Assembly (NCBI GenBank): GCA_937949545.1 | Contig: CALEDR010000006.1 | Location: 1 to 64,000, forward strand | Source: an uncultured Phycisphaerae bacterium | GTDB taxonomy: Bacteria > Planctomycetota > Phycisphaerae > Sedimentisphaerales > Anaerohalosphaeraceae | Length of the DNA: 64,000 bases | Reading direction: 5' to 3' | In this document: in pieces, positions 1-64,000 of the stretch | How the letters are laid out: each line of letters starts with the position of its first letter | How positions within the stretch are numbered: the stretch's first letter is position 1 | Notes under the pieces: generated by a model | Told to the model about the DNA's origin: nothing | What the model saw: the letters and a program-made list of their open reading frames with translations, nothing else | The model's database searches: none | Position numbers and translations under genes: made by a program

Positions 1-764
1 CATCCTGTTTTTCGGAACAAATAATAAGCGGCTCCTGTCCATCCAAATTTTTTTCTTAATTGATTTTGGTTTTCTTGGTTTATCAGCCCGTTATTGATGC
101 ACAGTTTGACTATTTCTTCATCAGCCCAGCGTCGTAAAAGAAAGGAATCTGCGTATCGAACGGTTTTCCCCCCAAATGTAATTTGGGCGTTTTCTACATA
201 ATGGTACAGATTCTCTTCGTTTGGCTGTTGTACAAGAAGGACTTCCCTCTGCAGCCGCTGTGTTTGATAGGATTGGCGAGGCGGAAAATGCTCAATTTGG
301 GGAATATCCAGAAGAAAGAGCCCTCCTGGTTTGAGAACTCTCGATAGGGTCTGGATAGTTCGTGTTAAGTCATTTTCTGTTGTGATATATGCAATCACCG
401 TAAAGAGGCAAAGAACAAGGTCATACGCATTTTCTTTGGCCTTATAATCCTGTATCGGCTTGGGAACAATGGTTAGATTCGGCTCAACATTGTTTTCTTT
501 TGCCTTTCTGTGTATTTCCTCACACATCGGGACAGAAGGTTCAACCGCTGTTACCCTATGGCCCTGCCGGGCGAGAGGAATCGCGGTTCTTCCTGTCCCG
601 GCTCCGATGTCCAGGATATTGCAAATACCGCCTCCTGCCGGACTTTGCTGACACAACTGTTGGCATAGATCATTTGTGTCGGTGCAAAGTCTTGTATACA
701 GTGTTCCGAAACTCTCCTGATTTACAAGGTCGTAAACATGGGCCCAACTATCATGGGGAGCCAT
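1..764 (-). CDS. SAM-dependent methyltransferase (class I), 3' end beyond window
   Basis: The frame is open for 254 codons from an ATG at 764 to base 1 and has no stop inside the window, so the C-terminus is missing. An AAGGAG ribosome site lies 6 bases before the ATG. The protein reads as a class I Rossmann methyltransferase: motif I LDIGAGTGRT (about residues 48-57), a following VTAVEPS acidic-loop strand, DLVLCLFTVIAYI as motif IV, and VLKPGGLFLLDI as post-motif. The C-terminal half has the beta-rich look of ubiE/'methyltransferase domain 25' proteins. The substrate cannot be told from sequence. It is transcribed away from the yhaM gene group and looks independent of it. The fold is sure; the small-molecule role is a guess. 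Confidence 0.85.
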   Translation of the reverse strand, partial: MAPHDSWAHVYDLVNQESFGTLYTRLCTDTNDLCQQLCQQSPAGGGICNILDIGAGTGRTAIPLARQGHRVTAVEPSVPMCEEIHRKAKENNVEPNLTIVPKPIQDYKAKENAYDLVLCLFTVIAYITTENDLTRTIQTLSRVLKPGGLFLLDIPQIEHFPPRQSYQTQRLQREVLLVQQPNEENLYHYVENAQITFGGKTVRYADSFLLRRWADEEIVKLCINNGLINQENQNQLRKKFGWTGAAYYLFRKTG

Positions 765-967
765 TTGCTTTTCTCCTTTTTTCTTCAACACAGCGGGCGT
801 CATTGTATTGAAATCATGTCGGGCAGGCAACTTTTCTTGTCAGGGAACCCTGCCGCTGAATCACAATCCTGAACTGGGTCAGAAGGGTTCAAACAATCTG
901 TAAAATCCGCTCAATCTGCGGTTTCTTTGATGTTTTTGCTCTTGCCGTCGGGCGGAATGGAATGAAT

Positions 968-1939
968 TTATTCGGTTTCGAGGACGCGGTTTCGGTAGAG
1001 TTTGGTTTCCAGAGATTTCTGGTAGGAGGTCCAGTTTCCCTCGCCCGGGTCGTTTTCAATCAGCGTGGTCGTCTGGTTCATTTTGGCGTCGAGGTTGTCG
1101 ATATAGTGGACCATAAAAGCCTCCGGCGTGGCGGGCACCTTGACCGCCCCAAACTCCGGCAGGCCGTGATGGCTGATGACAATGTGCAGCAGGTTGTCCA
1201 GAATCTCCTGCGGGACGGGTTTTCCCTCCTGGGCCAGTTTGTCGGCCTTCTGGGCAATCATCTGGCAGCCCTGAATAATGTGCCCCAAAAGCTGTCCCTG
1301 GTCGGTATAGCCGATGCTCACCTTGTAGGACAGCTCCTGTGTTTTGGCGATGTCGTGGAGAAAGACGGCCGCAATGACCAAATCTTTCTGAATCTTCGGA
1401 TACAGGGGAAAGAGGGCCTTGGCGGCCTTGAGCATGTTGAGCGTGTGCTCCAGCAGTCCGCCCAGGTAATTGTGGTGCATCTGCATTGCCGCCGGCGCTG
1501 TGCAGAACTGCTTCATCAGCTCCGTATCCTTCACAAAGGCCGACATCAGATTCCGCAGCGGCTCATTCTCGATTGCTGCCAGGATGCCGAGCATCTCTTT
1601 GTACATCTGGGCGACGTCCTTTTCCGTCCGGGGTATATAGTCGGCCGGGTTGACCTTTGACGGGTCCACCGGCTGGATGTCATTGATAACGATTTGCAGG
1701 ACCCCCTGATACAGTTCACTCTTGCCGCGGATGTGCACATATCCTTCCGGGGGAATCTGCTGATAGATTTCTTCAGTGGCCTGCCACATTCGGCTGTTGA
1801 GCTTGCCGGTCTTGTCGGACAGGAACATGGCGATATAGAGATCGCCGCGTGTGGTGTTGCGGAGGATAGGCTGGCTGACCAGGTAGATGTCGTTGATTTG
1901 CTGATTGGGCTGGATGTCTTTGATAAACAGATGCGCCAT
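968..1939 (-). CDS. yhaM: 3'-5' exoribonuclease, YhaM/CbfI family (OB fold + HD domain)
   Basis: 323 residues, the usual family length. Residues about 10-95 form an OB-fold nucleic-acid-binding domain (IYLVSQPILRNTTRGD, then MFLSDKTGKLNSRMW). Residues about 150-300 form an HD phosphohydrolase domain with the metal ligands visible: H165 in LLEHTL, HD at 195-196 in FLHDIAKT, HH at 257-258 in ISHHG, and D281/D284 in YIDNLDAK. Family members degrade RNA and single-stranded DNA from the 3' end in a metal-dependent way. The start is an ATG with GGGAG upstream. It lies downstream of rpsT on the same strand, but a strong terminator separates the two, so it may have its own promoter or depend on read-through. 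Confidence 0.9.
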   Translation of the reverse strand: MAHLFIKDIQPNQQINDIYLVSQPILRNTTRGDLYIAMFLSDKTGKLNSRMWQATEEIYQQIPPEGYVHIRGKSELYQGVLQIVINDIQPVDPSKVNPADYIPRTEKDVAQMYKEMLGILAAIENEPLRNLMSAFVKDTELMKQFCTAPAAMQMHHNYLGGLLEHTLNMLKAAKALFPLYPKIQKDLVIAAVFLHDIAKTQELSYKVSIGYTDQGQLLGHIIQGCQMIAQKADKLAQEGKPVPQEILDNLLHIVISHHGLPEFGAVKVPATPEAFMVHYIDNLDAKMNQTTTLIENDPGEGNWTSYQKSLETKLYRNRVLETE

Positions 1940-1977
1940 ACGTTTTCTCCCGGCAGCCGGAGCTCCGCCGCCTGCGA

Positions 1978-2005
1978 TAAAAAAGGCCGTCGCAGCGGAC
2001 GGCCT
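1978..2005 (-). terminator. Rho-independent terminator after rpsT
   Basis: Perfect 8-bp stem AGGCCGTC (1984-1991) / GACGGCCT (1998-2005) with a 6-base loop. Read on the minus strand it is followed by a run of T (plus-strand A's at 1979-1984). It sits 40 bases past the rpsT stop and before the yhaM start, so it should end most rpsT transcripts. Confidence 0.85.
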
Positions 2006-2044
2006 CTGGGTTTCCGTCAGAGCAGGGTATTTGTGCCGAGCCGT

Positions 2045-2320
2045 TCAGCCGGCTTTGACCTGCATCTGATTAAGCCGTCGGGCCATACGCGACTTGATGC
2101 GGGCCGCCGTATTTTTATGCATCGTGCTGGTGGAAGCTACCTTGTCCAATTTGCGCACCAGCGTTTTAAATTCCTGTTGAGCAGTTTCAGCATTCCCGGC
2201 TGTTAAGGCCGCCAGAAACTTCTTGGTCTGTGTTTTAATAGCGCTTTTGCGAGCCCGATTGATGGCCCGCCGTTTTTCGTTTTGACGAACCCGCTTTTTG
2301 GCAGATAACGAATGTGCCAC
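2045..2320 (-). CDS. rpsT: 30S ribosomal protein S20
   Basis: 91 residues, a typical S20 length, very rich in K, R and A, with the family N-terminus AHSLSAKKRVRQNEKRR and the conserved KSAIKTQTKKF segment. It binds 16S rRNA early in small-subunit assembly. Translation starts at GTG (2318-2320) behind GGAG; a non-ATG start is common for rpsT and is often linked to translational autoregulation, though nothing here proves that. It lies 62 bases downstream of the TPR gene and may be co-transcribed with it. A strong terminator follows. Confidence 0.97.
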   Translation of the reverse strand: MAHSLSAKKRVRQNEKRRAINRARKSAIKTQTKKFLAALTAGNAETAQQEFKTLVRKLDKVASTSTMHKNTAARIKSRMARRLNQMQVKAG

Positions 2321-2382
2321 GTTTGTCTCCTGAAATCTGTTTCACTATTCAACCGGCCTGCCTTCAGACCAGCTCTAAAGAA

Positions 2383-3795
2383 TCAGTCATTATGGCCTTT
2401 GGAACGCAGTTTGTCAATACGCTGGCTGACATCTTTAAAGCCGTAATCGGTCTGGGCCAGTTTCCGGTAGATTTCGAGGGCTTTGTCGGTTTGGCCGGCA
2501 GCTTCATAAGCCCTTGCTAGATTGTATCTTATGTCTTTTGCGAGGGCGGTTTCGTGCGGCGGGCACTGCTGGAGGGCCTCTTGAAAGAGGTCAATCGCGT
2601 CTTCAAACCAGCCTTTCAGAAGAAAGCAGAGCCCGGCTTTATCCAGAGCGGCCGGACGCAGACGGGGATTTTGCTGGGCCTCCTGAAAGAGGGGGATGGC
2701 CTCATCGTAGCGGTGATTTTTCAAAAGGCATCGGCCGTATTCGTATTTGACCTGATAATCGGTCGGGTAGTTTTCCTGGCATTCTTTATAATGTTCCAGT
2801 TCGGTTTTGTCCAGAAGTGCCGCAAGGGCTTGAAAACGGCTTTTGAGGCCTTCATCGTCCGGTTTTTCCTGCAGTTGGCGGTGAAGCTGTCTGATTTGGT
2901 CCTTTAGACGCCGGATTTGAAGTTCCCCGAGTCTTCTTTTGAATGTGAAATCGCGGGTTTTTTCGTAGCTGTTCTGAAGAAGACTGACCACTTCGGCCCA
3001 GCTTTCTTCTGTATCCAAATCGGCCAGACTTTGGGCAAGCTGGAGAATATTAGTGACGCTCGGTTCCTGTTTGACCAGTTTTCGGGCCTCGAGGACAGCT
3101 TTTTGTTTGTATTCTGCACTTTTGACGGCCTGTTCCTGACTGTGGAGCCGGTCCTGAAGTTCCTTGTTTTTAATCGAGCTGCGGAAGTCTGTTGCTTTTC
3201 CGTATTTGCCTTCTTCCATAGTCATTCGGGCGCACAAGTCCCGGAATTCGTCACGAAGGGCATCGTCGTTGGGTTTCAGTTCGAGGGCGTGCTGGCAGGC
3301 GGCGACGGCCTTGGTGTAAAGCCCCATTTGGGTGTAAGAGTCTTTCAGGAGAAGATAAGTCGCCAAAGAGGGTTTGCTGCTGGCCCGGTTGGCGTCGAAA
3401 ATCAGCTGGGCTATCCACTCCGCAGTTCGATGATAACCTCCGGCCACACAAGCTCTTAGCAAATCTTCTGCATAGTCAAGGCAGTCTGGGTCTTTGGCCA
3501 AGAGGTACTCGGCGTTGAGCATTTGTTCCAGCGGGGTCTTTTTAGGTGCCAGCCGTTTGGCCTTTTCGAATATAGACGGTTTTTTTCCGCCTTTTGCTTG
3601 ACGGATCAGTGCCAGGCGCCGCAGGGGGGCGTGCCCATCCTCCAGGGCATCCGGACAGAGCCGAAGCCCCTCCAGATAGAGGTCGATGGCGTAATCGAAG
3701 TTGTCGGCGCTGGCCACCTCTTCCGCCCGGTTGAAGAAAGCCCGTGCCTTTTCGAGGTTGCGCTCAAACTGGTCTTCCTGCGGCTCGATGGACAT
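2383..3795 (-). CDS. Tetratricopeptide-repeat protein, function unknown
   Basis: 470 residues with TPR-like helical pairs through most of the length. Clear units include NFDYAIDLYLEGLRLCPD near the N-terminus, YTKAVAACQHALELKPNDDALR in the middle, and RYDEAIPLFQEAQQNPRLRPAAL plus WFEDAIDLFQEALQQCP and QTDKALEIYRKLAQTD near the C-terminus. A charged, coiled-coil-prone middle section (EQAVKSAEYKQKAVLEARKL) separates the repeats. There is no signal peptide or membrane segment, so a cytoplasmic scaffold is likely. I use the ATG at 3795 rather than an earlier in-frame start at 3933, because a promoter lies just upstream and the extra residues look non-coding. The ribosome site GGGAG is unusually close to this ATG. 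No enzymatic domain was seen. Confidence 0.8.
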   Translation of the reverse strand: MSIEPQEDQFERNLEKARAFFNRAEEVASADNFDYAIDLYLEGLRLCPDALEDGHAPLRRLALIRQAKGGKKPSIFEKAKRLAPKKTPLEQMLNAEYLLAKDPDCLDYAEDLLRACVAGGYHRTAEWIAQLIFDANRASSKPSLATYLLLKDSYTQMGLYTKAVAACQHALELKPNDDALRDEFRDLCARMTMEEGKYGKATDFRSSIKNKELQDRLHSQEQAVKSAEYKQKAVLEARKLVKQEPSVTNILQLAQSLADLDTEESWAEVVSLLQNSYEKTRDFTFKRRLGELQIRRLKDQIRQLHRQLQEKPDDEGLKSRFQALAALLDKTELEHYKECQENYPTDYQVKYEYGRCLLKNHRYDEAIPLFQEAQQNPRLRPAALDKAGLCFLLKGWFEDAIDLFQEALQQCPPHETALAKDIRYNLARAYEAAGQTDKALEIYRKLAQTDYGFKDVSQRIDKLRSKGHND

Positions 3796-3834
3796 TCTCC
3801 CGATTGAGTCTATCGATTTTCTGTTTTTTTTTGT

Positions 3835-3864
3835 ATGGTAGCCGTCGGGGGGATATTTTGTCAA
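3835..3864 (-). promoter_or_regulatory. Predicted sigma70-type promoter for the TPR gene
   Basis: On the minus strand, TTGACA (plus 3859-3864), an 18-base spacer, then TACCAT (plus 3835-3840). The predicted transcript would start about 33 bases before the ATG at 3795, which supports that start codon over the longer reading frame. Confidence 0.5.
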
Positions 3865-3875
3865 GAAGTTCCGGC

Positions 3876-3904
3876 TTGTAGAGGGGTTTCGGATGTGGTA
3901 TAAG
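3876..3904 (+). promoter_or_regulatory. Predicted sigma70-type promoter for glyA
   Basis: TTGTAG (3876-3881), 17-base spacer, TATAAG (3899-3904). It gives a leader of roughly 36 bases to the glyA ATG at 3947. It is back-to-back with the TPR-gene promoter. Confidence 0.5.
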
Positions 3905-3946
3905 GTCTGTTTCTTAAGCATGGGACATATCATAGGGAGTTCGAGA

Positions 3947-5194
3947 ATGAATTCATCGTTGGAACGAACAGATCGTCAGATTTACGAGCTGATTTGCGGG
4001 GAAGAGGCCCGGCAGGCCGGCTCGATTCGGCTGATTCCTTCGGAAAATTATGTATCGAGGGCGGTTCGAGAGGCCACCGGCAGCTGTCTGACCAATAAAT
4101 ATTCAGAGGGGTATCCGACTAAGCGGTATTATGAAGGTCAGCAGTTTACAGACCAGATTGAGATGCTGGCCTGTCAGCGGGCGATGGAGCTGTTCGGGGC
4201 CGAAGGGGCCAATGTCCAGCCGCACTCCGGCTCGGAGGCGAATCTGGCAGCCTACGGGGCGCTGGCGGAGCCGGGTGATACGATTATGGGGCTGGCTTTG
4301 CCGCACGGCGGGCATCTGACGCACGGCTGGAAGGTCAGCTATACGGGCAGATTTTTCAAGTCGGTTCAGTACGAACTGGATCCGGCGACCGGCCAGCTGG
4401 ATTATGACCGAATTGAACAACTGGCTAAGGAGCATCGTCCGAAGATTTTGATTTCCGGTTCGAGTGCGTATCCGCGTCAGATTGATTTTGCTCAGTTTGA
4501 CCGGATTGCGAAGGCAGTCGGGGCCTATCATATCTGCGACATGGCCCATATTGCCGGGCTGGTGGCCAGCGGAGTTCATATGAGCCCGATTCCGTATGCG
4601 GATGTGGTGACGACCACGACGCACAAGACGCTTCGGGGTCCCCGCGGCGGGATGATTCTGTTCAAACAGCAGCATGCGGCGGCGGTGAACAAGTCGGTTT
4701 TTCCCGGTCTGCAGGGCGGACCGCACATGCATACCATTTCCGCCGTGGCGGTGGCCCTGAAAGAGGCGGCGCTGCCTTCGTTTCAGGAGTATGCGCGGCA
4801 AATCGTCAAAAACGCCAAACGGCTGGCCGAACGGCTGCTGGAATACGGGTTTCACCTCGTGTCCGGCGGCACGGATAATCATTTGATTCTGATTGATTTG
4901 CGGAACAAGGGTCTGGCGGGCAAGCCGCTGGCCAAGGCCCTGGACCGGGCTCACATTGAGTGCAATTACAATTCCGTGCCGGGGGATACAGCCCCGCCGT
5001 TCAATCCGAGCGGTCTGCGTCTGGGGACTCCGGCGACAACCACACGGGGAATGAAGGAAGAGCAGATGGACCAGATTGCGCTGTGGATTAAGACCGTGGC
5101 GGAGAATCTGGACAATGAGTCGGTGATTGAAAAAGTGGGGCGGGAAGTCCGGGATTTGTGCAGGCAGTTTCCGGTGCCTGAAGTCTTTGTATAA
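3947..5194 (+). CDS. glyA: Serine hydroxymethyltransferase
   Basis: 415 residues, the normal bacterial size. It is a PLP enzyme that interconverts serine and glycine while loading one-carbon units on tetrahydrofolate. Visible landmarks are IRLIPSENYVS at the N-terminus, the KYSEGYPTKRYYEG substrate loop, HSGSEAN, the DMAHIAGLVASG strand, and TTTTHKTLRGPRGG containing the PLP-binding Lys227. I start at ATG 3947, where GGGAG lies 7 bases upstream and the family N-terminus begins; the frame extends back to 3893 but those residues are not SHMT-like and would overlap the predicted promoter. It is divergent from the TPR gene. Confidence 0.97.
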   Translation: MNSSLERTDRQIYELICGEEARQAGSIRLIPSENYVSRAVREATGSCLTNKYSEGYPTKRYYEGQQFTDQIEMLACQRAMELFGAEGANVQPHSGSEANLAAYGALAEPGDTIMGLALPHGGHLTHGWKVSYTGRFFKSVQYELDPATGQLDYDRIEQLAKEHRPKILISGSSAYPRQIDFAQFDRIAKAVGAYHICDMAHIAGLVASGVHMSPIPYADVVTTTTHKTLRGPRGGMILFKQQHAAAVNKSVFPGLQGGPHMHTISAVAVALKEAALPSFQEYARQIVKNAKRLAERLLEYGFHLVSGGTDNHLILIDLRNKGLAGKPLAKALDRAHIECNYNSVPGDTAPPFNPSGLRLGTPATTTRGMKEEQMDQIALWIKTVAENLDNESVIEKVGREVRDLCRQFPVPEVFV

Positions 5195-5262
5195 ATTTGC
5201 GGGTCTGACCCGATCGGGATTCCGGAAGGCAGGGAAGGCCGCGAGAACATGGAACAGAGCCG

Positions 5263-6318
5263 ATGAATGAACGTCCGCTGAAAATCGCTGCGTTCGGTCT
5301 GACGAAGGAGATAGAAACGCTGCTCGAATGTGCCTTTGCGATGAAGGACAGTTTTGCGGTGGCGGGCGTAGCGGATTTGGACCCGGAGCGGGCCGGGGCG
5401 ACGGCGCGGCGGTTTGAATGTGCGGCCTATGATGATGTCCGGCGGATGCTGGTTCAGACGGGACCGAAGATTTTTCTGGCGGGGGGGCCTACCTATCAGT
5501 GTGCCGAATGGATTTCGCTGGCGATTGAAAAACAATGTACGGTTTTTAAGACCGCCCCGGCGGGGCTTACGTTTGAGCAGGCCTCGGAGTGGATTCGAAC
5601 GGCGTATCGTCAGGGGCGGCATTTTGCAGTGATTGAACCGCAGCGGTTTCACCCGCTGCTGCAGCTTTTCGGAGAGATTGCCGATCGGGAGGATGTCAAC
5701 TATTGGCATTTGATTTCGCTGGTCTGCCGGGTGCCGCAGGACCTTTCGGAGCCGCAGGACCGGTGGCGGTTTGACCCATCCCTGGCCGGCGGAGGCGTAC
5801 TGATTCAGCATACCTATTGGCTTTTGGACTGTCTGCTGCTTTATTTCGGTCTGCCGCAGCAGGTGTATATGCAGCGGTGCAGTCAGGCGCCGGACCGGCA
5901 GCAGCGGCTGAGCACCACGGAGGATACGGCGGCGGCGGTGATGCGGTTTTCGGATTCGCTGATTGCGGAGATTTCGGCCAGCCGCACGCTCGGGCCGCCG
6001 GCGGAATACCTGCGGATTTGCGGAAAAGAGCGCTATCTGACACTGGAGCGCGAGCAGCTGACGGTTTGCGGGCACGACGGCCGGCTTCTGGAACGGCGGC
6101 AGATTTGTGCGGAACCGTCGGCGTGGGCGCAGAGGTTTTGGGACATGTATCTGCGTCATCTGGAGAATCCGCAGCGGCTGCTGTTTCTGCCGCCGGAGAC
6201 GGATTTGCGGACGATGGCGGTTCTGGAGGCGGCGTATCTGTCGTCCAAAACAGGAATGCCGGAATCTCCCTCGCGGATTCTGGAGGTCGGCGGCTTCAAG
6301 CCGGACGGTTTGCTGTAG
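5263..6318 (+). CDS. Gfo/Idh/MocA-family NAD(P)-dependent oxidoreductase
   Basis: 351 residues. The N-terminal Rossmann half runs IAAFGLTKEIETLL, then VAGVADLDPERAGATARRF and IFLAGGPTYQCAEWISLAIEKQCTVFKTAPAG. The last piece takes the place of the usual EKP(L/M) loop, so the conserved lysine context is altered (FKTAPAG). The C-terminal alpha/beta half carries RWRFDPSLAGGGVLIQHTYWLLDCLLLYFG, the usual GGG-D/H substrate-site region with Gly-rich loop and His. Such proteins oxidise or reduce sugars and inositols; the substrate here is unknown. It follows glyA by 68 bases on the same strand and may share its transcript. The weakened EKP motif makes catalytic activity less certain. Confidence 0.75.
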   Translation: MNERPLKIAAFGLTKEIETLLECAFAMKDSFAVAGVADLDPERAGATARRFECAAYDDVRRMLVQTGPKIFLAGGPTYQCAEWISLAIEKQCTVFKTAPAGLTFEQASEWIRTAYRQGRHFAVIEPQRFHPLLQLFGEIADREDVNYWHLISLVCRVPQDLSEPQDRWRFDPSLAGGGVLIQHTYWLLDCLLLYFGLPQQVYMQRCSQAPDRQQRLSTTEDTAAAVMRFSDSLIAEISASRTLGPPAEYLRICGKERYLTLEREQLTVCGHDGRLLERRQICAEPSAWAQRFWDMYLRHLENPQRLLFLPPETDLRTMAVLEAAYLSSKTGMPESPSRILEVGGFKPDGLL

Positions 6319-6351
6319 GTTCCGGCGGTGTTCAGCGGATTGAAATTTTTC

Positions 6352-6380
6352 TTGCGGCAGGCGGTGGACAAGGGTATATA
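6352..6380 (+). promoter_or_regulatory. Predicted promoter of the rnf operon
   Basis: TTGCGG (6352-6357), exactly 17 bases, TATATA (6375-6380). A transcript starting near 6387 would give a leader of about 29 bases carrying GGGAAG before the ATG at 6416. No other good promoter was seen before rnfC. Confidence 0.5.
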
Positions 6381-6415
6381 AGATTCTTTTATAGTATCTT
6401 TGGGAAGACACAGTG

Positions 6416-6751
6416 ATGGATGAAGCGTGCCGCCGCTGCGGATTGCGAAGAGACTGCCAGTCAGTCTATGAAGCCCTCGGGCGGGTGCAAGGGCCGTCTG
6501 TTGTGTGGCGGTCTATTTTTGTTTTTTTGGCTCCGCTGATTGTCTTTGCGGTCTCTGCGGCGGGACTGGACATCTGGATGAAGGGTCAAGTCGAGAATCC
6601 GTCGCTTCGCACGGCGGCAGTTTTTCTGCTGTCGGCAGTTTTCGGGGTTTTGACGGCGGCGGCGGTTCGGCTGGCCATTCCGAGCTGGACAGAACGCTGC
6701 ATCGGTTCCGGGAAAAAACACGATGAATTTCACGGTGAAAAAGACATTTAA
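6416..6751 (+). CDS. Small RseC-like membrane protein leading the rnf operon
   Basis: 111 residues. A short cytoplasmic N-terminus carries three cysteines (C5, C8, C14 in ACRRCGLRRDC). Two hydrophobic segments follow (SIFVFLAPLIVFAVSAAGLD and AAVFLLSAVFGVLTAAAVRLA), then a charged tail. The Cys cluster followed by two membrane helices matches the later part of RseC/MucC (SoxR-reducing) proteins, which are often encoded with rnf genes; the usual N-terminal beta domain is missing here. I take ATG 6416 over the GTG at 6413. The last 29 bases overlap the start of rnfC in another frame, which suggests translational coupling. Probably an accessory to Rnf; RseC homology is inferred from layout, not strong sequence identity. 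Confidence 0.6.
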   Translation: MDEACRRCGLRRDCQSVYEALGRVQGPSVVWRSIFVFLAPLIVFAVSAAGLDIWMKGQVENPSLRTAAVFLLSAVFGVLTAAAVRLAIPSWTERCIGSGKKHDEFHGEKDI

Positions 6752-8093
6752 GGGCGGAATTCATCCGCTGGAGAATAAACATTATACGGAATCCTGTCCG
6801 ATTGAGCCGGTGCCGACACCGCGTCAGCTTGTGCTGCCGCTGGTTCAGCACATCGGAGCGCCGTGCAAGCCGCTGGTGCAGAAGAAACAAGCCGTCACGC
6901 TCGGCGAACCACTCGGCCGTTCGGATGCGTATGTCTCGGCGCCGATTCATTCGCCGGTCAACGGGGCGGTGAAAGATATCACTTTGGCCTCGCATCCGGT
7001 CATCGGGCGGACGATGGCGGTTTATCTGGAGGCCAATGCGGAAGACAACTTGCCGCAGCGGCCGCAGCCGGAACGGTTTGGTGAGGAGTTTGACCCCGGC
7101 TCCTTTACGCCGGAGCAGATTTGCAATGCGATTCAGGAAGCGGGGCTGGTGGGGATGGGCGGGGCCGGTTTTCCGACCCGCGTTAAGGTCGAACCGAATC
7201 CGGCGATGCCCAAGCACACACTGGTTATCAACGGCTGCGAATGCGAGCCGTACATCACCTGTGATTACCGCATTATGCTCGAGTGGACCTGGCAGATTCT
7301 GGCGGGGGTTCGACTGGCGGCCCGCGCCGCCGGCTGTCAGACGGTCCGGATTGGAATTGAGGACAACAAACCGGAGGCGGTCAAGGCATTTGAACAGGCC
7401 CTGTCCCGCTGTCGGCGGGAAGAAGATATTCAGGTTGTCGTGGTGAAAACCAAATATCCGCAGGGCGGGGAGCGGCAGCTGATACGGGCCGTACTGGGCA
7501 AGCAGGTTCCCACGGGCGGGATTCCTCCGCAGATCGGGGTATGTGTGCTGAATGTGGCGACCTGTGCGGCGATAGCCGAGGCGGTGGTTTTCCGAAAGCC
7601 GCTGACGCATCGCGTGGTGACGGTCACGGGTCGAGCGATTGCCCGTCCGGGCAATTATTATGTTCCGATTGGAATGAGTGTGCAGGATTTGCTGGCCCAT
7701 TGCGGGGGGCTGACGGAACGGGCGGCTAAGGTGGTTCTGGGCGGACCGATGATGGGGTTTGCGATTGCGGATATGAGCACTCCTCTGACCAAAACCTGCG
7801 GGGCGCTGACGGTGCTGACGCGGGAGGATGTGACGGAGCCCCAGTATGTCCGTCAGCAGACGGCGTGTATTCGATGTGGCCGGTGCCTGATGGTTTGTCC
7901 GGAAGGGCTCAATCCGACCCGAATTGCTCATGCCGTCAAGCATTTCCGGATGGACCTGGCTGAACAGTATTATCTGAGCGCCTGCATTGAGTGCGGCAGC
8001 TGCAGTTATGTCTGTCCGGCGCATATTGAACTGTCGGGGTATATCAAAACGGGCAAACTGCTGAAGGCCCGGGAAAAGAAGCGGCTGGGATAG
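6723..8093 (+). CDS. rnfC: Rnf electron transport complex subunit C
   Basis: 456 residues. Peripheral subunit that carries NADH/FMN sites and iron-sulfur clusters and passes electrons between ferredoxin and NAD. Landmarks: N-terminal barrel-sandwich domain (SAPIHSPVNGAVKDI), the glycine-rich GLVGMGGAGFPTRVK nucleotide loop shared with NuoF-type proteins, LVINGCECEPYITCDYR, and two C-terminal 4Fe-4S motifs, CIRCGRCLMVCPEGLNP and CIECGSCSYVCPAHI. Starts inside the tail of the preceding small gene behind GGGAA. First core gene of the order C-D-G-E-A-B, the arrangement usual in anaerobic bacteria. Confidence 0.97.
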   Translation: MNFTVKKTFKGGIHPLENKHYTESCPIEPVPTPRQLVLPLVQHIGAPCKPLVQKKQAVTLGEPLGRSDAYVSAPIHSPVNGAVKDITLASHPVIGRTMAVYLEANAEDNLPQRPQPERFGEEFDPGSFTPEQICNAIQEAGLVGMGGAGFPTRVKVEPNPAMPKHTLVINGCECEPYITCDYRIMLEWTWQILAGVRLAARAAGCQTVRIGIEDNKPEAVKAFEQALSRCRREEDIQVVVVKTKYPQGGERQLIRAVLGKQVPTGGIPPQIGVCVLNVATCAAIAEAVVFRKPLTHRVVTVTGRAIARPGNYYVPIGMSVQDLLAHCGGLTERAAKVVLGGPMMGFAIADMSTPLTKTCGALTVLTREDVTEPQYVRQQTACIRCGRCLMVCPEGLNPTRIAHAVKHFRMDLAEQYYLSACIECGSCSYVCPAHIELSGYIKTGKLLKAREKKRLG

Positions 8094-8112
8094 AGACAGG
8101 AACCAGAGAGCC

Positions 8113-9120
8113 ATGTTAAGCCAAATTATTGTTTCTCCATCTCCGCATACCAGCCAGGATCTGACGACTCGCCGAGTGATGGCGGATGTGATCATCGGAT
8201 TGGTGCCGGCGATGCTGGCGTCGGCGGTGTTTTTCCGTGTTCGTGCCGTGCTGGTAATTGGGGTTTGTGTGGTCGTTTGCCTGGTGAGCGAATGGGTTTG
8301 CCATCGTTTGCGCCGCAGGCCGAATTTGCTGGGCGATTTGAGTGCGGTCGTAACAGGCATCATCTTGGCCTTGTCGCTGCCTCCGGCGGTGCCGCTGAGT
8401 GTGGCGGTCATCGGCAGCGTGTTTGCGATTGTGATTGTCAAGATGCTCTTTGGGGGTCTTGGGAATAACGTGTTTAACCCGGCAATGGCGGCGCGGGCCT
8501 TTCTGACGGCTTCGTTCGGGGCGGCGATGACCACCTGGACGGTGCCGGCCACGCTCGATGCGGCGATGCCGAAGGTGCAGGCGTCGAATGTAGAGGCCGT
8601 CACACAGGCGACCCCGCTGGCCTGGAGCAAGATGGCACTGAAGGGACAGGCAAAAGCCGAACAGGTGCAGAGCCAGCTGAAGGCGGCGTTCTGGGGACAG
8701 GTGGGCGGCTGCATCGGAGAGACCTCCGCGGCGGCGCTGCTGTTGGGCGGCCTGTATCTGCTGGTTCGCAGGACGATTGCTTATCATATTCCGCTGGCGG
8801 TGCTGCTGTCGGCGGGGATTTTTGCTGCGGTCGGCTGGCTGCTGAAGCCCGACGTGTTTGTCCGGCCGGATTTTCATTTGTTCGGCGGCGGGCTGATGCT
8901 GGGGGCCTTCTTTATCGCAACGGACCCGGTAACGGCTCCGCTTTCCGTTCGAGGCAAATGGATTTTCGGAGCAGGTGTCGGACTTTTGATTATGCTGATT
9001 CGCACGGCAGGAGAATATCCGGAGGGCGTGATGTATGCGGTTCTGATTATGAATGCGTTCACGCCGCTGATTGACCGGCTCTGTCATACGGCACCGGTGG
9101 GAGGCAAGCCCCGTGTCTAA
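8113..9120 (+). CDS. rnfD: Rnf electron transport complex subunit D
   Basis: 335 residues, integral membrane. N-terminus SPHTSQDLTTRRVMADVIIGLVPAM is the RnfD/NqrB signature. About nine hydrophobic segments follow, with GLGNNVFNPAMAARAFLTASFG in the middle and FFIATDPVTAPLS near the C-terminus. RnfD proteins carry covalently bound FMN on a threonine in an S-T-A-T/S-A-T type site; AVTQATPLAWSKM (about residues 161-173) is the candidate stretch here, but I could not fix the residue. Together with RnfA, E and G it forms the ion-pumping membrane core. The 3' end overlaps rnfG by 8 bases. Confidence 0.95.
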   Translation: MLSQIIVSPSPHTSQDLTTRRVMADVIIGLVPAMLASAVFFRVRAVLVIGVCVVVCLVSEWVCHRLRRRPNLLGDLSAVVTGIILALSLPPAVPLSVAVIGSVFAIVIVKMLFGGLGNNVFNPAMAARAFLTASFGAAMTTWTVPATLDAAMPKVQASNVEAVTQATPLAWSKMALKGQAKAEQVQSQLKAAFWGQVGGCIGETSAAALLLGGLYLLVRRTIAYHIPLAVLLSAGIFAAVGWLLKPDVFVRPDFHLFGGGLMLGAFFIATDPVTAPLSVRGKWIFGAGVGLLIMLIRTAGEYPEGVMYAVLIMNAFTPLIDRLCHTAPVGGKPRV

Positions 9121-9733
9121 ACTGCGTTTTTTTTGGGAACAAAGCTGGCTGCTGCTGGTTTCGTCGCTGATCTTCGGTGTGCTGCTGGCGATTGTCGATA
9201 CCGCCTGGGCCCCGCGAATCGCCCGCAATGAGGTGGAAAAGTTTACGCGTTTGGCCGGCGGGATGCTGCCGGAAGCGAAACGCTTTGAGGCCGTCGAATC
9301 GAAGATTTCCGTGGATGCGGGCAAGGGCAAGACCGTCCTGGTGGATGTGTACCGGGCTGTGGATGATTCAGGGCGGCGCGTCGGCTGGGCATTTGTGTGT
9401 GAAGGGTCCGGTTTTGCCGACAAGATTAAACTGGTTGTTGCGGCGGATGCGGGATTTAAAAAGCTGGCGGGCTTTGGGGTGCTCAGCAGCAACGAAACAC
9501 CGGGCTTTGGGGACAAAATCACGATTCCCGGCGGATTTTATCAGAAGCAGTTTGTCGGGGCGCCGGCCCAGACGCTGACGCTGGTCAAAACCGGCGATGC
9601 CGAGCGGATTGACAGCGAGGTTGTGGCCATCAGCGGAGCGACGGTGACCAGCCAGGCGGTTGTGGATATTCTCAACCGGTATGTCTCAGCGGTTCGGACG
9701 GCGCTGCAGGAACAGGGTTTGCTGAGGGAATAA
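9113..9733 (+). CDS. rnfG: Rnf electron transport complex subunit G
   Basis: 206 residues. One N-terminal membrane anchor (SWLLLVSSLIFGVLLAIVD) followed by an FMN-binding domain. SGATVTSQAVVDIL near the C-terminus is the covalent flavinylation motif of RnfG/NqrC proteins; GVLSSNETPGFGDKI is also conserved. I set the start at GTG 9113, which has GGGAGG 8 bases upstream and overlaps the rnfD stop by 8 bases; the longer frame from 9071 adds non-family residues. The overlap indicates coupled translation. Confidence 0.93.
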   Translation: MSKLRFFWEQSWLLLVSSLIFGVLLAIVDTAWAPRIARNEVEKFTRLAGGMLPEAKRFEAVESKISVDAGKGKTVLVDVYRAVDDSGRRVGWAFVCEGSGFADKIKLVVAADAGFKKLAGFGVLSSNETPGFGDKITIPGGFYQKQFVGAPAQTLTLVKTGDAERIDSEVVAISGATVTSQAVVDILNRYVSAVRTALQEQGLLRE

Positions 9734-9735
9734 GC

Positions 9736-10368
9736 ATGGCGGATAATCAGACCAGTTTGGCTCGCGCGTTTCTGGCGGGGCTGTGGCAGGAAAATCCGGT
9801 ACTGCGGCTGATTCTCGGGATGTGTCCGACGCTGGCGGTGACAACCAGCGTGCAGGCGGCCCTGACGATGGGAGCGAGCGTGATTTTTGTGCTGATCGGG
9901 TCCAATCTGGTGGTCAGTCTGATGCGCAATCTGCTCAAGCCGCATCTTCGGATTCTGATGTTTACGCTGACAATAGCGGCGTTTGTGACGATTGCGGATT
10001 TGTTTCTGAAGGCTTATCAGCCGGCGATGAGCGCCAAACTCGGGCCGTATATTCCGCTGATTATCGTCAACTGCATTATTATCTGCCGAGCGGAGGCCTG
10101 TGCCAGCAAGAACGGGCTGCTGGTCAGTTTGGCCGATGCCGTCGGGATGGGACTGGGATTTACCGGTGCCCTGGCCGTCCTGGCGCTGATTCGGGAGCTG
10201 CTGGCGACCGGACAGATTGTTTTTGAGTTCGGCCGAAAGGTTGCTCTGGTGAGTCTGCCGGATGTGCCGCTGTTTCGGATGGCGGGGATGGCGATGCCCG
10301 TCGGGGCCTTTGTGACCCTCGGGCTGATGCTCGGGCTGGTGAAGATGGTCACAAGCAGGCAAAGCTGA
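9736..10368 (+). CDS. rnfE: Rnf electron transport complex subunit E
   Basis: 210 residues, six predicted membrane helices. Conserved segments: LWQENPVLRLILGMCPTLAVTTSV at the N-terminus, IPLIIVNCIIICRAEA with the membrane cysteine that RnfE/NqrD uses for an intramembrane iron-sulfur centre, and GMGLGFTGALAVLALIRELLATG. The ATG follows the rnfG stop directly, and GAGGGA lies inside the end of rnfG. It pairs with the homologous but inverted RnfA. Confidence 0.96.
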   Translation: MADNQTSLARAFLAGLWQENPVLRLILGMCPTLAVTTSVQAALTMGASVIFVLIGSNLVVSLMRNLLKPHLRILMFTLTIAAFVTIADLFLKAYQPAMSAKLGPYIPLIIVNCIIICRAEACASKNGLLVSLADAVGMGLGFTGALAVLALIRELLATGQIVFEFGRKVALVSLPDVPLFRMAGMAMPVGAFVTLGLMLGLVKMVTSRQS

Positions 10369-10385
10369 CGGAACGGAGAACCGAC

Positions 10386-10976
10386 ATGGATACATTCGAA
10401 ACCCTGCTGCTCGGATTTCTGGGGATTGTGATTGTCAACAATCTGGTTTTTACGAAGTTTCTGGGAATCTGTCCGTATCTGGGGGTCTCGGGGCGGATTG
10501 ATATGGCGTTCGGGATGGGCTGTGCGGTGACCTTTGTGGTGACGCTGGCGGGGGCGCTTACGTGGCTGATTGACCATCTGGTGCTGATGCCGTACGGGCT
10601 GGATGTGCTGCGGTATGTCTGTTTTATTCTGGTGATAGCCGGGGCCGTGCAGCTGGTGGAGATGTATGTGCGGAAGTTCTTTCCGGTGCTGTATGACAGT
10701 TTCGGCATTTTTCTGCCGCTGATTACGACTAACTGTGCGATTCTGGGCATGTGTCTGTTTATCAATTTGTGGGGGATTGATAATCTGCCGGAGGCGGTGG
10801 TGCTCAGTATCGGAGCGGGGTTGGGCTTTACGCTGGCCATCTGCATTATGGCGGGAATCCGGGAAAATCTGGAGCTGGCGGATGTGCCGCCGGTGCTTCG
10901 GGGGGCGCCCATTACACTGATTACGGCGGGGCTGCTGACGCTGGCGTTTATGGGATTTGCCGGAATGATTCGGTAA
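10386..10976 (+). CDS. rnfA: Rnf electron transport complex subunit A
   Basis: 196 residues, six membrane helices, homologous to RnfE but with opposite topology. Recognisable by NNLVFTKFLGICPYLGVS near the N-terminus and LPLITTNCAILGMCLF with the matching membrane cysteine. GGAG stands 8 bases before the ATG. Encodes part of the Na+ or H+ channel core of Rnf; the coupling ion cannot be read from the sequence alone. Confidence 0.97.
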   Translation: MDTFETLLLGFLGIVIVNNLVFTKFLGICPYLGVSGRIDMAFGMGCAVTFVVTLAGALTWLIDHLVLMPYGLDVLRYVCFILVIAGAVQLVEMYVRKFFPVLYDSFGIFLPLITTNCAILGMCLFINLWGIDNLPEAVVLSIGAGLGFTLAICIMAGIRENLELADVPPVLRGAPITLITAGLLTLAFMGFAGMIR

Positions 10977-11022
10977 GGCGTTTGCCGCCGGCGGATGTTT
11001 TGGAAATGACAGGAACGAATTT

Positions 11023-11904
11023 ATGATGGCTGCAACGGGAATGCAGGTGATTTGGCTGTCCGCCCTGCTGCTGGCTGGGCTGGGGGCTGTGTTTGCCGCT
11101 GTGCTGCTGGCGGCCAGCATCAAACTGAAGGTGGCGACGGACCCGAAGGTGGAGCAGATTCATGCGGTGCTTCCGAAGGTGGACTGCGGGGCGTGCGGAT
11201 TTGCGGGCTGTGCCTCTTATGCCAAGGCCGTAGCGGCCGATGCGTCGCTGATAGGGCGCTGCTCGCCGGGCGGGGCGGCGACGGCGGCGAAAATTGCGGC
11301 GGTGCTGAATCTTCAGATTTCCGAGGGGAGTGCTCCGAAACGTCCGATTGTGCACTGTCGGGCTGTTCGGGAGGATAAGACGTTTTATGCGGCCTACCGG
11401 GGCATCGAGGGATGCACCAGTGCCAATGCCCAGCCGAATGTGCAGGCCTGCGCGTTTGGATGTCTGGGCTTCGGCGACTGCGTGCAGCGGTGCCGGTTTG
11501 ACGCCCTTCATATTGTCAACGGTCTGGCAGTGGTGGATTATGACAAGTGCACCGGCTGCGGAGCCTGTGCGGCGGGCTGTCCGCGCGGTTTGATTGAAAT
11601 GGTGCCGTTCACGTACGAGCCGATGCTCACGGTGGCCTGCAGCAGCAAGGAGAACGGCAAGACGACACGGGCGATGTGTGCGGTCGGCTGCATCGGTTGC
11701 GGCCTTTGTGCCCGTCAAAGCGATTTGTTTGCGGTCAAGGACAATCTGGCCCGAATGGATTATGCCCGCTATCAGCCCAGTGAGGCGACGGAAACGGCCC
11801 GTCAAAAGTGCCCGACCAAAGTGATTGTGTTTCGGGGCAGAGGGGCATCGGCGGACGAGAAGGTCTCGAAAACACCTGCCACGACCAGTGCTGTTTCCTC
11901 ATAG
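11023..11904 (+). CDS. rnfB: Rnf electron transport complex subunit B (ferredoxin-accepting)
   Basis: 293 residues. An N-terminal membrane helix (VIWLSALLLAGLGAVFAAVLLAA) leads to the Fe-S domain with the CGACGFAGCASYAKAV motif and a fourth Cys in GRCSPGG. Ferredoxin-like clusters follow: ACAFGCLGFGDCVQRC, then CTGCGACAAGCPRG, and a later CAVGCIGCGLCARQS. This cysteine-rich subunit takes electrons from soluble ferredoxin and passes them to the membrane core. AGGAA precedes the ATG. Last gene of the operon; it converges with the DUF4056 gene, only 41 bases apart, with no obvious hairpin terminator. Confidence 0.96.
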   Translation: MMAATGMQVIWLSALLLAGLGAVFAAVLLAASIKLKVATDPKVEQIHAVLPKVDCGACGFAGCASYAKAVAADASLIGRCSPGGAATAAKIAAVLNLQISEGSAPKRPIVHCRAVREDKTFYAAYRGIEGCTSANAQPNVQACAFGCLGFGDCVQRCRFDALHIVNGLAVVDYDKCTGCGACAAGCPRGLIEMVPFTYEPMLTVACSSKENGKTTRAMCAVGCIGCGLCARQSDLFAVKDNLARMDYARYQPSEATETARQKCPTKVIVFRGRGASADEKVSKTPATTSAVSS

Positions 11905-11945
11905 AAATTGGTTCGGCAAGGTTCTGCGGTCTGGAGGGAATTGTA

Positions 11946-13007
11946 TTATCCGGAGTCCGTTTTCCGAACGGACAGTCCCTTGCGAGACTGGAATTGGGCT
12001 TGATTGCGGATTTCTTCCAAAAGCGGAGGGAAATGCAGGACCGGCCGAATAGGCATCTCGGGCTCGAGATTTAAGATACGATAGATTTTCCAGCGTTCCG
12101 TTTCCACCGGATAAATCAGCAGGTCGGCTTCAAATCCTTCCGGCGTCGGGGAGGGCAGCAGGGGGGCCGGCAGAGGAGAAGGAACAGCATCCGGGCAGAT
12201 TCCGGGCACCAGCAGCGGGACGACAGGTCGAAAGCCCAGCCCGGTAGCAAAGTTTCGTTTTTTCATTTCTACAAAGAAGTAGAATCCGCCACTGTACCAT
12301 TTGCCTTCGATGTGGCGGGCCGCTTCTCTGGCGGCAGAGGCGGGCTGGACTTCCAGATGAGCCAGGGCTTTCTGGAGTGCTTCCGTCATTCCTTTGTTGT
12401 AGGGCTGTTCCGAACGAAGGACGTATCCGGCCAGAGAAATGCCGAGCAGGTCGGAGTAGGTATCCTCCCAGGAAAATGCGGAGATATGTTCGGAAAAGAT
12501 TCCGCTGGAGGCAAAGCCGAACCAGGTGAGGATTTCATGCCAGACCAGACTCCAGTGTGTGAAGGTCTGGGCCATTCGGACGGAGGTTTCGAAAGCGAGG
12601 GCCTTTTTCTTTTCTTCGGGGAAGGTGTGCCAGCCGGGCGGATAGGCAATCAGGGCGGTATAGCGGGAGGGTTCAATCACCCGATAGGAAACCTGCGTTT
12701 TTCCGTCCATTATGGCTTCGTAGAGCAGACGCTGCAGATAGAAAGTGCGGTCGGCGGCCTCCCGAACGTGTCCGATGTCAATAAACCCGCCTCGGCAGGT
12801 ATAGACCATTCCGACCTTTTCGGCGGTGGAGAATTGATAGCGGTGGCTGCCGAGCTGGTTCGGCTCCGGAAAATAGATTCCCCCCGGTGCTCCGAAAAAC
12901 GAGCCCAGCCGGCTTCGCGGACTTCCGGGCTGGCCGCACCCGACAGTCAGGCACAAAACCAGCGCAAAGAACCGAAGCAGCCATGGTTGATGTTTTTTAT
13001 CGGACAT
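11946..13007 (-). CDS. Predicted lipoprotein, DUF4056-like
   Basis: 353 residues. Signal sequence LLRFFALVLCLTVGCG with a lipobox ending at C24 predicts an outer- or inner-membrane lipoprotein. The body contains the run VGMVYTCRGGFIDIGHVREAAD, followed by FETSVRMAQTFTHWSLVWHEILTWFGF and SAFSWEDTYSDLLGISLAG; I associate this combination with the DUF4056 family, whose function is unknown. A His-rich helix (THWSLVWHE) and a nearby Glu/Asp set could bind a metal. The proline-rich region after residue 265 may be a linker. It is divergent from the glycosyltransferase gene at 13159 and convergent with rnfB. The family name is from memory of motifs. Confidence 0.6.
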   Translation of the reverse strand: MSDKKHQPWLLRFFALVLCLTVGCGQPGSPRSRLGSFFGAPGGIYFPEPNQLGSHRYQFSTAEKVGMVYTCRGGFIDIGHVREAADRTFYLQRLLYEAIMDGKTQVSYRVIEPSRYTALIAYPPGWHTFPEEKKKALAFETSVRMAQTFTHWSLVWHEILTWFGFASSGIFSEHISAFSWEDTYSDLLGISLAGYVLRSEQPYNKGMTEALQKALAHLEVQPASAAREAARHIEGKWYSGGFYFFVEMKKRNFATGLGFRPVVPLLVPGICPDAVPSPLPAPLLPSPTPEGFEADLLIYPVETERWKIYRILNLEPEMPIRPVLHFPPLLEEIRNQAQFQSRKGLSVRKTDSG

Positions 13008-13143
13008 GGCGGTTTTTTATCAAATTTTAATATTTCTAAAATACGGACTCGACCGGCAAAAAGCAAATCCATTGTCTCAAAAAGCCGATAAAGCCAGGAA
13101 ACAATAGACGGCAAAAACACTGGTTTCACAAATGCTGAACAGG

Positions 13144-13161
13144 TATAATCGGCCCGATATG
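13144..13161 (+). promoter_or_regulatory. -10 element abutting the start codon (near-leaderless transcript)
   Basis: A consensus TATAAT at 13144-13149 ends nine bases before ATG 13159. There is no Shine-Dalgarno sequence between them, so the message probably begins within a few bases of the start codon. The -35 region is weak (TTTCAC-like around 13123). Confidence 0.5.
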
Positions 13162-14142
13162 GAAGAGCGCACGTTGAATTTGTCAATTGTGATTCCGGTT
13201 TATAACGAGGAACCGAATCTGGAATCTCTTCATCGGGAGCTGGGTGCTGTTCTTTCCGGGCTTGGGCTGACCTATGAGATTTTGGCCGTCGATGACGGAA
13301 GCACCGACCGGAGTTTTGAAATCCTTCAGGAGATTCAGAAAACCGAACCCCATCTTCGAATTATCCGGTTTCGGCGCAATTTCGGCCAGACAGCGGCGCT
13401 AAGTGCCGGCTTTACGTATGCGAGGGGACGGGTGATTATTCCGATGGATGCCGACGGACAGAATGACCCGGCGGATATTCCGCATCTGCTGAAGAAACTT
13501 CAGGAGGGGTATGACATTGTTTCCGGCTGGCGGAAAGAACGCAAGGACAACCCTGTCACCAGGACACTGCCCAGCCGGATTGCCAACTGGCTCATCGGGC
13601 GGATTACCGGGGTGCGGCTGCACGACTACGGATGTACTCTGAAGGCATATCGGGCGGAATCGCTCAAACACATTCGCCTCTACGGAGAGATGCATCGGTT
13701 TATTCCCGCTCTGGCCCGCTGGAGCGGCGAGAAGGTTGCCGAGATTGTTGTCAATCATCGGCCGCGGCTGCACGGAAAGACCAAGTACGGCCTGAACCGA
13801 ATCTTCAAGGTTCTGCTGGATTTGATTACGATTAAATTTCTGTCTTCTTTTTCCACCAAGCCGATATATGTCTTCGGGGGCCTGGGGATGATTTGTCTGC
13901 TCGGCTCGTTCGTTTGCGGTGCGGTGGTGCTGTATATGAAGCTGGTGCAGCACTATTCAATGAACCGCAATCCGCTGCTGATTGTTTCGCTGATTCTGAT
14001 GACGACGGCGGTTCAGTTTGTTCTGATGGGGCTTTTGGCGGAGATTCTGGTTCGAACCTATCATGAATCGCAGGACCGCCCGACCTATGTGATTGAACGG
14101 ATTCTGGAGCCGGCGGGATCCGCCGGACAGGACAAGGGGTAA
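13159..14142 (+). CDS. Family 2 glycosyltransferase, polyprenyl-phosphate sugar synthase type
   Basis: 327 residues from ATG 13159. GT-A domain: SIVIPVYNEEPNLESL, the nucleotide-binding VDDGSTDRS, RFRRNFGQTAALSAGF, the metal-binding IPMDADGQNDPADI, and LHDYGCTLKAYR. Two C-terminal membrane segments (YVFGGLGMICLLGSFVCGAVVLY and LLIVSLILMTTAVQFVLMGLLAEIL) follow. This is the DPM1/ArnC/GtrB layout, enzymes that load a sugar on undecaprenyl- or dolichyl-phosphate at the membrane. The next gene encodes a GT-C-type transferase that would use such a lipid-linked donor, so the two make a functional pair. A start at 13132 is possible but has no better ribosome site. Confidence 0.9.
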   Translation: MEERTLNLSIVIPVYNEEPNLESLHRELGAVLSGLGLTYEILAVDDGSTDRSFEILQEIQKTEPHLRIIRFRRNFGQTAALSAGFTYARGRVIIPMDADGQNDPADIPHLLKKLQEGYDIVSGWRKERKDNPVTRTLPSRIANWLIGRITGVRLHDYGCTLKAYRAESLKHIRLYGEMHRFIPALARWSGEKVAEIVVNHRPRLHGKTKYGLNRIFKVLLDLITIKFLSSFSTKPIYVFGGLGMICLLGSFVCGAVVLYMKLVQHYSMNRNPLLIVSLILMTTAVQFVLMGLLAEILVRTYHESQDRPTYVIERILEPAGSAGQDKG

Positions 14143-14147
14143 AGGCG

Positions 14148-16274
14148 ATGCGGGCCGAACGGCGGAGGAAAATGGCGGCTTCATCGGCCCCGGAAAAGAC
14201 AGGCAGCAAAGGCCTCTTTTCTGTCGGGCTCCTTGCCGGACTGCTGCCGGCAGTTCTGTTTTTTGCAGCGGGCAAATATCTCGAATTTCGCCAGGATGAC
14301 CCTTTTGACAGCGGGGCATATGTCTATTCGGCAGCTCATCTTCTGCAGGGAGGGCGGCTGGGGGTCGATGAAATGCCTTCCGCTCAGCCCGGCACCCTGC
14401 TGGTCAATCTTCTGGGGGTTGCTCTTTTCGGATTTAATGAAACCGGTCCGCAGGTCATCCAGACCCTGCTGCAGGTGCTGGCGCTGACGGCGATGTTTGG
14501 AGCGGTGCGATTGCTGTACGGGACGGCAGCGGCGGTTTTTTCTGTAACCGTCTCGGCGCTGTATCTGTCCTCCCCGCATCTGGCCAAGTTCGGCAATACC
14601 AAAGAGCAATACATGATTGCGATGATGGTGCTGGCCGTCTGCTCGTGGATTTTTTATGAACGAACTGCCCGGAGGATCTGGCTGATTTTGGCGGGGGCGG
14701 CCCTGATTTGGCCGTATTATTTTAAGGCCACGGGGTTGTCTGCGGCGGGGGCTTTCGCTGTGTACTTTTTGGTGCGTGCCCTGAAAGAGCGAGTTGGGTT
14801 TTGGCGATTTCAGCAGGAATTGGGGCTTTTGCTGGCCGGTGCGGCGGCCGGTCTTTTTCCGCTGGCGTTTTTTTTTCTCTGGCAGCGGCAGGCGGTCTGG
14901 CTGTGGAACAGTTTTCCCGTGCTGGTCTTACGAACGGTTGTGTTGGCGGATGCAGCGGTCCTGGCGGTTTGGGGGATTCGGCGGATCTCTGTTTTGCAGC
15001 GGGCGGTCGGTCTGTGCCGCCGGGTGCGTCCGTTCGTCTGGATTGCAGGGCTTACGGCGATTGCGGCTGCCGCGGCGGTCGGCTCTGTTCTGGTTTATCA
15101 GGCCGAAGGCAGTGAGCCGAATGACGTACATTCGTATTTGACGAACCTTTTTTTTGTAAAGATTCCTCTTGAGGGCTGGCATTGGGTGTCCGGGCATCTG
15201 CGTGCGGTTGTCCGGGCGGCGGGCGCAGATACCCCCTATATTGCGGACAGCCGAAGAGCATTCCCCCTTTCCAGGCAGGCGCCGATTGTCTTGCGCTATT
15301 ATGGTTCCGTTGCGCTGCCGATTGCAGCGGCTTTGGTTTCTCTGGGAGCGGCTCTGATTCAGGCGGCTGTAAAAAGGCACAAAAAACAGCCGGCGCTGCT
15401 TCAGGACCGAATAGTCCGGCTGCTGGGGCTCTGGTGGCTGCTGGATGCAGCCTTTGTGTGGATTAGTCCGCATTCTTATGAGCAGTATTATCTGCCGTTG
15501 TGTGCCTCCGGGGCGATGACGGGGGCGTATGCCGTGTGGCTGTATGGTCACCGGATGCAGCAAAGCGAGTTTCGTCTTCCCTATTGGATAGGAGCGGCGG
15601 GGACCGGGCTGGTGATGACGGCACTGGTCTGGCCGCTGGTGTTCGGCTATTCCAGGAGCCCCTATTCCGGGCAACCCTATCAGGACCCGCGGACCGGACA
15701 ACCTATTCGCCAGCGCGGGTATTTGCAGGCCTTTCGGGAGCCGCCTCAAATCGGTCTGTGGGAAAAAATCGGCGATTACATTCGGACGCATTCGAGCCCG
15801 CAGGACCGCATCTACGTCTGGGGGTGGTATCCGGGGATTTATGTGCGGGCGCAGCGGCTGGCTCCGACCCCCAGTGCCTTTGAGCAGGGGATGCATATTC
15901 TGCCGCCGGAGCGTCTGGCCGGTTTTGTTCGGCATCTGATCGAATGTTTTGAGAAGCAGCCGCCGGCTTTTCTGGTGGACAGCCGCAAGCGGCATTTTCC
16001 GTTTGACCGCCCGCCGCTGGAATTGTGGCCTGTAATGCCCAGCCGACAGGGCGGGCAAGTCCAGATGGTGTTTGCCCCTTCGGATCCGGCGGTATTGGAC
16101 TCCTACGAACCCGTCTATCGTGCCTTTCTTGAAAAGCAGTTTGGGCCGGATGAGGCCCAGCGATTCGATGCGATGAAAGCCCTTCGGGATTATGTGATGG
16201 CGCATTACCGGATTGTCCAGGAGGTTTCTTCTCCTTACAGTCAGGTGCTGCTGGAGCGGAAGAAGGATCCGTAG
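14148..16274 (+). CDS. GT-C/PMT-type membrane glycosyltransferase
   Basis: 708 residues with roughly ten or more hydrophobic helices and a long soluble C-terminal part from about residue 500. After the first helix comes FRQDDPFDSGAYVYSAAHLL, where the acidic DD..D pair in the first external loop is typical of GT-C enzymes that use polyprenyl-phosphate sugars (PMT/ArnT/GT39 type). AQPGTLLVNLLGVALFGFNE and KFGNTKEQYM fit the same family. It probably transfers a sugar to a lipid or protein acceptor on the outer face of the inner membrane. Five bases after the GT2 gene. Confidence 0.75.
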   Translation: MRAERRRKMAASSAPEKTGSKGLFSVGLLAGLLPAVLFFAAGKYLEFRQDDPFDSGAYVYSAAHLLQGGRLGVDEMPSAQPGTLLVNLLGVALFGFNETGPQVIQTLLQVLALTAMFGAVRLLYGTAAAVFSVTVSALYLSSPHLAKFGNTKEQYMIAMMVLAVCSWIFYERTARRIWLILAGAALIWPYYFKATGLSAAGAFAVYFLVRALKERVGFWRFQQELGLLLAGAAAGLFPLAFFFLWQRQAVWLWNSFPVLVLRTVVLADAAVLAVWGIRRISVLQRAVGLCRRVRPFVWIAGLTAIAAAAAVGSVLVYQAEGSEPNDVHSYLTNLFFVKIPLEGWHWVSGHLRAVVRAAGADTPYIADSRRAFPLSRQAPIVLRYYGSVALPIAAALVSLGAALIQAAVKRHKKQPALLQDRIVRLLGLWWLLDAAFVWISPHSYEQYYLPLCASGAMTGAYAVWLYGHRMQQSEFRLPYWIGAAGTGLVMTALVWPLVFGYSRSPYSGQPYQDPRTGQPIRQRGYLQAFREPPQIGLWEKIGDYIRTHSSPQDRIYVWGWYPGIYVRAQRLAPTPSAFEQGMHILPPERLAGFVRHLIECFEKQPPAFLVDSRKRHFPFDRPPLELWPVMPSRQGGQVQMVFAPSDPAVLDSYEPVYRAFLEKQFGPDEAQRFDAMKALRDYVMAHYRIVQEVSSPYSQVLLERKKDP

Positions 16275-16310
16275 ATTTTGAAGAAAGACGTCGGCCGGCG
16301 GAATGATGAA

Positions 16311-17459
16311 ATGAAAGTCTTGACGCTCAATTATGAATTTCCTCCGATCGGCGGCGGAGCGGCGCCGGTGACGCTCGAACTGTGCCGTCAGTTTGTTCGG
16401 CTGGGTCATCCGACCGATGTTGTGACGATGCGGTTTGGCGGTCTGCCTGCCTATGAAGAGATAGAGGGGGTTCGCGTGTTTCGAACGCCGTCGATTCGCC
16501 GGCGGGCGGATTTGTGCCGAATCTATGAAATGGCTTCCTATCTTTTCGGAGCACTTCCGACGGTCCAACGGCTTCTGCGGGAAAAACAATATGATGTGGT
16601 TCATACGCATTTTGTCCTTCCAACGGGGCCGCTGGGAGTCTGGGTGAAAGAAAAGACGGGCTGTCCGCTGGTGATTACCGTACACGGCAGCGATGTGCCC
16701 GGGTATAATCCGGACCGATTTCGTTTGGCCCATCGAATGCTTTTTCCTGTCTGGCGTTGGTTGGTGCATCAGGCGGATGGGCTGGTCAGTCCCAGCGGGT
16801 CTCTGCGTTCTCTTTTGAAGCATCATTGTCCAGATGCGGATGTTCCGGTGATTCCCAATGGGATTGAAAGCAGTTTTTTTTCGTCGGATGTACCCAAAAA
16901 GCCGCAGATTTTGGTCTGCAGCCGACTGCTGCCCCGCAAAGGCATTCAGTATCTGATTGAAGCGGTCCGCCCGCTTTCGCTGGACTGGCCGGTGCATATT
17001 GTCGGCGATGGTCCGTATCTGCCGGTGCTGCAGGAGCAGGCCAAAGGTTCGAAAACGCCTATTTATTTTCACGGCTGGCTGGATCGGCGCGACAAGCGTT
17101 TTAAGGATTTGTATGAGTCCAGTGCTATTTTTGTGTTTTCGTCAGAGGCGGAGAATTTTCCGACGGTGCTGCTGGAGGCGATGGCGGCGGGTTGTGCTGT
17201 GATTACCACGGATGCCGGTGGCTGTCCGGAGGCGGCCGGCCCGGCGGCTGTTTATGTCAAACCGCGTGATGTGGAGGGGTTGCGGGCGAAACTTCTGGAG
17301 CTGACGGCCCATCCAACGCTTCGGGAGCAGTGGTCCCAAAAGGCGCGTCAGAGGGCGGAGGTTTTTGGCTGGCCCGGTGCGGCCCAGAGGTATCTGGAAC
17401 TTTTCGAACAGCTGCGGCAGAAGCGGTTGTCTAAAAGACTCGAGCAGGAGAAAGAATGA
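16311..17459 (+). CDS. Family 4 glycosyltransferase
   Basis: 382 residues, GT-B fold. N-terminal domain begins KVLTLNYEFPPIGGGAAPVTLEL, with the glycine-rich acceptor loop. The C-terminal domain has LVCSRLLPRKGIQYLIEAV, VHIVGDGPYLPVLQE and the donor-binding signature FVFSSEAENFPTVLLEAMAAGCAVITTDAGGCPE (the E-x7-E pair). The start is set at ATG 16311, where homology begins; a TTG at 16278 would add 11 unlikely residues. Translation of the next gene is coupled through an ATGA overlap. Sugar specificity unknown; probably cell-surface polysaccharide assembly. Confidence 0.9.
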   Translation: MKVLTLNYEFPPIGGGAAPVTLELCRQFVRLGHPTDVVTMRFGGLPAYEEIEGVRVFRTPSIRRRADLCRIYEMASYLFGALPTVQRLLREKQYDVVHTHFVLPTGPLGVWVKEKTGCPLVITVHGSDVPGYNPDRFRLAHRMLFPVWRWLVHQADGLVSPSGSLRSLLKHHCPDADVPVIPNGIESSFFSSDVPKKPQILVCSRLLPRKGIQYLIEAVRPLSLDWPVHIVGDGPYLPVLQEQAKGSKTPIYFHGWLDRRDKRFKDLYESSAIFVFSSEAENFPTVLLEAMAAGCAVITTDAGGCPEAAGPAAVYVKPRDVEGLRAKLLELTAHPTLREQWSQKARQRAEVFGWPGAAQRYLELFEQLRQKRLSKRLEQEKE

Positions 17460-18586
17460 AAACGCAAGAAAAGACGCTTTCTGTTTGTTTTGTCTGTCCG
17501 AAGGCCTATGGGCTTTTTGATTCCGCTGTCAAAACCTCTTACGGCGGGGCGGAGGTGGATTTGTATATGCTGGCGACCGAGCTGGCCAAAGATCCGGCCT
17601 TTTCGATTTCGTTCATTACGGCCGATTACGGTCAGCCCGCCGAACAAGTTCGGGAAAACGTGCGTCTTCTGACGGGACTGAATTTTGCTCAGAATCCGCT
17701 TCGTTCGGCTTGGCGGCTTTGGCGAACTCTAAAGAAAGCAGATGCGCAGTTTTATATGCTTGAAACGGCTTCGCCGGGTGTGCTGCTGGTGAGTGCTTTT
17801 TGCCGCCTGCACAGGCGATTGTTTCTGTACCGAACAGCCCATCGCTACGAATGTGATGGGACCTACCAGGCCCAGCATCCGATTTTGGGGCGGTTTTTTA
17901 CCCGGGTGTTGCGCCGGGCCGCGTGTGTTTTTGTGCAGAATCAGGAGGATCAAGAACAGCTTCGAAAGACGGCGGGTGTGGATTCGGTTGTTATGCCCAA
18001 CGGTCAGCGTCTGACAGAATCCGCTGTGGCTGCGCGCCGTTTTATTCTTTGGGTTGGACGTTCCGCGGACTTCAAGCATCCGGAACGGTTTCTCCAGCTT
18101 GCGGAACAGTTTCCGCAAGAACAGTTTGTGATGGTCTGCCGGCAGGCCTTCGGCGATCGGGACTATGAGCATCTCCGGCAGCAAGCAGAAGCCATAGCCA
18201 ATCTGCAGTTTTTTCCGGATGTAGATTTTTTTGAAGTGGGGCGTTTTTTTGCCGGTGCCAAGGTGTTTGTCAATACATCGGATGCGGAGGGATTTCCGAA
18301 TACGTTTATTCAGGCGGCGGCGGCCGGGACGGCTATTTTGTCCTGGCAGGTCAATCCGGACCAGTTTCTGACCCGGTACCAATGCGGCCTGGCCTGCGGC
18401 GGGACGATGGAGCGGCTGGTTCAAGGGCTTGCCTTTCTGCTGGAGGGGCAGCGCTATCTGGAAATCGGGCGAAACGGGCTGGGGTACGTTCGGCGGCATC
18501 ACGAGATTTCTGTCCTGGCGGGTCAGTATAAGAAGATTTTGCGGGACCTTGCGGGGGCCGCCGGCAGCCGGGATGGGGCGATATGA
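17456..18586 (+). CDS. Family 4 glycosyltransferase
   Basis: 376 residues, overlapping the previous gene by ATGA. N-terminal acceptor half SVCFVCPKAYGLFD...SYGGAEVDLYMLATELAKD; C-terminal donor half with LWVGRSADFKHPERFLQLAEQFP and VFVNTSDAEGFPNTFIQAAAAGTAILSW, the GT4 E-x7 region in which the second acidic residue is replaced by Q (FIQAAAAG). Last gene of the plus-strand glycosyltransferase group. Its stop lies just 5 bases from the stop of a converging glycosyltransferase gene, with no terminator between. Confidence 0.88.
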   Translation: MKTQEKTLSVCFVCPKAYGLFDSAVKTSYGGAEVDLYMLATELAKDPAFSISFITADYGQPAEQVRENVRLLTGLNFAQNPLRSAWRLWRTLKKADAQFYMLETASPGVLLVSAFCRLHRRLFLYRTAHRYECDGTYQAQHPILGRFFTRVLRRAACVFVQNQEDQEQLRKTAGVDSVVMPNGQRLTESAVAARRFILWVGRSADFKHPERFLQLAEQFPQEQFVMVCRQAFGDRDYEHLRQQAEAIANLQFFPDVDFFEVGRFFAGAKVFVNTSDAEGFPNTFIQAAAAGTAILSWQVNPDQFLTRYQCGLACGGTMERLVQGLAFLLEGQRYLEIGRNGLGYVRRHHEISVLAGQYKKILRDLAGAAGSRDGAI

Positions 18587-18591
18587 TGGGC

Positions 18592-19626
18592 TTATTGTTT
18601 TGTGCTGCCTAAGACAAGCTGAAAGATTTCTGCCAGACGTTTGGTGAGAATCTCAACCGAAAAAAACTCTTCGATGATTTGCCTGCCTGTCTGTCCCATG
18701 CTTCGGCATAAGGAGGGATTTTGGTAAAGGGTTTCGAGAGCCTCCTCCCATTCGTCGGGTGTTTGGGGCCCCAAGGCCGCCGGTCCTTTTGCCAAAACCT
18801 GTTTGTTCATTCCGACCGGCGAGACGACCGCCGGAAGACCGCAGGCCATATACTGGAGCATTTTGAAACTGCACTTGCCCCGAGTCCAGGGGTCATCCGG
18901 AAGCGGCATCAGTCCGACACTCATCCGGTGAAGCAGGCGGCTTTCATCCGTCGGATTCCAGAAATAAAAATCGATCCGATCGGGTGAAATCAGATCCGAT
19001 TTCCACGGCTCGTTGGAAATGAGCATCAGGCGGCTGTCCGGATGTCTGTCCAGAAAGCGTTTGAGGACCGGCTCAATCGGGCGCAGGTATTTGTAGTTGG
19101 AGCGCAGCCCCGTCCAGCCGATGACAAACAGTTCGCCGGTCAGGGCGTCTGGGGGCTTTGGGGTAAATCGCTGGGTATCAATGCCGGTCGGCACCACGAA
19201 AATCGTCCGGCAGTATCGACTGTAGTAGTCGGCCAGATAATCATTTCCTGCAATGACGGCATCCATTCCGCGTGCGATCCACGGCTGGCCGAGTCGTCCC
19301 AGCGGAGGGCGAAGCCAAATGGCGTCATCCACATCGAGGATGCGGGGGCGTTTGACAAGCCGCTCAAACGTGGCATAGCCCTGAACCAGTTCACGGCTCA
19401 GCCAGATGAGATCCGCCTGGCGGGATTGGAAAAGAGCAGGAATTCGAGAGGCCATTTTGAACGGACTGGGCAGACCGCAGCTTTCGCCCCAGCGCGGGAT
19501 ATATTCGGTAACCTCAATGCCGAATGACCGGAGCGGCTGGATGTATTGGCGGACCCGAAAGCGGGTCGAGGCGGTGTTCAATCCGCCGGTCAGTGCCGCA
19601 ATTTGGATGGTTGATTGTGCAGTCAT
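18592..19626 (-). CDS. Glycosyltransferase, group 1 (GT4-like)
   Basis: 344 residues from ATG 19626 (the open frame reaches 19710 but overlaps the upstream gene). GLNTASTRFRVRQYIQPLRSFGIEV at the N-terminus, PRILDVDDAIW, IVAGNDYLADYY-like acceptor-domain strand (AVIAGNDYLADYYS), then the donor half FVIGWTGLRSNYKYLRPIEPVL and SVGLMPLPDDPWTRGKCSFKMLQYMACGLPAVVSPVG. The K-x-K-x-L-Q-Y-M-A region replaces the classic E-x7-E, as in several lipopolysaccharide and capsule GT1 proteins. Last gene of a minus-strand run that begins at dxr. Confidence 0.85.
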   Translation of the reverse strand: MTAQSTIQIAALTGGLNTASTRFRVRQYIQPLRSFGIEVTEYIPRWGESCGLPSPFKMASRIPALFQSRQADLIWLSRELVQGYATFERLVKRPRILDVDDAIWLRPPLGRLGQPWIARGMDAVIAGNDYLADYYSRYCRTIFVVPTGIDTQRFTPKPPDALTGELFVIGWTGLRSNYKYLRPIEPVLKRFLDRHPDSRLMLISNEPWKSDLISPDRIDFYFWNPTDESRLLHRMSVGLMPLPDDPWTRGKCSFKMLQYMACGLPAVVSPVGMNKQVLAKGPAALGPQTPDEWEEALETLYQNPSLCRSMGQTGRQIIEEFFSVEILTKRLAEIFQLVLGSTKQ

Positions 19627-19633
19627 GAGGCAT

Positions 19634-20620
19634 TTATCTGGAAAAGGGAGGAGGTTTTCGAACCACGCGGCGGCGAAGTCCCAGCCGTCGAACAAAGAAT
19701 GAAATGCCATGGCAGCCCAGAGCCGTTAGATAAGGAAAAGCGCTCAGCAGGGTATAGGACAGACGCACTCGGCTGGGCAGCAGGTCAGAAAAATCCTTCA
19801 GCAGGGCCCGAATTTGGGGGGCTTGGGTTGGGTCAAACAGCATTCCCCGCATCCACTGCCGCAGAAGAAAAACCGTCAGGGGGCGGAAGGCATCCAGCCG
19901 ATTCATCCGGGCGGCTAGATTCAAATGCTGGTGAATCAGTTGATGTGCCGCCTGGGCGGCAGGATAAATGACCGAAGTATGCCGTCCTGCTTGGAGATGA
20001 TGAATGGCCAGCGGTCGGGACAGGTAGCCGATTTTCGAATGTTTGTACGCAATCCGCAGCCACAAATCCAGATCTTCAAATCGCGGAAGGTCGGAAAAAC
20101 CGCCGGCTTCCAGAAGAATCGAACGCCGGATCAGCATGGTGTCGGTATGGCCGGTCAGACCTTTGGCGTAGGTTTGCAGATAATCGGGGCTGAATGGCCT
20201 GCCGTTTAAGACATCCAGAATGCGTTGTTCCGGGAGGGCAGGGGCCTGCCGACTTTCTTGGCAAAGGCATTCGAGGTAGTTGCCGCAGGTCCATTGCAGC
20301 TGGGGATGTTTTTGCAAATGTTCGGTCTGCAGGGTCAGTTTGTCCGGCAGCCACTCATCGTCGGCATCCAGGAAGGCAATCCATTCCCCCGATGCCGCCC
20401 GGATTCCTGTATTGCGGGCGGCACCGGCGCCCTGATTGTCCTGACGGATATAGCGGATTTTGTTTCCGTAAGCCGCTGCGGCCTCGGCGGTGCGGTCGGT
20501 TGAGCCGTCGTCCACTACGATAATTTCATCGGCCGGACGGCTCTGGGCCAGTACACTGTCGATGGCCCGGCCTATCGACTGCTCGTTGTTGTAAACCGGA
20601 ATAATGACACTGATATTCAT
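19634..20620 (-). CDS. Family 2 glycosyltransferase
   Basis: 328 residues. GT-A core: ISVIIPVYNNEQSIGRAIDSVLAQ, IVVDDGSTDRTAEAA, QDNQGAGAARNTGI and the metal-binding FLDADDEWLPDKL, then a His-rich acceptor region (AIHHLQAGRHTSV). No membrane helix apart from a weak hydrophobic C-terminal stretch. It overlaps the upstream gene through ATGA (20617-20620). Strongly similar in the first 130 residues to the transferases at 20617 and 21639, so the three look like a tandem duplication that has diverged toward different acceptors. Confidence 0.9.
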   Translation of the reverse strand: MNISVIIPVYNNEQSIGRAIDSVLAQSRPADEIIVVDDGSTDRTAEAAAAYGNKIRYIRQDNQGAGAARNTGIRAASGEWIAFLDADDEWLPDKLTLQTEHLQKHPQLQWTCGNYLECLCQESRQAPALPEQRILDVLNGRPFSPDYLQTYAKGLTGHTDTMLIRRSILLEAGGFSDLPRFEDLDLWLRIAYKHSKIGYLSRPLAIHHLQAGRHTSVIYPAAQAAHQLIHQHLNLAARMNRLDAFRPLTVFLLRQWMRGMLFDPTQAPQIRALLKDFSDLLPSRVRLSYTLLSAFPYLTALGCHGISFFVRRLGLRRRVVRKPPPFSR

Positions 20621-21642
20621 AAGGATTCCCGGGCTTGTTCCGGGTCTCGAATCGGTTTTCCCATCAGCTTCCGGATAAAGGTCTGAATCGGCGGACGAAT
20701 ATACAATCCGCCGAACCGCTTGAAAAGAACCCAGTATTTCAGGAGCGGGCTGAACGCAATCTGAAGCCGGCAGAGCCGATAGAGGCCTTGAAATTGCCGT
20801 GCCGCCGGGAAGCGCTCCAGCAGTTCAGCAGCGGTTTTTCGAAACCCGTTTCGGGCCTGGTGACGGGCGGTCCGCAGCGCCAGATAACAAAGCACGTCCT
20901 CCGCCAGCTTCTTTTTCTCCGGAGGGCACCAGTCCAGCAGCAGGGAGGGCTTTTTGAGAATCGGGGCGACGGCCCGGGATATGTCATTGGACAGAGCGCT
21001 GTCCTGCCGATTGTGCCGCACGGAGACACTGGGAAGAATCAGAAAGGGTTCATTAAAAACAAGCCGGGCAAAAAAGACGGTGTCTTCCCCGAAGGTGCAT
21101 TTGTTTTCCGTATAGAAGCCGCCGTATTTGCGGGCGGTATCGGTACAGAGGATGGTTGTGCCCACGTGAAAGAACATCATCAGGGCCTCGGCCAGCGGAG
21201 CAGGCTCGCGGCCGGTGAGCTGATAGAGCCCGGGTTTGACGCCGCGGCGGAGCCAGTAGCCGGTCATTTCAATCCGCCGCGGCCATTCTTCATACATTGT
21301 ACCTGCAAAGGAGGCCGTCGGCTGGTTTTCGAGGGCCGCAATCCCGTTCTGCAGATAATCGGGGTACCACTGGTCATCGGCGTCCAGAAAAGCGATATAC
21401 GGGGCCTGAGCCGCTTCAATGCCCCGATTGCGGGCGGCGCCGGGCCCCTGATTGTCCTGATGAATCAAAAGGATTCGGGGGTCGTTCAACTGCAGGACCC
21501 GCTGAGGCCCCTCGTCGGTCGAGCCGTCGTCGATGACAATCAGCCGCCAGTGCGGATAAGTTTGCTGCTGCACGGAGCGGACAGCCCGGAGAATCGTCTG
21601 TTCCTTGTTGTATAGCGGAATGACCGCATCCACCGGCTTCAT
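20617..21642 (-). CDS. Family 2 glycosyltransferase
   Basis: 341 residues from ATG 21642, which overlaps the upstream stop as ATGA; the frame could start 10 codons earlier at 21672. GT-A core AVIPLYNKEQTILRAVRSVQQQ, IVIDDGSTDEGPQRV, HQDNQGPGAARNRGI, FLDADDQWYPDYL. Then a segment with KCTFGEDTVFFARL, where the E-D pair is typical of the GT2 acceptor-side catalytic base. Middle member of the three-gene GT2 tandem. Confidence 0.9.
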   Translation of the reverse strand: MKPVDAVIPLYNKEQTILRAVRSVQQQTYPHWRLIVIDDGSTDEGPQRVLQLNDPRILLIHQDNQGPGAARNRGIEAAQAPYIAFLDADDQWYPDYLQNGIAALENQPTASFAGTMYEEWPRRIEMTGYWLRRGVKPGLYQLTGREPAPLAEALMMFFHVGTTILCTDTARKYGGFYTENKCTFGEDTVFFARLVFNEPFLILPSVSVRHNRQDSALSNDISRAVAPILKKPSLLLDWCPPEKKKLAEDVLCYLALRTARHQARNGFRKTAAELLERFPAARQFQGLYRLCRLQIAFSPLLKYWVLFKRFGGLYIRPPIQTFIRKLMGKPIRDPEQARESL

Positions 21643-22685
21643 TCGGTCTGGTTCTCCCGACGTTTTCGCCAATATTCCTTTATGTGATTATACAAGGCCG
21701 CCGTTCGCGGGCAAAAGGAGGAGAGGTACAGTTTGCGGTAAGAAGAAGCAGAAAAGAGACTCCGATATTTGTTCAGGAGGAACCGGACCTGCTTTCCGTC
21801 GCCTTCCCGGAGGCGCTGTCCAAGCCACCAGCCGAGCATGGCCGCCGCACAGGGGTGAAACAATTCGAGCATTTCGGCCTGTTCGGCCAGCTGAAAATGC
21901 CGCCGGAGAAATTGGTCAATATGGTCCGGCTGACGGTGCGTCTTCAGAATGCTTGCCTCTGTGTCCAGGTGATAGACCGCCAGCGGCTCGAAGACATACC
22001 CGAGCGGCTGGCGGAGGTAGGCAATCCGCAGCCACAGGTCCACGTCGTTAATTCGTTTTTGGCCGGCCAGGAACAAACCGGCTTTGAGCAGAATCTCCCG
22101 CCGAATCAGCATGGTGTCCGTGCAGCCCATCGCGCTGTGCTGATGAGCGGAGAAATAGCTGTCGAACACGGGCCGTCCGTTCAGGAGTCTTAACAGGGCG
22201 TCCCGTCGATGTCCGGGCAAATCGGGCGTTCGGCGGTGTCCGCGCCGGCATCGGCAGCGGTAGAAATTGCCGGTTACCCAGTTCAGAACAGGATACTGTT
22301 CGAGCAGCCGGGACTGAAGGGCCAGCCGGTCGGGAAGCCATTCGTCATCGGCATCGAGGAAGGCGATCCATTCGCCCGATGCCGCCTGAATGCCGGTGTT
22401 GCGGGCGGCGCTGGCGCCCTGATTGTTCTGACGGATATATCGAATGCGGTTGCCGTAGGGTTGAACGGCTTGACGGGTGCCGTCGGTGGAGCCGTCGTCC
22501 ACGACGATAATTTCGCAGGGCGGGAGGGTTTGGGCCAAGACGCTGTCAATCGCCCGCCGAATAAACGCTTCGGAGTTGTAGGCCGGAATAACGGCGCTGA
22601 TACCGCCCTCCGGAGGCGGCACGGCCTGCGCGGCAGTTTGTTCTGACGGTTTGCTCGACTCCGTCCTGTCGTTTTGTCCGCTCAT
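21639..22685 (-). CDS. Family 2 glycosyltransferase
   Basis: 348 residues. About 28 polar N-terminal residues precede the GT-A core ISAVIPAYNSEAFIRRAIDSVLAQ, VVDDGSTDGTRQAV, QNNQGASAARNTGI, FLDADDEWLPDRL. A Cys/His-rich patch YRCRCRRGHRRTPDLPGHRR (about 150-170) is not seen in its two paralogues in this form. Its start is 6 bases after the rseP stop, which places the polysaccharide genes on the dxr-rseP transcript. Confidence 0.9.
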   Translation of the reverse strand: MSGQNDRTESSKPSEQTAAQAVPPPEGGISAVIPAYNSEAFIRRAIDSVLAQTLPPCEIIVVDDGSTDGTRQAVQPYGNRIRYIRQNNQGASAARNTGIQAASGEWIAFLDADDEWLPDRLALQSRLLEQYPVLNWVTGNFYRCRCRRGHRRTPDLPGHRRDALLRLLNGRPVFDSYFSAHQHSAMGCTDTMLIRREILLKAGLFLAGQKRINDVDLWLRIAYLRQPLGYVFEPLAVYHLDTEASILKTHRQPDHIDQFLRRHFQLAEQAEMLELFHPCAAAMLGWWLGQRLREGDGKQVRFLLNKYRSLFSASSYRKLYLSSFCPRTAALYNHIKEYWRKRRENQTE

Positions 22686-22691
22686 TGGTCT

Positions 22692-24935
22692 TCAGGGACC
22701 AAAAAAGATTCGCTGAATATCGTTGTAGGTAATCCACAAAAAGACGGCCAGCAGAAAGACCACACCGGCATAGGTTACGCCGGCCTGGACTTTTTCGGGA
22801 ATCGGGCTGCCTTTGATTTTTTCAATCAGCAGAAAGAGGATTACGCCCCCGTCCACGACGGGAATCGGCAGCAGATTCATCACGGCGATGCAGGCACTGA
22901 TGAGGCCCATAAAGTAAAGGAATTTGATGAAGGATTCCTGGGCGACCTGATAACTGATGGACAGAATTCCCACCGGTCCGCTCAAGGCGGAGGTCGGCAC
23001 GTCGCGAGTGAACAATCCTTTGAGCGTCAGATAGGTCGTGGCGATAAAATACCAGGTTTTTTTGGTGCCCATGGCAACGGCTTTGGCGGGGTTGGAGGTC
23101 TTGACTTTTTCCTCCAGGAGCGTCAGCGGAATCGGGCGGGCTGTCTCGCTCCAGATGTGCATGAGTCCTTCCACACTCGGAATCAGCAGGGCCGCTGAAC
23201 CGGCTTCGGTTTCCGACAGCCGATAATCAATTCCAATTTGCTGACCGGCGTTCCGTTGAAAAATCTCCGCAATTTCGTAGAAATTTTTCACCGGCTGTCC
23301 GTCCACGCGTTCAATCCGGGCTCCGCGCGGAATCGGGAGGGCGTCCACGGAGACGGTGTCGAGGGTCTGGGCCACGACGGGATTTTCCATATCAAAACGC
23401 AGCGAAATGCCCAGCCACAGCCGGTTTTTCGTTCCCGGCTGAATCGAGGGCTGAACGGCAAGGTCCACAATCCGGCTTTGCCCGTCCGAGTCGGTTCGAA
23501 GCACTTTGACTGAAAGAGGTTTGTCTTTGTGATTCTCGACGGCCTGCCTGTACTCGGTGAAGGTAGGGAAGGAGATGTCAGCGATTCGGACCAAAATGTC
23601 TCCCGATTTGAACGGATTGGCAGGGGCTTTGTCCGGGGCCTGCCTGCGAAGAACGGCGGCGGAGAACCAGCGGCGGAACCGCTGCACAATGCCTTCCGAA
23701 ACGGGCTGTTCAAAGACCTGATTGACCTGCAGTCGCGGGACGAGCGAATAAAAATTGGCCAAATCCTGTTCTTTGCGGAAATTCGGATAGAGGATTTTCG
23801 GCTCGAGGGGGATGGCGACCGTGGTTAACGGCTCGCCGGGTTTGGCGCCTTTCCGCTGGACAGTCAGGTTCACTTCAGGCTTGACAGAGCGTCGGATGGC
23901 TTCTTTGAATTCCCAGGAGGTTTTGATGCTCTTGCCGTTCACGGCCAGAATCATATCACCGGGCCTCAATCCCGTTTCGGCCAGCTGTTGGAGATACTCC
24001 GGGTCGTTCCAGTCGGGAATCTCGAGGGTCGCGGCCGGTTCAATCCCGAACTGCCGCAATCCCTGCGTATCGGCGGCGGCGAATTCCGAGACGGTTTTGA
24101 ACCGTTCGATTCGTCCGTCGGGATGCCGCACGGTAAAGGTGGTTGTTTCGCCTTTAGGCCCCAGGGCGGCGGCCAGAGAAATCATTGAAAAATCGACAAA
24201 ATCATCCACGAAGGATTTGCCGTTTACGGCAATGATGCGGTCTCCCGGTCTGAATCCGGCGGCTTCGGCTGGGGAATTGGGAACCACCCCTCCTACAACG
24301 GCGGGCTGCTGGTCAAGCCCGTGCAGATACAGACCCATAAAAAGAATGACGGCGCTGAGGACGTTGAACAGAACGCCGGCGGCCACCACGCAGATGCGAA
24401 TCCAGATGGGGCGATTGGCAAAAGAGCGCGGGTCATCGGTTTTCTCCGCCGAACCGGAGTCAGACTGGCCGAGCATCTTGACAAAGCCGCCGAAGGGAAT
24501 CAACCCCAGCCAGTATTCCGTTTCGGAGTCGCCTTCCTGCAGCGTCTCTTCGAAGTTTTTTCGGGGAAAGAGGCGTACGCGGAATCCTTTTTTGAGTTTC
24601 CGTATGGAAAGAACCGTCGGCGGAAACCCAATGGAGAAGGCCTCGACTTTGATGCCGCCGAGTTTGGCAACCAGGAAATGCCCTAATTCGTGGACGAAAA
24701 TGACTCCGCCGAATCCGAGCAGGACCAGAGCGGTTGTTCCGGCAATGCCGGGGGCCCGCAGGATAAAGGCAATGACGGCGGCCACGATGACCAGGGCGGC
24801 GGCCAGGTCCAGCAGCTTGCTCAGACGGCTCTGAGGCGGCTGCGGCGACCCTTTCATCTCTCCGGACACAGCGGAAGCGGGAGAGGAGGCGGCAGAATCA
24901 GACGGTTCAGGAATAGAAAGCGGTTGATCTGTCAT
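22692..24935 (-). CDS. rseP: Site-2 zinc metalloprotease RseP with four PDZ-like modules
   Basis: 747 residues, far longer than the roughly 450 of E. coli RseP. Intramembrane protease of the M50 family: HELGH zinc motif at residues 82-86 in the first core helix and NLLPIPVVDGG at about 687-697, where the Asp completes the zinc site. Between them are four PDZ-like modules (about 205-290 with PAEAAGFRPGDRIIAVNG; 320-390 with GLRPGDMILAVNG; 440-510 with FKSGDILVRIAD; 530-590 with IPRGARIERVDG). A polar 35-residue N-terminal extension precedes the first helix. It cleaves anti-sigma factors and remnant signal peptides. The start overlaps the dxr stop by one base (TAATG). Confidence 0.92.
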   Translation of the reverse strand: MTDQPLSIPEPSDSAASSPASAVSGEMKGSPQPPQSRLSKLLDLAAALVIVAAVIAFILRAPGIAGTTALVLLGFGGVIFVHELGHFLVAKLGGIKVEAFSIGFPPTVLSIRKLKKGFRVRLFPRKNFEETLQEGDSETEYWLGLIPFGGFVKMLGQSDSGSAEKTDDPRSFANRPIWIRICVVAAGVLFNVLSAVILFMGLYLHGLDQQPAVVGGVVPNSPAEAAGFRPGDRIIAVNGKSFVDDFVDFSMISLAAALGPKGETTTFTVRHPDGRIERFKTVSEFAAADTQGLRQFGIEPAATLEIPDWNDPEYLQQLAETGLRPGDMILAVNGKSIKTSWEFKEAIRRSVKPEVNLTVQRKGAKPGEPLTTVAIPLEPKILYPNFRKEQDLANFYSLVPRLQVNQVFEQPVSEGIVQRFRRWFSAAVLRRQAPDKAPANPFKSGDILVRIADISFPTFTEYRQAVENHKDKPLSVKVLRTDSDGQSRIVDLAVQPSIQPGTKNRLWLGISLRFDMENPVVAQTLDTVSVDALPIPRGARIERVDGQPVKNFYEIAEIFQRNAGQQIGIDYRLSETEAGSAALLIPSVEGLMHIWSETARPIPLTLLEEKVKTSNPAKAVAMGTKKTWYFIATTYLTLKGLFTRDVPTSALSGPVGILSISYQVAQESFIKFLYFMGLISACIAVMNLLPIPVVDGGVILFLLIEKIKGSPIPEKVQAGVTYAGVVFLLAVFLWITYNDIQRIFFGP

Positions 24936-26122
24936 TATCGTTTTTCCTTTTGTGAAGTCAGTATGGTTCTGGGTTCGAGATTCCGATGAACCTCCTGTCG
25001 GGCCCAGCGGTCGATTTCAAGGAGGGCCTCCAGGGACAAATGGGTTTGAACGGAATGATTCTGGAGACACTGTTCAATCAGTTCGATGATTCGGCCGAAG
25101 CGGATTCTGCCTTCCAGGAAGGCGGCGACGGCCTCCTCATTGGCGGCGTTAAAAACCACCGGCGCCGACCCGCCGAGCCGGGCTGCCTCATAGCCGACCG
25201 CCAGAGCCCGAAACCGGCTCAGGTCCGGCGCTTCAAAGGTCAGGCGGCCGAGCGTTTCCAGCTGAAGGCCTTTCGAAAGGCCCGGTTTTCGATGCGGATA
25301 GGTCAGGGCGTACTGAATCGGGGTTTTCATATCCGGTGTGCCCATCTGGGCCATCACGGAGCCGTCGATGAATTCAACCATCGAATGGATGACCGATTCC
25401 GGATGAATCAGCACATCAATTTTGTCCACGGGCAGGCCGAACAGCCATCGGGCCTCCATGACCTCCAGCGCCTTGTTGACCATCGTGGCCGAATCGACGG
25501 TAATTTTGGGTCCCATGCGCCAGGTCGGATGAGCCAGGGCCTGGGCGGCGGTGGCCTGTTCGATGTCTTCCGGGCGGCTTCGCAGGAAGGGTCCGCCCGA
25601 GGCCGTCAGGACAATCCGTCGGACTTCGCCCGGGCGGCCTGCCTGAAGGGCTTGAAAGACGGCGGAGTGTTCGCTGTCAATCGGCAGGATTTCCGCGCCG
25701 CCGGCGGCTGCCTGGCGGGTGAGCAGTTCACCGGCGATAACCAGCGGCTCTTTGTTGGCAATCGCCAGGCGTTTTCCCGCACGAGCGGCTGCCAGCAGGG
25801 CCGGCAGTCCAGCCGCTCCCACCACCGCGAAGAGAATAATATCGATGTCTTCTCGCGAGGCAATCTCGGTTAGAGATTGAGGTCCGCAGAGGACTTGTCC
25901 CTGAAAACTATCCAGAAACGGAATGTTTTTGGGAGAAAAATTCGGATGGGTAACAGCGGCGATTTTGGGTTGAAAGCGGCGGACTTGTTCGGCCAAAAGG
26001 TCGATTCGACTATGGGCCGTCAGCGCAGCCACTTCGTACTCCGGTCTTAGTGCCGTCAAGACCTGCAGAGCATTCTGGCCGATCGAACCGGTCGAACCTA
26101 AAATCGCAACGCGTTTGCTCAT
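24935..26122 (-). CDS. dxr: 1-deoxy-D-xylulose-5-phosphate reductoisomerase
   Basis: 395 residues, full length. Second step of the MEP isoprenoid pathway, NADPH-dependent. Landmarks: AILGSTGSIGQNAL nucleotide site, LAIANKEPLVIAGE, the metal-site PIDSEHSAVFQAL, TVDSATMVNKALEVMEARWLF, IHPESVIHSMVEFIDGS and QMGTPDMKTPIQYAL. Followed by rseP as in many bacteria (usually with cdsA/uppS, absent here). The ATG lies nine bases from a -10 element and lacks a ribosome site, which suggests a leaderless message. Confidence 0.97.
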   Translation of the reverse strand: MSKRVAILGSTGSIGQNALQVLTALRPEYEVAALTAHSRIDLLAEQVRRFQPKIAAVTHPNFSPKNIPFLDSFQGQVLCGPQSLTEIASREDIDIILFAVVGAAGLPALLAAARAGKRLAIANKEPLVIAGELLTRQAAAGGAEILPIDSEHSAVFQALQAGRPGEVRRIVLTASGGPFLRSRPEDIEQATAAQALAHPTWRMGPKITVDSATMVNKALEVMEARWLFGLPVDKIDVLIHPESVIHSMVEFIDGSVMAQMGTPDMKTPIQYALTYPHRKPGLSKGLQLETLGRLTFEAPDLSRFRALAVGYEAARLGGSAPVVFNAANEEAVAAFLEGRIRFGRIIELIEQCLQNHSVQTHLSLEALLEIDRWARQEVHRNLEPRTILTSQKEKR

Positions 26123-26131
26123 AAACTATTT

Positions 26132-26160
26132 AGTATCTCAAAATATCCGAACCCCGTCAA
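26132..26160 (-). promoter_or_regulatory. Predicted promoter of the dxr-rseP-glycosyltransferase operon
   Basis: On the minus strand TTGACG (plus 26155-26160), 17-base spacer, GATACT (plus 26132-26137). The expected start point is only 2-4 bases before the dxr ATG at 26122. Confidence 0.6.
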
Positions 26161-26181
26161 GAAAGGTCCTTTCGTTATCCA

Positions 26182-26219
26182 ACAAAACAGGGATTACAGG
26201 TCGAATATTGCTGTTTTGT
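26182..26219. repeat. Inverted repeat between uvrA and dxr
   Basis: ACAAAACAG at 26182-26190 and CTGTTTTGT at 26211-26219 form a perfect 9-bp inverted repeat with a 20-base loop. It lies after the uvrA stop and before the dxr promoter. It could weakly terminate uvrA transcripts or be an operator upstream of dxr; the loop is long for a terminator and there is no clean T run. Confidence 0.4.
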
Positions 26220-26248
26220 ATGAATCTTTTTGCCCTTTTTCCATATTT

Positions 26249-29107
26249 TTACACGTTTCTTTCTTCGGCCAGTTTTTCCCGCAGATATCGGGCAGTGTAG
26301 GAGTGGTTGTTTTCGATAATTTTTTCCGGAGTCCCGGCGGCAATGACCTGTCCGCCTTCCTCGCCGCCTTCGGGGCCTAAGTCGATGATATAGTCGGCCA
26401 TTTTGATGACATCCAGATTGTGTTCAATGACGATGACGGTGTTGCCCATATCGGTCAGACGGCGCAGTACAGTCATCAGGTTGTCAATGTCGGCAAAATG
26501 CAGACCGGTGGTGGGTTCGTCGAGGATATAGAGGGTATGGCCGGTGCCGGGTTTGCCCAGCTCGGCGGCCAGTTTGACCCGCTGGGCTTCGCCGCCGGAC
26601 ATCGTGGTGGAAGACTGCCCGAGGGTCATATAACCCAGCCCGACATCGCACAGGGCCTTGATAAGCCGGAGAATCTTGGGAAAGTTGGCAAAAAATTGCC
26701 GGGATTCATCAATCCGCATATCCAGAACGTCCGCAATATTCTTGCCTTTGTAGGTAATCTGGAGGGTTTCGGGATTGTAGCGTTTGCCTTTGCACTCCTG
26801 ACAGGTGACGTACACATCCGGCAGGAAGTGCATTTCAATCCGGCGGGTCCCCTGGCCCTGGCAGAATTCGCAGCGGCCCCCTTTGACATTGAAGCTGAAG
26901 CGGCCGGGTTTGTAGCCGCGGATGCGGGCCTCGCGGGTCATGGCGAACAGCTGGCGGATTAAGTCAAACACGCCTGTATAGGTCGCCGGATTGCTGCGGG
27001 GCGTGCGTCCGATTGGGCTTTGGTCAATTTCAATGACCTTGTCGATGTTGGAGATGCCGAGGATGTTTTTGTGTTTGCCCGGTTTTTCGCGGGAGCCGTA
27101 GAGCCGGCGTTTGAGACCCTTCAGGAGGATTTCGGTAATCAGGGTGCTTTTGCCGGAACCGGAAACGCCGGTGACGCAGGTGAGCACACCGAGCGGAAAT
27201 TTGACATCGATATTTTTCAGATTGTGTTCGGCGGCTCCGCGGACTTCGATGCAGTAAGACATTTTGACTTTGTGCCGGCGCGGGGGCATTTCGATGCGTT
27301 TGGCTCCGCTGAGGTATTGTCCGGTGATGGACTGGGGGCATCGGCAGACATCCTCCAGCGAGCCGGCGACTACGACTTCACCGCCGTGGCTTCCGGCGGC
27401 CGGTCCGATATCAATGATGTAGTCGGCCTGTCGGATGACCTCTTCATCGTGTTCGACGACCAGCACGGTGTTGCCGATGTCACGCAGACGCTTGAGGATA
27501 TTCAGGAGCCGGTCGTTGTCGCGCCGATGCAGACCGATGGTCGGCTCATCGAGAACGTAGCAGCAGCCGACCAGCCCGCTGCCGACCTGCGTGGCCAGGC
27601 GAATCCGCTGGGCTTCGCCGCCGGAGAGCGTGCGGCTGGTGCGGTCTAAGGTCAGGTATCCTAAACCCACATCAATCAGGAATTGAAGCCGGGCCCGGAT
27701 TTCCTTCAGGGGCTGTTCGGCAATAACGGCCTGTTCGGGATTCAGCGGCAGTTCAGCAAAGAATTTCTGGGCAGCCTGCACGGTCATTTCGGTAATCTGG
27801 CTGATGTTTTTACCGCAGATGGTTACGGCGGAGGCCTCCGGACGCAGCCGTGTTCCTTTGCAGGATTGACAGGGCGTTTCGGACAGATAGCCGTGCAGGC
27901 GGGCCTTGACATATTCGCTGGTGGTGTTCTCCCAGCGTCTGCGGAGATTGGGAATGACCCCCTCGAATGCCATTCCGTAACGGGCCTCGTCTTCGGGTGT
28001 GGTTCCGTAGAGGAGAATCTGCCGAATCGGCGCGGGCAGATTGTTGTAGGGTTCGCTTTTGCTGATGCCGAACTGCCGGCAGAAGCGGTTGATAAGCCGA
28101 TTGTAGTAAATGTTCATCCGTTTGCCGCCTTTTCGCCAGGCCTCTATGGCTCCGTTTTCGAGCGAGACGGATTTGTCCGGCACGATTAAGTCCGGGTCAA
28201 ACTCGAGGATGGTTCCCAGTCCATCGCAGGCCGGACAGGCGCCGTAGGGGCTGTTGAAGCTGAACAGCCGGGGGCTCAGTTCCGGCAGGGAGGCCTCCGG
28301 ATGTTCAGGACAGGCGAATTTTTCGCTGTAGATGACGTCGCGCCACTGGCCGTCGCCGCCGTTGTCTTTTTTCTCTTCGGGTGTCTGCACCATCACCAGG
28401 ACGAGGCCATCTCCGATTTTCAGGGCGGTTTCGATGGAGTCGGCCAGCCGGATGCGGATGTTGTCTTTTAAAATCAGCCGGTCCACGACGGCGGCGATGT
28501 CGTGTTTTTTGTTTTTGTCCAGTTTGGGGATGTTTTTGATGTCATAGATGACGCCGTCCACCCGCGCCCGGACGAAACCGTCCCGCTGAATCTGGGCGAA
28601 AATGTCCCGGTGTTCCCCCTTTTGGCCGCGTACAATCGGGGCGCAAATCTGAATGCGGGTGTTTTCCGGCAGAGACAGGATGGAATCGACAATCTGGGTG
28701 GCGTGCTGCGACTGAATCGGCCGGCCGCATTTCCAGCAGTGGGGCTGTCCGATGCGGGCAAACAGCAGGCGGCAGTAATCGTAGATTTCCGTCGTGGTTG
28801 CCACGGTCGAGCGGGGATTGCTGGAGGCGCTTCGCTGTTCGATGGCGATCGTGGGAGGCAGCCCCTCGATGTGCTCGACGTGGGGTTTCTGCATCTGTTC
28901 GAGGAACTGGCGGGCGTAGGCGCTGAGGGATTCGACGTATTTGCGCTGGCCTTCTGCGTAGATGGTATCAAAGGCCAGCGAACTTTTTCCCGAACCGCTC
29001 AAGCCGGTAATAACAACCAATTTGTCGCGGGGAATATCGACGTTGATGTTTTTGAGATTATGTTCGGCCGCACCGCGAATGCGGATGTATTTCTGCGAAT
29101 CATTCAT
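26249..29107 (-). CDS. uvrA: Excinuclease ABC subunit A
   Basis: 952 residues, full length. DNA-damage-recognition ATPase of nucleotide excision repair. Two ABC modules are visible: Walker [14 protein letters not shown] near residue 36 and [13 protein letters not shown] in the second half, with signatures [12 protein letters not shown] and [12 protein letters not shown] and Walker B stretches ending in DEPTIGLH and DEPTTGLH. The second zinc finger CEFCQGQG...CQECKGKRY is intact, as is the first (CPEHPEA...CPACDG). I take ATG 29107; the frame also has a TTG at 29116. It shares a short intergenic region with the repair gene nfi. Confidence 0.97.
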
Positions 29108-29175
29108 CGTTGTCAAACCTGTTTCGAGGTTGATGCTCTCTTATCTCCATTTAAAGAGAATACGCCAAACTTACC

Positions 29176-29205
29176 ATTGTACCGGAAAAAACGGCCGTGT
29201 ACAAT
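29176..29205. promoter_or_regulatory. Symmetrical bidirectional promoter between uvrA and nfi
   Basis: ATTGTAC (29176-29182) and GTACAAT (29199-29205) form a perfect 7-bp inverted repeat. On the plus strand this reads TTGTAC - 17 bases - TACAAT toward nfi; on the minus strand it reads the same toward uvrA. Each hexamer thus serves as -35 in one direction and -10 in the other. A second possible uvrA promoter, TTGGCG-17-GATAAG, lies at 29140-29168 on the minus strand. The palindrome might also be a repressor site. Confidence 0.55.
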
Positions 29206-29240
29206 AGCCGGGCTGGTTTTTTGCAGGATGCGATAAGACT

Positions 29241-29915
29241 GTGCATATTAAACACTTACATTCGTGGCAGGTCAGCCCGAAAGAGGCCGCATCGATTCAG
29301 AGCCGGCTAGCCGGGCGTGTTCAGTTTTGCCCGCTTCCCAAACTCATCCGAACGGTTGCCGGTCTGGATTGTGCTTTCAGTGGAGACGGTTTGCAGATTG
29401 CAGCGGTAATTGTGGTGGTGTCGTTTCCGCAACTGGAGGTGCTGGAAGTGGTGCAGGCTTGGGATAAGGTGAGGTTTCCGTATGTGCCGGGTCTTCTTTC
29501 GTTTCGCGAAGCGCCGGTCTGCCTGAAGGCCGCCGAGAAACTCCGCACCCGACCCGATGTGTTTCTCATTGACGGACAAGGGATTGCACATCCCCGATGG
29601 CTGGGCTTAGCTTCGCATCTGGGGCTGTGTCTGGATGCCCCGGCCATCGGGTGTGCCAAAAGCCGCCTGTGCGGAGTGTATGAAGAACCCAAAACAGAAA
29701 AAGGCAGCTGGAGTCCCCTTTGGATGGATGGTCAAACCGCGGGGGCTGTGGTGCGAACCCGCAGAGGCGTAAAGCCGCTGTTTGTTTCCGTCGGGCATCG
29801 GGCGGTTCTGGAGGAGGCAGTTGAATTTGTGCTGGCCTGCTGTCGGGGGTACCGTCTGCCGGAGCCGACGCGTCTGGCCCATCAGCAAGTCAGTCTGCTG
29901 AAAAAACAACTTTAA
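29241..29915 (+). CDS. nfi: Endonuclease V (deoxyinosine 3'-endonuclease)
   Basis: 224 residues. Cleaves DNA one base 3' of deaminated adenine (hypoxanthine). Conserved parts: AGLDCAFSGDGLQIAAVIVV with the metal-binding Asp, FPYVPGLLSFREAPVCLKA with the Glu, FLIDGQGIAHPRWLGLASHLGL, and AIGCAKSRLCGVYEEP. It lacks the usual YP of the wedge motif in exact form, but the PYVPG loop is present. The GTG at 29241 is the only usable start because the nearby ATG at 29229 meets a stop at once. The ribosome site AGGA is about 12 bases away, so initiation may be weak. Confidence 0.93.
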   Translation: MHIKHLHSWQVSPKEAASIQSRLAGRVQFCPLPKLIRTVAGLDCAFSGDGLQIAAVIVVVSFPQLEVLEVVQAWDKVRFPYVPGLLSFREAPVCLKAAEKLRTRPDVFLIDGQGIAHPRWLGLASHLGLCLDAPAIGCAKSRLCGVYEEPKTEKGSWSPLWMDGQTAGAVVRTRRGVKPLFVSVGHRAVLEEAVEFVLACCRGYRLPEPTRLAHQQVSLLKKQL

Positions 29916-29917
29916 AT

Positions 29918-29952
29918 CAGCATCCAGTGTCCAGCTGCCAGTAGCCAGCGGG
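29918..29952 (+). repeat. Heptamer tandem array, short copy (5 units)
   Basis: Five consecutive 7-base units of pattern CAG-Y-N-N-N: CAGCATC, CAGTGTC, CAGCTGC, CAGTAGC, CAGCGGG. It starts 3 bases after the nfi stop. The first 32 bases are identical to the start of the array at 30312. Confidence 0.85.
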
Positions 29953-29982
29953 AGAGGCGGTGGCCAAAATCTCGGCGATAAA

Positions 29983-30060
29983 ATTAGCCCCGGGCGTAAG
30001 CCCGGGGGAAAGGGAATGGCGCTTCGTTTTCTTTTTCCCCGCCCTTGCGGGCGGGGCTAT
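29983..30060. repeat. Two-hairpin palindromic element, copy 1
   Basis: About 78 bp with inverted ends (TAGCCCCG ... CGGGGCTA). The left part is an 8-bp hairpin CCCCGGGC-gtaa-GCCCGGGG, the right part an 8-bp hairpin CCCCGCCC-ttgc-GGGCGGGG, with a T-rich stretch between. The 79-bp copy at 30229 has the same plan, with differences mainly in the middle. It resembles REP/MITE-like non-coding elements and could also stop transcription after nfi. Confidence 0.8.
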
Positions 30061-30108
30061 TTGATGCTGCCCGTTTTCGTTCTTCGGTGAAGCTTCGAAG
30101 GACTAGTC

Positions 30109-30150
30109 GCGGGAATGATGCGGTTGGATTCCCGCCTTCGCGGGAATGAC
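30109..30150. repeat. Palindromic repeat (GCGGGAATGA family)
   Basis: ATTCCCGC (30128-30135) and GCGGGAAT (30140-30147) form an 8-bp hairpin with a CTTC loop, and a further copy of GCGGGAATGA stands at 30109-30118. The core matches a palindrome scattered through many bacterial genomes, known from its spurious HSREGGNP translation. Confidence 0.75.
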
Positions 30151-30228
30151 GGTGGATGTGCGAAGGACAAGGGTCTGACGTGGGAAATAGCCCCGGGCGA
30201 AAGTCCGCAACTAATTCCTGCATGCGAA

Positions 30229-30307
30229 ATAGCCCCGGGCATAAGCCCGGGGGAGAGTGGATGGGGGTTTCATTCTCTTTTTTCCCCGCCCTTGCGGGCG
30301 GGGCTAT
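30229..30307. repeat. Two-hairpin palindromic element, copy 2 (with adjacent fragment)
   Basis: 79 bp, same two 8-bp GC hairpins and same inverted ends as the copy at 29983. A fragment of its left end (AAATAGCCCCGGGCG, 30186-30200) stands just upstream, as if one copy had been inserted beside or into another. Confidence 0.8.
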
Positions 30308-30311
30308 CTTC

Positions 30312-30388
30312 CAGCATCCAGTGTCCAGCTGCCAGTAGCCAGCATCCAGCGGCCAGTCGCCAGTTATCAGTCATCAGTGAGCAGTTAT
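30312..30388 (+). repeat. Heptamer tandem array, long copy (11 units)
   Basis: Eleven uninterrupted 7-base units, all beginning CAG and mostly with C or T at position 4: CAGCATC, CAGTGTC, CAGCTGC, CAGTAGC, CAGCATC, CAGCGGC, CAGTCGC, CAGTTAT, CAGTCAT, CAGTGAG, CAGTTAT. The phase is strict while the last three bases vary, so this is not a simple microsatellite. Confidence 0.9.
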
Positions 30389-30506
30389 CTTGTAAATTTG
30401 TGACTAAATTTTAGAAAGTTTCTCACAAACAGGTTTTTTCTGCAATACACAGAGAGGACAAAGAGTTTTGTCTTTCAGAGAGTCCCTTTTTGAGAGGTGA
30501 AAACGG

Positions 30507-32261
30507 ATGAACCGAAGAGGATATCTGGGGATTTTTGTTTTTCTTTGCGGTTCGCTGGTCTTAGCGGCCCGGCAGCCCGCGGAGAATTTGGACAGGGGAT
30601 TTCTTGCGGTGGTTCAGTCTCCTTCGCGGGTGTATCTGGGCTGGCGGCTGCTGAAAACGGACCCGGCGGACATAGCGTTTCATCTCTATCGGCTCACAGA
30701 CGGCGGCGAGCCCGTCAAGCTCAACTCCGAGCCGATTACGGATTCCACGAATTTTGCGGATGAATCCGCCCCGCTGGATAAGCCCAACCGCTGGCGGCTG
30801 ACGGCGGTTCTCGGAAACGGCGAAGAAAAGGAGGCGGCGACGGTTGACCTGCCAGCCAATCCCCCCATGCGTTCCTATATCTCCATTCCGTTTCAGGGCA
30901 ATTATATCTGCAGCAAGGTTGCCATGGCCGACCTGAACGGCGACGGCCGATACGATTTTGTTATCAAGCAGCCGCAGCAGACGACCGACCCAGGGGTCTG
31001 GCAGAAAAGCACCGATACGTTCAAGGTCGAGGCCTATCTTCACGACGGTACGTTTCTTTGGCGCAAGGACCTCGGGTGGAATATTGAACAGGGGGTCTGG
31101 TGGTCGCCGATGGTGGTTTTTGACTTTGACGGAGACGGCCGGGCGGAGGCGGCCCTCAAGACGGCCCCGACCGATGTCGATTACCGCAACCCCGAGGACC
31201 ATCCCTATCCGGGCCGGGTGATGTCCGGGCCGGAGTATGTGTCGCTGCTGGACGGGATGACCGGCCGGGAACTGGACCGGGCCGACTGGCCTGCCCGCGG
31301 ACGCGTGGAGGACTGGGGCGATGAGAAAAACAACCGTGCCTCTCGCCACCTGCTCGGGGTGGCCTATCTGGACGGTGTTCGTCCGAGTCTGATTGTTCTG
31401 CGAGGCACTTATACACGCATGCGAGTGGACGCCTACCATCTCGTGGACCGCCGATTGCAGAAGGTTTGGAGTTGGGACGGCGATACAGAGGAGCCGCCGG
31501 TACGCGGGCAGGGAATGCATGGAATGCACGCGGCCGATGTGGATGGGGACGGGCGTGATGAAATCATTTTGGGGGCGGCCGTACTCGATGACGATGGAAA
31601 GATTCTCTGGAATACCGGTCTGGGGCACCCGGACGCCTGTTATGTCACGGATATTTATCCCCAGCGGCCCGGCCTGGAAATCATTTATGGAATTGAACCG
31701 CCGCAGAGGAAAAACGGCATTTGTGTTGTGGATGCCAAAACCGGAGAGATTCTCTGGGGCTGTCCGCATCCCACTACGCACGTTCATAGTCAGGGCTTAT
31801 TCGGCGAGTTTGACCCGGACAATCCGGGATATGAGTTTTATACCGGCGAAAAGGACCGTTCGAAACACTGGACCTACAGTGTGGACGGACGTTTGCTTTC
31901 GGAAGAGTCGATGAGCTCTCTGGCTCCGACGTCGCTGTACTGGCTGGACGGGCCGCTGAAGATGATTGCCGAGCAGGGGCAAATCCGCCGATATAAGGGG
32001 GAAGCGGTGGACCGATACGAAGGGCGCATTTTGGCTGCGGCGGATATTCTGGGCGACTGGCGGGACGAACTGATTACCACCGTACCGGGGGAGCTGCGGA
32101 TTTATACAACGACGCATCTTTCCCAGCAGCGGCGGACTGCCCGGATGCAGGATCCCATTTATCGGCTGGACGTCGCGATGGTTTCGATGGGATATTTTTA
32201 TCCGCCGCAGCTGAGCGAGTATTTTGCGTTGGATGTTCCGCCGGAGGTTCAGAAACAGTAA
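30507..32261 (+). CDS. Secreted rhamnogalacturonan lyase, PL11 family
   Basis: 584 residues with an N-terminal signal peptide (YLGIFVFLCGSLVLAA). PL11 enzymes cut the rhamnose-galacturonate bond of the pectin RG-I backbone by beta-elimination. The N-terminal beta domain has LDRGFLAVVQSPSRVYLGWRLL. It is followed by the eight-blade propeller with repeated calcium-binding D-x-N/D-G-D-G-x-x-D loops (ADLNGDGRYDFVIKQ, FDFDGDGRAEAALKT, ADVDGDGRDEIILGA), EDWGDEKNNRASRHL and ILGDWRDELITT. AGAGGTG precedes the ATG. It lies 14 bases before a second PL11 gene with which it shares the overall plan. Confidence 0.92.
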   Translation: MNRRGYLGIFVFLCGSLVLAARQPAENLDRGFLAVVQSPSRVYLGWRLLKTDPADIAFHLYRLTDGGEPVKLNSEPITDSTNFADESAPLDKPNRWRLTAVLGNGEEKEAATVDLPANPPMRSYISIPFQGNYICSKVAMADLNGDGRYDFVIKQPQQTTDPGVWQKSTDTFKVEAYLHDGTFLWRKDLGWNIEQGVWWSPMVVFDFDGDGRAEAALKTAPTDVDYRNPEDHPYPGRVMSGPEYVSLLDGMTGRELDRADWPARGRVEDWGDEKNNRASRHLLGVAYLDGVRPSLIVLRGTYTRMRVDAYHLVDRRLQKVWSWDGDTEEPPVRGQGMHGMHAADVDGDGRDEIILGAAVLDDDGKILWNTGLGHPDACYVTDIYPQRPGLEIIYGIEPPQRKNGICVVDAKTGEILWGCPHPTTHVHSQGLFGEFDPDNPGYEFYTGEKDRSKHWTYSVDGRLLSEESMSSLAPTSLYWLDGPLKMIAEQGQIRRYKGEAVDRYEGRILAAADILGDWRDELITTVPGELRIYTTTHLSQQRRTARMQDPIYRLDVAMVSMGYFYPPQLSEYFALDVPPEVQKQ

Positions 32262-32275
32262 ATTGGGGGATTTGT

Positions 32276-34123
32276 ATGAATTTTCGCTGGATGTGCGTGT
32301 GGATTTTGCTGACGAGCGCGGGCTTATCCGCTCAACAATGCCAGCGGCAGATGGAGGCCCTCGACCGGGGGCTGGTTGCCGTTGTGGACAAAGCCGGCCG
32401 GGTCTTTCTGAGCTGGAGGATTCTGGGGACCGAACCGGAGTCGATCGCTTTTGATGTGTATCGGCAGACCGAAGACGGTGAGCCGGTTCGGCTGAATGAA
32501 AAGCCCCTGACCGGCGGGACGTGGTTTTCGGATGAGACGGCGGATTTGACGCGGACGAACCGCTATTTTGTGCGGGCGGTTTCGGACAGGCGTCAGGGCC
32601 CTCCATGTCGGGCCGCGGAGGTAAAGGCCAATCCGCCGGTGCGTCCGTTTTTATCGATTCCGATTCAAACGCTGCCGCGGCATCGTCCTTCGGATGCGGC
32701 GGTCGGAGATTTGGACGGCGACGGACGATACGAAATCGTCCTCAAGCAGGAGATGCGTCCGCGGGATAATGCGCACAACGGGCTGACCGGCCAGACCAAA
32801 CTGGAGGCGTATGACCTGGACGGACGATTTCTGTGGCGGATTGACTTGGGCAAGAATATCCGCGAAGGAGCCCACTATACGCCGTTTCTTGTCTATGATT
32901 TGGATGGAGATGGGCGGGCGGAGGTAGCCGTGCGCACAGCCGACGGCACGGTGGACGGCACCGGCAAGGTCATCGGCGACCCGAATGCCGACTGGCGCGA
33001 TGAGAACGGACGAGTCCTTCAGGGTCCGGAGTATCTGACGATTTTTGACGGGCGAACGGGTGCAGAACTGGTCACGGTCCCCTATATTCCGCCGCGCGGA
33101 AATGTGCGGGACTGGGGGGATGCGAACGGCAACCGCTCAGACCGGTTCCTGGCCTGCGTTGCCTATCTGGATGGAGAGCGTCCTTCGCTGGTGATGTGCC
33201 GCGGGTATTATACGCGGGCGGTGCTGGCGGCCTGGAACTGGCGGGATGGGAAGCTGACGAATCTGTGGGTTTTTGACAGCGATGCGGGCCCCCAGAGCAA
33301 TCGGGCTTACCGCGGACAGGGCAATCACAATCTGGCTGTCGGCGATGTGGACGGCGACGGCAGGGACGAAATCCTCTACGGGGCCTGTGCGATCGACCAC
33401 GACGGCAGGGGCCTGTATTCAACCGGTTTGGGGCACGGGGATGCGATGCATCTGGCGGATATCGACCCGGAGCGGCCGGGGCTGGAAATCTTTGCCATCC
33501 ATGAAAACCCGCGTCATCCGAACGGGGCCAATCTGCGGGATGCGGCGACCGGCCGGGTTCTTTGGGGGCTGGATTCGAGAGATGTTGTGCGCGGGATTGC
33601 GATGGATATTGACCCGCGGCATCGCGGGTATGAATGCTGGGCCTTCGGCAGCGGCCTGCAGGGTTTGTACAGCTGCAAAGGAGAAAAGATTGCCGAGCGT
33701 TCGCCCCGCTCCTGCAATATGGGGATTTGGTGGGACGGCGACCTGCTGCGGGAGCTGCTCAACGGAACGCGGATTACCAAGTGGGATTTTGAAAATCAGA
33801 CGGAAACGGTTTTGCTGGACAGCTGGGATTCTGACTGTATCCGCGTGAACGGCTCCAAATCCACGCCTTGTTTTTACGGGGATATTTTGGGCGACTGGCG
33901 AGAGGAGGTCATCTGGCCGACACTGGACGGCAAGGAGCTTCGTATTTTTGTTTCGACACATCCGACGGAGCATCGTTTTTATACCCTGATGCATGACCCG
34001 ATTTATCGGCTCAGCACCGCCTGGCAGAATGTCGGCTACAACCAGCCGACGCAGGTGAGTTTTTATCTGGGCGACGGGATGTCCGCTCCGTCCCGCCCCC
34101 AAATAAAAACCCCCAGGCCCTGA
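32276..34123 (+). CDS. Secreted rhamnogalacturonan lyase, PL11 family (second copy)
   Basis: 615 residues, signal peptide MCVWILLTSAGLSAQ. Same architecture as the preceding gene: LDRGLVAVVDKAGRVFLSWRIL, then propeller Ca2+ loops GDLDGDGRYEIVLKQ, YDLDGDGRAEVAVRTADG, GDVDGDGRDEILYGA, and RDWGDANGNRSDRFL and ILGDWREEVIWPT near the C-terminus. The loop RTADGTVDGTGKVIGDPNADWRDENGRVLQGPEYL is longer than in the first copy; in PL11 such loops help separate endo- from exo-acting enzymes, so the pair may be complementary. GGGGGA ribosome site. Its last codons lie within the terminator of the convergent E1 gene. Confidence 0.92.
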   Translation: MNFRWMCVWILLTSAGLSAQQCQRQMEALDRGLVAVVDKAGRVFLSWRILGTEPESIAFDVYRQTEDGEPVRLNEKPLTGGTWFSDETADLTRTNRYFVRAVSDRRQGPPCRAAEVKANPPVRPFLSIPIQTLPRHRPSDAAVGDLDGDGRYEIVLKQEMRPRDNAHNGLTGQTKLEAYDLDGRFLWRIDLGKNIREGAHYTPFLVYDLDGDGRAEVAVRTADGTVDGTGKVIGDPNADWRDENGRVLQGPEYLTIFDGRTGAELVTVPYIPPRGNVRDWGDANGNRSDRFLACVAYLDGERPSLVMCRGYYTRAVLAAWNWRDGKLTNLWVFDSDAGPQSNRAYRGQGNHNLAVGDVDGDGRDEILYGACAIDHDGRGLYSTGLGHGDAMHLADIDPERPGLEIFAIHENPRHPNGANLRDAATGRVLWGLDSRDVVRGIAMDIDPRHRGYECWAFGSGLQGLYSCKGEKIAERSPRSCNMGIWWDGDLLRELLNGTRITKWDFENQTETVLLDSWDSDCIRVNGSKSTPCFYGDILGDWREEVIWPTLDGKELRIFVSTHPTEHRFYTLMHDPIYRLSTAWQNVGYNQPTQVSFYLGDGMSAPSRPQIKTPRP

Positions 34124-34135
34124 AAGGCCCGGGGG
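34102..34135 (-). terminator. Terminator of the deoR-E1 transcript, inside the PL11 3' end
   Basis: CCCCC-A-GGCC (34110-34119) pairs with GGCC-C-GGGGG (34126-34135), one internal mismatch, 6-base loop. On the minus strand a TTTTTATT run follows. It lies 23 bases past the E1 stop but overlaps the last codons and stop of the PL11 gene on the other strand. It may also slow plus-strand transcription, though that side has no T run. Confidence 0.75.
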
Positions 34136-34157
34136 CGGAGGGGTATTGTTTTGTCCG

Positions 34158-36629
34158 CTACACGCCTTCGCGGTTTCGTCGAAGCAGTTCTTCGCGGCTG
34201 CAGACCCGCTGGACGGTATAGCCCTTCAGCGGGAGGATGTGTTCGTGAATCATATCCAGAAAGTCCGACGGATACGGGAAGAAGGCGTCCTCGATTTCAT
34301 CCGGCGGGGTAATCCAGTTGCGGGCGCCCAGAACCACCGGCGGCGCATCCAGTTCATCGAAGGCCTGCTGGGTAATCGTGGAGGCCATCGTATGCAGATA
34401 ACTGCCGCGTTCGCAGGCATCCGAGGCCAGCAGAATCTTTCGGGTCTTGCGGACGGACTCAAGCACCAGCGAATAATCGAAGGGCACCAGCGAGCGGGCG
34501 TCGATAATCTCGCAGGACAGGCCGTACTTGTCTTCGAGGATTTTAGCAGCCTCGAGGGCCCGATACAGGGTGGCGCCGACGGTCAGGATGGTCAGGTCTT
34601 TGCCTTGTTTTCGCAGGGCCGGCTGGCCGAAGGGCACTTCGTAATATCCTTCCGGCACGCCGCCCGGGTGGAACTCTTCGGCGATGCCGTACAGCCGCTG
34701 GCTTTCAAAGAAAACCACGGGGTCTGTGCCGACCAGGGCCGAATACATCAGCCCTTTGGCATCGTAGGGCGTGGCGGGGAAGACGACCTTCAGCCCAGGC
34801 AGATGGGCACACAGCGAGGTCCAGTCCTGGCTGTGCTGGGCGCCGTATTTGCTGCCGACCGAAACCCGCAGCACAACCGGCATTTTCAGCAGGCCGCCGC
34901 TCATAGACTGCCATTTGCACAATTGATTGAAGACTTCATCGCCGGCCCGGCCCAGAAAATCACAGTACATCAGTTCGACAAGGGCACGGCCGCCTTCGAG
35001 GGCATATCCGACTGCTGAACCGACAATGGCCCCTTCGGCGATCGGCGTATTGAAAAGCCGATGATACGGCAGGGCCTCCGTCAGACCCCGATAGACGGCG
35101 AAGGCTCCGCCCCAGTCGCGGTTTTCCTCACCGTAGGCGACCAGCGTCGGGTCGGTATAAAATCGGTCAAGGATGGCTTCAAACAGGGCGTCACGGAAGA
35201 CGACACAGCGGCTGTCTTTGAGCCGCTGCCCCGCCGCATCAAAGGCGCTGCGGCTTTTGTCTTTCAAGCTGAGGATTCGGGGGTTTTGTTCCTTCGGCAA
35301 AAGCGTTTCGGGGGTTCGGCTCGTGTCCATCGACTCGATGCGCTGGTTGGAGAACATCGTCTGGTCGAGCAGACAGCGGTGCTTTTTAAGGTCGGCGCGG
35401 GGAGACATGCTCAAATCCACCGCTTTTTTGCAGGCCTTGTAAATCAGTTTTTCGGCTTTTTGCCGAATCTCGTCGATGGTCTGCTGCGTGCAGATGCCCG
35501 CTGCAACCAGATCTTTGGCATAGTGGACCGTCGGGTCCTGTTCCAGCCAGGCCTGCACCTCTTCCTTGTCGCGGTAGCTGCTCTGGTCGGAGGGAGAATG
35601 CCCGCTGTATCGGTAGGTGACGGTATCCAGCAGGACCGGGCCTCCGCCCTGGCTGAGGATTTCTTTTTTGCGGAGGATTGCGTCGGCGACCGCCAGCGGA
35701 TTAAAGCCGTCCACGCGCTCGGCGTGCATCTGTTCGGGATTGACGCCGGCGCCCAGCCGTGCCAGAACACCGAATCCCATCGTTTCGCCCTGCGGCTGGC
35801 CGCCCATCCCGTAGAAGTTGTTCATAAAGTTGAAAATCAGCGGCAGGCCTCCGCGGTACGGCGGCTGCCAGAGTGTTTTGTACTGGTCCATGGCGGCCAG
35901 ACAAATGCCCTCCCAGACCGGCCCGCAGGAGGAGGAGGCGTCGCCGATGTTGGCAATGACGATGCCGCTTTTGCGGTTGATTTTTTTGTAGAGAGCCGCC
36001 CCAACGGCGATGTCGCCGGAGCCGCCGACAATGGCGTTGTTGGGATAGACGCCGAACGGCGGGAAAAAGGCGTGCATCGAGCCGCCCATTCCCTTGTTGA
36101 AGCCCGCCTGCCGTCCGAAGATTTCCGCCAGCGTTCCATAGAGCAGAAAATCAATGGCCAAATCCTTGACGGAGCCCTCGGCGTCTTTCTCCACCACGCG
36201 AAGGCATTCGCCGTCGAAGTATGTCTTCATAATTTTCATCAGCTCGGCTTCATCCAGCTTGTCAATAGCAGAAAGTCCTTTGGCGAGAATTTCGCCGTGG
36301 CTGCGATGGCTGCCATAGATGTGGTCGTCGATATTCAGATGAAAGGCCATTCCCACGGCGGCCGCTTCCTGCCCGAGCGACAGATGCGCCGGGCCCTTGT
36401 GGTTGTATTCAATCCCCTGATAGGAGCCTCGCAGTTTGATTTCATTGAGCATCGTTTCAAAGGTGCGGATAATCATCATATCCCGCTGAATCCGCACCAG
36501 CTGCTCACGGCTGTAGCGGCTTTGCTCTTCTCGGATGCTTTTTTTGTATTGGTTAAGAGGAATCGGCTGAAATTCAAGCCAGCCGGGGGCACGGTTTTCT
36601 TTCGGACAGATGCGAATCAATTTGGGCAT
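34158..36629 (-). CDS. Fused 2-oxoacid dehydrogenase E1 (alpha+beta in one chain)
   Basis: 823 residues. It is the thiamine-diphosphate decarboxylase of a pyruvate-type dehydrogenase complex, with alpha and beta chains fused. Alpha half, about 1-400: [34 protein letters not shown] with the catalytic His loop, and the ThDP motif starting IGD (229-230, here GDA rather than GDG) and ending FMNNFYG (270-271). Beta half from about 490: [59 protein letters not shown] and [11 protein letters not shown] set the start at ATG 36629 behind GAGG; earlier residues to 36809 overlap deoR. Its E2 and E3 partners are encoded across the divergent promoter. Pyruvate is the likely but unproven substrate. Confidence 0.9.
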
Positions 36630-36646
36630 AAAAAGACCTCGTATTT

Positions 36647-37411
36647 TTAGGATTTGGGATACAGAACAGTAATCTGATGACGGTGAAAGAAGTCCATCCA
36701 GTTGGGTTCCGGTTTCTTTTCGGTAATGACGGCGGAGAGCATCTGCAGGTCGATGATTTTGTAGAGGGCGGGGCGGTCGAACTTGCTGCTGTCGGCCAGG
36801 AGGATGCATTCGCGGGCGTTGCGAGCCGCCAGCCGAAGCAGATGGGCGCTTTCGATGTCGATGGAGGTCAGTCCGAAGTCCTGGCTGATGCCGTCGGTGC
36901 CGAGGAAGGCCCGATAGCCGCGGAGCCGCTCGATGGTCTCGGAGGCCAGCGGTCCGACCGTATCCATCCGTTCGGGGCGGTACTGACCGCCCAGCAGAAG
37001 CACGTCGATGCCGGGGGACTGAAGTTCCAGGGCAGTGCGAACGGAGTTGACGATGACGGACAGTCCTTTTCGGCCCCGAAGGTAGGCGGCCATCCCAAAG
37101 CAGGTAGTTCCCGACCCGATGAAGATTTGGTCGCCGTCCTGGACGAGATTGGCCGCCAGCTGAGCGATGACGCGTTTGGCCTCGATATTGCGCATCGATT
37201 TGGACAGGAAGGAATAATCGGAGTTTCGCGCGACCGCAGCGCCCCCTCGCGACAGTTCGAGCAGTCCTTCGGCGGCCAGATTGTGCAGGTCTCGACGGAC
37301 CGTGGCCTCGGAAACCTTCAGGTGTTCAGCCAGCTGCCGAATGCTCACGTGTCCCTGCCGGTAGGCAAGGGTCAGGATGCCTTCTCGTCTTTGCTGAATC
37401 GTGGGAATCAT
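36647..37411 (-). CDS. DeoR-family transcriptional regulator
   Basis: 254 residues. Residues 6-57 form the DeoR winged helix-turn-helix ([44 protein letters not shown]). The rest is the sugar-phosphate isomerase-like sensor with [16 protein letters not shown] and [10 protein letters not shown]. DeoR proteins usually repress sugar catabolism and respond to a phosphorylated intermediate; rhamnulose-1-phosphate or its cleavage products are natural candidates here. It is 17 bases upstream of the E1 gene on the same strand and divergent from the rhamnose operon. The inverted repeat between them is its likely operator. Confidence 0.9.
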
Positions 37412-37446
37412 AATTCTTCTGTTTACGCTACTGTCGTTTTATCAGT

Positions 37447-37476
37447 ATAATTAAACGAGTTTCTTTCATAAAATCA
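37447..37476 (-). promoter_or_regulatory. Possible deoR-E1 promoter
   Basis: Minus strand TTGATT (plus 37471-37476), 18-base spacer, TAATTA (plus 37447-37452). The spacer contains the left half of the 11-bp inverted repeat. The -10 is weak; an overlapping TATACT at 37443-37448 is another choice. Confidence 0.35.
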
Positions 37477-37514
37477 ACAGGAAATTGAAAAATTATGCTT
37501 GAAATATGAAAGAA
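37459..37514. promoter_or_regulatory. Candidate DeoR operator (inverted repeat in divergent promoter)
   Basis: TTTCTTTCATA (37459-37469) and TATGAAAGAAA (37504-37514) are perfect 11-bp inverted copies, with centres 45 bases apart. GAAA/TTTC-rich half-sites are common for DeoR regulators. Each half lies between the proposed -35 and -10 of one divergent promoter, so a bound regulator could block both. Confidence 0.6.
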
Positions 37515-37524
37515 ATTGATATAT
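37498..37524 (+). promoter_or_regulatory. Possible promoter of the rhamnose/E2 operon
   Basis: TTGAAA (37498-37503), 15-base spacer, TATATT (37519-37524). The spacer is short, but it is exactly where the right half of the inverted repeat lies. The region is very AT-rich compared with its surroundings. Confidence 0.35.
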
Positions 37525-37566
37525 TTTTGAAAACAAAAGAGAGTTTTTCTTTGAAAAGGACATTGG

Positions 37567-39126
37567 ATGTTTTTGATAAAGATACCCCAGAAACTTCATT
37601 CCCCTGAAGCGGTCATTGACCGATGGGCTGTTGAGGAAGGGAGCCCTGTTCGAAAAGGGCAGCCGCTTTTGTTTCTGAAGTGTGCAGACGAGAATGTGGA
37701 GATTCAATGTCCGGATGATGCATTCCTTCTTAAGAAAATTGAACCGGAGGGGGCTTTGGTCTCAAGCGGACAAGCCGCCGGTGTAATTGGGAAACAAAGC
37801 GAAGACGCATCTTCGCTTAAGCTGCTTTATGATAAGGAAATAGGAAAAAAATCTGAACCAGTTGAAGCTGTTTCAGAACCGAAAGAAATTCCCTCGCAAG
37901 CCAAAGAGGTCAAAATGACTCCTCAAACTTCTCCTTCAGCCCCCGCCGGAAAGGTTGTCCCTGTTTTGATGCCGCAGGCAGGCCAAACGATGGAGGAAGG
38001 AACCCTGCTGGCATGGAAGGTCAAGGAAGGGGAACGGATTTCCGTCGGACAGGTTATTTTTGAGATAGAGACCGACAAGGCCACGATGGAGGTCGAGGCG
38101 GTTGACGCAGGTCGGCTGGCGAAAATCGTTGTCCGAGAGGGCCAGACCGTGCCGGTCAAAACACCGGTGGCTTATCTGGCGGAAAATGATGCGGATGTGG
38201 AGGCATATCTGGCGGCTCACTCCAGCGGGCAGCCGGTTGCCGCCGAGCCCAAAGAAGCTCCGGTTGCAAAAACACCAGCGTATGAGGGTGCTCAAACGGC
38301 CCCGGCCCAGGCGGAGAGCGGCCGAATCAAGGCCTCGCCTGCCGCACGAAAAGCCGCGGCCCAGCGAGGGATTGATTTATCAGCTGTTTCCGTCGGTTCT
38401 GGGCCGGGCGGGCGGATTTTGTCCACGGATGTAGCCAAGACGCAGCCCGCTGCCGGAGGTGTTCAGCGAAAATCGATGAGCAAGATGCGTCGGGCGATTG
38501 CCAATAACCTGCTCTATTCCAAGCAGAATATTCCCCATTTTTACACCAAACTGACGATTCATGCCCAGCCGCTGTTTGACACATACAAAAAGACCAAGGA
38601 GCAATACCCCTGCAGCATCAATGATTTTGTCGTGATGGCGGCGGCGAAGGCGATTCGGCAGTACCCGGCTTTTCGCAGCCAGCTGAAGGACAATGAAATC
38701 GTTGAATTTCCGGATGTGAATATCGGGATTGCCGTCGGCACGGACGAAGGGCTGACCGTGCCGGTGCTGCTGAAGGCGGACCAGCTGCCGCTGCGCGAGC
38801 TGGCTGTGCGGACTCGCCGGCTGGCGGAAAACGCGCGTCAGGGCAAACTGGAGGGAGTCGGGCAGGGCATCTTTACCATTACCAATTTGGGGATGTTCGG
38901 CGTGGAGGAGTTTTCGGCGATTATTAATCCGCCGGAATCGGCGATTTTGGCGGTCGGAGCGATTCGCGAGGGCATCTGGGTCGAGAACGGCCTGCTGAAG
39001 CCCAGTCGTCTGATGACGATGATTCTCAGCAGCGACCATCGCATTATTGACGGTGTATTGGCGGCCCAGTTTATGCAGATGCTCAAAAATCTGCTGGAAA
39101 ATCCGTCGTCTCTGGTGCAAGGTTAA
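37567..39126 (+). CDS. Dihydrolipoamide acyltransferase E2 with one active and one degenerate lipoyl domain
   Basis: 519 residues. Two lipoyl-like domains lead the chain. The first (about 1-75) has ADENVEI where the lipoyl lysine loop should be, with Glu42 in the modified position. The second (about 130-207) has the intact ETDKATMEV with Lys171. A Pro/Ala/Glu linker, then the E3/E1-binding domain SPAARKAAAQRGIDLSAV...GGRI (about 255-290), then the catalytic domain from about 305 ending in SSDHRIIDGVLAAQFM (His491, Asp495). It moves acyl groups from E1 to CoA. AAAGGA precedes the ATG. First gene of the rhamnose operon. Confidence 0.93.
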   Translation: MFLIKIPQKLHSPEAVIDRWAVEEGSPVRKGQPLLFLKCADENVEIQCPDDAFLLKKIEPEGALVSSGQAAGVIGKQSEDASSLKLLYDKEIGKKSEPVEAVSEPKEIPSQAKEVKMTPQTSPSAPAGKVVPVLMPQAGQTMEEGTLLAWKVKEGERISVGQVIFEIETDKATMEVEAVDAGRLAKIVVREGQTVPVKTPVAYLAENDADVEAYLAAHSSGQPVAAEPKEAPVAKTPAYEGAQTAPAQAESGRIKASPAARKAAAQRGIDLSAVSVGSGPGGRILSTDVAKTQPAAGGVQRKSMSKMRRAIANNLLYSKQNIPHFYTKLTIHAQPLFDTYKKTKEQYPCSINDFVVMAAAKAIRQYPAFRSQLKDNEIVEFPDVNIGIAVGTDEGLTVPVLLKADQLPLRELAVRTRRLAENARQGKLEGVGQGIFTITNLGMFGVEEFSAIINPPESAILAVGAIREGIWVENGLLKPSRLMTMILSSDHRIIDGVLAAQFMQMLKNLLENPSSLVQG

Positions 39127-39139
39127 ACAGGAGCATTCT

Positions 39140-40570
39140 ATGGCAGAGCATTTTACCGTTGCGGTCATTGGGGCCGGTCCCGGCGGATATGTGGCGGCGC
39201 TGAAGGCCGCTCAATTGGGCGCCAAGACAGCCGTTATTGAAAAACATCTGCTGGGCGGGACCTGTCTGAACTACGGTTGCATCCCCTCCAAGGCCCTGTT
39301 GGCCTCGGCAGAACGGCTTTATAAAATTCGTCATTCTGAATCTCTCGGTGTGCAGGTGAGCGGCTCGGTGGGCTTTGACTGGCCGGCGATTCAAAAACGC
39401 AAAGACAAGGTCCTGGCCAAGCTGCGCGGCGGCATCAAAGGACTCTTGGCCGCTCGTCAGGTTCGTCTTTTCGAAGGGACGGCTGTCCTTGACGGCCTCG
39501 GGAAGATTCGCATTACAGACGACAGGGGGCAAACCCAAACGATTACGGCCGATCGGATTTTGATTGCGGTTGGTTCGGCGCCGGTGCGGATCAGCGGTTG
39601 GCCGAGCGATCCGCAGAAAGTGTGTACATCGGATGAAGCCCTCCACTGGAAGGAACTGCCCCGGCGTCTGCTGATTGTCGGCGGCGGCGTAATCGGCTGC
39701 GAATTTGCCTGTATGATGCACGAATACGGTGTCAAGGTGACTGTTGTGGAGATGATGGAGGAGCTGCTGCCGGAGATGGAGCCGGAACTGGGCCGCACCC
39801 TGAATCGGCTTTTCACCCAGCGGGGCATCCGTATCTTTGCCGGCACCAAAGTCGATTCGTTATCTGTACAAGAAAAAGGCGTCTGTGCGGTGTTGTCTAA
39901 TGGACAGACCCTCGAGGCCGACAAGGTGCTCGTGGCGGCCGGACGCCGCCCGAATACCCAGTCACTGGGGCTCGAAATGATCGGCCTTCAGACCGACCGC
40001 GGGTTTATCCGTGTCAATGAGCAGATGGAAACGTCTGCCAAGGGGATTTTCTGCATCGGCGATGCCAACGGGCTTTGTCTTTTGGCTCACGCTGCCAGCG
40101 CGCAGGGCATTACGGCTGCAGAAAACGCCGTTGGCAGGTCGGCGGCCTATACGCTGCCCGTTCCCAATGCTGTCTATACCTTTCCGGAGATTGCCTCTGT
40201 CGGCTTAACCAGCCGGCAGGCCCAACGGCAGAAGATCCCGATTCGCATCGGACAGTTTCCCATCGGATATCTGGGCAAGGCGATGGCCGTCGGCGAAGAG
40301 TGCGGTTTTGTAAGGGTCATCAGCCGGCGGGATGACGGGGCACTGCTGGGCGTGCATATCGTCGGCCACAATGCGACGGAAATCATCGAAAGCGCCGTTG
40401 CCATGCTCGGAATGAAGGCCAAGACGAAGGATTTGGGCGAAATGATTTTTGCCCATCCAACGCTCAGCGAGGCCGTCAAAGAAGCCGCCGAAGATGTTTA
40501 TGAACAGGCCCTGCACCTGCCGCTGCGCAAGGTTGTCCAGATGGCCGCCGAGACGGAAGCGGTTGGATAG
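39140..40570 (+). CDS. lpdA: Dihydrolipoamide dehydrogenase (E3)
   Basis: 476 residues from ATG 39140 (CAGGAG ribosome site; the longer frame from 39047 overlaps the E2 end). Flavoprotein that re-oxidises dihydrolipoamide with NAD+. FAD site VIGAGPGGYVAALKAAQLG, redox disulfide GGTCLNYGCIPSK (Cys42, Cys47), NAD site LLIVGGGVIGCEFACMMHEYG, second FAD motif GIFCIGDANG and the C-terminal His-Glu pair in HPTLSEAVKEAAED. It lies directly behind E2, so the operon and the divergent E1 together encode a full dehydrogenase complex. Confidence 0.95.
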   Translation: MAEHFTVAVIGAGPGGYVAALKAAQLGAKTAVIEKHLLGGTCLNYGCIPSKALLASAERLYKIRHSESLGVQVSGSVGFDWPAIQKRKDKVLAKLRGGIKGLLAARQVRLFEGTAVLDGLGKIRITDDRGQTQTITADRILIAVGSAPVRISGWPSDPQKVCTSDEALHWKELPRRLLIVGGGVIGCEFACMMHEYGVKVTVVEMMEELLPEMEPELGRTLNRLFTQRGIRIFAGTKVDSLSVQEKGVCAVLSNGQTLEADKVLVAAGRRPNTQSLGLEMIGLQTDRGFIRVNEQMETSAKGIFCIGDANGLCLLAHAASAQGITAAENAVGRSAAYTLPVPNAVYTFPEIASVGLTSRQAQRQKIPIRIGQFPIGYLGKAMAVGEECGFVRVISRRDDGALLGVHIVGHNATEIIESAVAMLGMKAKTKDLGEMIFAHPTLSEAVKEAAEDVYEQALHLPLRKVVQMAAETEAVG

Positions 40571-40580
40571 AGAGGGATTT

Positions 40581-41849
40581 GTGGACGCACTGGAACTGGT
40601 CCGGCAAATCGGTTCTGTTGAAGAGATAGAAAGGACTGCTGAATCCTGCAGTGGGGATGCAATACCGGCTTTTAATACGCATATTCATCTGCCGCCGAAT
40701 TTCTCGGCCTTCGAAACGGTTCGGGAGGCGATTGAACAGGCCGCTGCAGAAGGGCTGAAGGTGCTCGGAGCGGGCAATTATTATGATTTTTCCGTTTATG
40801 AGCCGTTTGCGGAGGGCTGCCGGAGGCGGGGTGTTTTTCCGCTGTTCAGCACGGAGATTATCACGCTGGATGAGCCGCTGTTACACAAAGGCATCCGCAT
40901 CAATGACCCCGGCAATCCCGGCAAGATGTATCTGTGCGGCAAGGGCATCCGCCGCTGGGCGGCCCTAAGTCCGCGCGGACAGGAGCTGCTGGCGGCGATT
41001 CGCCGCAATGATGCGGAGCGGATGCGGCAGATGATTGGCAAAATGAGTGAACATTTCCGCCGCTGCGGTCTGCTGATCGAGCTGGATGACCGGGCGGTCA
41101 TCCAGCGGGTTGTCCGCCGCCATCGATGCGAACCCTCCACTGTCACGCTTCAGGAGCGCCACGCCGCCCAGGCCTTTCAGGAGGTCTTTTTTGAGAAGGT
41201 TTCGCCAAACGAACGCATCGAACGGCTGACGGCCCTGTTCGGCACGGCCCCTAAATCCCGTCCGGAGGATGCGGTCGGGATTCAAAATGAGATTCGTTCT
41301 CATTTGATGAAGGCGGGCAAGCCCTGTTTTGTGCCGGAAACGTTTTTATCGCCGGCGCAGGCGGAGGAGCTGATTGGACATTTGGGCGGAATTGTCTGTT
41401 ATCCGGTTCTGGCGGACGGGTCCAGCCCTGTCTGCGAGTTTGAGGCCTCGCCGGAGGAGCTGGCGAAGACCCTTCTGCAGCGGGGGTATTGGATGGCGGA
41501 GTTTATTTCGCTTCGCAACAGCCCCGAGGTGCTGGTCCGGTATGTCCGCACCCTTCGGCAGGCCGGAATTGCCGTGACCGTCGGAACGGAACACAATACG
41601 CTCGAGAAGCCGCCGCTGAAGCCGGCCTGTTTGAAAGGGATGCCGCTGCCGGAAGAGGTCAAAACGCTTTTCTGGGAGGGCACCTGTGTGCTGGCGGCTC
41701 ATCAGTTTCTTTCGGCGCACGGGAAAGAAGGGTTTGTTTGTTCGAAGGAAATGTCCGACGATACACGGCGCTGCGCTCGGATTGAGCGGTTTGCCCGGTT
41801 GGGTGCGGCGGTCCTGAAGCGGTATTTCGAAAAAGCAAGTCAGGGTTGA
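40581..41849 (+). CDS. PHP-fold protein of the rhamnose operon, function unknown
   Basis: 422 residues from GTG 40581, which has AGAGGGA just upstream and starts 10 bases after the lpdA stop. Metal ligands of a PHP phosphoesterase can be seen: H34 and H36 in NTHIHLPP, D69 in NYYDF, E92 in FSTEI, and a later VGTEHNT with H338. The centre is helical (RGQELLAAIRRNDAERMRQMIGKM). PHP domains hydrolyse phosphate esters with two or three metals. Position between E3 and two dehydrogenases suggests a role in rhamnose or lactaldehyde metabolism, for example clearing a phosphorylated dead-end product, but there is no direct evidence. Confidence 0.65.
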   Translation: MDALELVRQIGSVEEIERTAESCSGDAIPAFNTHIHLPPNFSAFETVREAIEQAAAEGLKVLGAGNYYDFSVYEPFAEGCRRRGVFPLFSTEIITLDEPLLHKGIRINDPGNPGKMYLCGKGIRRWAALSPRGQELLAAIRRNDAERMRQMIGKMSEHFRRCGLLIELDDRAVIQRVVRRHRCEPSTVTLQERHAAQAFQEVFFEKVSPNERIERLTALFGTAPKSRPEDAVGIQNEIRSHLMKAGKPCFVPETFLSPAQAEELIGHLGGIVCYPVLADGSSPVCEFEASPEELAKTLLQRGYWMAEFISLRNSPEVLVRYVRTLRQAGIAVTVGTEHNTLEKPPLKPACLKGMPLPEEVKTLFWEGTCVLAAHQFLSAHGKEGFVCSKEMSDDTRRCARIERFARLGAAVLKRYFEKASQG

Positions 41850-41857
41850 AACACTTT

Positions 41858-42940
41858 ATGGATACAGAAAAGATTCTTGCGATTGCTCCGCTGCTACGAA
41901 TTGTTTTTAAGAAAGACGGCTGTTATCCGCTGGTTCGTTTTGCGGAGACCTGTTCGGCCTGCACATTTTCCGTTTGTGCAGATTGGGACAATCCCAAAGA
42001 GACTGCCGAGCGGATTCGAACGGCTGCTGAACGGCTGAAAGGGACAGGAGTTCAGGCCGTCTGCGTGGAAGGGATCGGCTGCTTTCAGATTCTCCCCTGG
42101 CCTCGTCCGATGCAGGGACGGGCGGCAGGAAAAATCGTCCTGATAACCGGGGCTGCCCAGGGCTTCGGTCTGGAGATTGCGCAGGATTTTGCCGCTCAGG
42201 GGGCCGTGGTGGTGCTGCTGGATATTAACGAAGACGGTGTCCGCCGCGCTGCCGAGGAACTCAATCGGCAGTACGGTCCTGAGACGGCGCTGGCGCTGAA
42301 AGCGGATGTCACCAGCGAGGAATCCGTGAGCCGGGCCGTCGCGCAGACCGTTCAGCATTACGGCGGCTTCGACGTGTTTGTCTCCAATGCCGGCGTGCTC
42401 AAGGCCGACAGCGTCAAGCGGCAGCCGGTGAAGGATTTTGATTTTGTCACGGCGGTCAATTACAGGGGCTATTACCTGTGCGTAAAGGCCGCGGCGCCGG
42501 TGCTGGCTCTGCAGCATCAGGCGGATGCATCCTATCGAAGCGACATCATTCAAATCAATTCCAAATCGGGCCTTCGGGGCTCCAACCGCAATTTCGCCTA
42601 TGCCGGCAGCAAGTTTGGCGGGATCGGGCTGACGCAGTCCTTTGCCCTCGAACTGGTTGAGGACGGCATCAAAGTCAATTCCATCTGTCCGGGCAATTTC
42701 TTTGACGGGCCGCTCTGGTCGGATCCGAACAACGGGTTGTTTGTTCAATATCTGCGGGCGGGCAAGGTGCCCGGTGCCAAAACCGTTGAGGATGTTCGGC
42801 GGGCGTATGAGGCGATGATTCCAATGGGACGGGGCTGCACGACCCCCGATGTGATGAAGGCGATTTATTATCTGATGGAACAGGAGTACGAAACCGGCCA
42901 GGCCTTGCCCGTCACCGGCGGCCAGGTCATGCTTCATTAA
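41858..42940 (+). CDS. Short-chain dehydrogenase with N-terminal aldolase-like remnant (RhaE-like)
   Basis: 360 residues. Residues about 90-355 are a classical SDR: VLITGAAQGFGLEIA (TGxxxGxG, 97-104), NAG in FVSNAGVL, the catalytic Ser in INSKSGL, and YAGSK. The end PVTGGQVMLH is usual for sorbitol-6-phosphate/lactaldehyde-type SDRs. Residues 1-80 are a separate small alpha/beta piece ending QAVCVEGIGCFQI. It resembles the segment that joins aldolase and SDR in fused RhaD-RhaE enzymes. Probably oxidises or reduces lactaldehyde. I chose ATG 41858; a TTG at 41846 overlaps the previous stop. Confidence 0.75.
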   Translation: MDTEKILAIAPLLRIVFKKDGCYPLVRFAETCSACTFSVCADWDNPKETAERIRTAAERLKGTGVQAVCVEGIGCFQILPWPRPMQGRAAGKIVLITGAAQGFGLEIAQDFAAQGAVVVLLDINEDGVRRAAEELNRQYGPETALALKADVTSEESVSRAVAQTVQHYGGFDVFVSNAGVLKADSVKRQPVKDFDFVTAVNYRGYYLCVKAAAPVLALQHQADASYRSDIIQINSKSGLRGSNRNFAYAGSKFGGIGLTQSFALELVEDGIKVNSICPGNFFDGPLWSDPNNGLFVQYLRAGKVPGAKTVEDVRRAYEAMIPMGRGCTTPDVMKAIYYLMEQEYETGQALPVTGGQVMLH

Positions 42941-42954
42941 GAAAGCGAAGGATT

Positions 42955-44622
42955 ATGAAGATTCCGTCTGTTCAGCAGGCCGTCGAGTTAATCGGACCCG
43001 AACAGCTGCGGCTCCATCCAGCCAAACCTGTTTATAAACCCGGACCCTATCAGGTGCTGGCCAAAGTGGAGGCGGTGGGGCTGTGCTTTTCTGATTTAAA
43101 ACTGCTTTCCCAATTTGACAAGCACCCTCGAAAAAGTGAGATTCTTTCCGGGATTGAGCCGACCGTTTTATCGGAAATCCCCAGTTATTGCCCCGGCAGC
43201 AAGCCCACGGTGCCCGGACATGAGATTTCGTGTGTCATTGTGGCCGTCGGCTCCAAAGTCCGCCGTCATCATGTGGGGCAAACTGTGCTCGTGCAGACCG
43301 ATTATCGCTGGCTGAAAACCGCCTCGTCGAATGCGGCCATCGGCTACAATTTTGAAGGGGCTCTTCAGCAGTACATCCTGTTCGATGAGCGGGTGTATGT
43401 GGACCTGGACAGCGGCGAAAGCTTCCTCATTCCCGTTCAGGCGGATATTTCTTATTCCGCCGGGGCGCTGGTCGAGCCGTGGGCGTGTGTGGAAAGCTCC
43501 TATGTGACGGAAGAGCGCCGCACGATTCGTCCGGGCGGACGCCTGCTGGTTGTGGTGGATGAGGGCTATCACGTTCAGGGCCTTCGGGAAAGTTTCGGTC
43601 CGCGTCCGCCGACGCAGGCGGTGCTGTGCAGTCCGGCCGGTCAGCGGACCGATTGGGCGGCAGGGATTGCCCTGACGCACTGTCAAAATCCCGCCGGGCT
43701 GGAGGACGGGGCCTTTGATGATATTGTGTATTTCGGCTGCCGACGGGAGATGATTGAGATGCTCAATGACAAGCTGGCCGCCGGCGGCCTGATCAATATT
43801 GTTCTGGCGGGCCGGCGCATTGGTCAGCCCGTGTCCATCGGGGTCGGGCGGATCCATTATGGGATGACCCGCTGGATCGGCACGACGTCGGATGACGCCT
43901 CGGACAGTTATCGAACAATTCCGGCGACCGGCGAAATCCGCGACGGCGAACGCGCGGTTGTCATCGGGGCCGGTGGGCCGATGGGGCAGATGCATGTGAT
44001 CCGAATCCTCTGCTCCGGCCGAAACGGTCTTTCCGTTACGGCGGCGGATTTGGATGCGGCGCGTCTGGCTTCCCTCGAAAAGAAGGTCCGTCCGCTTTTG
44101 AAAACACGCCAGGCCGAGTATCGTTCCATCCTGACGGCCGAGCGGCCCGACACGGATACTTACAGTTATTTTGCTCTGATGGCGCCGGTGGGGGCCCTTG
44201 TGGCTGATGCTGTGGCCCGAAGCCGCCCCAATGCCCTGATTAATGTCTTTGCCGGCATTCCTGCTGCCGTCCGTCAAGAAATCGACCTCGATCGGTATAT
44301 CGCCAATCGATGCTATCTGTTCGGCACCAGCGGCTCGCGTCTGCGGGATATGCAGATTGTGCTGGACAAAGTTCTTTCGGGACAGTTGGATACCAATTGC
44401 TCGGTGGATGCTGTCTGCGGGATGGCCGGAGCCGCCGATGGAATCCAAGCCGTCAAAAACCGCACGCTGTCCGGCAAGATTGTGGTCTATCCGGCCCTGG
44501 AAAAGATGCCGCTGATGACGCTCGAGCAGGTCTGCCGGCAATGGCCGCAGGTGGCGGAAAAGATGCCCGACGGCATTTGGACAAAGCAAGCCGAACGTCA
44601 ATTGCTCCAGACGGCTCAGTAG
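42955..44622 (+). CDS. Large zinc-type alcohol dehydrogenase-like (MDR) protein with two Rossmann-like segments
   Basis: 555 residues, against about 350 for ordinary MDR enzymes. The GroES-like N-terminal half shows catalytic-zinc residues: C44 in VGLCFSDLK and H89-E90 in VPGHEIS. E/C motif ALVEPWACVESSYV follows. Then comes a first nucleotide-fold segment beginning PGGRLLVVVDEGYHVQGL, lacking the GxGxxG. A second, complete one follows at about 335-345, ERAVVIGAGGPMGQMHV. So the dinucleotide fold seems duplicated or an extra domain is inserted. It probably acts on lactaldehyde, 1,2-propanediol or a sugar. AAGGA lies before the ATG. Confidence 0.7.
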   Translation: MKIPSVQQAVELIGPEQLRLHPAKPVYKPGPYQVLAKVEAVGLCFSDLKLLSQFDKHPRKSEILSGIEPTVLSEIPSYCPGSKPTVPGHEISCVIVAVGSKVRRHHVGQTVLVQTDYRWLKTASSNAAIGYNFEGALQQYILFDERVYVDLDSGESFLIPVQADISYSAGALVEPWACVESSYVTEERRTIRPGGRLLVVVDEGYHVQGLRESFGPRPPTQAVLCSPAGQRTDWAAGIALTHCQNPAGLEDGAFDDIVYFGCRREMIEMLNDKLAAGGLINIVLAGRRIGQPVSIGVGRIHYGMTRWIGTTSDDASDSYRTIPATGEIRDGERAVVIGAGGPMGQMHVIRILCSGRNGLSVTAADLDAARLASLEKKVRPLLKTRQAEYRSILTAERPDTDTYSYFALMAPVGALVADAVARSRPNALINVFAGIPAAVRQEIDLDRYIANRCYLFGTSGSRLRDMQIVLDKVLSGQLDTNCSVDAVCGMAGAADGIQAVKNRTLSGKIVVYPALEKMPLMTLEQVCRQWPQVAEKMPDGIWTKQAERQLLQTAQ

Positions 44623-44632
44623 GAGGAACAGT

Positions 44633-46099
44633 ATGAGCAAAAAGGTTTATTATGCGGCGGTGGATTTGGGGGCCTCCAGCGGACGGGTTATGCTGGCCTG
44701 TCTGGACGGGCAGACGATTTCGATTCAGGAAGTTCACCGTTTTGAGAACGGTCCTGTGGAGGAAAAGGGCTCGCTTCGATGGGATTTTTCGCGATTGTTC
44801 GGGCAGGTTCAGGAAGGGCTTGGCAAGGCCTTCGAGATTCAGCCGGCCATTCAAAGCATCGGCATTGACACCTGGGGAGTCGATTTTGGTCTGCTGGATG
44901 CTGACGGCAAACTGCTCGAAAATCCGTATCATTACCGCGATCGCCGCACGGAGGGGATGATTGACAAGGCCGCCGAAATTCTTCCCAAAAAAGAGATGTA
45001 TTTCCACTCGGGCATCCAGTTTATGCCGTTCAATACCCTTTTCCAGCTGCTGGCTTATCGTCAGCAGGAGATTTTTGCCCGTGCGGCCAAACTGCTGTTT
45101 ATGCCCAATTTGATTATGTATTTCCTGACCGGCCACATTCAGGCCGAATACACAATTGCCAGCACCTCGCAGCTGATGAATATGAAAACCGGCCGCTGGT
45201 CCAAGCGGCTGCTGGAGGCCTTTGGCCTGCCGGAAACGATACTGCCGGAAGTCATCCAGCCGGGCACACAGGCCGGCGTGATTAAGCCCTCTTTTCAGAA
45301 GGTCTGGGGTTGCGGCCCTGTTCCTGTCATCGCTGTCGGTACGCACGATACGGCTTCGGCGGTAGCCGCCGTTCCTGTCGAAGCAGGACGAACGTGGGCG
45401 TATCTATCCAGCGGCACCTGGAGCTTGATGGGCATCGAAATTCCGCAAGCCATTATCGATGATCGGACCTTCGAGCACAGTTTCACCAACGAAGGAGGCG
45501 TGGAGAATACCATCCGGCTGCTGAAGAACATTATGGGGCTGTGGCTGGTGCAGGAATGCCGTCGGTGCTGGGGGCTGCAGGGTCAAACATATAGTTTTTC
45601 CCAATTGGCTCAGATGGCCTCGCAGGCCAAGCCCTTTGCGGGCTGGGTGAATCCGGATGACATCCGTTTTCTTTCGCCGCAGGATATGCCCGCGGCCCTT
45701 AATCAGTATTTGACCTCTACGGGGCAGCGTCCGCTGGAAGACAAAGGGCAGATGATTCGTGTGATCCTCGAGAGTCTGGCTGCCCGCTATCGTCAGGTGC
45801 TGGACTGGCTGGAGGATCTGCTCGGCAAATCGATCGACGTTCTTCATATTGTCGGCGGCGGCTCGCAGAATGAACTGCTCAACCAGTTGACGGCCGATGC
45901 GGCGGGCAAGCGGGTCCTGACCGGTCCGGTCGAGGCCACGGTGCTCGGAAATGTCTTGCTGCAGGCCAAGGCAGGCGGTCAGATTCGTTCGCTTGAAGAG
46001 GGCCGTCAAATCATCCGCCGTTCGTTTGCGATTCGTGAATATCAGCCCCGGCATTCTGCTGGCTGGCAGTCGTTTTTAAAAAGTTTTTCGAATGTTTGA
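44633..46099 (+). CDS. rhaB: Rhamnulokinase
   Basis: 488 residues. FGGY sugar kinase that phosphorylates L-rhamnulose at C1 with ATP. The N-terminus AAVDLGASSGRVMLACLDG is the phosphate-binding loop with the rhamnulokinase-specific ASSGR. GIDTWGVDFGLLD holds the catalytic-base region, followed by THDTASAVAAVP, SSGTWSLMGIE and HIVGGGSQNELLNQLTADAAG in the C-terminal ATPase domain. AGGAGG ribosome site. It stands before the aldolase and isomerase genes, confirming a rhamnose pathway. Confidence 0.95.
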   Translation: MSKKVYYAAVDLGASSGRVMLACLDGQTISIQEVHRFENGPVEEKGSLRWDFSRLFGQVQEGLGKAFEIQPAIQSIGIDTWGVDFGLLDADGKLLENPYHYRDRRTEGMIDKAAEILPKKEMYFHSGIQFMPFNTLFQLLAYRQQEIFARAAKLLFMPNLIMYFLTGHIQAEYTIASTSQLMNMKTGRWSKRLLEAFGLPETILPEVIQPGTQAGVIKPSFQKVWGCGPVPVIAVGTHDTASAVAAVPVEAGRTWAYLSSGTWSLMGIEIPQAIIDDRTFEHSFTNEGGVENTIRLLKNIMGLWLVQECRRCWGLQGQTYSFSQLAQMASQAKPFAGWVNPDDIRFLSPQDMPAALNQYLTSTGQRPLEDKGQMIRVILESLAARYRQVLDWLEDLLGKSIDVLHIVGGGSQNELLNQLTADAAGKRVLTGPVEATVLGNVLLQAKAGGQIRSLEEGRQIIRRSFAIREYQPRHSAGWQSFLKSFSNV

Positions 46100-46109
46100 A
46101 AGGATAGCC

Positions 46110-47192
46110 GTGTCTGATTCACCGTCTGTTTTGCTGGAGACCATTACGGCCCTCTCGCATCGATTCGGCACGCCGGATTATGTCTGCGGGGGCGGCGGCA
46201 ATACCTCCGCCAAGAATGAAACGACGCTTTGGGTGAAGCCCTCGGGCACTACGCTGGCCGGATTGAGGCCCGATTCCTTTGTGCCGCTTTGTCGGAGCCG
46301 TCTGGCCGCTCTCTACACGACGCATCCGCCGCAGGAGCTGTCCGGCCGCGAGCAGCTGGTCAAGGAAGTGATGGCGTCGGCGGTTCTGAACGGGGCTGCC
46401 GAGCGCCCTTCGGTCGAGTCGCCGCTTCACGATTCCCTGTCTGCCCGCTATGTGGTCCATACGCATCCGGCCCTGGTCAACGGGATGACCTGTGCCAAAG
46501 ACGGCCGGGCAGCCTGTCGTCGGCTTTTTCCGGAGGCCCTCTGGATGGATTACGTGGACCCGGGCTATACTCTTTGCATGGCGGTTCGAAATGAGGTCGA
46601 GCGGTTCGAAAAAGAACACGGTCGGCAGCCGGAGATGATTTTTCTGAAAAACCACGGGCTCTTTGTTGCTGCCGATACGCTCCAGCGGATCGAACAATTA
46701 TATCAGGAAATTTTCCATCGTCTGGAAGCAGAGTATGCCCAGGCGGGGGTTTCTACAAAAATCAAGCCGGCTCCGCTGCCGGAACGGTTTGACCGTGAGG
46801 GGGCCTTTGCCCGCATTCGCAGCGTTTTCGGTTCGGATGCCGCCGGCATTGCCGCCGCCGGATTTTTCCAGCCGCCTGCCGGCCCGCTGACACCCGACCA
46901 TATCGTCTATGCCCGGTCCTTTCCGCTGACAGCCGAGCCGACGCCGGAGGCCCTTGAGGACTATCGCCGCCGCTATGGCTGCACGCCGCAGATTCTCATC
47001 TGGAACAACGTTGTGTTCGGGTTGGGTTCTACGGAAAAAAAGGCGGCCCTGGCGCTTGAGCTGGCCCTTAACGGGGCGCTGGTGGTGCATCTGGCTGAAG
47101 CGTTCGGCGGTGTCGAATATATGAGTGAGCCCGCCCGACGGTTTATCGAGGGCTGGGAAGTGGAAACCTATCGAAGCCGGCAGATTCAATAA
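46110..47192 (+). CDS. Class II aldolase, probable rhamnulose-1-phosphate aldolase
   Basis: 360 residues from GTG 46110 (AAAGGAT 7 bases upstream; the ATG at 46092 lacks a site and lies within the rhaB end). Residues 1-210 are a zinc class II aldolase/adducin domain: GGGGNTSAK phosphate loop (27-35), VKPSGTTLA, the HTHP zinc pair (H117, H119) and KNHGLFVAADT. Residues about 225-360 form a second domain, LTPDHIVYARSFPL...FIEGWEVETYR, found in the long aldolases that are otherwise fused to an SDR. The operon's SDR is a separate gene, so this looks like a split RhaD-RhaE pair. It cleaves rhamnulose-1-phosphate to DHAP and L-lactaldehyde. Confidence 0.85.
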   Translation: MSDSPSVLLETITALSHRFGTPDYVCGGGGNTSAKNETTLWVKPSGTTLAGLRPDSFVPLCRSRLAALYTTHPPQELSGREQLVKEVMASAVLNGAAERPSVESPLHDSLSARYVVHTHPALVNGMTCAKDGRAACRRLFPEALWMDYVDPGYTLCMAVRNEVERFEKEHGRQPEMIFLKNHGLFVAADTLQRIEQLYQEIFHRLEAEYAQAGVSTKIKPAPLPERFDREGAFARIRSVFGSDAAGIAAAGFFQPPAGPLTPDHIVYARSFPLTAEPTPEALEDYRRRYGCTPQILIWNNVVFGLGSTEKKAALALELALNGALVVHLAEAFGGVEYMSEPARRFIEGWEVETYRSRQIQ

Positions 47193-47207
47193 GCAGGAGT
47201 CAGAACG

Positions 47208-48476
47208 ATGGAAAAGACAATCGAACAGGCGTATGCCCTCGCCCGTGAGCAGTATGCTCAAATCGGAGTGGATACGGAAAAGGCCCTCGAACAGCTGGCC
47301 GGGATACCGATTTCGCTTCACTGCTGGCAGGGGGATGATGTCGGCGGGTTTGAGCGCACCGGCGCGGAGCTGTCCGGCGGCGGCATCCAGGCCACGGGCA
47401 ATTATCCCGGCAAGGCCCGCACCCTCGAGGAGCTGCGGATGGATTTGGACAAGGCCCTGTCGCTGATTCCGGGCCGACATCGGCTCAATCTGCACGCCTG
47501 CTATCTGGACCACGGCGGCAAATCCGTGGACCGCAATCAGATTGAGCTGCGGCATTTCCAGTCCTGGATTGACTGGGCCAAAGAACGGCAGATGGGGATG
47601 GATTTCAATCCGACTTTCTTTTCGCATTCGAAGGCCGCCGACGGATTTACGCTCAGCCATCCGGACAAGGCGATTCGTCAGTTCTGGATTGAACACGGCA
47701 TCCGCTGCCGGCGCATCGGGGCGGAGATGGGCCGGCAGCTTGGCTCGGCGACCGTGACCAATGTCTGGATTCCCGACGGATTCAAAGACATCCCCGCCGA
47801 CCGCACGGCCCCGAGGGAGCGCCTGATGGAGTCGCTGGACGCCGTTTTTGCCGAGAAACTTGACCCGCGATGCAGTCTGGATGCGGTGGAGTCCAAACTG
47901 TTCGGCATCGGGGCGGAAAGCTACACCGTCGGCTCGCACGAGTTTTATCTGGGCTATGCCGTCTCGCGCCAAAAGCTGCTTTGTCTGGATGCGGGGCATT
48001 TTCATCCGACGGAGGTCATTTCGGACAAAATCTCTGCGGTGCTGGCCTTTGTGCCGGGCCTTTTGCTTCACGTGAGCCGTCCCGTGCGGTGGGACAGCGA
48101 CCATGTGGTGATTCTGGATGACGAGCTGCGGGCCGTCGCCCGCGAAATCGTCCGCTCCGGCCGTCTGGACCGCATTCATATCGGGCTGGACTTTTTCGAT
48201 GCGAGCATCAACCGCATTGCCGCCTGGGTCATCGGCTCGCGCAATCTGCTCAAGGCCCTGCTGATAGCCCTGCTGGAGCCGGCAGAGACTCTTGGTCAGC
48301 TCGAGCAGCAGGCCGATTACACGGCTCGGCTGGCCTGGATGGAGATGCTCAAGACGATGCCCTGGCCCGCCGTCTGGGAATATTATTGTCTGAAAAACAA
48401 TGTTCCGTCCGAGCGCGGCTGGCTGGAGGAAGTCCGCCGCTATGAGATGGACGTGCTCAGCAAACGGATTTCATAG
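47208..48476 (+). CDS. rhaA: L-rhamnose isomerase
   Basis: 422 residues, typical length. Converts L-rhamnose to L-rhamnulose with a divalent metal. Conserved motifs: [69 protein letters not shown] and [11 protein letters not shown], which carry the metal-binding His, Asp and Glu residues. GGAG ribosome site. It completes isomerase-kinase-aldolase, the phosphorylated rhamnose route. Confidence 0.97.
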
Positions 48477-48514
48477 CGAACCCTTTGAACCCTTTATGAT
48501 GCAGGAGGCCCTTT

Positions 48515-50107
48515 ATGCAGACCGAAAAGGAGCAGCAGAAGCATTCCGTAGGAGATGAGTTTGAGCGGGAGCCGGTACCGCAAAGCGCTCTGCTCGGCTT
48601 TAAGAGCTTTGTGGGGATGTATGCGGGCGAGCACTGCGCCGGGACCGAACTGATGCTCGGGCCGCTGTTTGTGGCCGCCGGCGTCGGTGCCTTTGATCTT
48701 TTGGCGGGTCTGATTGTCGGCAACGCCCTGGCGGTTCTGAGCTGGATGCTGATGTGTGCCCCGATTGCCACGCGGGCGCGGCTGACCCTGTATTATCAGC
48801 TGGAAAAAATCTGCGGCCGGCAGCTGGTGACGCTGTACAACCTGGCCAACGGGGTGATGTTCTGCTTTCTGGCCGGTGCGATGATTACCGTTTCCGCCAC
48901 AGCCGCGGGCGTTTGGTTTAAGTTCCCGATGCCCGCCCTGAATGATTTGTATCCGAACAGTGTCGGCTGGGTGATTGCCGCCGCTGTGGTCGGCGGATTG
49001 ATTACCATCGTCGCTGCCTACGGATACCAGACGGTTGCCAAATTTGCCAATCTGGCCGCCCCGTGGATGGTGCTGGTCTTCCTCGTGTTCGGCATCGTCG
49101 GCCTAAAGCAGTTCATTGACGTGACGGGAGTGACCATTCGCTCTGCCGGCGATTTGTGGGATTTGGCCAAAACCCATATCTGGAAAGGGGGCGACCCGCT
49201 GCCCGGTCAGGTGAAGTTTACCTTCTGGCATGTGATGTTCTTTGCCTGGTTCTGCAATATGGCGATGCACATTGGGATGTCTGATTTGTCGGTGTTCCGG
49301 TTTGCCCGCAAGTCCTGGTATGGGGCCGCCTCGGCGGCGGGAATGTATGTGGGGCACTTTATGGCCTGGATTTGTGCTTCGATTCTGTATGCCTATCAGC
49401 TGCATCTGGACCCAAACGATACGGCCGTTCTGCCCGGGCCGCTGTCCTATCGGGCGGCGGGCGTGGCCGGCCTTTTGTGCGTGATTATTGCCGGCTGGAC
49501 GACCGCCAACCCGACAATTTACCGGGCCGGTCTGGCCTTTCAGGCCATTATGCCCAAACGATCCCGTTTTACCGTGACCCTCGTGACCGGTGCGGTGGCG
49601 ACCATCGCCGGAATGTTTCCCGCCTTTGCGATGAAGCTGCTGGATTTTGTAGCTTTTTACGGTCTGCTTCTGATGCCGATGGGGGCGGTCATCTTTGTCG
49701 ATTTCTGGCTGATGAGGAAGTTCGGTCTGGAGGACAACTACGCGGAGAAGCGCCGGATTGCCTTTAACTGGGCGGCCGGTCTGGCCTGGTTTGTGACGCT
49801 GGCCGTCTGCGGCTGGCTGGTTCTCACCGGACGGGTGCAGATTTATTTTGTCTCGCTGCCCGGCTGGTTTATGGCGGCTGTGCTGTATGTCGTCCTCAGT
49901 GCGATGCTTCAGAAGCAGATTACCGAGAAGCCCGAAGTGAAGCTTCTGGCCCGCCTCTTCGGCTACGGCTCGCTGATACTGCTGGTGCTGGCATCCGTGC
50001 TGTTTCTAGCGGGCTCCAAAGACCTCGACTGGGTCAAGCAGGTCGTCGGTCTGATGACGATCGTCTGGTTTGCCGCCGCGGCGCTGTGGATGTGGAAAGA
50101 GCGGTGA
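48515..50107 (+). CDS. NCS1-type permease, probable rhamnose-operon uptake system
   Basis: 530 residues with about 12 membrane helices. FKSFVGMYAGEHCAGTELMLGPLFVAAG and WTTANPTIYRAGLAFQAIMPK fit the purine-cytosine permease/NCS1 superfamily; an acidic residue lies in helix 1. NCS1 carriers usually import nucleobases, hydantoins or vitamins, but here the gene closes a rhamnose operon that otherwise lacks a transporter, so it may import rhamnose or a rhamnose-containing product. AGGAGG before the ATG. It converges with a GH2 gene 6 bases away across a shared palindrome. Confidence 0.75.
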   Translation: MQTEKEQQKHSVGDEFEREPVPQSALLGFKSFVGMYAGEHCAGTELMLGPLFVAAGVGAFDLLAGLIVGNALAVLSWMLMCAPIATRARLTLYYQLEKICGRQLVTLYNLANGVMFCFLAGAMITVSATAAGVWFKFPMPALNDLYPNSVGWVIAAAVVGGLITIVAAYGYQTVAKFANLAAPWMVLVFLVFGIVGLKQFIDVTGVTIRSAGDLWDLAKTHIWKGGDPLPGQVKFTFWHVMFFAWFCNMAMHIGMSDLSVFRFARKSWYGAASAAGMYVGHFMAWICASILYAYQLHLDPNDTAVLPGPLSYRAAGVAGLLCVIIAGWTTANPTIYRAGLAFQAIMPKRSRFTVTLVTGAVATIAGMFPAFAMKLLDFVAFYGLLLMPMGAVIFVDFWLMRKFGLEDNYAEKRRIAFNWAAGLAWFVTLAVCGWLVLTGRVQIYFVSLPGWFMAAVLYVVLSAMLQKQITEKPEVKLLARLFGYGSLILLVLASVLFLAGSKDLDWVKQVVGLMTIVWFAAAALWMWKER

Positions 50108-50125
50108 GCCGATTTACCGCTCTTT
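50096..50125. terminator. Bidirectional terminator shared by two convergent 3' ends
   Basis: AAAGAGCGGT (50096-50105) and ACCGCTCTTT (50116-50125) are a perfect 10-bp inverted repeat with a 10-base loop. Both stop codons lie at or in it (TGA 50105-50107 and, on the minus strand, TAA at 50114-50116). The arms end in A3/T3, so it should work both ways, if weakly. Confidence 0.7.
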
Positions 50126-52681
50126 GATGAGCACCACGTAGTCCAGCGTCTGTCCGGGAATCGTTACGGTCTGTCCGGCCTGAACGCTTCTGCGCATCAG
50201 GGCGCAGTCCGCCAGCCACAAATCGTGCGCCCGCCAGATGCCGCGAATGCCGGTGTCGGCAAATCCGGCATTTTTCAGGGTTTTCTCGAGCTGGGCTGCC
50301 GCAGAAATTGTTTTCTGCTCCGGCTTTTTGAGCGTGTGTTTGGGGAAGGTGCCCGTGGAGTACATCACAAACACCTCCGCCGGACGATTGACCCGGAAGG
50401 ACAGGTCTGTACGATTGTTTTCCCGGCTGAGCCGTTTGGTTGCAATCCACTTGGCTCCGCGGACCGCTTCAGGCAGCTCATCGAACGTGTTGTCAGACTG
50501 GCCGTTGACTTCATAGTAGAACGGCCCCTGATTCTCGATGGGACGGTCGATGAAAATCGCCGGATTGTCCGGGTTGGAGCTGGTCAGCGATGTTGCCAGC
50601 GCATCCGGCTGCTCGGGCAATTGCTGTCCGTCCGGCGCCTTCTGATAAATGACCATTGAAGTCCGCCGTCCCCGATTGTCCCGGGCTTCAATCACGTTTT
50701 TGCCGGGCGCCAGCGGACTTTTCCAGAAAAAGACGTTGTTGATGGCAATCCCTTTCATCGGAATGGTCTTGTTTCCTTCTTTTTTGACGGAGTCCGGGTG
50801 TCTGTATTCGCCGTTTTTGCGGATGCCCTGCGAAACACCGTTGAGGAACAGCTCCACTTCCTCTGCATTGGAATAGACCTTGATGCCGTTGTCCGGTTCA
50901 AACTGGCGGTAGAAGTGATGGCGTCCGCACAAATGCAGAACAGGCTGGTCCGGTTTCAGGAAGGACTGGAAATGATAATACACATCCTTCGGCATCCCCG
51001 CCAGGGTGATGAGGCCCTTGGTATTCCGGTTGTTCTTGAACTTTTTGTTGTAGAACTCGCGGAAATTCCACCACAGGAACATTTTGTGTCCTTCCGGGTT
51101 GTTCCGGAAGAGGTCCTGAAAACGGAACTCGGCAAACAACTCGCCGTATTCCTCCGGTTCAAATTTATCCACGTCCCAGCGGATGGTTCCGTAGGGAACG
51201 TGGTGCGTCAGCCACATTCCGGCGCCGGTCTCGGAGGTATAGGCGTTGTCGGGCATCTTGGCGAAATCCATATAATGTCCGCCGTACCAGCCCTGATAGG
51301 TGTTGCCCGCCACAAAGTCCACGTTGGAGGGTTTCTCACCGGCGGAGGCATAGGTAATCAGCCGGGTTGTGTCCTCCTGCCGGATGATGTCGGCATAATA
51401 CGAGGCGACCTCCTGATAGGTCTCATTGCCGCTGCTCCAGAACAGGATGCTTGGGTGATTCCAGTTCTGCCGAACCATTTCCCGGGTGATGCGCTCGCCG
51501 TCAGCGTTCGGGGCGGTTTCGTATTTGACGCCGCGGTCCCATTTCTGGCCCGCCAGGCCGTTTTCCGCCCAGACGGCCAGACCGTATTCATCGGCCATCT
51601 GATATTCCAGACGCCGGTGCGGATAGTGCGCCAGCCGGACCGTATTGACCCCCAGGTCCATCATGGCCTTCCATTCCCACCGCAGCTGCTCATCCGTCAT
51701 CGCATTCCAGGTGTGTTCATCCTGATGGTGCTTGCAGACGCCGCGAACCAGCAGCTCCCTGCCGTTCAGCAGAAACCGTCCGTCTTTGAATTCAATCGTT
51801 CGAATTCCCGTCTGCTCCGTAATCCGGTCTGCGATCTGTCCGTCCGTAAGAATAGTGGTGTGCACGGTGTAAAGGTTCGGTTTGCCGATATCCCAGCGTT
51901 TTGGAGATGGAATATCCGCTTGAGCGTCCGTTTTTTGAATGGATTGCGGCGGCAACGTTAATGCGTTTTCCGTCTGAGCGCAGGGCTTTCCGTCCGGGTC
52001 CAGAATCTGATGACGTACGGTGACGGTCACCGGTTTGTCCAGGGTATTCCGCAGAACTGTTTGGGCCTGCAGGACGGCCTTGCGGTCGGTGATGTCCCGG
52101 GGGGTCAGATACACCCCGCAGGAGCCCAGGTCCGGATAGATATGCACGGGGCTGGTTTCGATCAGCCAGGCCGGACGGTACAGTCCTCCGTCGGTATAAT
52201 ACAGATTCGAATGCGACAGGCAGTTGGCGGCTTCCGCAATTCGGTTGTTCACGCGAAGGAGCAGCTCATTGGTCTGCCCGAATTTCAGCCCGTCCGTCAG
52301 GTCAAAGGCCGCTGCGGTAAACCCGCCGCGATGCCGCCCGGCCCATGTGCTGTTCACCCAGACATCCGTCACAGAAGCGGCGCCTTCCAGATACAGGTAA
52401 AACCGTCTGCCGGCGCTGCTTTTGGGAAGTCGGAGCGTGCAGCGGTACCAGCCGGAGGCATGTTCATCCAGTCCGGACAGGCGAAAGCCGTGCGGAAGAG
52501 CGACGGATTCCCACGCCGCATCGGCGGGAAAGACCGGCTCGGCTCCCTCCGGCGTTTTGTCCTCACAAAACTCCCATTGCACTAGAGCCGTCGTTTTTCG
52601 CGGTTGCACGGAAAGCGAGGTGCAGCCGGCTGCCAGAAGTGTCAGACCCGAAAGAACGCTGCCGAGAAGGATTTTTTTCAT
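50114..52681 (-). CDS. GH2-family glycoside hydrolase lipoprotein
   Basis: 855 residues from ATG 52681, which has GAGGA 5 bases upstream; the frame reaches 52693. Lipoprotein signal KKILLGSVLSGLTLLAAGC, lipid on Cys20. Domain order: jelly-roll sugar-binding domain (about 30-190), immunoglobulin-like domain (about 195-300), TIM barrel with acid/base E420 in SSGNET and probable nucleophile E484 in YTSETGAG, then C-terminal beta domains with EVELFLNGVSQG. GH2 enzymes remove beta-galactose, beta-glucuronic acid or similar residues. Context suggests pectin side chains. It lies 178 bases after the larger GH2 gene, same strand. Confidence 0.88.
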   Translation of the reverse strand: MKKILLGSVLSGLTLLAAGCTSLSVQPRKTTALVQWEFCEDKTPEGAEPVFPADAAWESVALPHGFRLSGLDEHASGWYRCTLRLPKSSAGRRFYLYLEGAASVTDVWVNSTWAGRHRGGFTAAAFDLTDGLKFGQTNELLLRVNNRIAEAANCLSHSNLYYTDGGLYRPAWLIETSPVHIYPDLGSCGVYLTPRDITDRKAVLQAQTVLRNTLDKPVTVTVRHQILDPDGKPCAQTENALTLPPQSIQKTDAQADIPSPKRWDIGKPNLYTVHTTILTDGQIADRITEQTGIRTIEFKDGRFLLNGRELLVRGVCKHHQDEHTWNAMTDEQLRWEWKAMMDLGVNTVRLAHYPHRRLEYQMADEYGLAVWAENGLAGQKWDRGVKYETAPNADGERITREMVRQNWNHPSILFWSSGNETYQEVASYYADIIRQEDTTRLITYASAGEKPSNVDFVAGNTYQGWYGGHYMDFAKMPDNAYTSETGAGMWLTHHVPYGTIRWDVDKFEPEEYGELFAEFRFQDLFRNNPEGHKMFLWWNFREFYNKKFKNNRNTKGLITLAGMPKDVYYHFQSFLKPDQPVLHLCGRHHFYRQFEPDNGIKVYSNAEEVELFLNGVSQGIRKNGEYRHPDSVKKEGNKTIPMKGIAINNVFFWKSPLAPGKNVIEARDNRGRRTSMVIYQKAPDGQQLPEQPDALATSLTSSNPDNPAIFIDRPIENQGPFYYEVNGQSDNTFDELPEAVRGAKWIATKRLSRENNRTDLSFRVNRPAEVFVMYSTGTFPKHTLKKPEQKTISAAAQLEKTLKNAGFADTGIRGIWRAHDLWLADCALMRRSVQAGQTVTIPGQTLDYVVLIKER

Positions 52682-52858
52682 AGCATTCCTCATTTTTGAA
52701 CGGTTTTCCGCTTTCAGACGGATTCAGACAGACAACCTGCCGCTTCCGCCTCCGAGGGGGCCGGAAAAAGAGGCCTCTGTTGTTTATGATGTAGGAACTC
52801 GGGAAATCCGGTATCCCTACAGGAAGATTTTTTGTTTTTTGGCTTCGACCGATGTTTA

Positions 52859-56173
<3,315 letters not shown>

Positions 56174-58546
56174 CTACCATTGATAAGTCAACGAGACCGA
56201 TACCGCCGGTGCGTGCGTGCGGTAATCTCCGTTGCTGGCCAGATAATTTCGTTTGTTCAGGTGTTTGTCAAACAGGCCCAGCAGATTGTATCCGTACAGG
56301 CCCAGTGTGGTGTTCCGATTGGGTTTGTACTGGAGTCCCGCATGGAGAAACAGACTGCATCGATAGGCCTTTTCCCAGCCCTTTTCGATAAAACGATGTT
56401 CCGGAAACGGGGTCCCGTCCGGATAAGTGGTGCCGGTGCTTTCCAGACTGAATGCCCCGCTGGGCCAGGCATAGGGGGCATACTCCGCATAGTCCTTCAT
56501 CCCCGGAAACCCCCAGTAGTACCGCAGAGAGGCGTCCAGCGTCCATTTTTCATCCAGCCGGTGCCGCAGATTGATTTTGGTGATGTGGTTTGACCAGCTG
56601 GCCAAATCATTCCCGAAGCCGTACGGTTTGGCGGTGATGTAGGTGCTCCGTCCGGGCTCCAGTTCGAAATCAAGCAGTTTGGTGAATCCGTGTGAAATTT
56701 TCAGACGGGTTTTTTCCGTATGGTACAGGGCTTCCAGTTCAATTCCGTATTCTTTCTGTGTGCCGACCGGCAGGGTCTTGGCGGCATCATCATCCCAGGA
56801 AATCACATCCAGTTTGTGATGGAGGAAAACGGTGGCTGCCCAGTCCAGGTTTCGGCTGTGTTTTCGTTCATAGCGCAGTTCGAAGCTGTCCAGAATCTCT
56901 GGTTCGCTGTCGCCCCCGAAGGTTTCCGCCTGATAACGCATCTCTTCTTCCACGTTCGCCCGGACCGAACGGGCGGCCATGAATTTGAAGGTGTCCTTTT
57001 CCGTCGGAGTATGGACCACGGCCAGCCGCGGCGAGAACATCCAGCTCGTGTACGTGTGGTTGTCCAGGCGGGCCCCGAGGAACGTCGTCCATTGGTCGCT
57101 GAGCGTCCACTGATGTTCGGCCAGAATCGACACCAGATTGGTGGACCACCGCGGCATCGGAATGGTGTTCGGATTGAGCCGCTGGCTGAGGGGGGCGGTG
57201 TCCGGCCAGCCGTGGGCCTTTAAGCCGAGTTCCTGATGCGACAGTTCTGCGCCGAAGGCGAAGCTGTGCCGCTCATTCATCTGCCATCGAAGCAGGGCTT
57301 TGCCGTAGTATTCATCTTCCCGGTAGGCATCAGAAACGGCATTCTGGCGGTACTGGACAAAGTGGAAGGTGTCATAACTGAAGGCATAGTCAATATGGAG
57401 ATTGTCCGCCAGATTTTGGGTATACCCGATAGTGCCGGTCAGCTGCTGGTAGCTGTAAAAATTCGGCCGGGTCCGGCGGGGGGTGTGTTCGGCCGTCAAG
57501 GGGTCATAGTCCCAGAAAATCACATCCCCGTATCCCCAGTAGGGTAGGGCCCACATTCCGGGTGAATAGAGATACTGTTTGCCGCCGCGGGTGTACCGCA
57601 GCCACAGATTCCAGTTTCCAATGTCCATCTGACCGAATAACTTCAGCGCCGGCAGTCCTCTCGCATCAGCCCCGTCTCGATTCACCGGTCCGTCGTGAAG
57701 TCCTTCGCCGGCTTTCAGCCCGTACGTCGGCATCCACGGCGGTGTGCGGAAATTCCAGCCCCAGCTCGGTGCCCAGGACGGCTCGTCGATTTCCGAGGGA
57801 AAGTCCAGCGGAAAAATCTGCTCCGAATCGTATTTGCCGGCGCCGACATATTTGCCGATGCCTGCGTACCAGAAGTAGCCGCCGTCTCCGTCGCTGAATT
57901 TTCTGCCTTGTTTGATTTCCGTGGCATAAAACTCCTCCACAGCTCCGGCTCGGGTTGAGATTTCCGTCCCTTCGAAGGTTGCGGCACTGTGCGTGACGAT
58001 GTTAATCACCATGGAAACGGCGCCCGGGCCGTACAGAGCCGAGCCGGGTCCCCGCACAATATCAATATGGTGAATATCGCGGAGCATCACAATATCTCGT
58101 TCGCTCAGCGCGCCGAAATGCGTGCGCTCATTCATATTGCGGCCGTTGACCAAAAGCAGATATTTGTCGTCGCGGTCGTTGATAATGCCCCGCAGGCCCA
58201 TGTGGTCCGATTCCCAGTGATGGCGAATCCACTGGAGGTTCGGCACGTAGATATCCAGCAGTTCAAAGAGACTCCGCGCCCCGGAGGCGGCGATATCTTC
58301 CTGGGTGACGGTAGTGACGGAAGCCGGCACCAGCCGCGGTTTGGTTCGGGTCAGTGCAGCGGAGGAGACGATCTCGATTTCCATTAATTCTTCGATGGAC
58401 AGTTCAAACAGGTCCTGAGGTTTTCCGCCGCCGGAGTCCTCGCCGGCAAGACAGACCGCTGCTGAAAGCCAGCTTGTCAGGATAATCTGTGCAAATGTCC
58501 GGCATCGGCGGCTCAGTCTGTGAATACCCATCGCAAATGAGTTCAT
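56174..58546 (-). CDS. TonB-dependent outer-membrane receptor
   Basis: 790 residues from ATG 58546; the frame extends to 58609. Signal-like segment FAQIILTSWLSAAVCLAGED, then ELSIEELMEIEIVSSA in the usual TonB-interaction region. Plug domain with PASVTTVTQEDIAASGARSLFELLDIYVPNL, GLRGIINDRDDKYLLLVNGRNMNE and IDIVRGPGSALYGPGAVSMVINIVT; the beta-barrel ends ...VSVSLTYQW with a C-terminal aromatic residue. No SusD partner is nearby. Its place after two GH2 genes suggests uptake of pectin oligosaccharides, though plug similarity to vitamin B12/colicin-type receptors leaves other ligands open. Confidence 0.9.
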   Translation of the reverse strand: MNSFAMGIHRLSRRCRTFAQIILTSWLSAAVCLAGEDSGGGKPQDLFELSIEELMEIEIVSSAALTRTKPRLVPASVTTVTQEDIAASGARSLFELLDIYVPNLQWIRHHWESDHMGLRGIINDRDDKYLLLVNGRNMNERTHFGALSERDIVMLRDIHHIDIVRGPGSALYGPGAVSMVINIVTHSAATFEGTEISTRAGAVEEFYATEIKQGRKFSDGDGGYFWYAGIGKYVGAGKYDSEQIFPLDFPSEIDEPSWAPSWGWNFRTPPWMPTYGLKAGEGLHDGPVNRDGADARGLPALKLFGQMDIGNWNLWLRYTRGGKQYLYSPGMWALPYWGYGDVIFWDYDPLTAEHTPRRTRPNFYSYQQLTGTIGYTQNLADNLHIDYAFSYDTFHFVQYRQNAVSDAYREDEYYGKALLRWQMNERHSFAFGAELSHQELGLKAHGWPDTAPLSQRLNPNTIPMPRWSTNLVSILAEHQWTLSDQWTTFLGARLDNHTYTSWMFSPRLAVVHTPTEKDTFKFMAARSVRANVEEEMRYQAETFGGDSEPEILDSFELRYERKHSRNLDWAATVFLHHKLDVISWDDDAAKTLPVGTQKEYGIELEALYHTEKTRLKISHGFTKLLDFELEPGRSTYITAKPYGFGNDLASWSNHITKINLRHRLDEKWTLDASLRYYWGFPGMKDYAEYAPYAWPSGAFSLESTGTTYPDGTPFPEHRFIEKGWEKAYRCSLFLHAGLQYKPNRNTTLGLYGYNLLGLFDKHLNKRNYLASNGDYRTHAPAVSVSLTYQW

Positions 58547-58715
58547 GACCAGGTCTTTTCGAAACGGATCCTTAACTTCACGAAACGCGGCTGCAGATTG
58601 CATCGACAATATTTGCGGAGTGTTTTAGAGATTTTTTAGGGAAAAAGATATTTTACAAAAAGCGCATTGGGTCCGATAACAAAAAGGTTTTTTGAGAATC
58701 CTGAAGACCCGGCCG

Positions 58716-58743
58716 TTTTCAAAAATTGTTTTTCCTGTACAAT
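58716..58743 (+). promoter_or_regulatory. Predicted promoter abutting the bioA start
   Basis: TTTTCA (58716-58721), 16-base spacer, TACAAT (58738-58743), then only six bases to ATG 58750. Transcription would begin at or next to the start codon. Confidence 0.45.
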
Positions 58744-58749
58744 AAGGAT

Positions 58750-60117
58750 ATGAAGACAACGAAAGAATGGATTGAATTGGACAAACAATATCTGTGGCAT
58801 CCGTTTACGCCGATGAGCAGCTGGCTTGCCGGCGAGCCGGTCATCATTGAACGGGGCGAGGGGTTTTATCTGATAGATACGGAGGGCCGCCGGTATATCG
58901 ACGGCATCAGTTCCCTCTGGTGCAATGTGCACGGCCACCGCGTCCCTGAAATTGATCAGGCGATTCGGGAGCAGCTGGAGCAAATTGCCCACAGCACTCT
59001 GCTGGGCCTGGGGCAGACTCGTTCGATTGAACTGGCCGAAAAACTGGTGCAGATTGCACCCAAAGGCCTCTGCAAAGTCTTTTATTCCGACAGCGGCGCC
59101 ACCGCCGTCGAAATCGCTCTGAAGATGGCCTATCAATACTGGCAGAATCTCGGCTGCAAAGAACGAACCCGCTTTATCGCCGTCCAGGAAGCCTATCACG
59201 GCGATACCATCGGTTCGGTCAGTGTCGGCGGAATGGAGCTGTTTCACGGCATTTTCAAATCGCTTCTGTTTGAGACCTACTTTGTCCCCAGTCCGCATCC
59301 GTATCGCTTCGAGGGCACGCCGCAGCAGTGTGCGGAATTTTCTCTGGAAAATCTGGAGTTTCTGCTTCGGCGTCATCCGGGGCGGATTGCGGGGATTATC
59401 CTCGAGCCGCTGGTGCAGGGGGCGGCAGGCATGCTCGTCCATCCGGCCGGCTTTCTTACAGAGGTTCGCCGTCTGGCCGACCGTTATGATGTGCTGCTGA
59501 TTGCCGATGAGGTAGCGAGCGGCTTCGGGCGCACCGGCCGGATGTTCGCCTGCGAGCACGAACAGGTTTGTCCGGACCTGATGTGTCTGGCCAAGGGCAT
59601 CACCGGCGGGTATCTGCCGCTGGCGGCTACGCTGACCACGCAGAAGATTTTTGACGCCTTTTTGGGCCGTCCGGAGGAGTTTAAGACCTTCTTTCACGGG
59701 CACACCTACACCGGCAACGCCCTCGGGTGTGCGGCGGCCCTGGCGTCTTTGCAATTGTTTAAAAAGCATCAGGTTCTGGAGCGGATGCCCCCGAAAATCG
59801 ACGCCGTCCGCGCCGCCCTCCGGCGGATTCAGGATCTGCCGTATGTCGGCGATGTCCGTCAGTGCGGTCTGATGGCGGGCATTGAGCTGGTTTGCGACAA
59901 AAAAACCAAGGAGCCGTTTGCGTATAAGCATACGCTCGGCGCCAAAGTCTGTGCGGCGATGCGGCCCAAAGGAGCGATGATGCGTCCGCTGGGCAATGTG
60001 ATTGTTCTGATGCCCGCTCCGGCGATGGACCTGCCGACCCTGCAGAGGCTGCTGGATATTGTGGAAGAAACCATTCGCAATGATGTTCCGAAACTTGTTC
60101 GAGGTCTTGAGCCATGA
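58750..60117 (+). CDS. bioA: Adenosylmethionine-8-amino-7-oxononanoate aminotransferase
   Basis: 455 residues. PLP enzyme that uses S-adenosylmethionine as amino donor to make 7,8-diaminopelargonate in biotin synthesis. Conserved: [16 protein letters not shown] at the N-terminus, [63 protein letters not shown] and [15 protein letters not shown] with the PLP lysine. ATG 58750 is preceded by AAGGAT that lies too close (2 bases) for a normal ribosome site and instead follows a -10 box. Overlaps bioD by ATGA. Confidence 0.95.
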
Positions 60118-60854
60118 CACTGTCTCTAAATCTGCCGCGAAAACCCGGTTTGTTTATCACCGGTACGGATACCGGCGTGGGCAAAACGCTGATTGCCGGA
60201 GCGATCGCCCGTCTTCTGGCCGAGCAGGGACTGCGGGTCGGTGTGTTTAAACCCGTTGCCAGCGGCTGCCGGCGGACGCCGCAGGGACTGGTCAGCACGG
60301 ATGCAGAGTTTCTGGCTGCCTGTTCGCAGGCCGACTGGCCGCTGGATGTGGTCAATCCGGTTGCGTTTGAGATTCCCGCCGCCCCGATTACGTGCTGCCG
60401 TTTGGAAAACCGGTTTCTGGATTACGGGCGCATCAGCTGGGCCTGGCGGCAGTTGTGCGAACAGGCCGATGCCGTCATCGTGGAAGGCATCGGCGGGGCG
60501 ATGGTTCCGCTGACGGAAGGCGAGACGGTCCTCGATTTGGCGGCGGAGTTTGACCTGCCGACGCTGATTGTGGCCCGTCCGCGTCTGGGCACGATTAATC
60601 ATTCCCTGCTGACCATCAAGGCCGTCCGCGAGGCAGGTCTTCCGCTGGCGGGCGTTGTCATCAGCGGGTATAATGCCTCGCAGGCTGATATTGCCGAGCA
60701 GACCAGCCCCGATGTGATTGCCCAGGTGGGGCAGACGACCCTGTTCGGCGTGGTGGAGTATGACCCGCAGGCGTCCGTCGAAGAAGGCCGGCTGGGGACA
60801 GCCGCCCTCCGGACCCTGTCCATATGGGATTGGAAATCGCTGATTCAATGCTGA
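60114..60854 (+). CDS. bioD: Dethiobiotin synthetase
   Basis: 246 residues. ATP-dependent carboxylation of diaminopelargonate to form dethiobiotin. P-loop GLFITGTDTGVGKTLIAGAIARLL, FKPVASGC, EGIGGAMVPLTEGETVLDLA and the C-terminal NASQADIAEQTSPDVIAQ region are all present. Start overlaps the bioA stop (ATGA), so the two are translated together. bioB and bioF are not in the window. Confidence 0.95.
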   Translation: MTLSLNLPRKPGLFITGTDTGVGKTLIAGAIARLLAEQGLRVGVFKPVASGCRRTPQGLVSTDAEFLAACSQADWPLDVVNPVAFEIPAAPITCCRLENRFLDYGRISWAWRQLCEQADAVIVEGIGGAMVPLTEGETVLDLAAEFDLPTLIVARPRLGTINHSLLTIKAVREAGLPLAGVVISGYNASQADIAEQTSPDVIAQVGQTTLFGVVEYDPQASVEEGRLGTAALRTLSIWDWKSLIQC

Positions 60855-60871
60855 AGAGAAAGGAGACGCAA

Positions 60872-62221
60872 ATGTCTAAGCAGGCGATTGGATTGGTTTG
60901 GGTTTGTATGGTTTCTGTACTTGCTTCGGCCCAGGAGCCGTGGAAGCCGCTCTTTGACGGCAAAGACCTGACCGGCTGGGAGCAAAAGGGCGGTCAGGCC
61001 GTGTACACTGTCGAGGACGGGGTCATTGTCGGCACAACTGTTCTGGATACGCCCAACAGCTTCTTGTGTACGCAGCAGTTTTATTCGGATTTCATCCTCG
61101 AGCTGGAATTCAAGGTTGATCCCAAACTCAATTCCGGCATCCAAATCCGCTCTCACAGCGTTCCGGAGTACAACAACGGCCGGGTTCACGGCTATCAGGT
61201 CGAAATCGACCCGTCGGAGCGGGCCTGGACCGCGGGGATTTACGACGAAGCGCGGCGCGGCTGGCTGGCTACGCTCGAGAAGAACCCGCAGGCCCGCGCG
61301 GCCTTCCGGCAGAACGAATGGAATCACCTGCGTATTGAAGCCGTCGGGGATGTTATCCGCACCTGGATTAATGATGTGCCGGCGGCCCATCTGTCCGACT
61401 CACTGACCCCCAACGGTTTTATCGCCCTGCAGGTTCACACCATCGGCTCCGACAAATCCAAAGAGGGCATTCAGGTCCGCTGGCGCAACATCCGCATCAT
61501 CGACGAAAATGCCGCCGCGTATCTGAAACCGATGCCGCTGCCGCTGACAACGATGGATTATCAGCTGGGCAATCTGGAGACCCCGCAGGGCTGGGTGTAT
61601 CTGTTTGACGGCAAAACCACCGCCGGCTGGCGCAGTGCACGCGGGCCCGAATTTCCCCAGCAGGGCTGGGTGATTGAAAACGGCGTCCTGACGGTTTTGG
61701 CCAGCGGCGGCAAGGAGTCCGCCGGCGGCGGTGATATCATCACTGTGGACACCTACAGTGATTTTGAACTGCAGCTGGAGTTCAAGCTGTCCCCCGGAGC
61801 CAACAGCGGCATCAAATACTTCGTTCAGCCGGACCTGAACAAAGGCCCCGGTTCGGCCATCGGTCTGGAATACCAGCTGCTTGATGACCTGCGGCATCCG
61901 GATGCCAAGGCAGGCAGTCATGCCGGCAGCCGAACGCTGGCCTCCCTGTATGACTTAATTGCTGCCGACAACAAAGACCTGCGGCCCATCGGACGCTGGA
62001 ACCACGCCCGCATTCTTTCCAAAGGCACGCACGTGGAGCACTGGCTCAACGGCCGCAAGGTCCTTGAATATGAGCGCAAAACACCGGAATTCCGCAAGCT
62101 GGTGCAGGAAAGCAAATACAAAATCTGGCCGGATTTCGGCGAATGGGATTCCGGCCACATCCTGCTGCAGGACCACGGCAATCAGGTCTCGTTCAAAAAC
62201 ATCAAGCTGCGGCGATTATAA
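60872..62221 (+). CDS. Secreted protein with two DUF1080 (concanavalin-like) domains
   Basis: 449 residues from ATG 60872 behind AAAGGAG; the frame extends back into bioD. Signal peptide AIGLVWVCMVSVLASA. Two tandem copies of the DUF1080 fold: copy 1 from WKPLFDGKDLTGWEQKGG through LELEFKVDPKLNSGIQIRS to WRNIRI; copy 2 from WVYLFDGKTTAGWRSARG through LQLEFKLSPGANSGIKYFV to FKNIKLRRL. DUF1080 proteins, abundant in Planctomycetota, include 3-keto-disaccharide hydrolases. Copy 1 and copy 2 share the F-D-G-K and E-F-K-x-x-P-x-x-N-S-G-I signatures. The end abuts the convergent lipoprotein gene through a TTATAA shared by the two stops. Confidence 0.85.
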   Translation: MSKQAIGLVWVCMVSVLASAQEPWKPLFDGKDLTGWEQKGGQAVYTVEDGVIVGTTVLDTPNSFLCTQQFYSDFILELEFKVDPKLNSGIQIRSHSVPEYNNGRVHGYQVEIDPSERAWTAGIYDEARRGWLATLEKNPQARAAFRQNEWNHLRIEAVGDVIRTWINDVPAAHLSDSLTPNGFIALQVHTIGSDKSKEGIQVRWRNIRIIDENAAAYLKPMPLPLTTMDYQLGNLETPQGWVYLFDGKTTAGWRSARGPEFPQQGWVIENGVLTVLASGGKESAGGGDIITVDTYSDFELQLEFKLSPGANSGIKYFVQPDLNKGPGSAIGLEYQLLDDLRHPDAKAGSHAGSRTLASLYDLIAADNKDLRPIGRWNHARILSKGTHVEHWLNGRKVLEYERKTPEFRKLVQESKYKIWPDFGEWDSGHILLQDHGNQVSFKNIKLRRL

Positions 62222-62794
62222 GGAAGGATTCAGAACCGTCAGCAGCTGCCGGTGTTTGTCCTCGGACCAGGGCCCTGCCGTTTGCCAGAGAATCTTTCCG
62301 GTTCGGTCGGTCAGAAACAGATAGATGGTTTCTTCGGACTCGATGCCGATGGCCTTCTTAAACGGCTCCTTATCAATGTGCAGCGTCACGGTTCGCTGAC
62401 GGGCCGCCTGAGACGGGATCCCTCCTCGCATCCCCTGATAAATAAACCATCGGGAGAACGGATTCATCCTGCGGATCGTCGGCACCTCGAAAAAAGAAAA
62501 CGACGGAATCTGCGCCTCCAGCGACTCCATTTGAGGAATCCAGGTATCCACATCGGCCTGCTGCTGCCGAAGAAACGCCACGGCAATCAGATTATAGTCC
62601 TTGCGCAAATCGTCGGGAAACGTGAACGGCTGACCGGTCAGATTCCGGCCGGTCACGGTTGGGAAAAAGCCGGCCGAGCGGCGGTCTTGAGAAACCATAG
62701 CAATCTCCTCGGGTCGGTTGGGTGAACAGCCCGGCAGGACTGTCAGAAGGCCCCCTAAGACGATCATCCGCAAGCAGTTCTTTCGGGCAGACAT
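62216..62794 (-). CDS. Thioredoxin-fold lipoprotein, possibly ATP10-like
   Basis: 192 residues with lipoprotein signal MIVLGGLLTVLPGC (Cys23). After FFPTVTGRNLTGQPFTFPDDL comes YNLIAVAFLRQQQADVDTWIPQMESL, then FSFFEVPTIRRMNPF and TIYLFLTDRTGKILWQTAGPW. This order of strands looks like a thioredoxin superfamily protein without the CxxC, close in pattern to the ATP10 family of mitochondrial ATP-synthase assembly factors. The role in a bacterium is unknown. GAGGAG lies in the end of the ABC gene just upstream, so it is probably co-transcribed with purC and the ABC gene. Confidence 0.6.
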   Translation of the reverse strand: MSARKNCLRMIVLGGLLTVLPGCSPNRPEEIAMVSQDRRSAGFFPTVTGRNLTGQPFTFPDDLRKDYNLIAVAFLRQQQADVDTWIPQMESLEAQIPSFSFFEVPTIRRMNPFSRWFIYQGMRGGIPSQAARQRTVTLHIDKEPFKKAIGIESEETIYLFLTDRTGKILWQTAGPWSEDKHRQLLTVLNPSL

Positions 62795-62799
62795 TTTGT

Positions 62800-63582
62800 T
62801 TACTCCTCAATAAGCAGGTGCCAGCGGGGCGGGACGAAATAGGCCTCGCATCGGCAGCCGAGCATCGCGGTCATATTTTCGGAGGTGATGGTTTCCTCCT
62901 GAGTGCCGGCGGCCAGGACTTTGCCGTTTTTGAGCAGCAGCACGTGCGAAATCCACGGCCCGATTTCTTCGATATGGTGCGTTACGAACAGGATGGACGG
63001 AGCATCCGGCCGGGAAATCATATAGTCGAGGTCTTTGAGAAACCGCACGCGCGCCGCCGGGTCCAGTCCGGAACAGGGCTCGTCCAGAATCAGCAGCGTC
63101 GGCCGGCAGACCAAGGCCCGAGCAATCATCACTTTTTGCTGCTCTCCCTGCGAAAGAGTCTGATAGGATTGGTCCGCAATTGACTCCGCTCGCAGGCGGG
63201 CCAGGGCTGTCCGCGACAGGTCTATTTCTTCTTTTGTCGGTCTGCGATAAAGCCCCAGCGTGGCATCCAGGCCGGAGGCAACCACCTCAATCGCCTTGTC
63301 TTGAGCGGGCAGCCGCTGCTGCAGGGTTGAGCTGACCAGCCCGATAGTGCGGCGGAGTTTGCGGATGTCTGTGGCGCCGAAGGTCTGCTGCTGGACAACG
63401 ACCCGTCCGAAGGTCGGCCATTCGTAGCCGGCCAGGATTTTCAGCAGCGTGGTTTTGCCGGAGCCGTTGGCCCCCAGAAGGGCCCAGTGCTGACCGCGCT
63501 GCACCTGCCAGCTGATTCCGTCCAGAATCGTCCGATTTTTCCGGCAAAAGCAAACCTGTTCGAGCTGAATGACGGATTCCAT
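62800..63582 (-). CDS. Lone ABC transporter ATP-binding protein (YlmA/ModF-like)
   Basis: 260 residues, one ABC ATPase domain. Walker A LLGANGSGKTTLLKIL (about 35-50), Q-loop region LVSSTLQQRLP, signature LSQGEQQKVMIARAL, Walker B LLILDEPCSGLD, and H-loop FVTHHIEEI. No permease or binding protein gene is adjacent. The pattern KNRTILDGISWQVQRGQHWALLGANGSGKTT resembles YlmA/ModF-type ATPases of unclear substrate. It starts 5 bases after the purC stop. Confidence 0.88.
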   Translation of the reverse strand: MESVIQLEQVCFCRKNRTILDGISWQVQRGQHWALLGANGSGKTTLLKILAGYEWPTFGRVVVQQQTFGATDIRKLRRTIGLVSSTLQQRLPAQDKAIEVVASGLDATLGLYRRPTKEEIDLSRTALARLRAESIADQSYQTLSQGEQQKVMIARALVCRPTLLILDEPCSGLDPAARVRFLKDLDYMISRPDAPSILFVTHHIEEIGPWISHVLLLKNGKVLAAGTQEETITSENMTAMLGCRCEAYFVPPRWHLLIEE

Positions 63583-63587
63583 GGGGA

Positions 63588-64000
63588 CTATACTTGCCGG
63601 AAGGGCCGTCCGGTCAGCCGTTCGTACGCTTCGATGTATTTGGCAGAGGTTTTTGCGACAATCTCTTCGGGCAGCTCCACTCCCGGACCGGATTTGTTAA
63701 AACGGATGTCCTCCAGATAGTTGCGGACAAACTGCTTGTCGAAGCTTTCCTGATCGCGGCCGGGCTGGTATTTGTCCGCAGGCCAGAAGCGCGACGAATC
63801 GGGCGTGAGCACTTCATCAATCAGGATAATCCGGCCGTCGAGCTCGCCCCATTCCAATTTGGTATCGGCCAGAATGATGCCGCGCGAACGGGCATACTCG
63901 CCTGCCTTGCGGAAGATTTCGATGCTTTTGGTTTGCACGTACTCGGCCCTGTCTCGGCCCAGGATTTTTACGCATTGCTCAAAGGAGATATTTTCATCAT
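63588..64000 (-). CDS. purC: Phosphoribosylaminoimidazole-succinocarboxamide synthase, C-terminal part
   Basis: 137 codons are open from the right edge to the stop at 63588, so the N-terminus lies outside. The part seen is the family's end: YARSRGIILADTKLEWG, IILIDEVLTPDSSRFWP and a terminal YIEAYERLTGRPF. The SAICAR synthase substrate-site residues in DEVLTPDSSRFW are intact. The GTG at 63938 is not the start because the reading frame and homology continue to base 64000. Purine synthesis. Confidence 0.95.
   Translation of the reverse strand, partial: DENISFEQCVKILGRDRAEYVQTKSIEIFRKAGEYARSRGIILADTKLEWGELDGRIILIDEVLTPDSSRFWPADKYQPGRDQESFDKQFVRNYLEDIRFNKSGPGVELPEEIVAKTSAKYIEAYERLTGRPFRQV

Follow-up and report, generated by a model that had tools for sequence, protein, structure and literature searches.

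The window, meaning the whole 64,000-nucleotide stretch of DNA analysed, carries two divergent DNA-repair genes, uvrA and nfi, on either side of a 133 nt intergenic gap that contains a 30 bp palindrome. Reading of the sequence confirmed the palindrome that the first-pass annotation had placed between two repair genes, and Pfam matches showed its names for the flanking genes to be correct. Positions 29176-29205 of the window read ATTGTAC CGGAAAAAACGGCCGT GTACAAT, that is, ATTGTAC-N16-GTACAAT, within which TTGTAC (29177-29182), 17 bp and TACAAT (29200-29205) give the same reading on either strand. The genes and the proposed promoter parts are as follows.

26249-29107, minus strand: uvrA, excinuclease ABC subunit A, 952 aa, ATG start at 29107 (PF17760 and PF17755; domains UvrA_inter and UvrA_DNA-bind)
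29168-29172, minus strand: predicted uvrA transcription start, near A29171/G29170, placed by its distance from the -10; a conserved AGTTTG lies there
29176-29181, minus strand: putative uvrA -10, TACAAT, kept order-wide upstream of uvrA with or without nfi
29176-29205, no strand assigned: palindrome ATTGTAC-N16-GTACAAT, probable core of both promoters, unique in the genome; both -10s in 42/48 nfi-adjacent relatives
29177-29182, plus strand: putative nfi -35, TTGTAC, 17 bp from its -10, read from the sequence and from the third-base C of the uvrA -10 in family f7
29199-29204, minus strand: putative uvrA -35, TTGTAC (TTTAC in most relatives), 17 bp from its -10, seen in the alignment anchored at the uvrA -10; its TT persists with and without nfi
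29200-29205, plus strand: putative nfi -10, TACAAT (TAAAAT in most relatives), in 42/48 nfi-adjacent versus 11/71 other genomes
29210-29213, plus strand: predicted nfi transcription start, near G29211/G29212, placed by its distance from the -10
29241-29915, plus strand: nfi, endonuclease V, 224 aa, GTG start at 29241 (PF04493, E 1.6e-73)

Orthologues of UvrA that are 71-99% identical over nearly full-length alignments were found in most of 40 relatives, and the GTG start of nfi matches that of aligned relatives. At L007 (G001:C14), UvrA residues 1-130 are just 65% identical to those of the window, compared with 85% for the whole protein. Downstream of nfi, positions 30507-34123 hold two neighbouring similar ORFs, the first a rhamnogalacturonan lyase of family 11 and the second looking like the first.

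The element in the genome

With spacers of N14-18 allowed, the palindrome is the sole exact match to its pattern in the 2.84 Mb genome. Sites with at most 3 mismatches number 79 genome-wide, against 24 for a reversed control, and one other site, C33:19386, has a single mismatch. This closest copy (C33:19386-19415, which is L221 1501-1530) places TACAAT about 5 bases ahead of an ATG on the minus strand and, from the start codon just downstream, is apparently a one-way, almost leaderless promoter. Perfect 7 bp arms with a 16 bp spacer are not rare (55 in 431 kb of the source genome), so the weight of the finding lies in its position and conservation and not in the palindrome alone. Symmetric -10 pairs occur three times in the same 431 kb; since 1 was observed in divergent intergenic regions versus 0.6 expected, they are not a genome-wide habit and were rejected as a general device of the source genome.

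As candidate promoter parts, the -10 hexamers are good (5/6) and the -35 hexamers, TTGTAC, weak by E. coli standards (3/6). A generic sigma-70 scan flagged the uvrA direction alone, as TGTACA-16-TACAAT. The distance between the two -10s is 18 bp in the source genome and 18-20 bp in relatives, and the predicted uvrA and nfi starts are about 42 bp apart.

Comparison across the order

The uvrA gene was located in 145 of 161 genomes of one order, and its upstream DNA was retrieved and inspected for about 140 genomes; many of the compared genomes are draft assemblies. Divergent nfi was located by tblastn, and the upstream regions were aligned on the uvrA -10. Excluding regions without a credible uvrA promoter and contigs too short to judge, we retained 48 genomes with an nfi start no more than 90 nt from the uvrA -10 and 71 without. 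A second -10 was scored where the nfi strand, at a distance of 17-20 bp from the uvrA -10, reads TA...T and agrees with TATAAT in at least 5/6 positions. Choice of the uvrA -10 was guided partly by TACAAT and a downstream TTTG, so these letters appear conserved partly by construction; the opposite-strand -10 was not used in the choice.

In both groups of genomes the uvrA promoter consists of TTTAC or TTGTA, about 17 bp and TACAAT, mostly with TG ahead of TACAAT. On the opposite strand a second -10 (TACAAT or TAAAAT) overlies the uvrA -35, and it is present in 42 of the 48 genomes with nfi near versus 11 of the 71 without (Fisher p=1.5e-15, which overstates independence because the genomes are related). 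Counting each genus once per state still gave the association (p=6e-10), as did shuffling the labels inside genera (p=0.004) or inside families (p=5e-5, the floor of 20,000 shuffles). By family, the counts with nfi near and not near are 14/19 versus 3/12 in f1, 6/7 versus 2/5 in f2 and 22/22 versus 5/50 in f7. At other gaps, 4 to 44 bp from the uvrA -10, nfi-strand -10s are nearly absent. The second -10 sits 25-59 nt ahead of the nfi start codon, and 34 of the 42 genomes have no other good -10 in the 130 nt upstream of nfi. Conservation of both hexamers at nearly fixed spacing in three families of the order contradicts the reading of the element as a chance inverted repeat without function, which the abundance of 7 bp arm pairs in the source genome would otherwise favor; we regard that reading as almost certainly wrong.

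Retention or loss can be followed within genera. The second -10 is kept beside nfi, and lost in sister genomes where nfi is gone or displaced, in g28, g49, g50, g62 and g69; it is retained despite nfi displacement in g36 and g66, mixed in g12 and g17, and absent throughout g13. It is missing in 6 nfi-adjacent genomes (genera g13, g16 and g23), where nfi must start otherwise. Among the 11 genomes that retain it without a near nfi, 7 carry a same-strand nfi farther upstream.

At ten loci (L127, L120, L122, L129, L099, L106, L076, L108, L096 and L102), from several genera, uvrA and nfi are separated by a gene of about 445 codons that has the orientation of nfi and lies about 300-1700 nt upstream of uvrA. 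Its N-terminus looks Fic-family-like by eye, and the second -10 is retained in some of these genomes and lost in others.

Two bases of the nfi -10 fall outside the uvrA -35. In f7, AT stands at these positions in 21/22 genomes that have nfi near versus 9/50 without (p=3e-10), and 45 of the 50 f7 genomes without a near nfi retain the TT of the uvrA -35. At the third base of the uvrA -10, 21/22 f7 genomes with nfi near have C, versus 36/50 without (p=0.03, or p=0.09 across all families); this C supplies the TTG of the nfi -35 and may be a weak sign of constraint from the nfi side. Under a one-way alternative, the element would be a promoter for uvrA only, the palindrome would come from the near-complementarity of TTGTAC and TACAAT, and nfi would be started elsewhere. 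Such an arrangement agrees with the sigma-70 scan, which scores the uvrA direction alone, and with C33:19386, which shows a like TTGTAC-17-TACAAT form and looks one-way, but it does not account for bases beyond the uvrA hexamers that are retained with nfi adjacent and lost without it, and we consider it improbable.

The uvrA leader begins with a stretch, AGTTTGG-N-TTATTG in relatives (window 29148-29172, minus strand), that is strongly conserved across the order, and this conservation extends past the letters used for promoter picking. The leader stretch TAGTTTGGNTTATTG was rejected as a regulon motif, being overall no commoner than a reversed control in six genomes.

Symmetry of the palindrome

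Both -10s are TACAAT in the source genus, and both -35s are TTGTAC in the source genome. Nearly all f7 and all f2 genomes have TAAAAT as the nfi -10 and TACAAT as the uvrA -10, so that the symmetry is gone and both -10s remain. Exact 7 bp symmetry is found in 5 of the 42 genomes with both -10s and is absent in the other 37. Judged from these alignments, what is conserved is the promoter pair, not the dyad, and the perfect palindrome would be a by-product, because both promoters use TACAAT, a near-complement of the -35 TTGTAC.

The first-pass annotation had also proposed that the palindrome might be a damage-response operator. On such a reading, a dimeric repressor such as LexA would shut both genes until DNA damage. 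LexA is encoded in the source genome (above the family cut-off), uvrA and nfi are both repair genes, and E. coli provides a precedent in the SOS box between divergent uvrA and ssb (PMC9505508). Against this, a whole-genome pattern search and the upstream regions yielded no exact or one-mismatch palindrome near lexA or recA, and when the palindrome was sought before other repair genes, as the annotation advised, the only other copy with no more than 1 mismatch was at a non-repair locus. The second half also decays once nfi leaves, though uvrA would still need an operator. The lost symmetry, the absence of any close copy at lexA or recA, and a -10 spacing that drifts from 18 to 20 bp argue against a dimeric operator. 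Neither a motif at repair genes nor a dyad conserved among relatives, two marks of a LexA (SOS) operator, was found, and the proposal is left unsupported and in our view very unlikely.

A probable pair of overlapping promoters

The 30 bp element is very probably a fully overlapping, back-to-back pair of housekeeping promoters, of sigma-70 type, for uvrA and nfi. That it would serve as a promoter both ways follows from the nfi half being kept where nfi lies beside uvrA and usually lost otherwise; the original suggestion of interlocked -10/-35 hexamers serving the two genes thus gains support from an nfi -10 that tracks nfi adjacency. Each -10 would overlie the -35 of the partner promoter or miss it by one to two bases. 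A sigma-70-type RNA polymerase would bind in either orientation, one polymerase at a time, and would start transcription either near 29170, leftward into uvrA, or near 29212, rightward into nfi. The transcription starts, recognition by the primary sigma factor and the exclusion of one polymerase by the other are what we infer from this layout, the last because the two footprints would overlap almost wholly.

Overlapping back-to-back divergent promoters, in the wide sense, are those whose polymerase footprints overlap, and the element appears to belong among them, the same DNA holding predicted promoter elements for uvrA and for nfi. It differs from that general class in that the uvrA and nfi hexamers coincide almost exactly, and in that the layout is conserved over an order and decays when the partner gene leaves. 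The statement that the two genes cannot be transcribed at once is reasonable, on steric grounds, as exclusive polymerase occupancy, but not as mutual silencing: in E. coli, the basal activity of five bidirectional promoters was too low for competition, which arose only once one direction was strongly activated (PMC12825309).

Published bidirectional promoters (Warman, Grainger and colleagues) have starts 7-25 bp apart (PMC10268837) and one -10 common to both directions (PMC12825309, PMC10268837). Like them, the uvrA/nfi element would combine a pseudo-symmetrical core with polymerase in two orientations and mutually exclusive binding events (presumably so here), and such promoters often lie between divergent genes of linked function. 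Unlike them, it has predicted starts about 42 bp apart and, in place of a single shared -10, two -10s 18 bp apart (18-20 bp in relatives), each coinciding with the partner's -35; it therefore lies outside the definition of Warman et al. In E. coli, uvrA likewise diverges from a DNA-maintenance gene, ssb, with one control region, but that region has a LexA box and three ssb promoters, whereas uvrA/nfi shows no sign of an operator and has nfi as the partner (PMC9505508); the likeness is one of layout, not of regulator. A literature search on uvrA/nfi divergence, judged by title, found nothing relevant.

It is conceivable, although doubtful, that the element acts as a conserved, order-wide promoter switch whose single polymerase site alternates between uvrA excision repair and nfi deaminated-base repair, in which strong induction of one gene would lower the other. 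As the interlocked -10/-35 geometry falls outside the 7-25 bp definition, surveys with that cut-off would miss the element. The genomes of this order appear to offer a natural series that shows a two-way promoter being reduced to one direction, base by base, with the departure of its partner gene.
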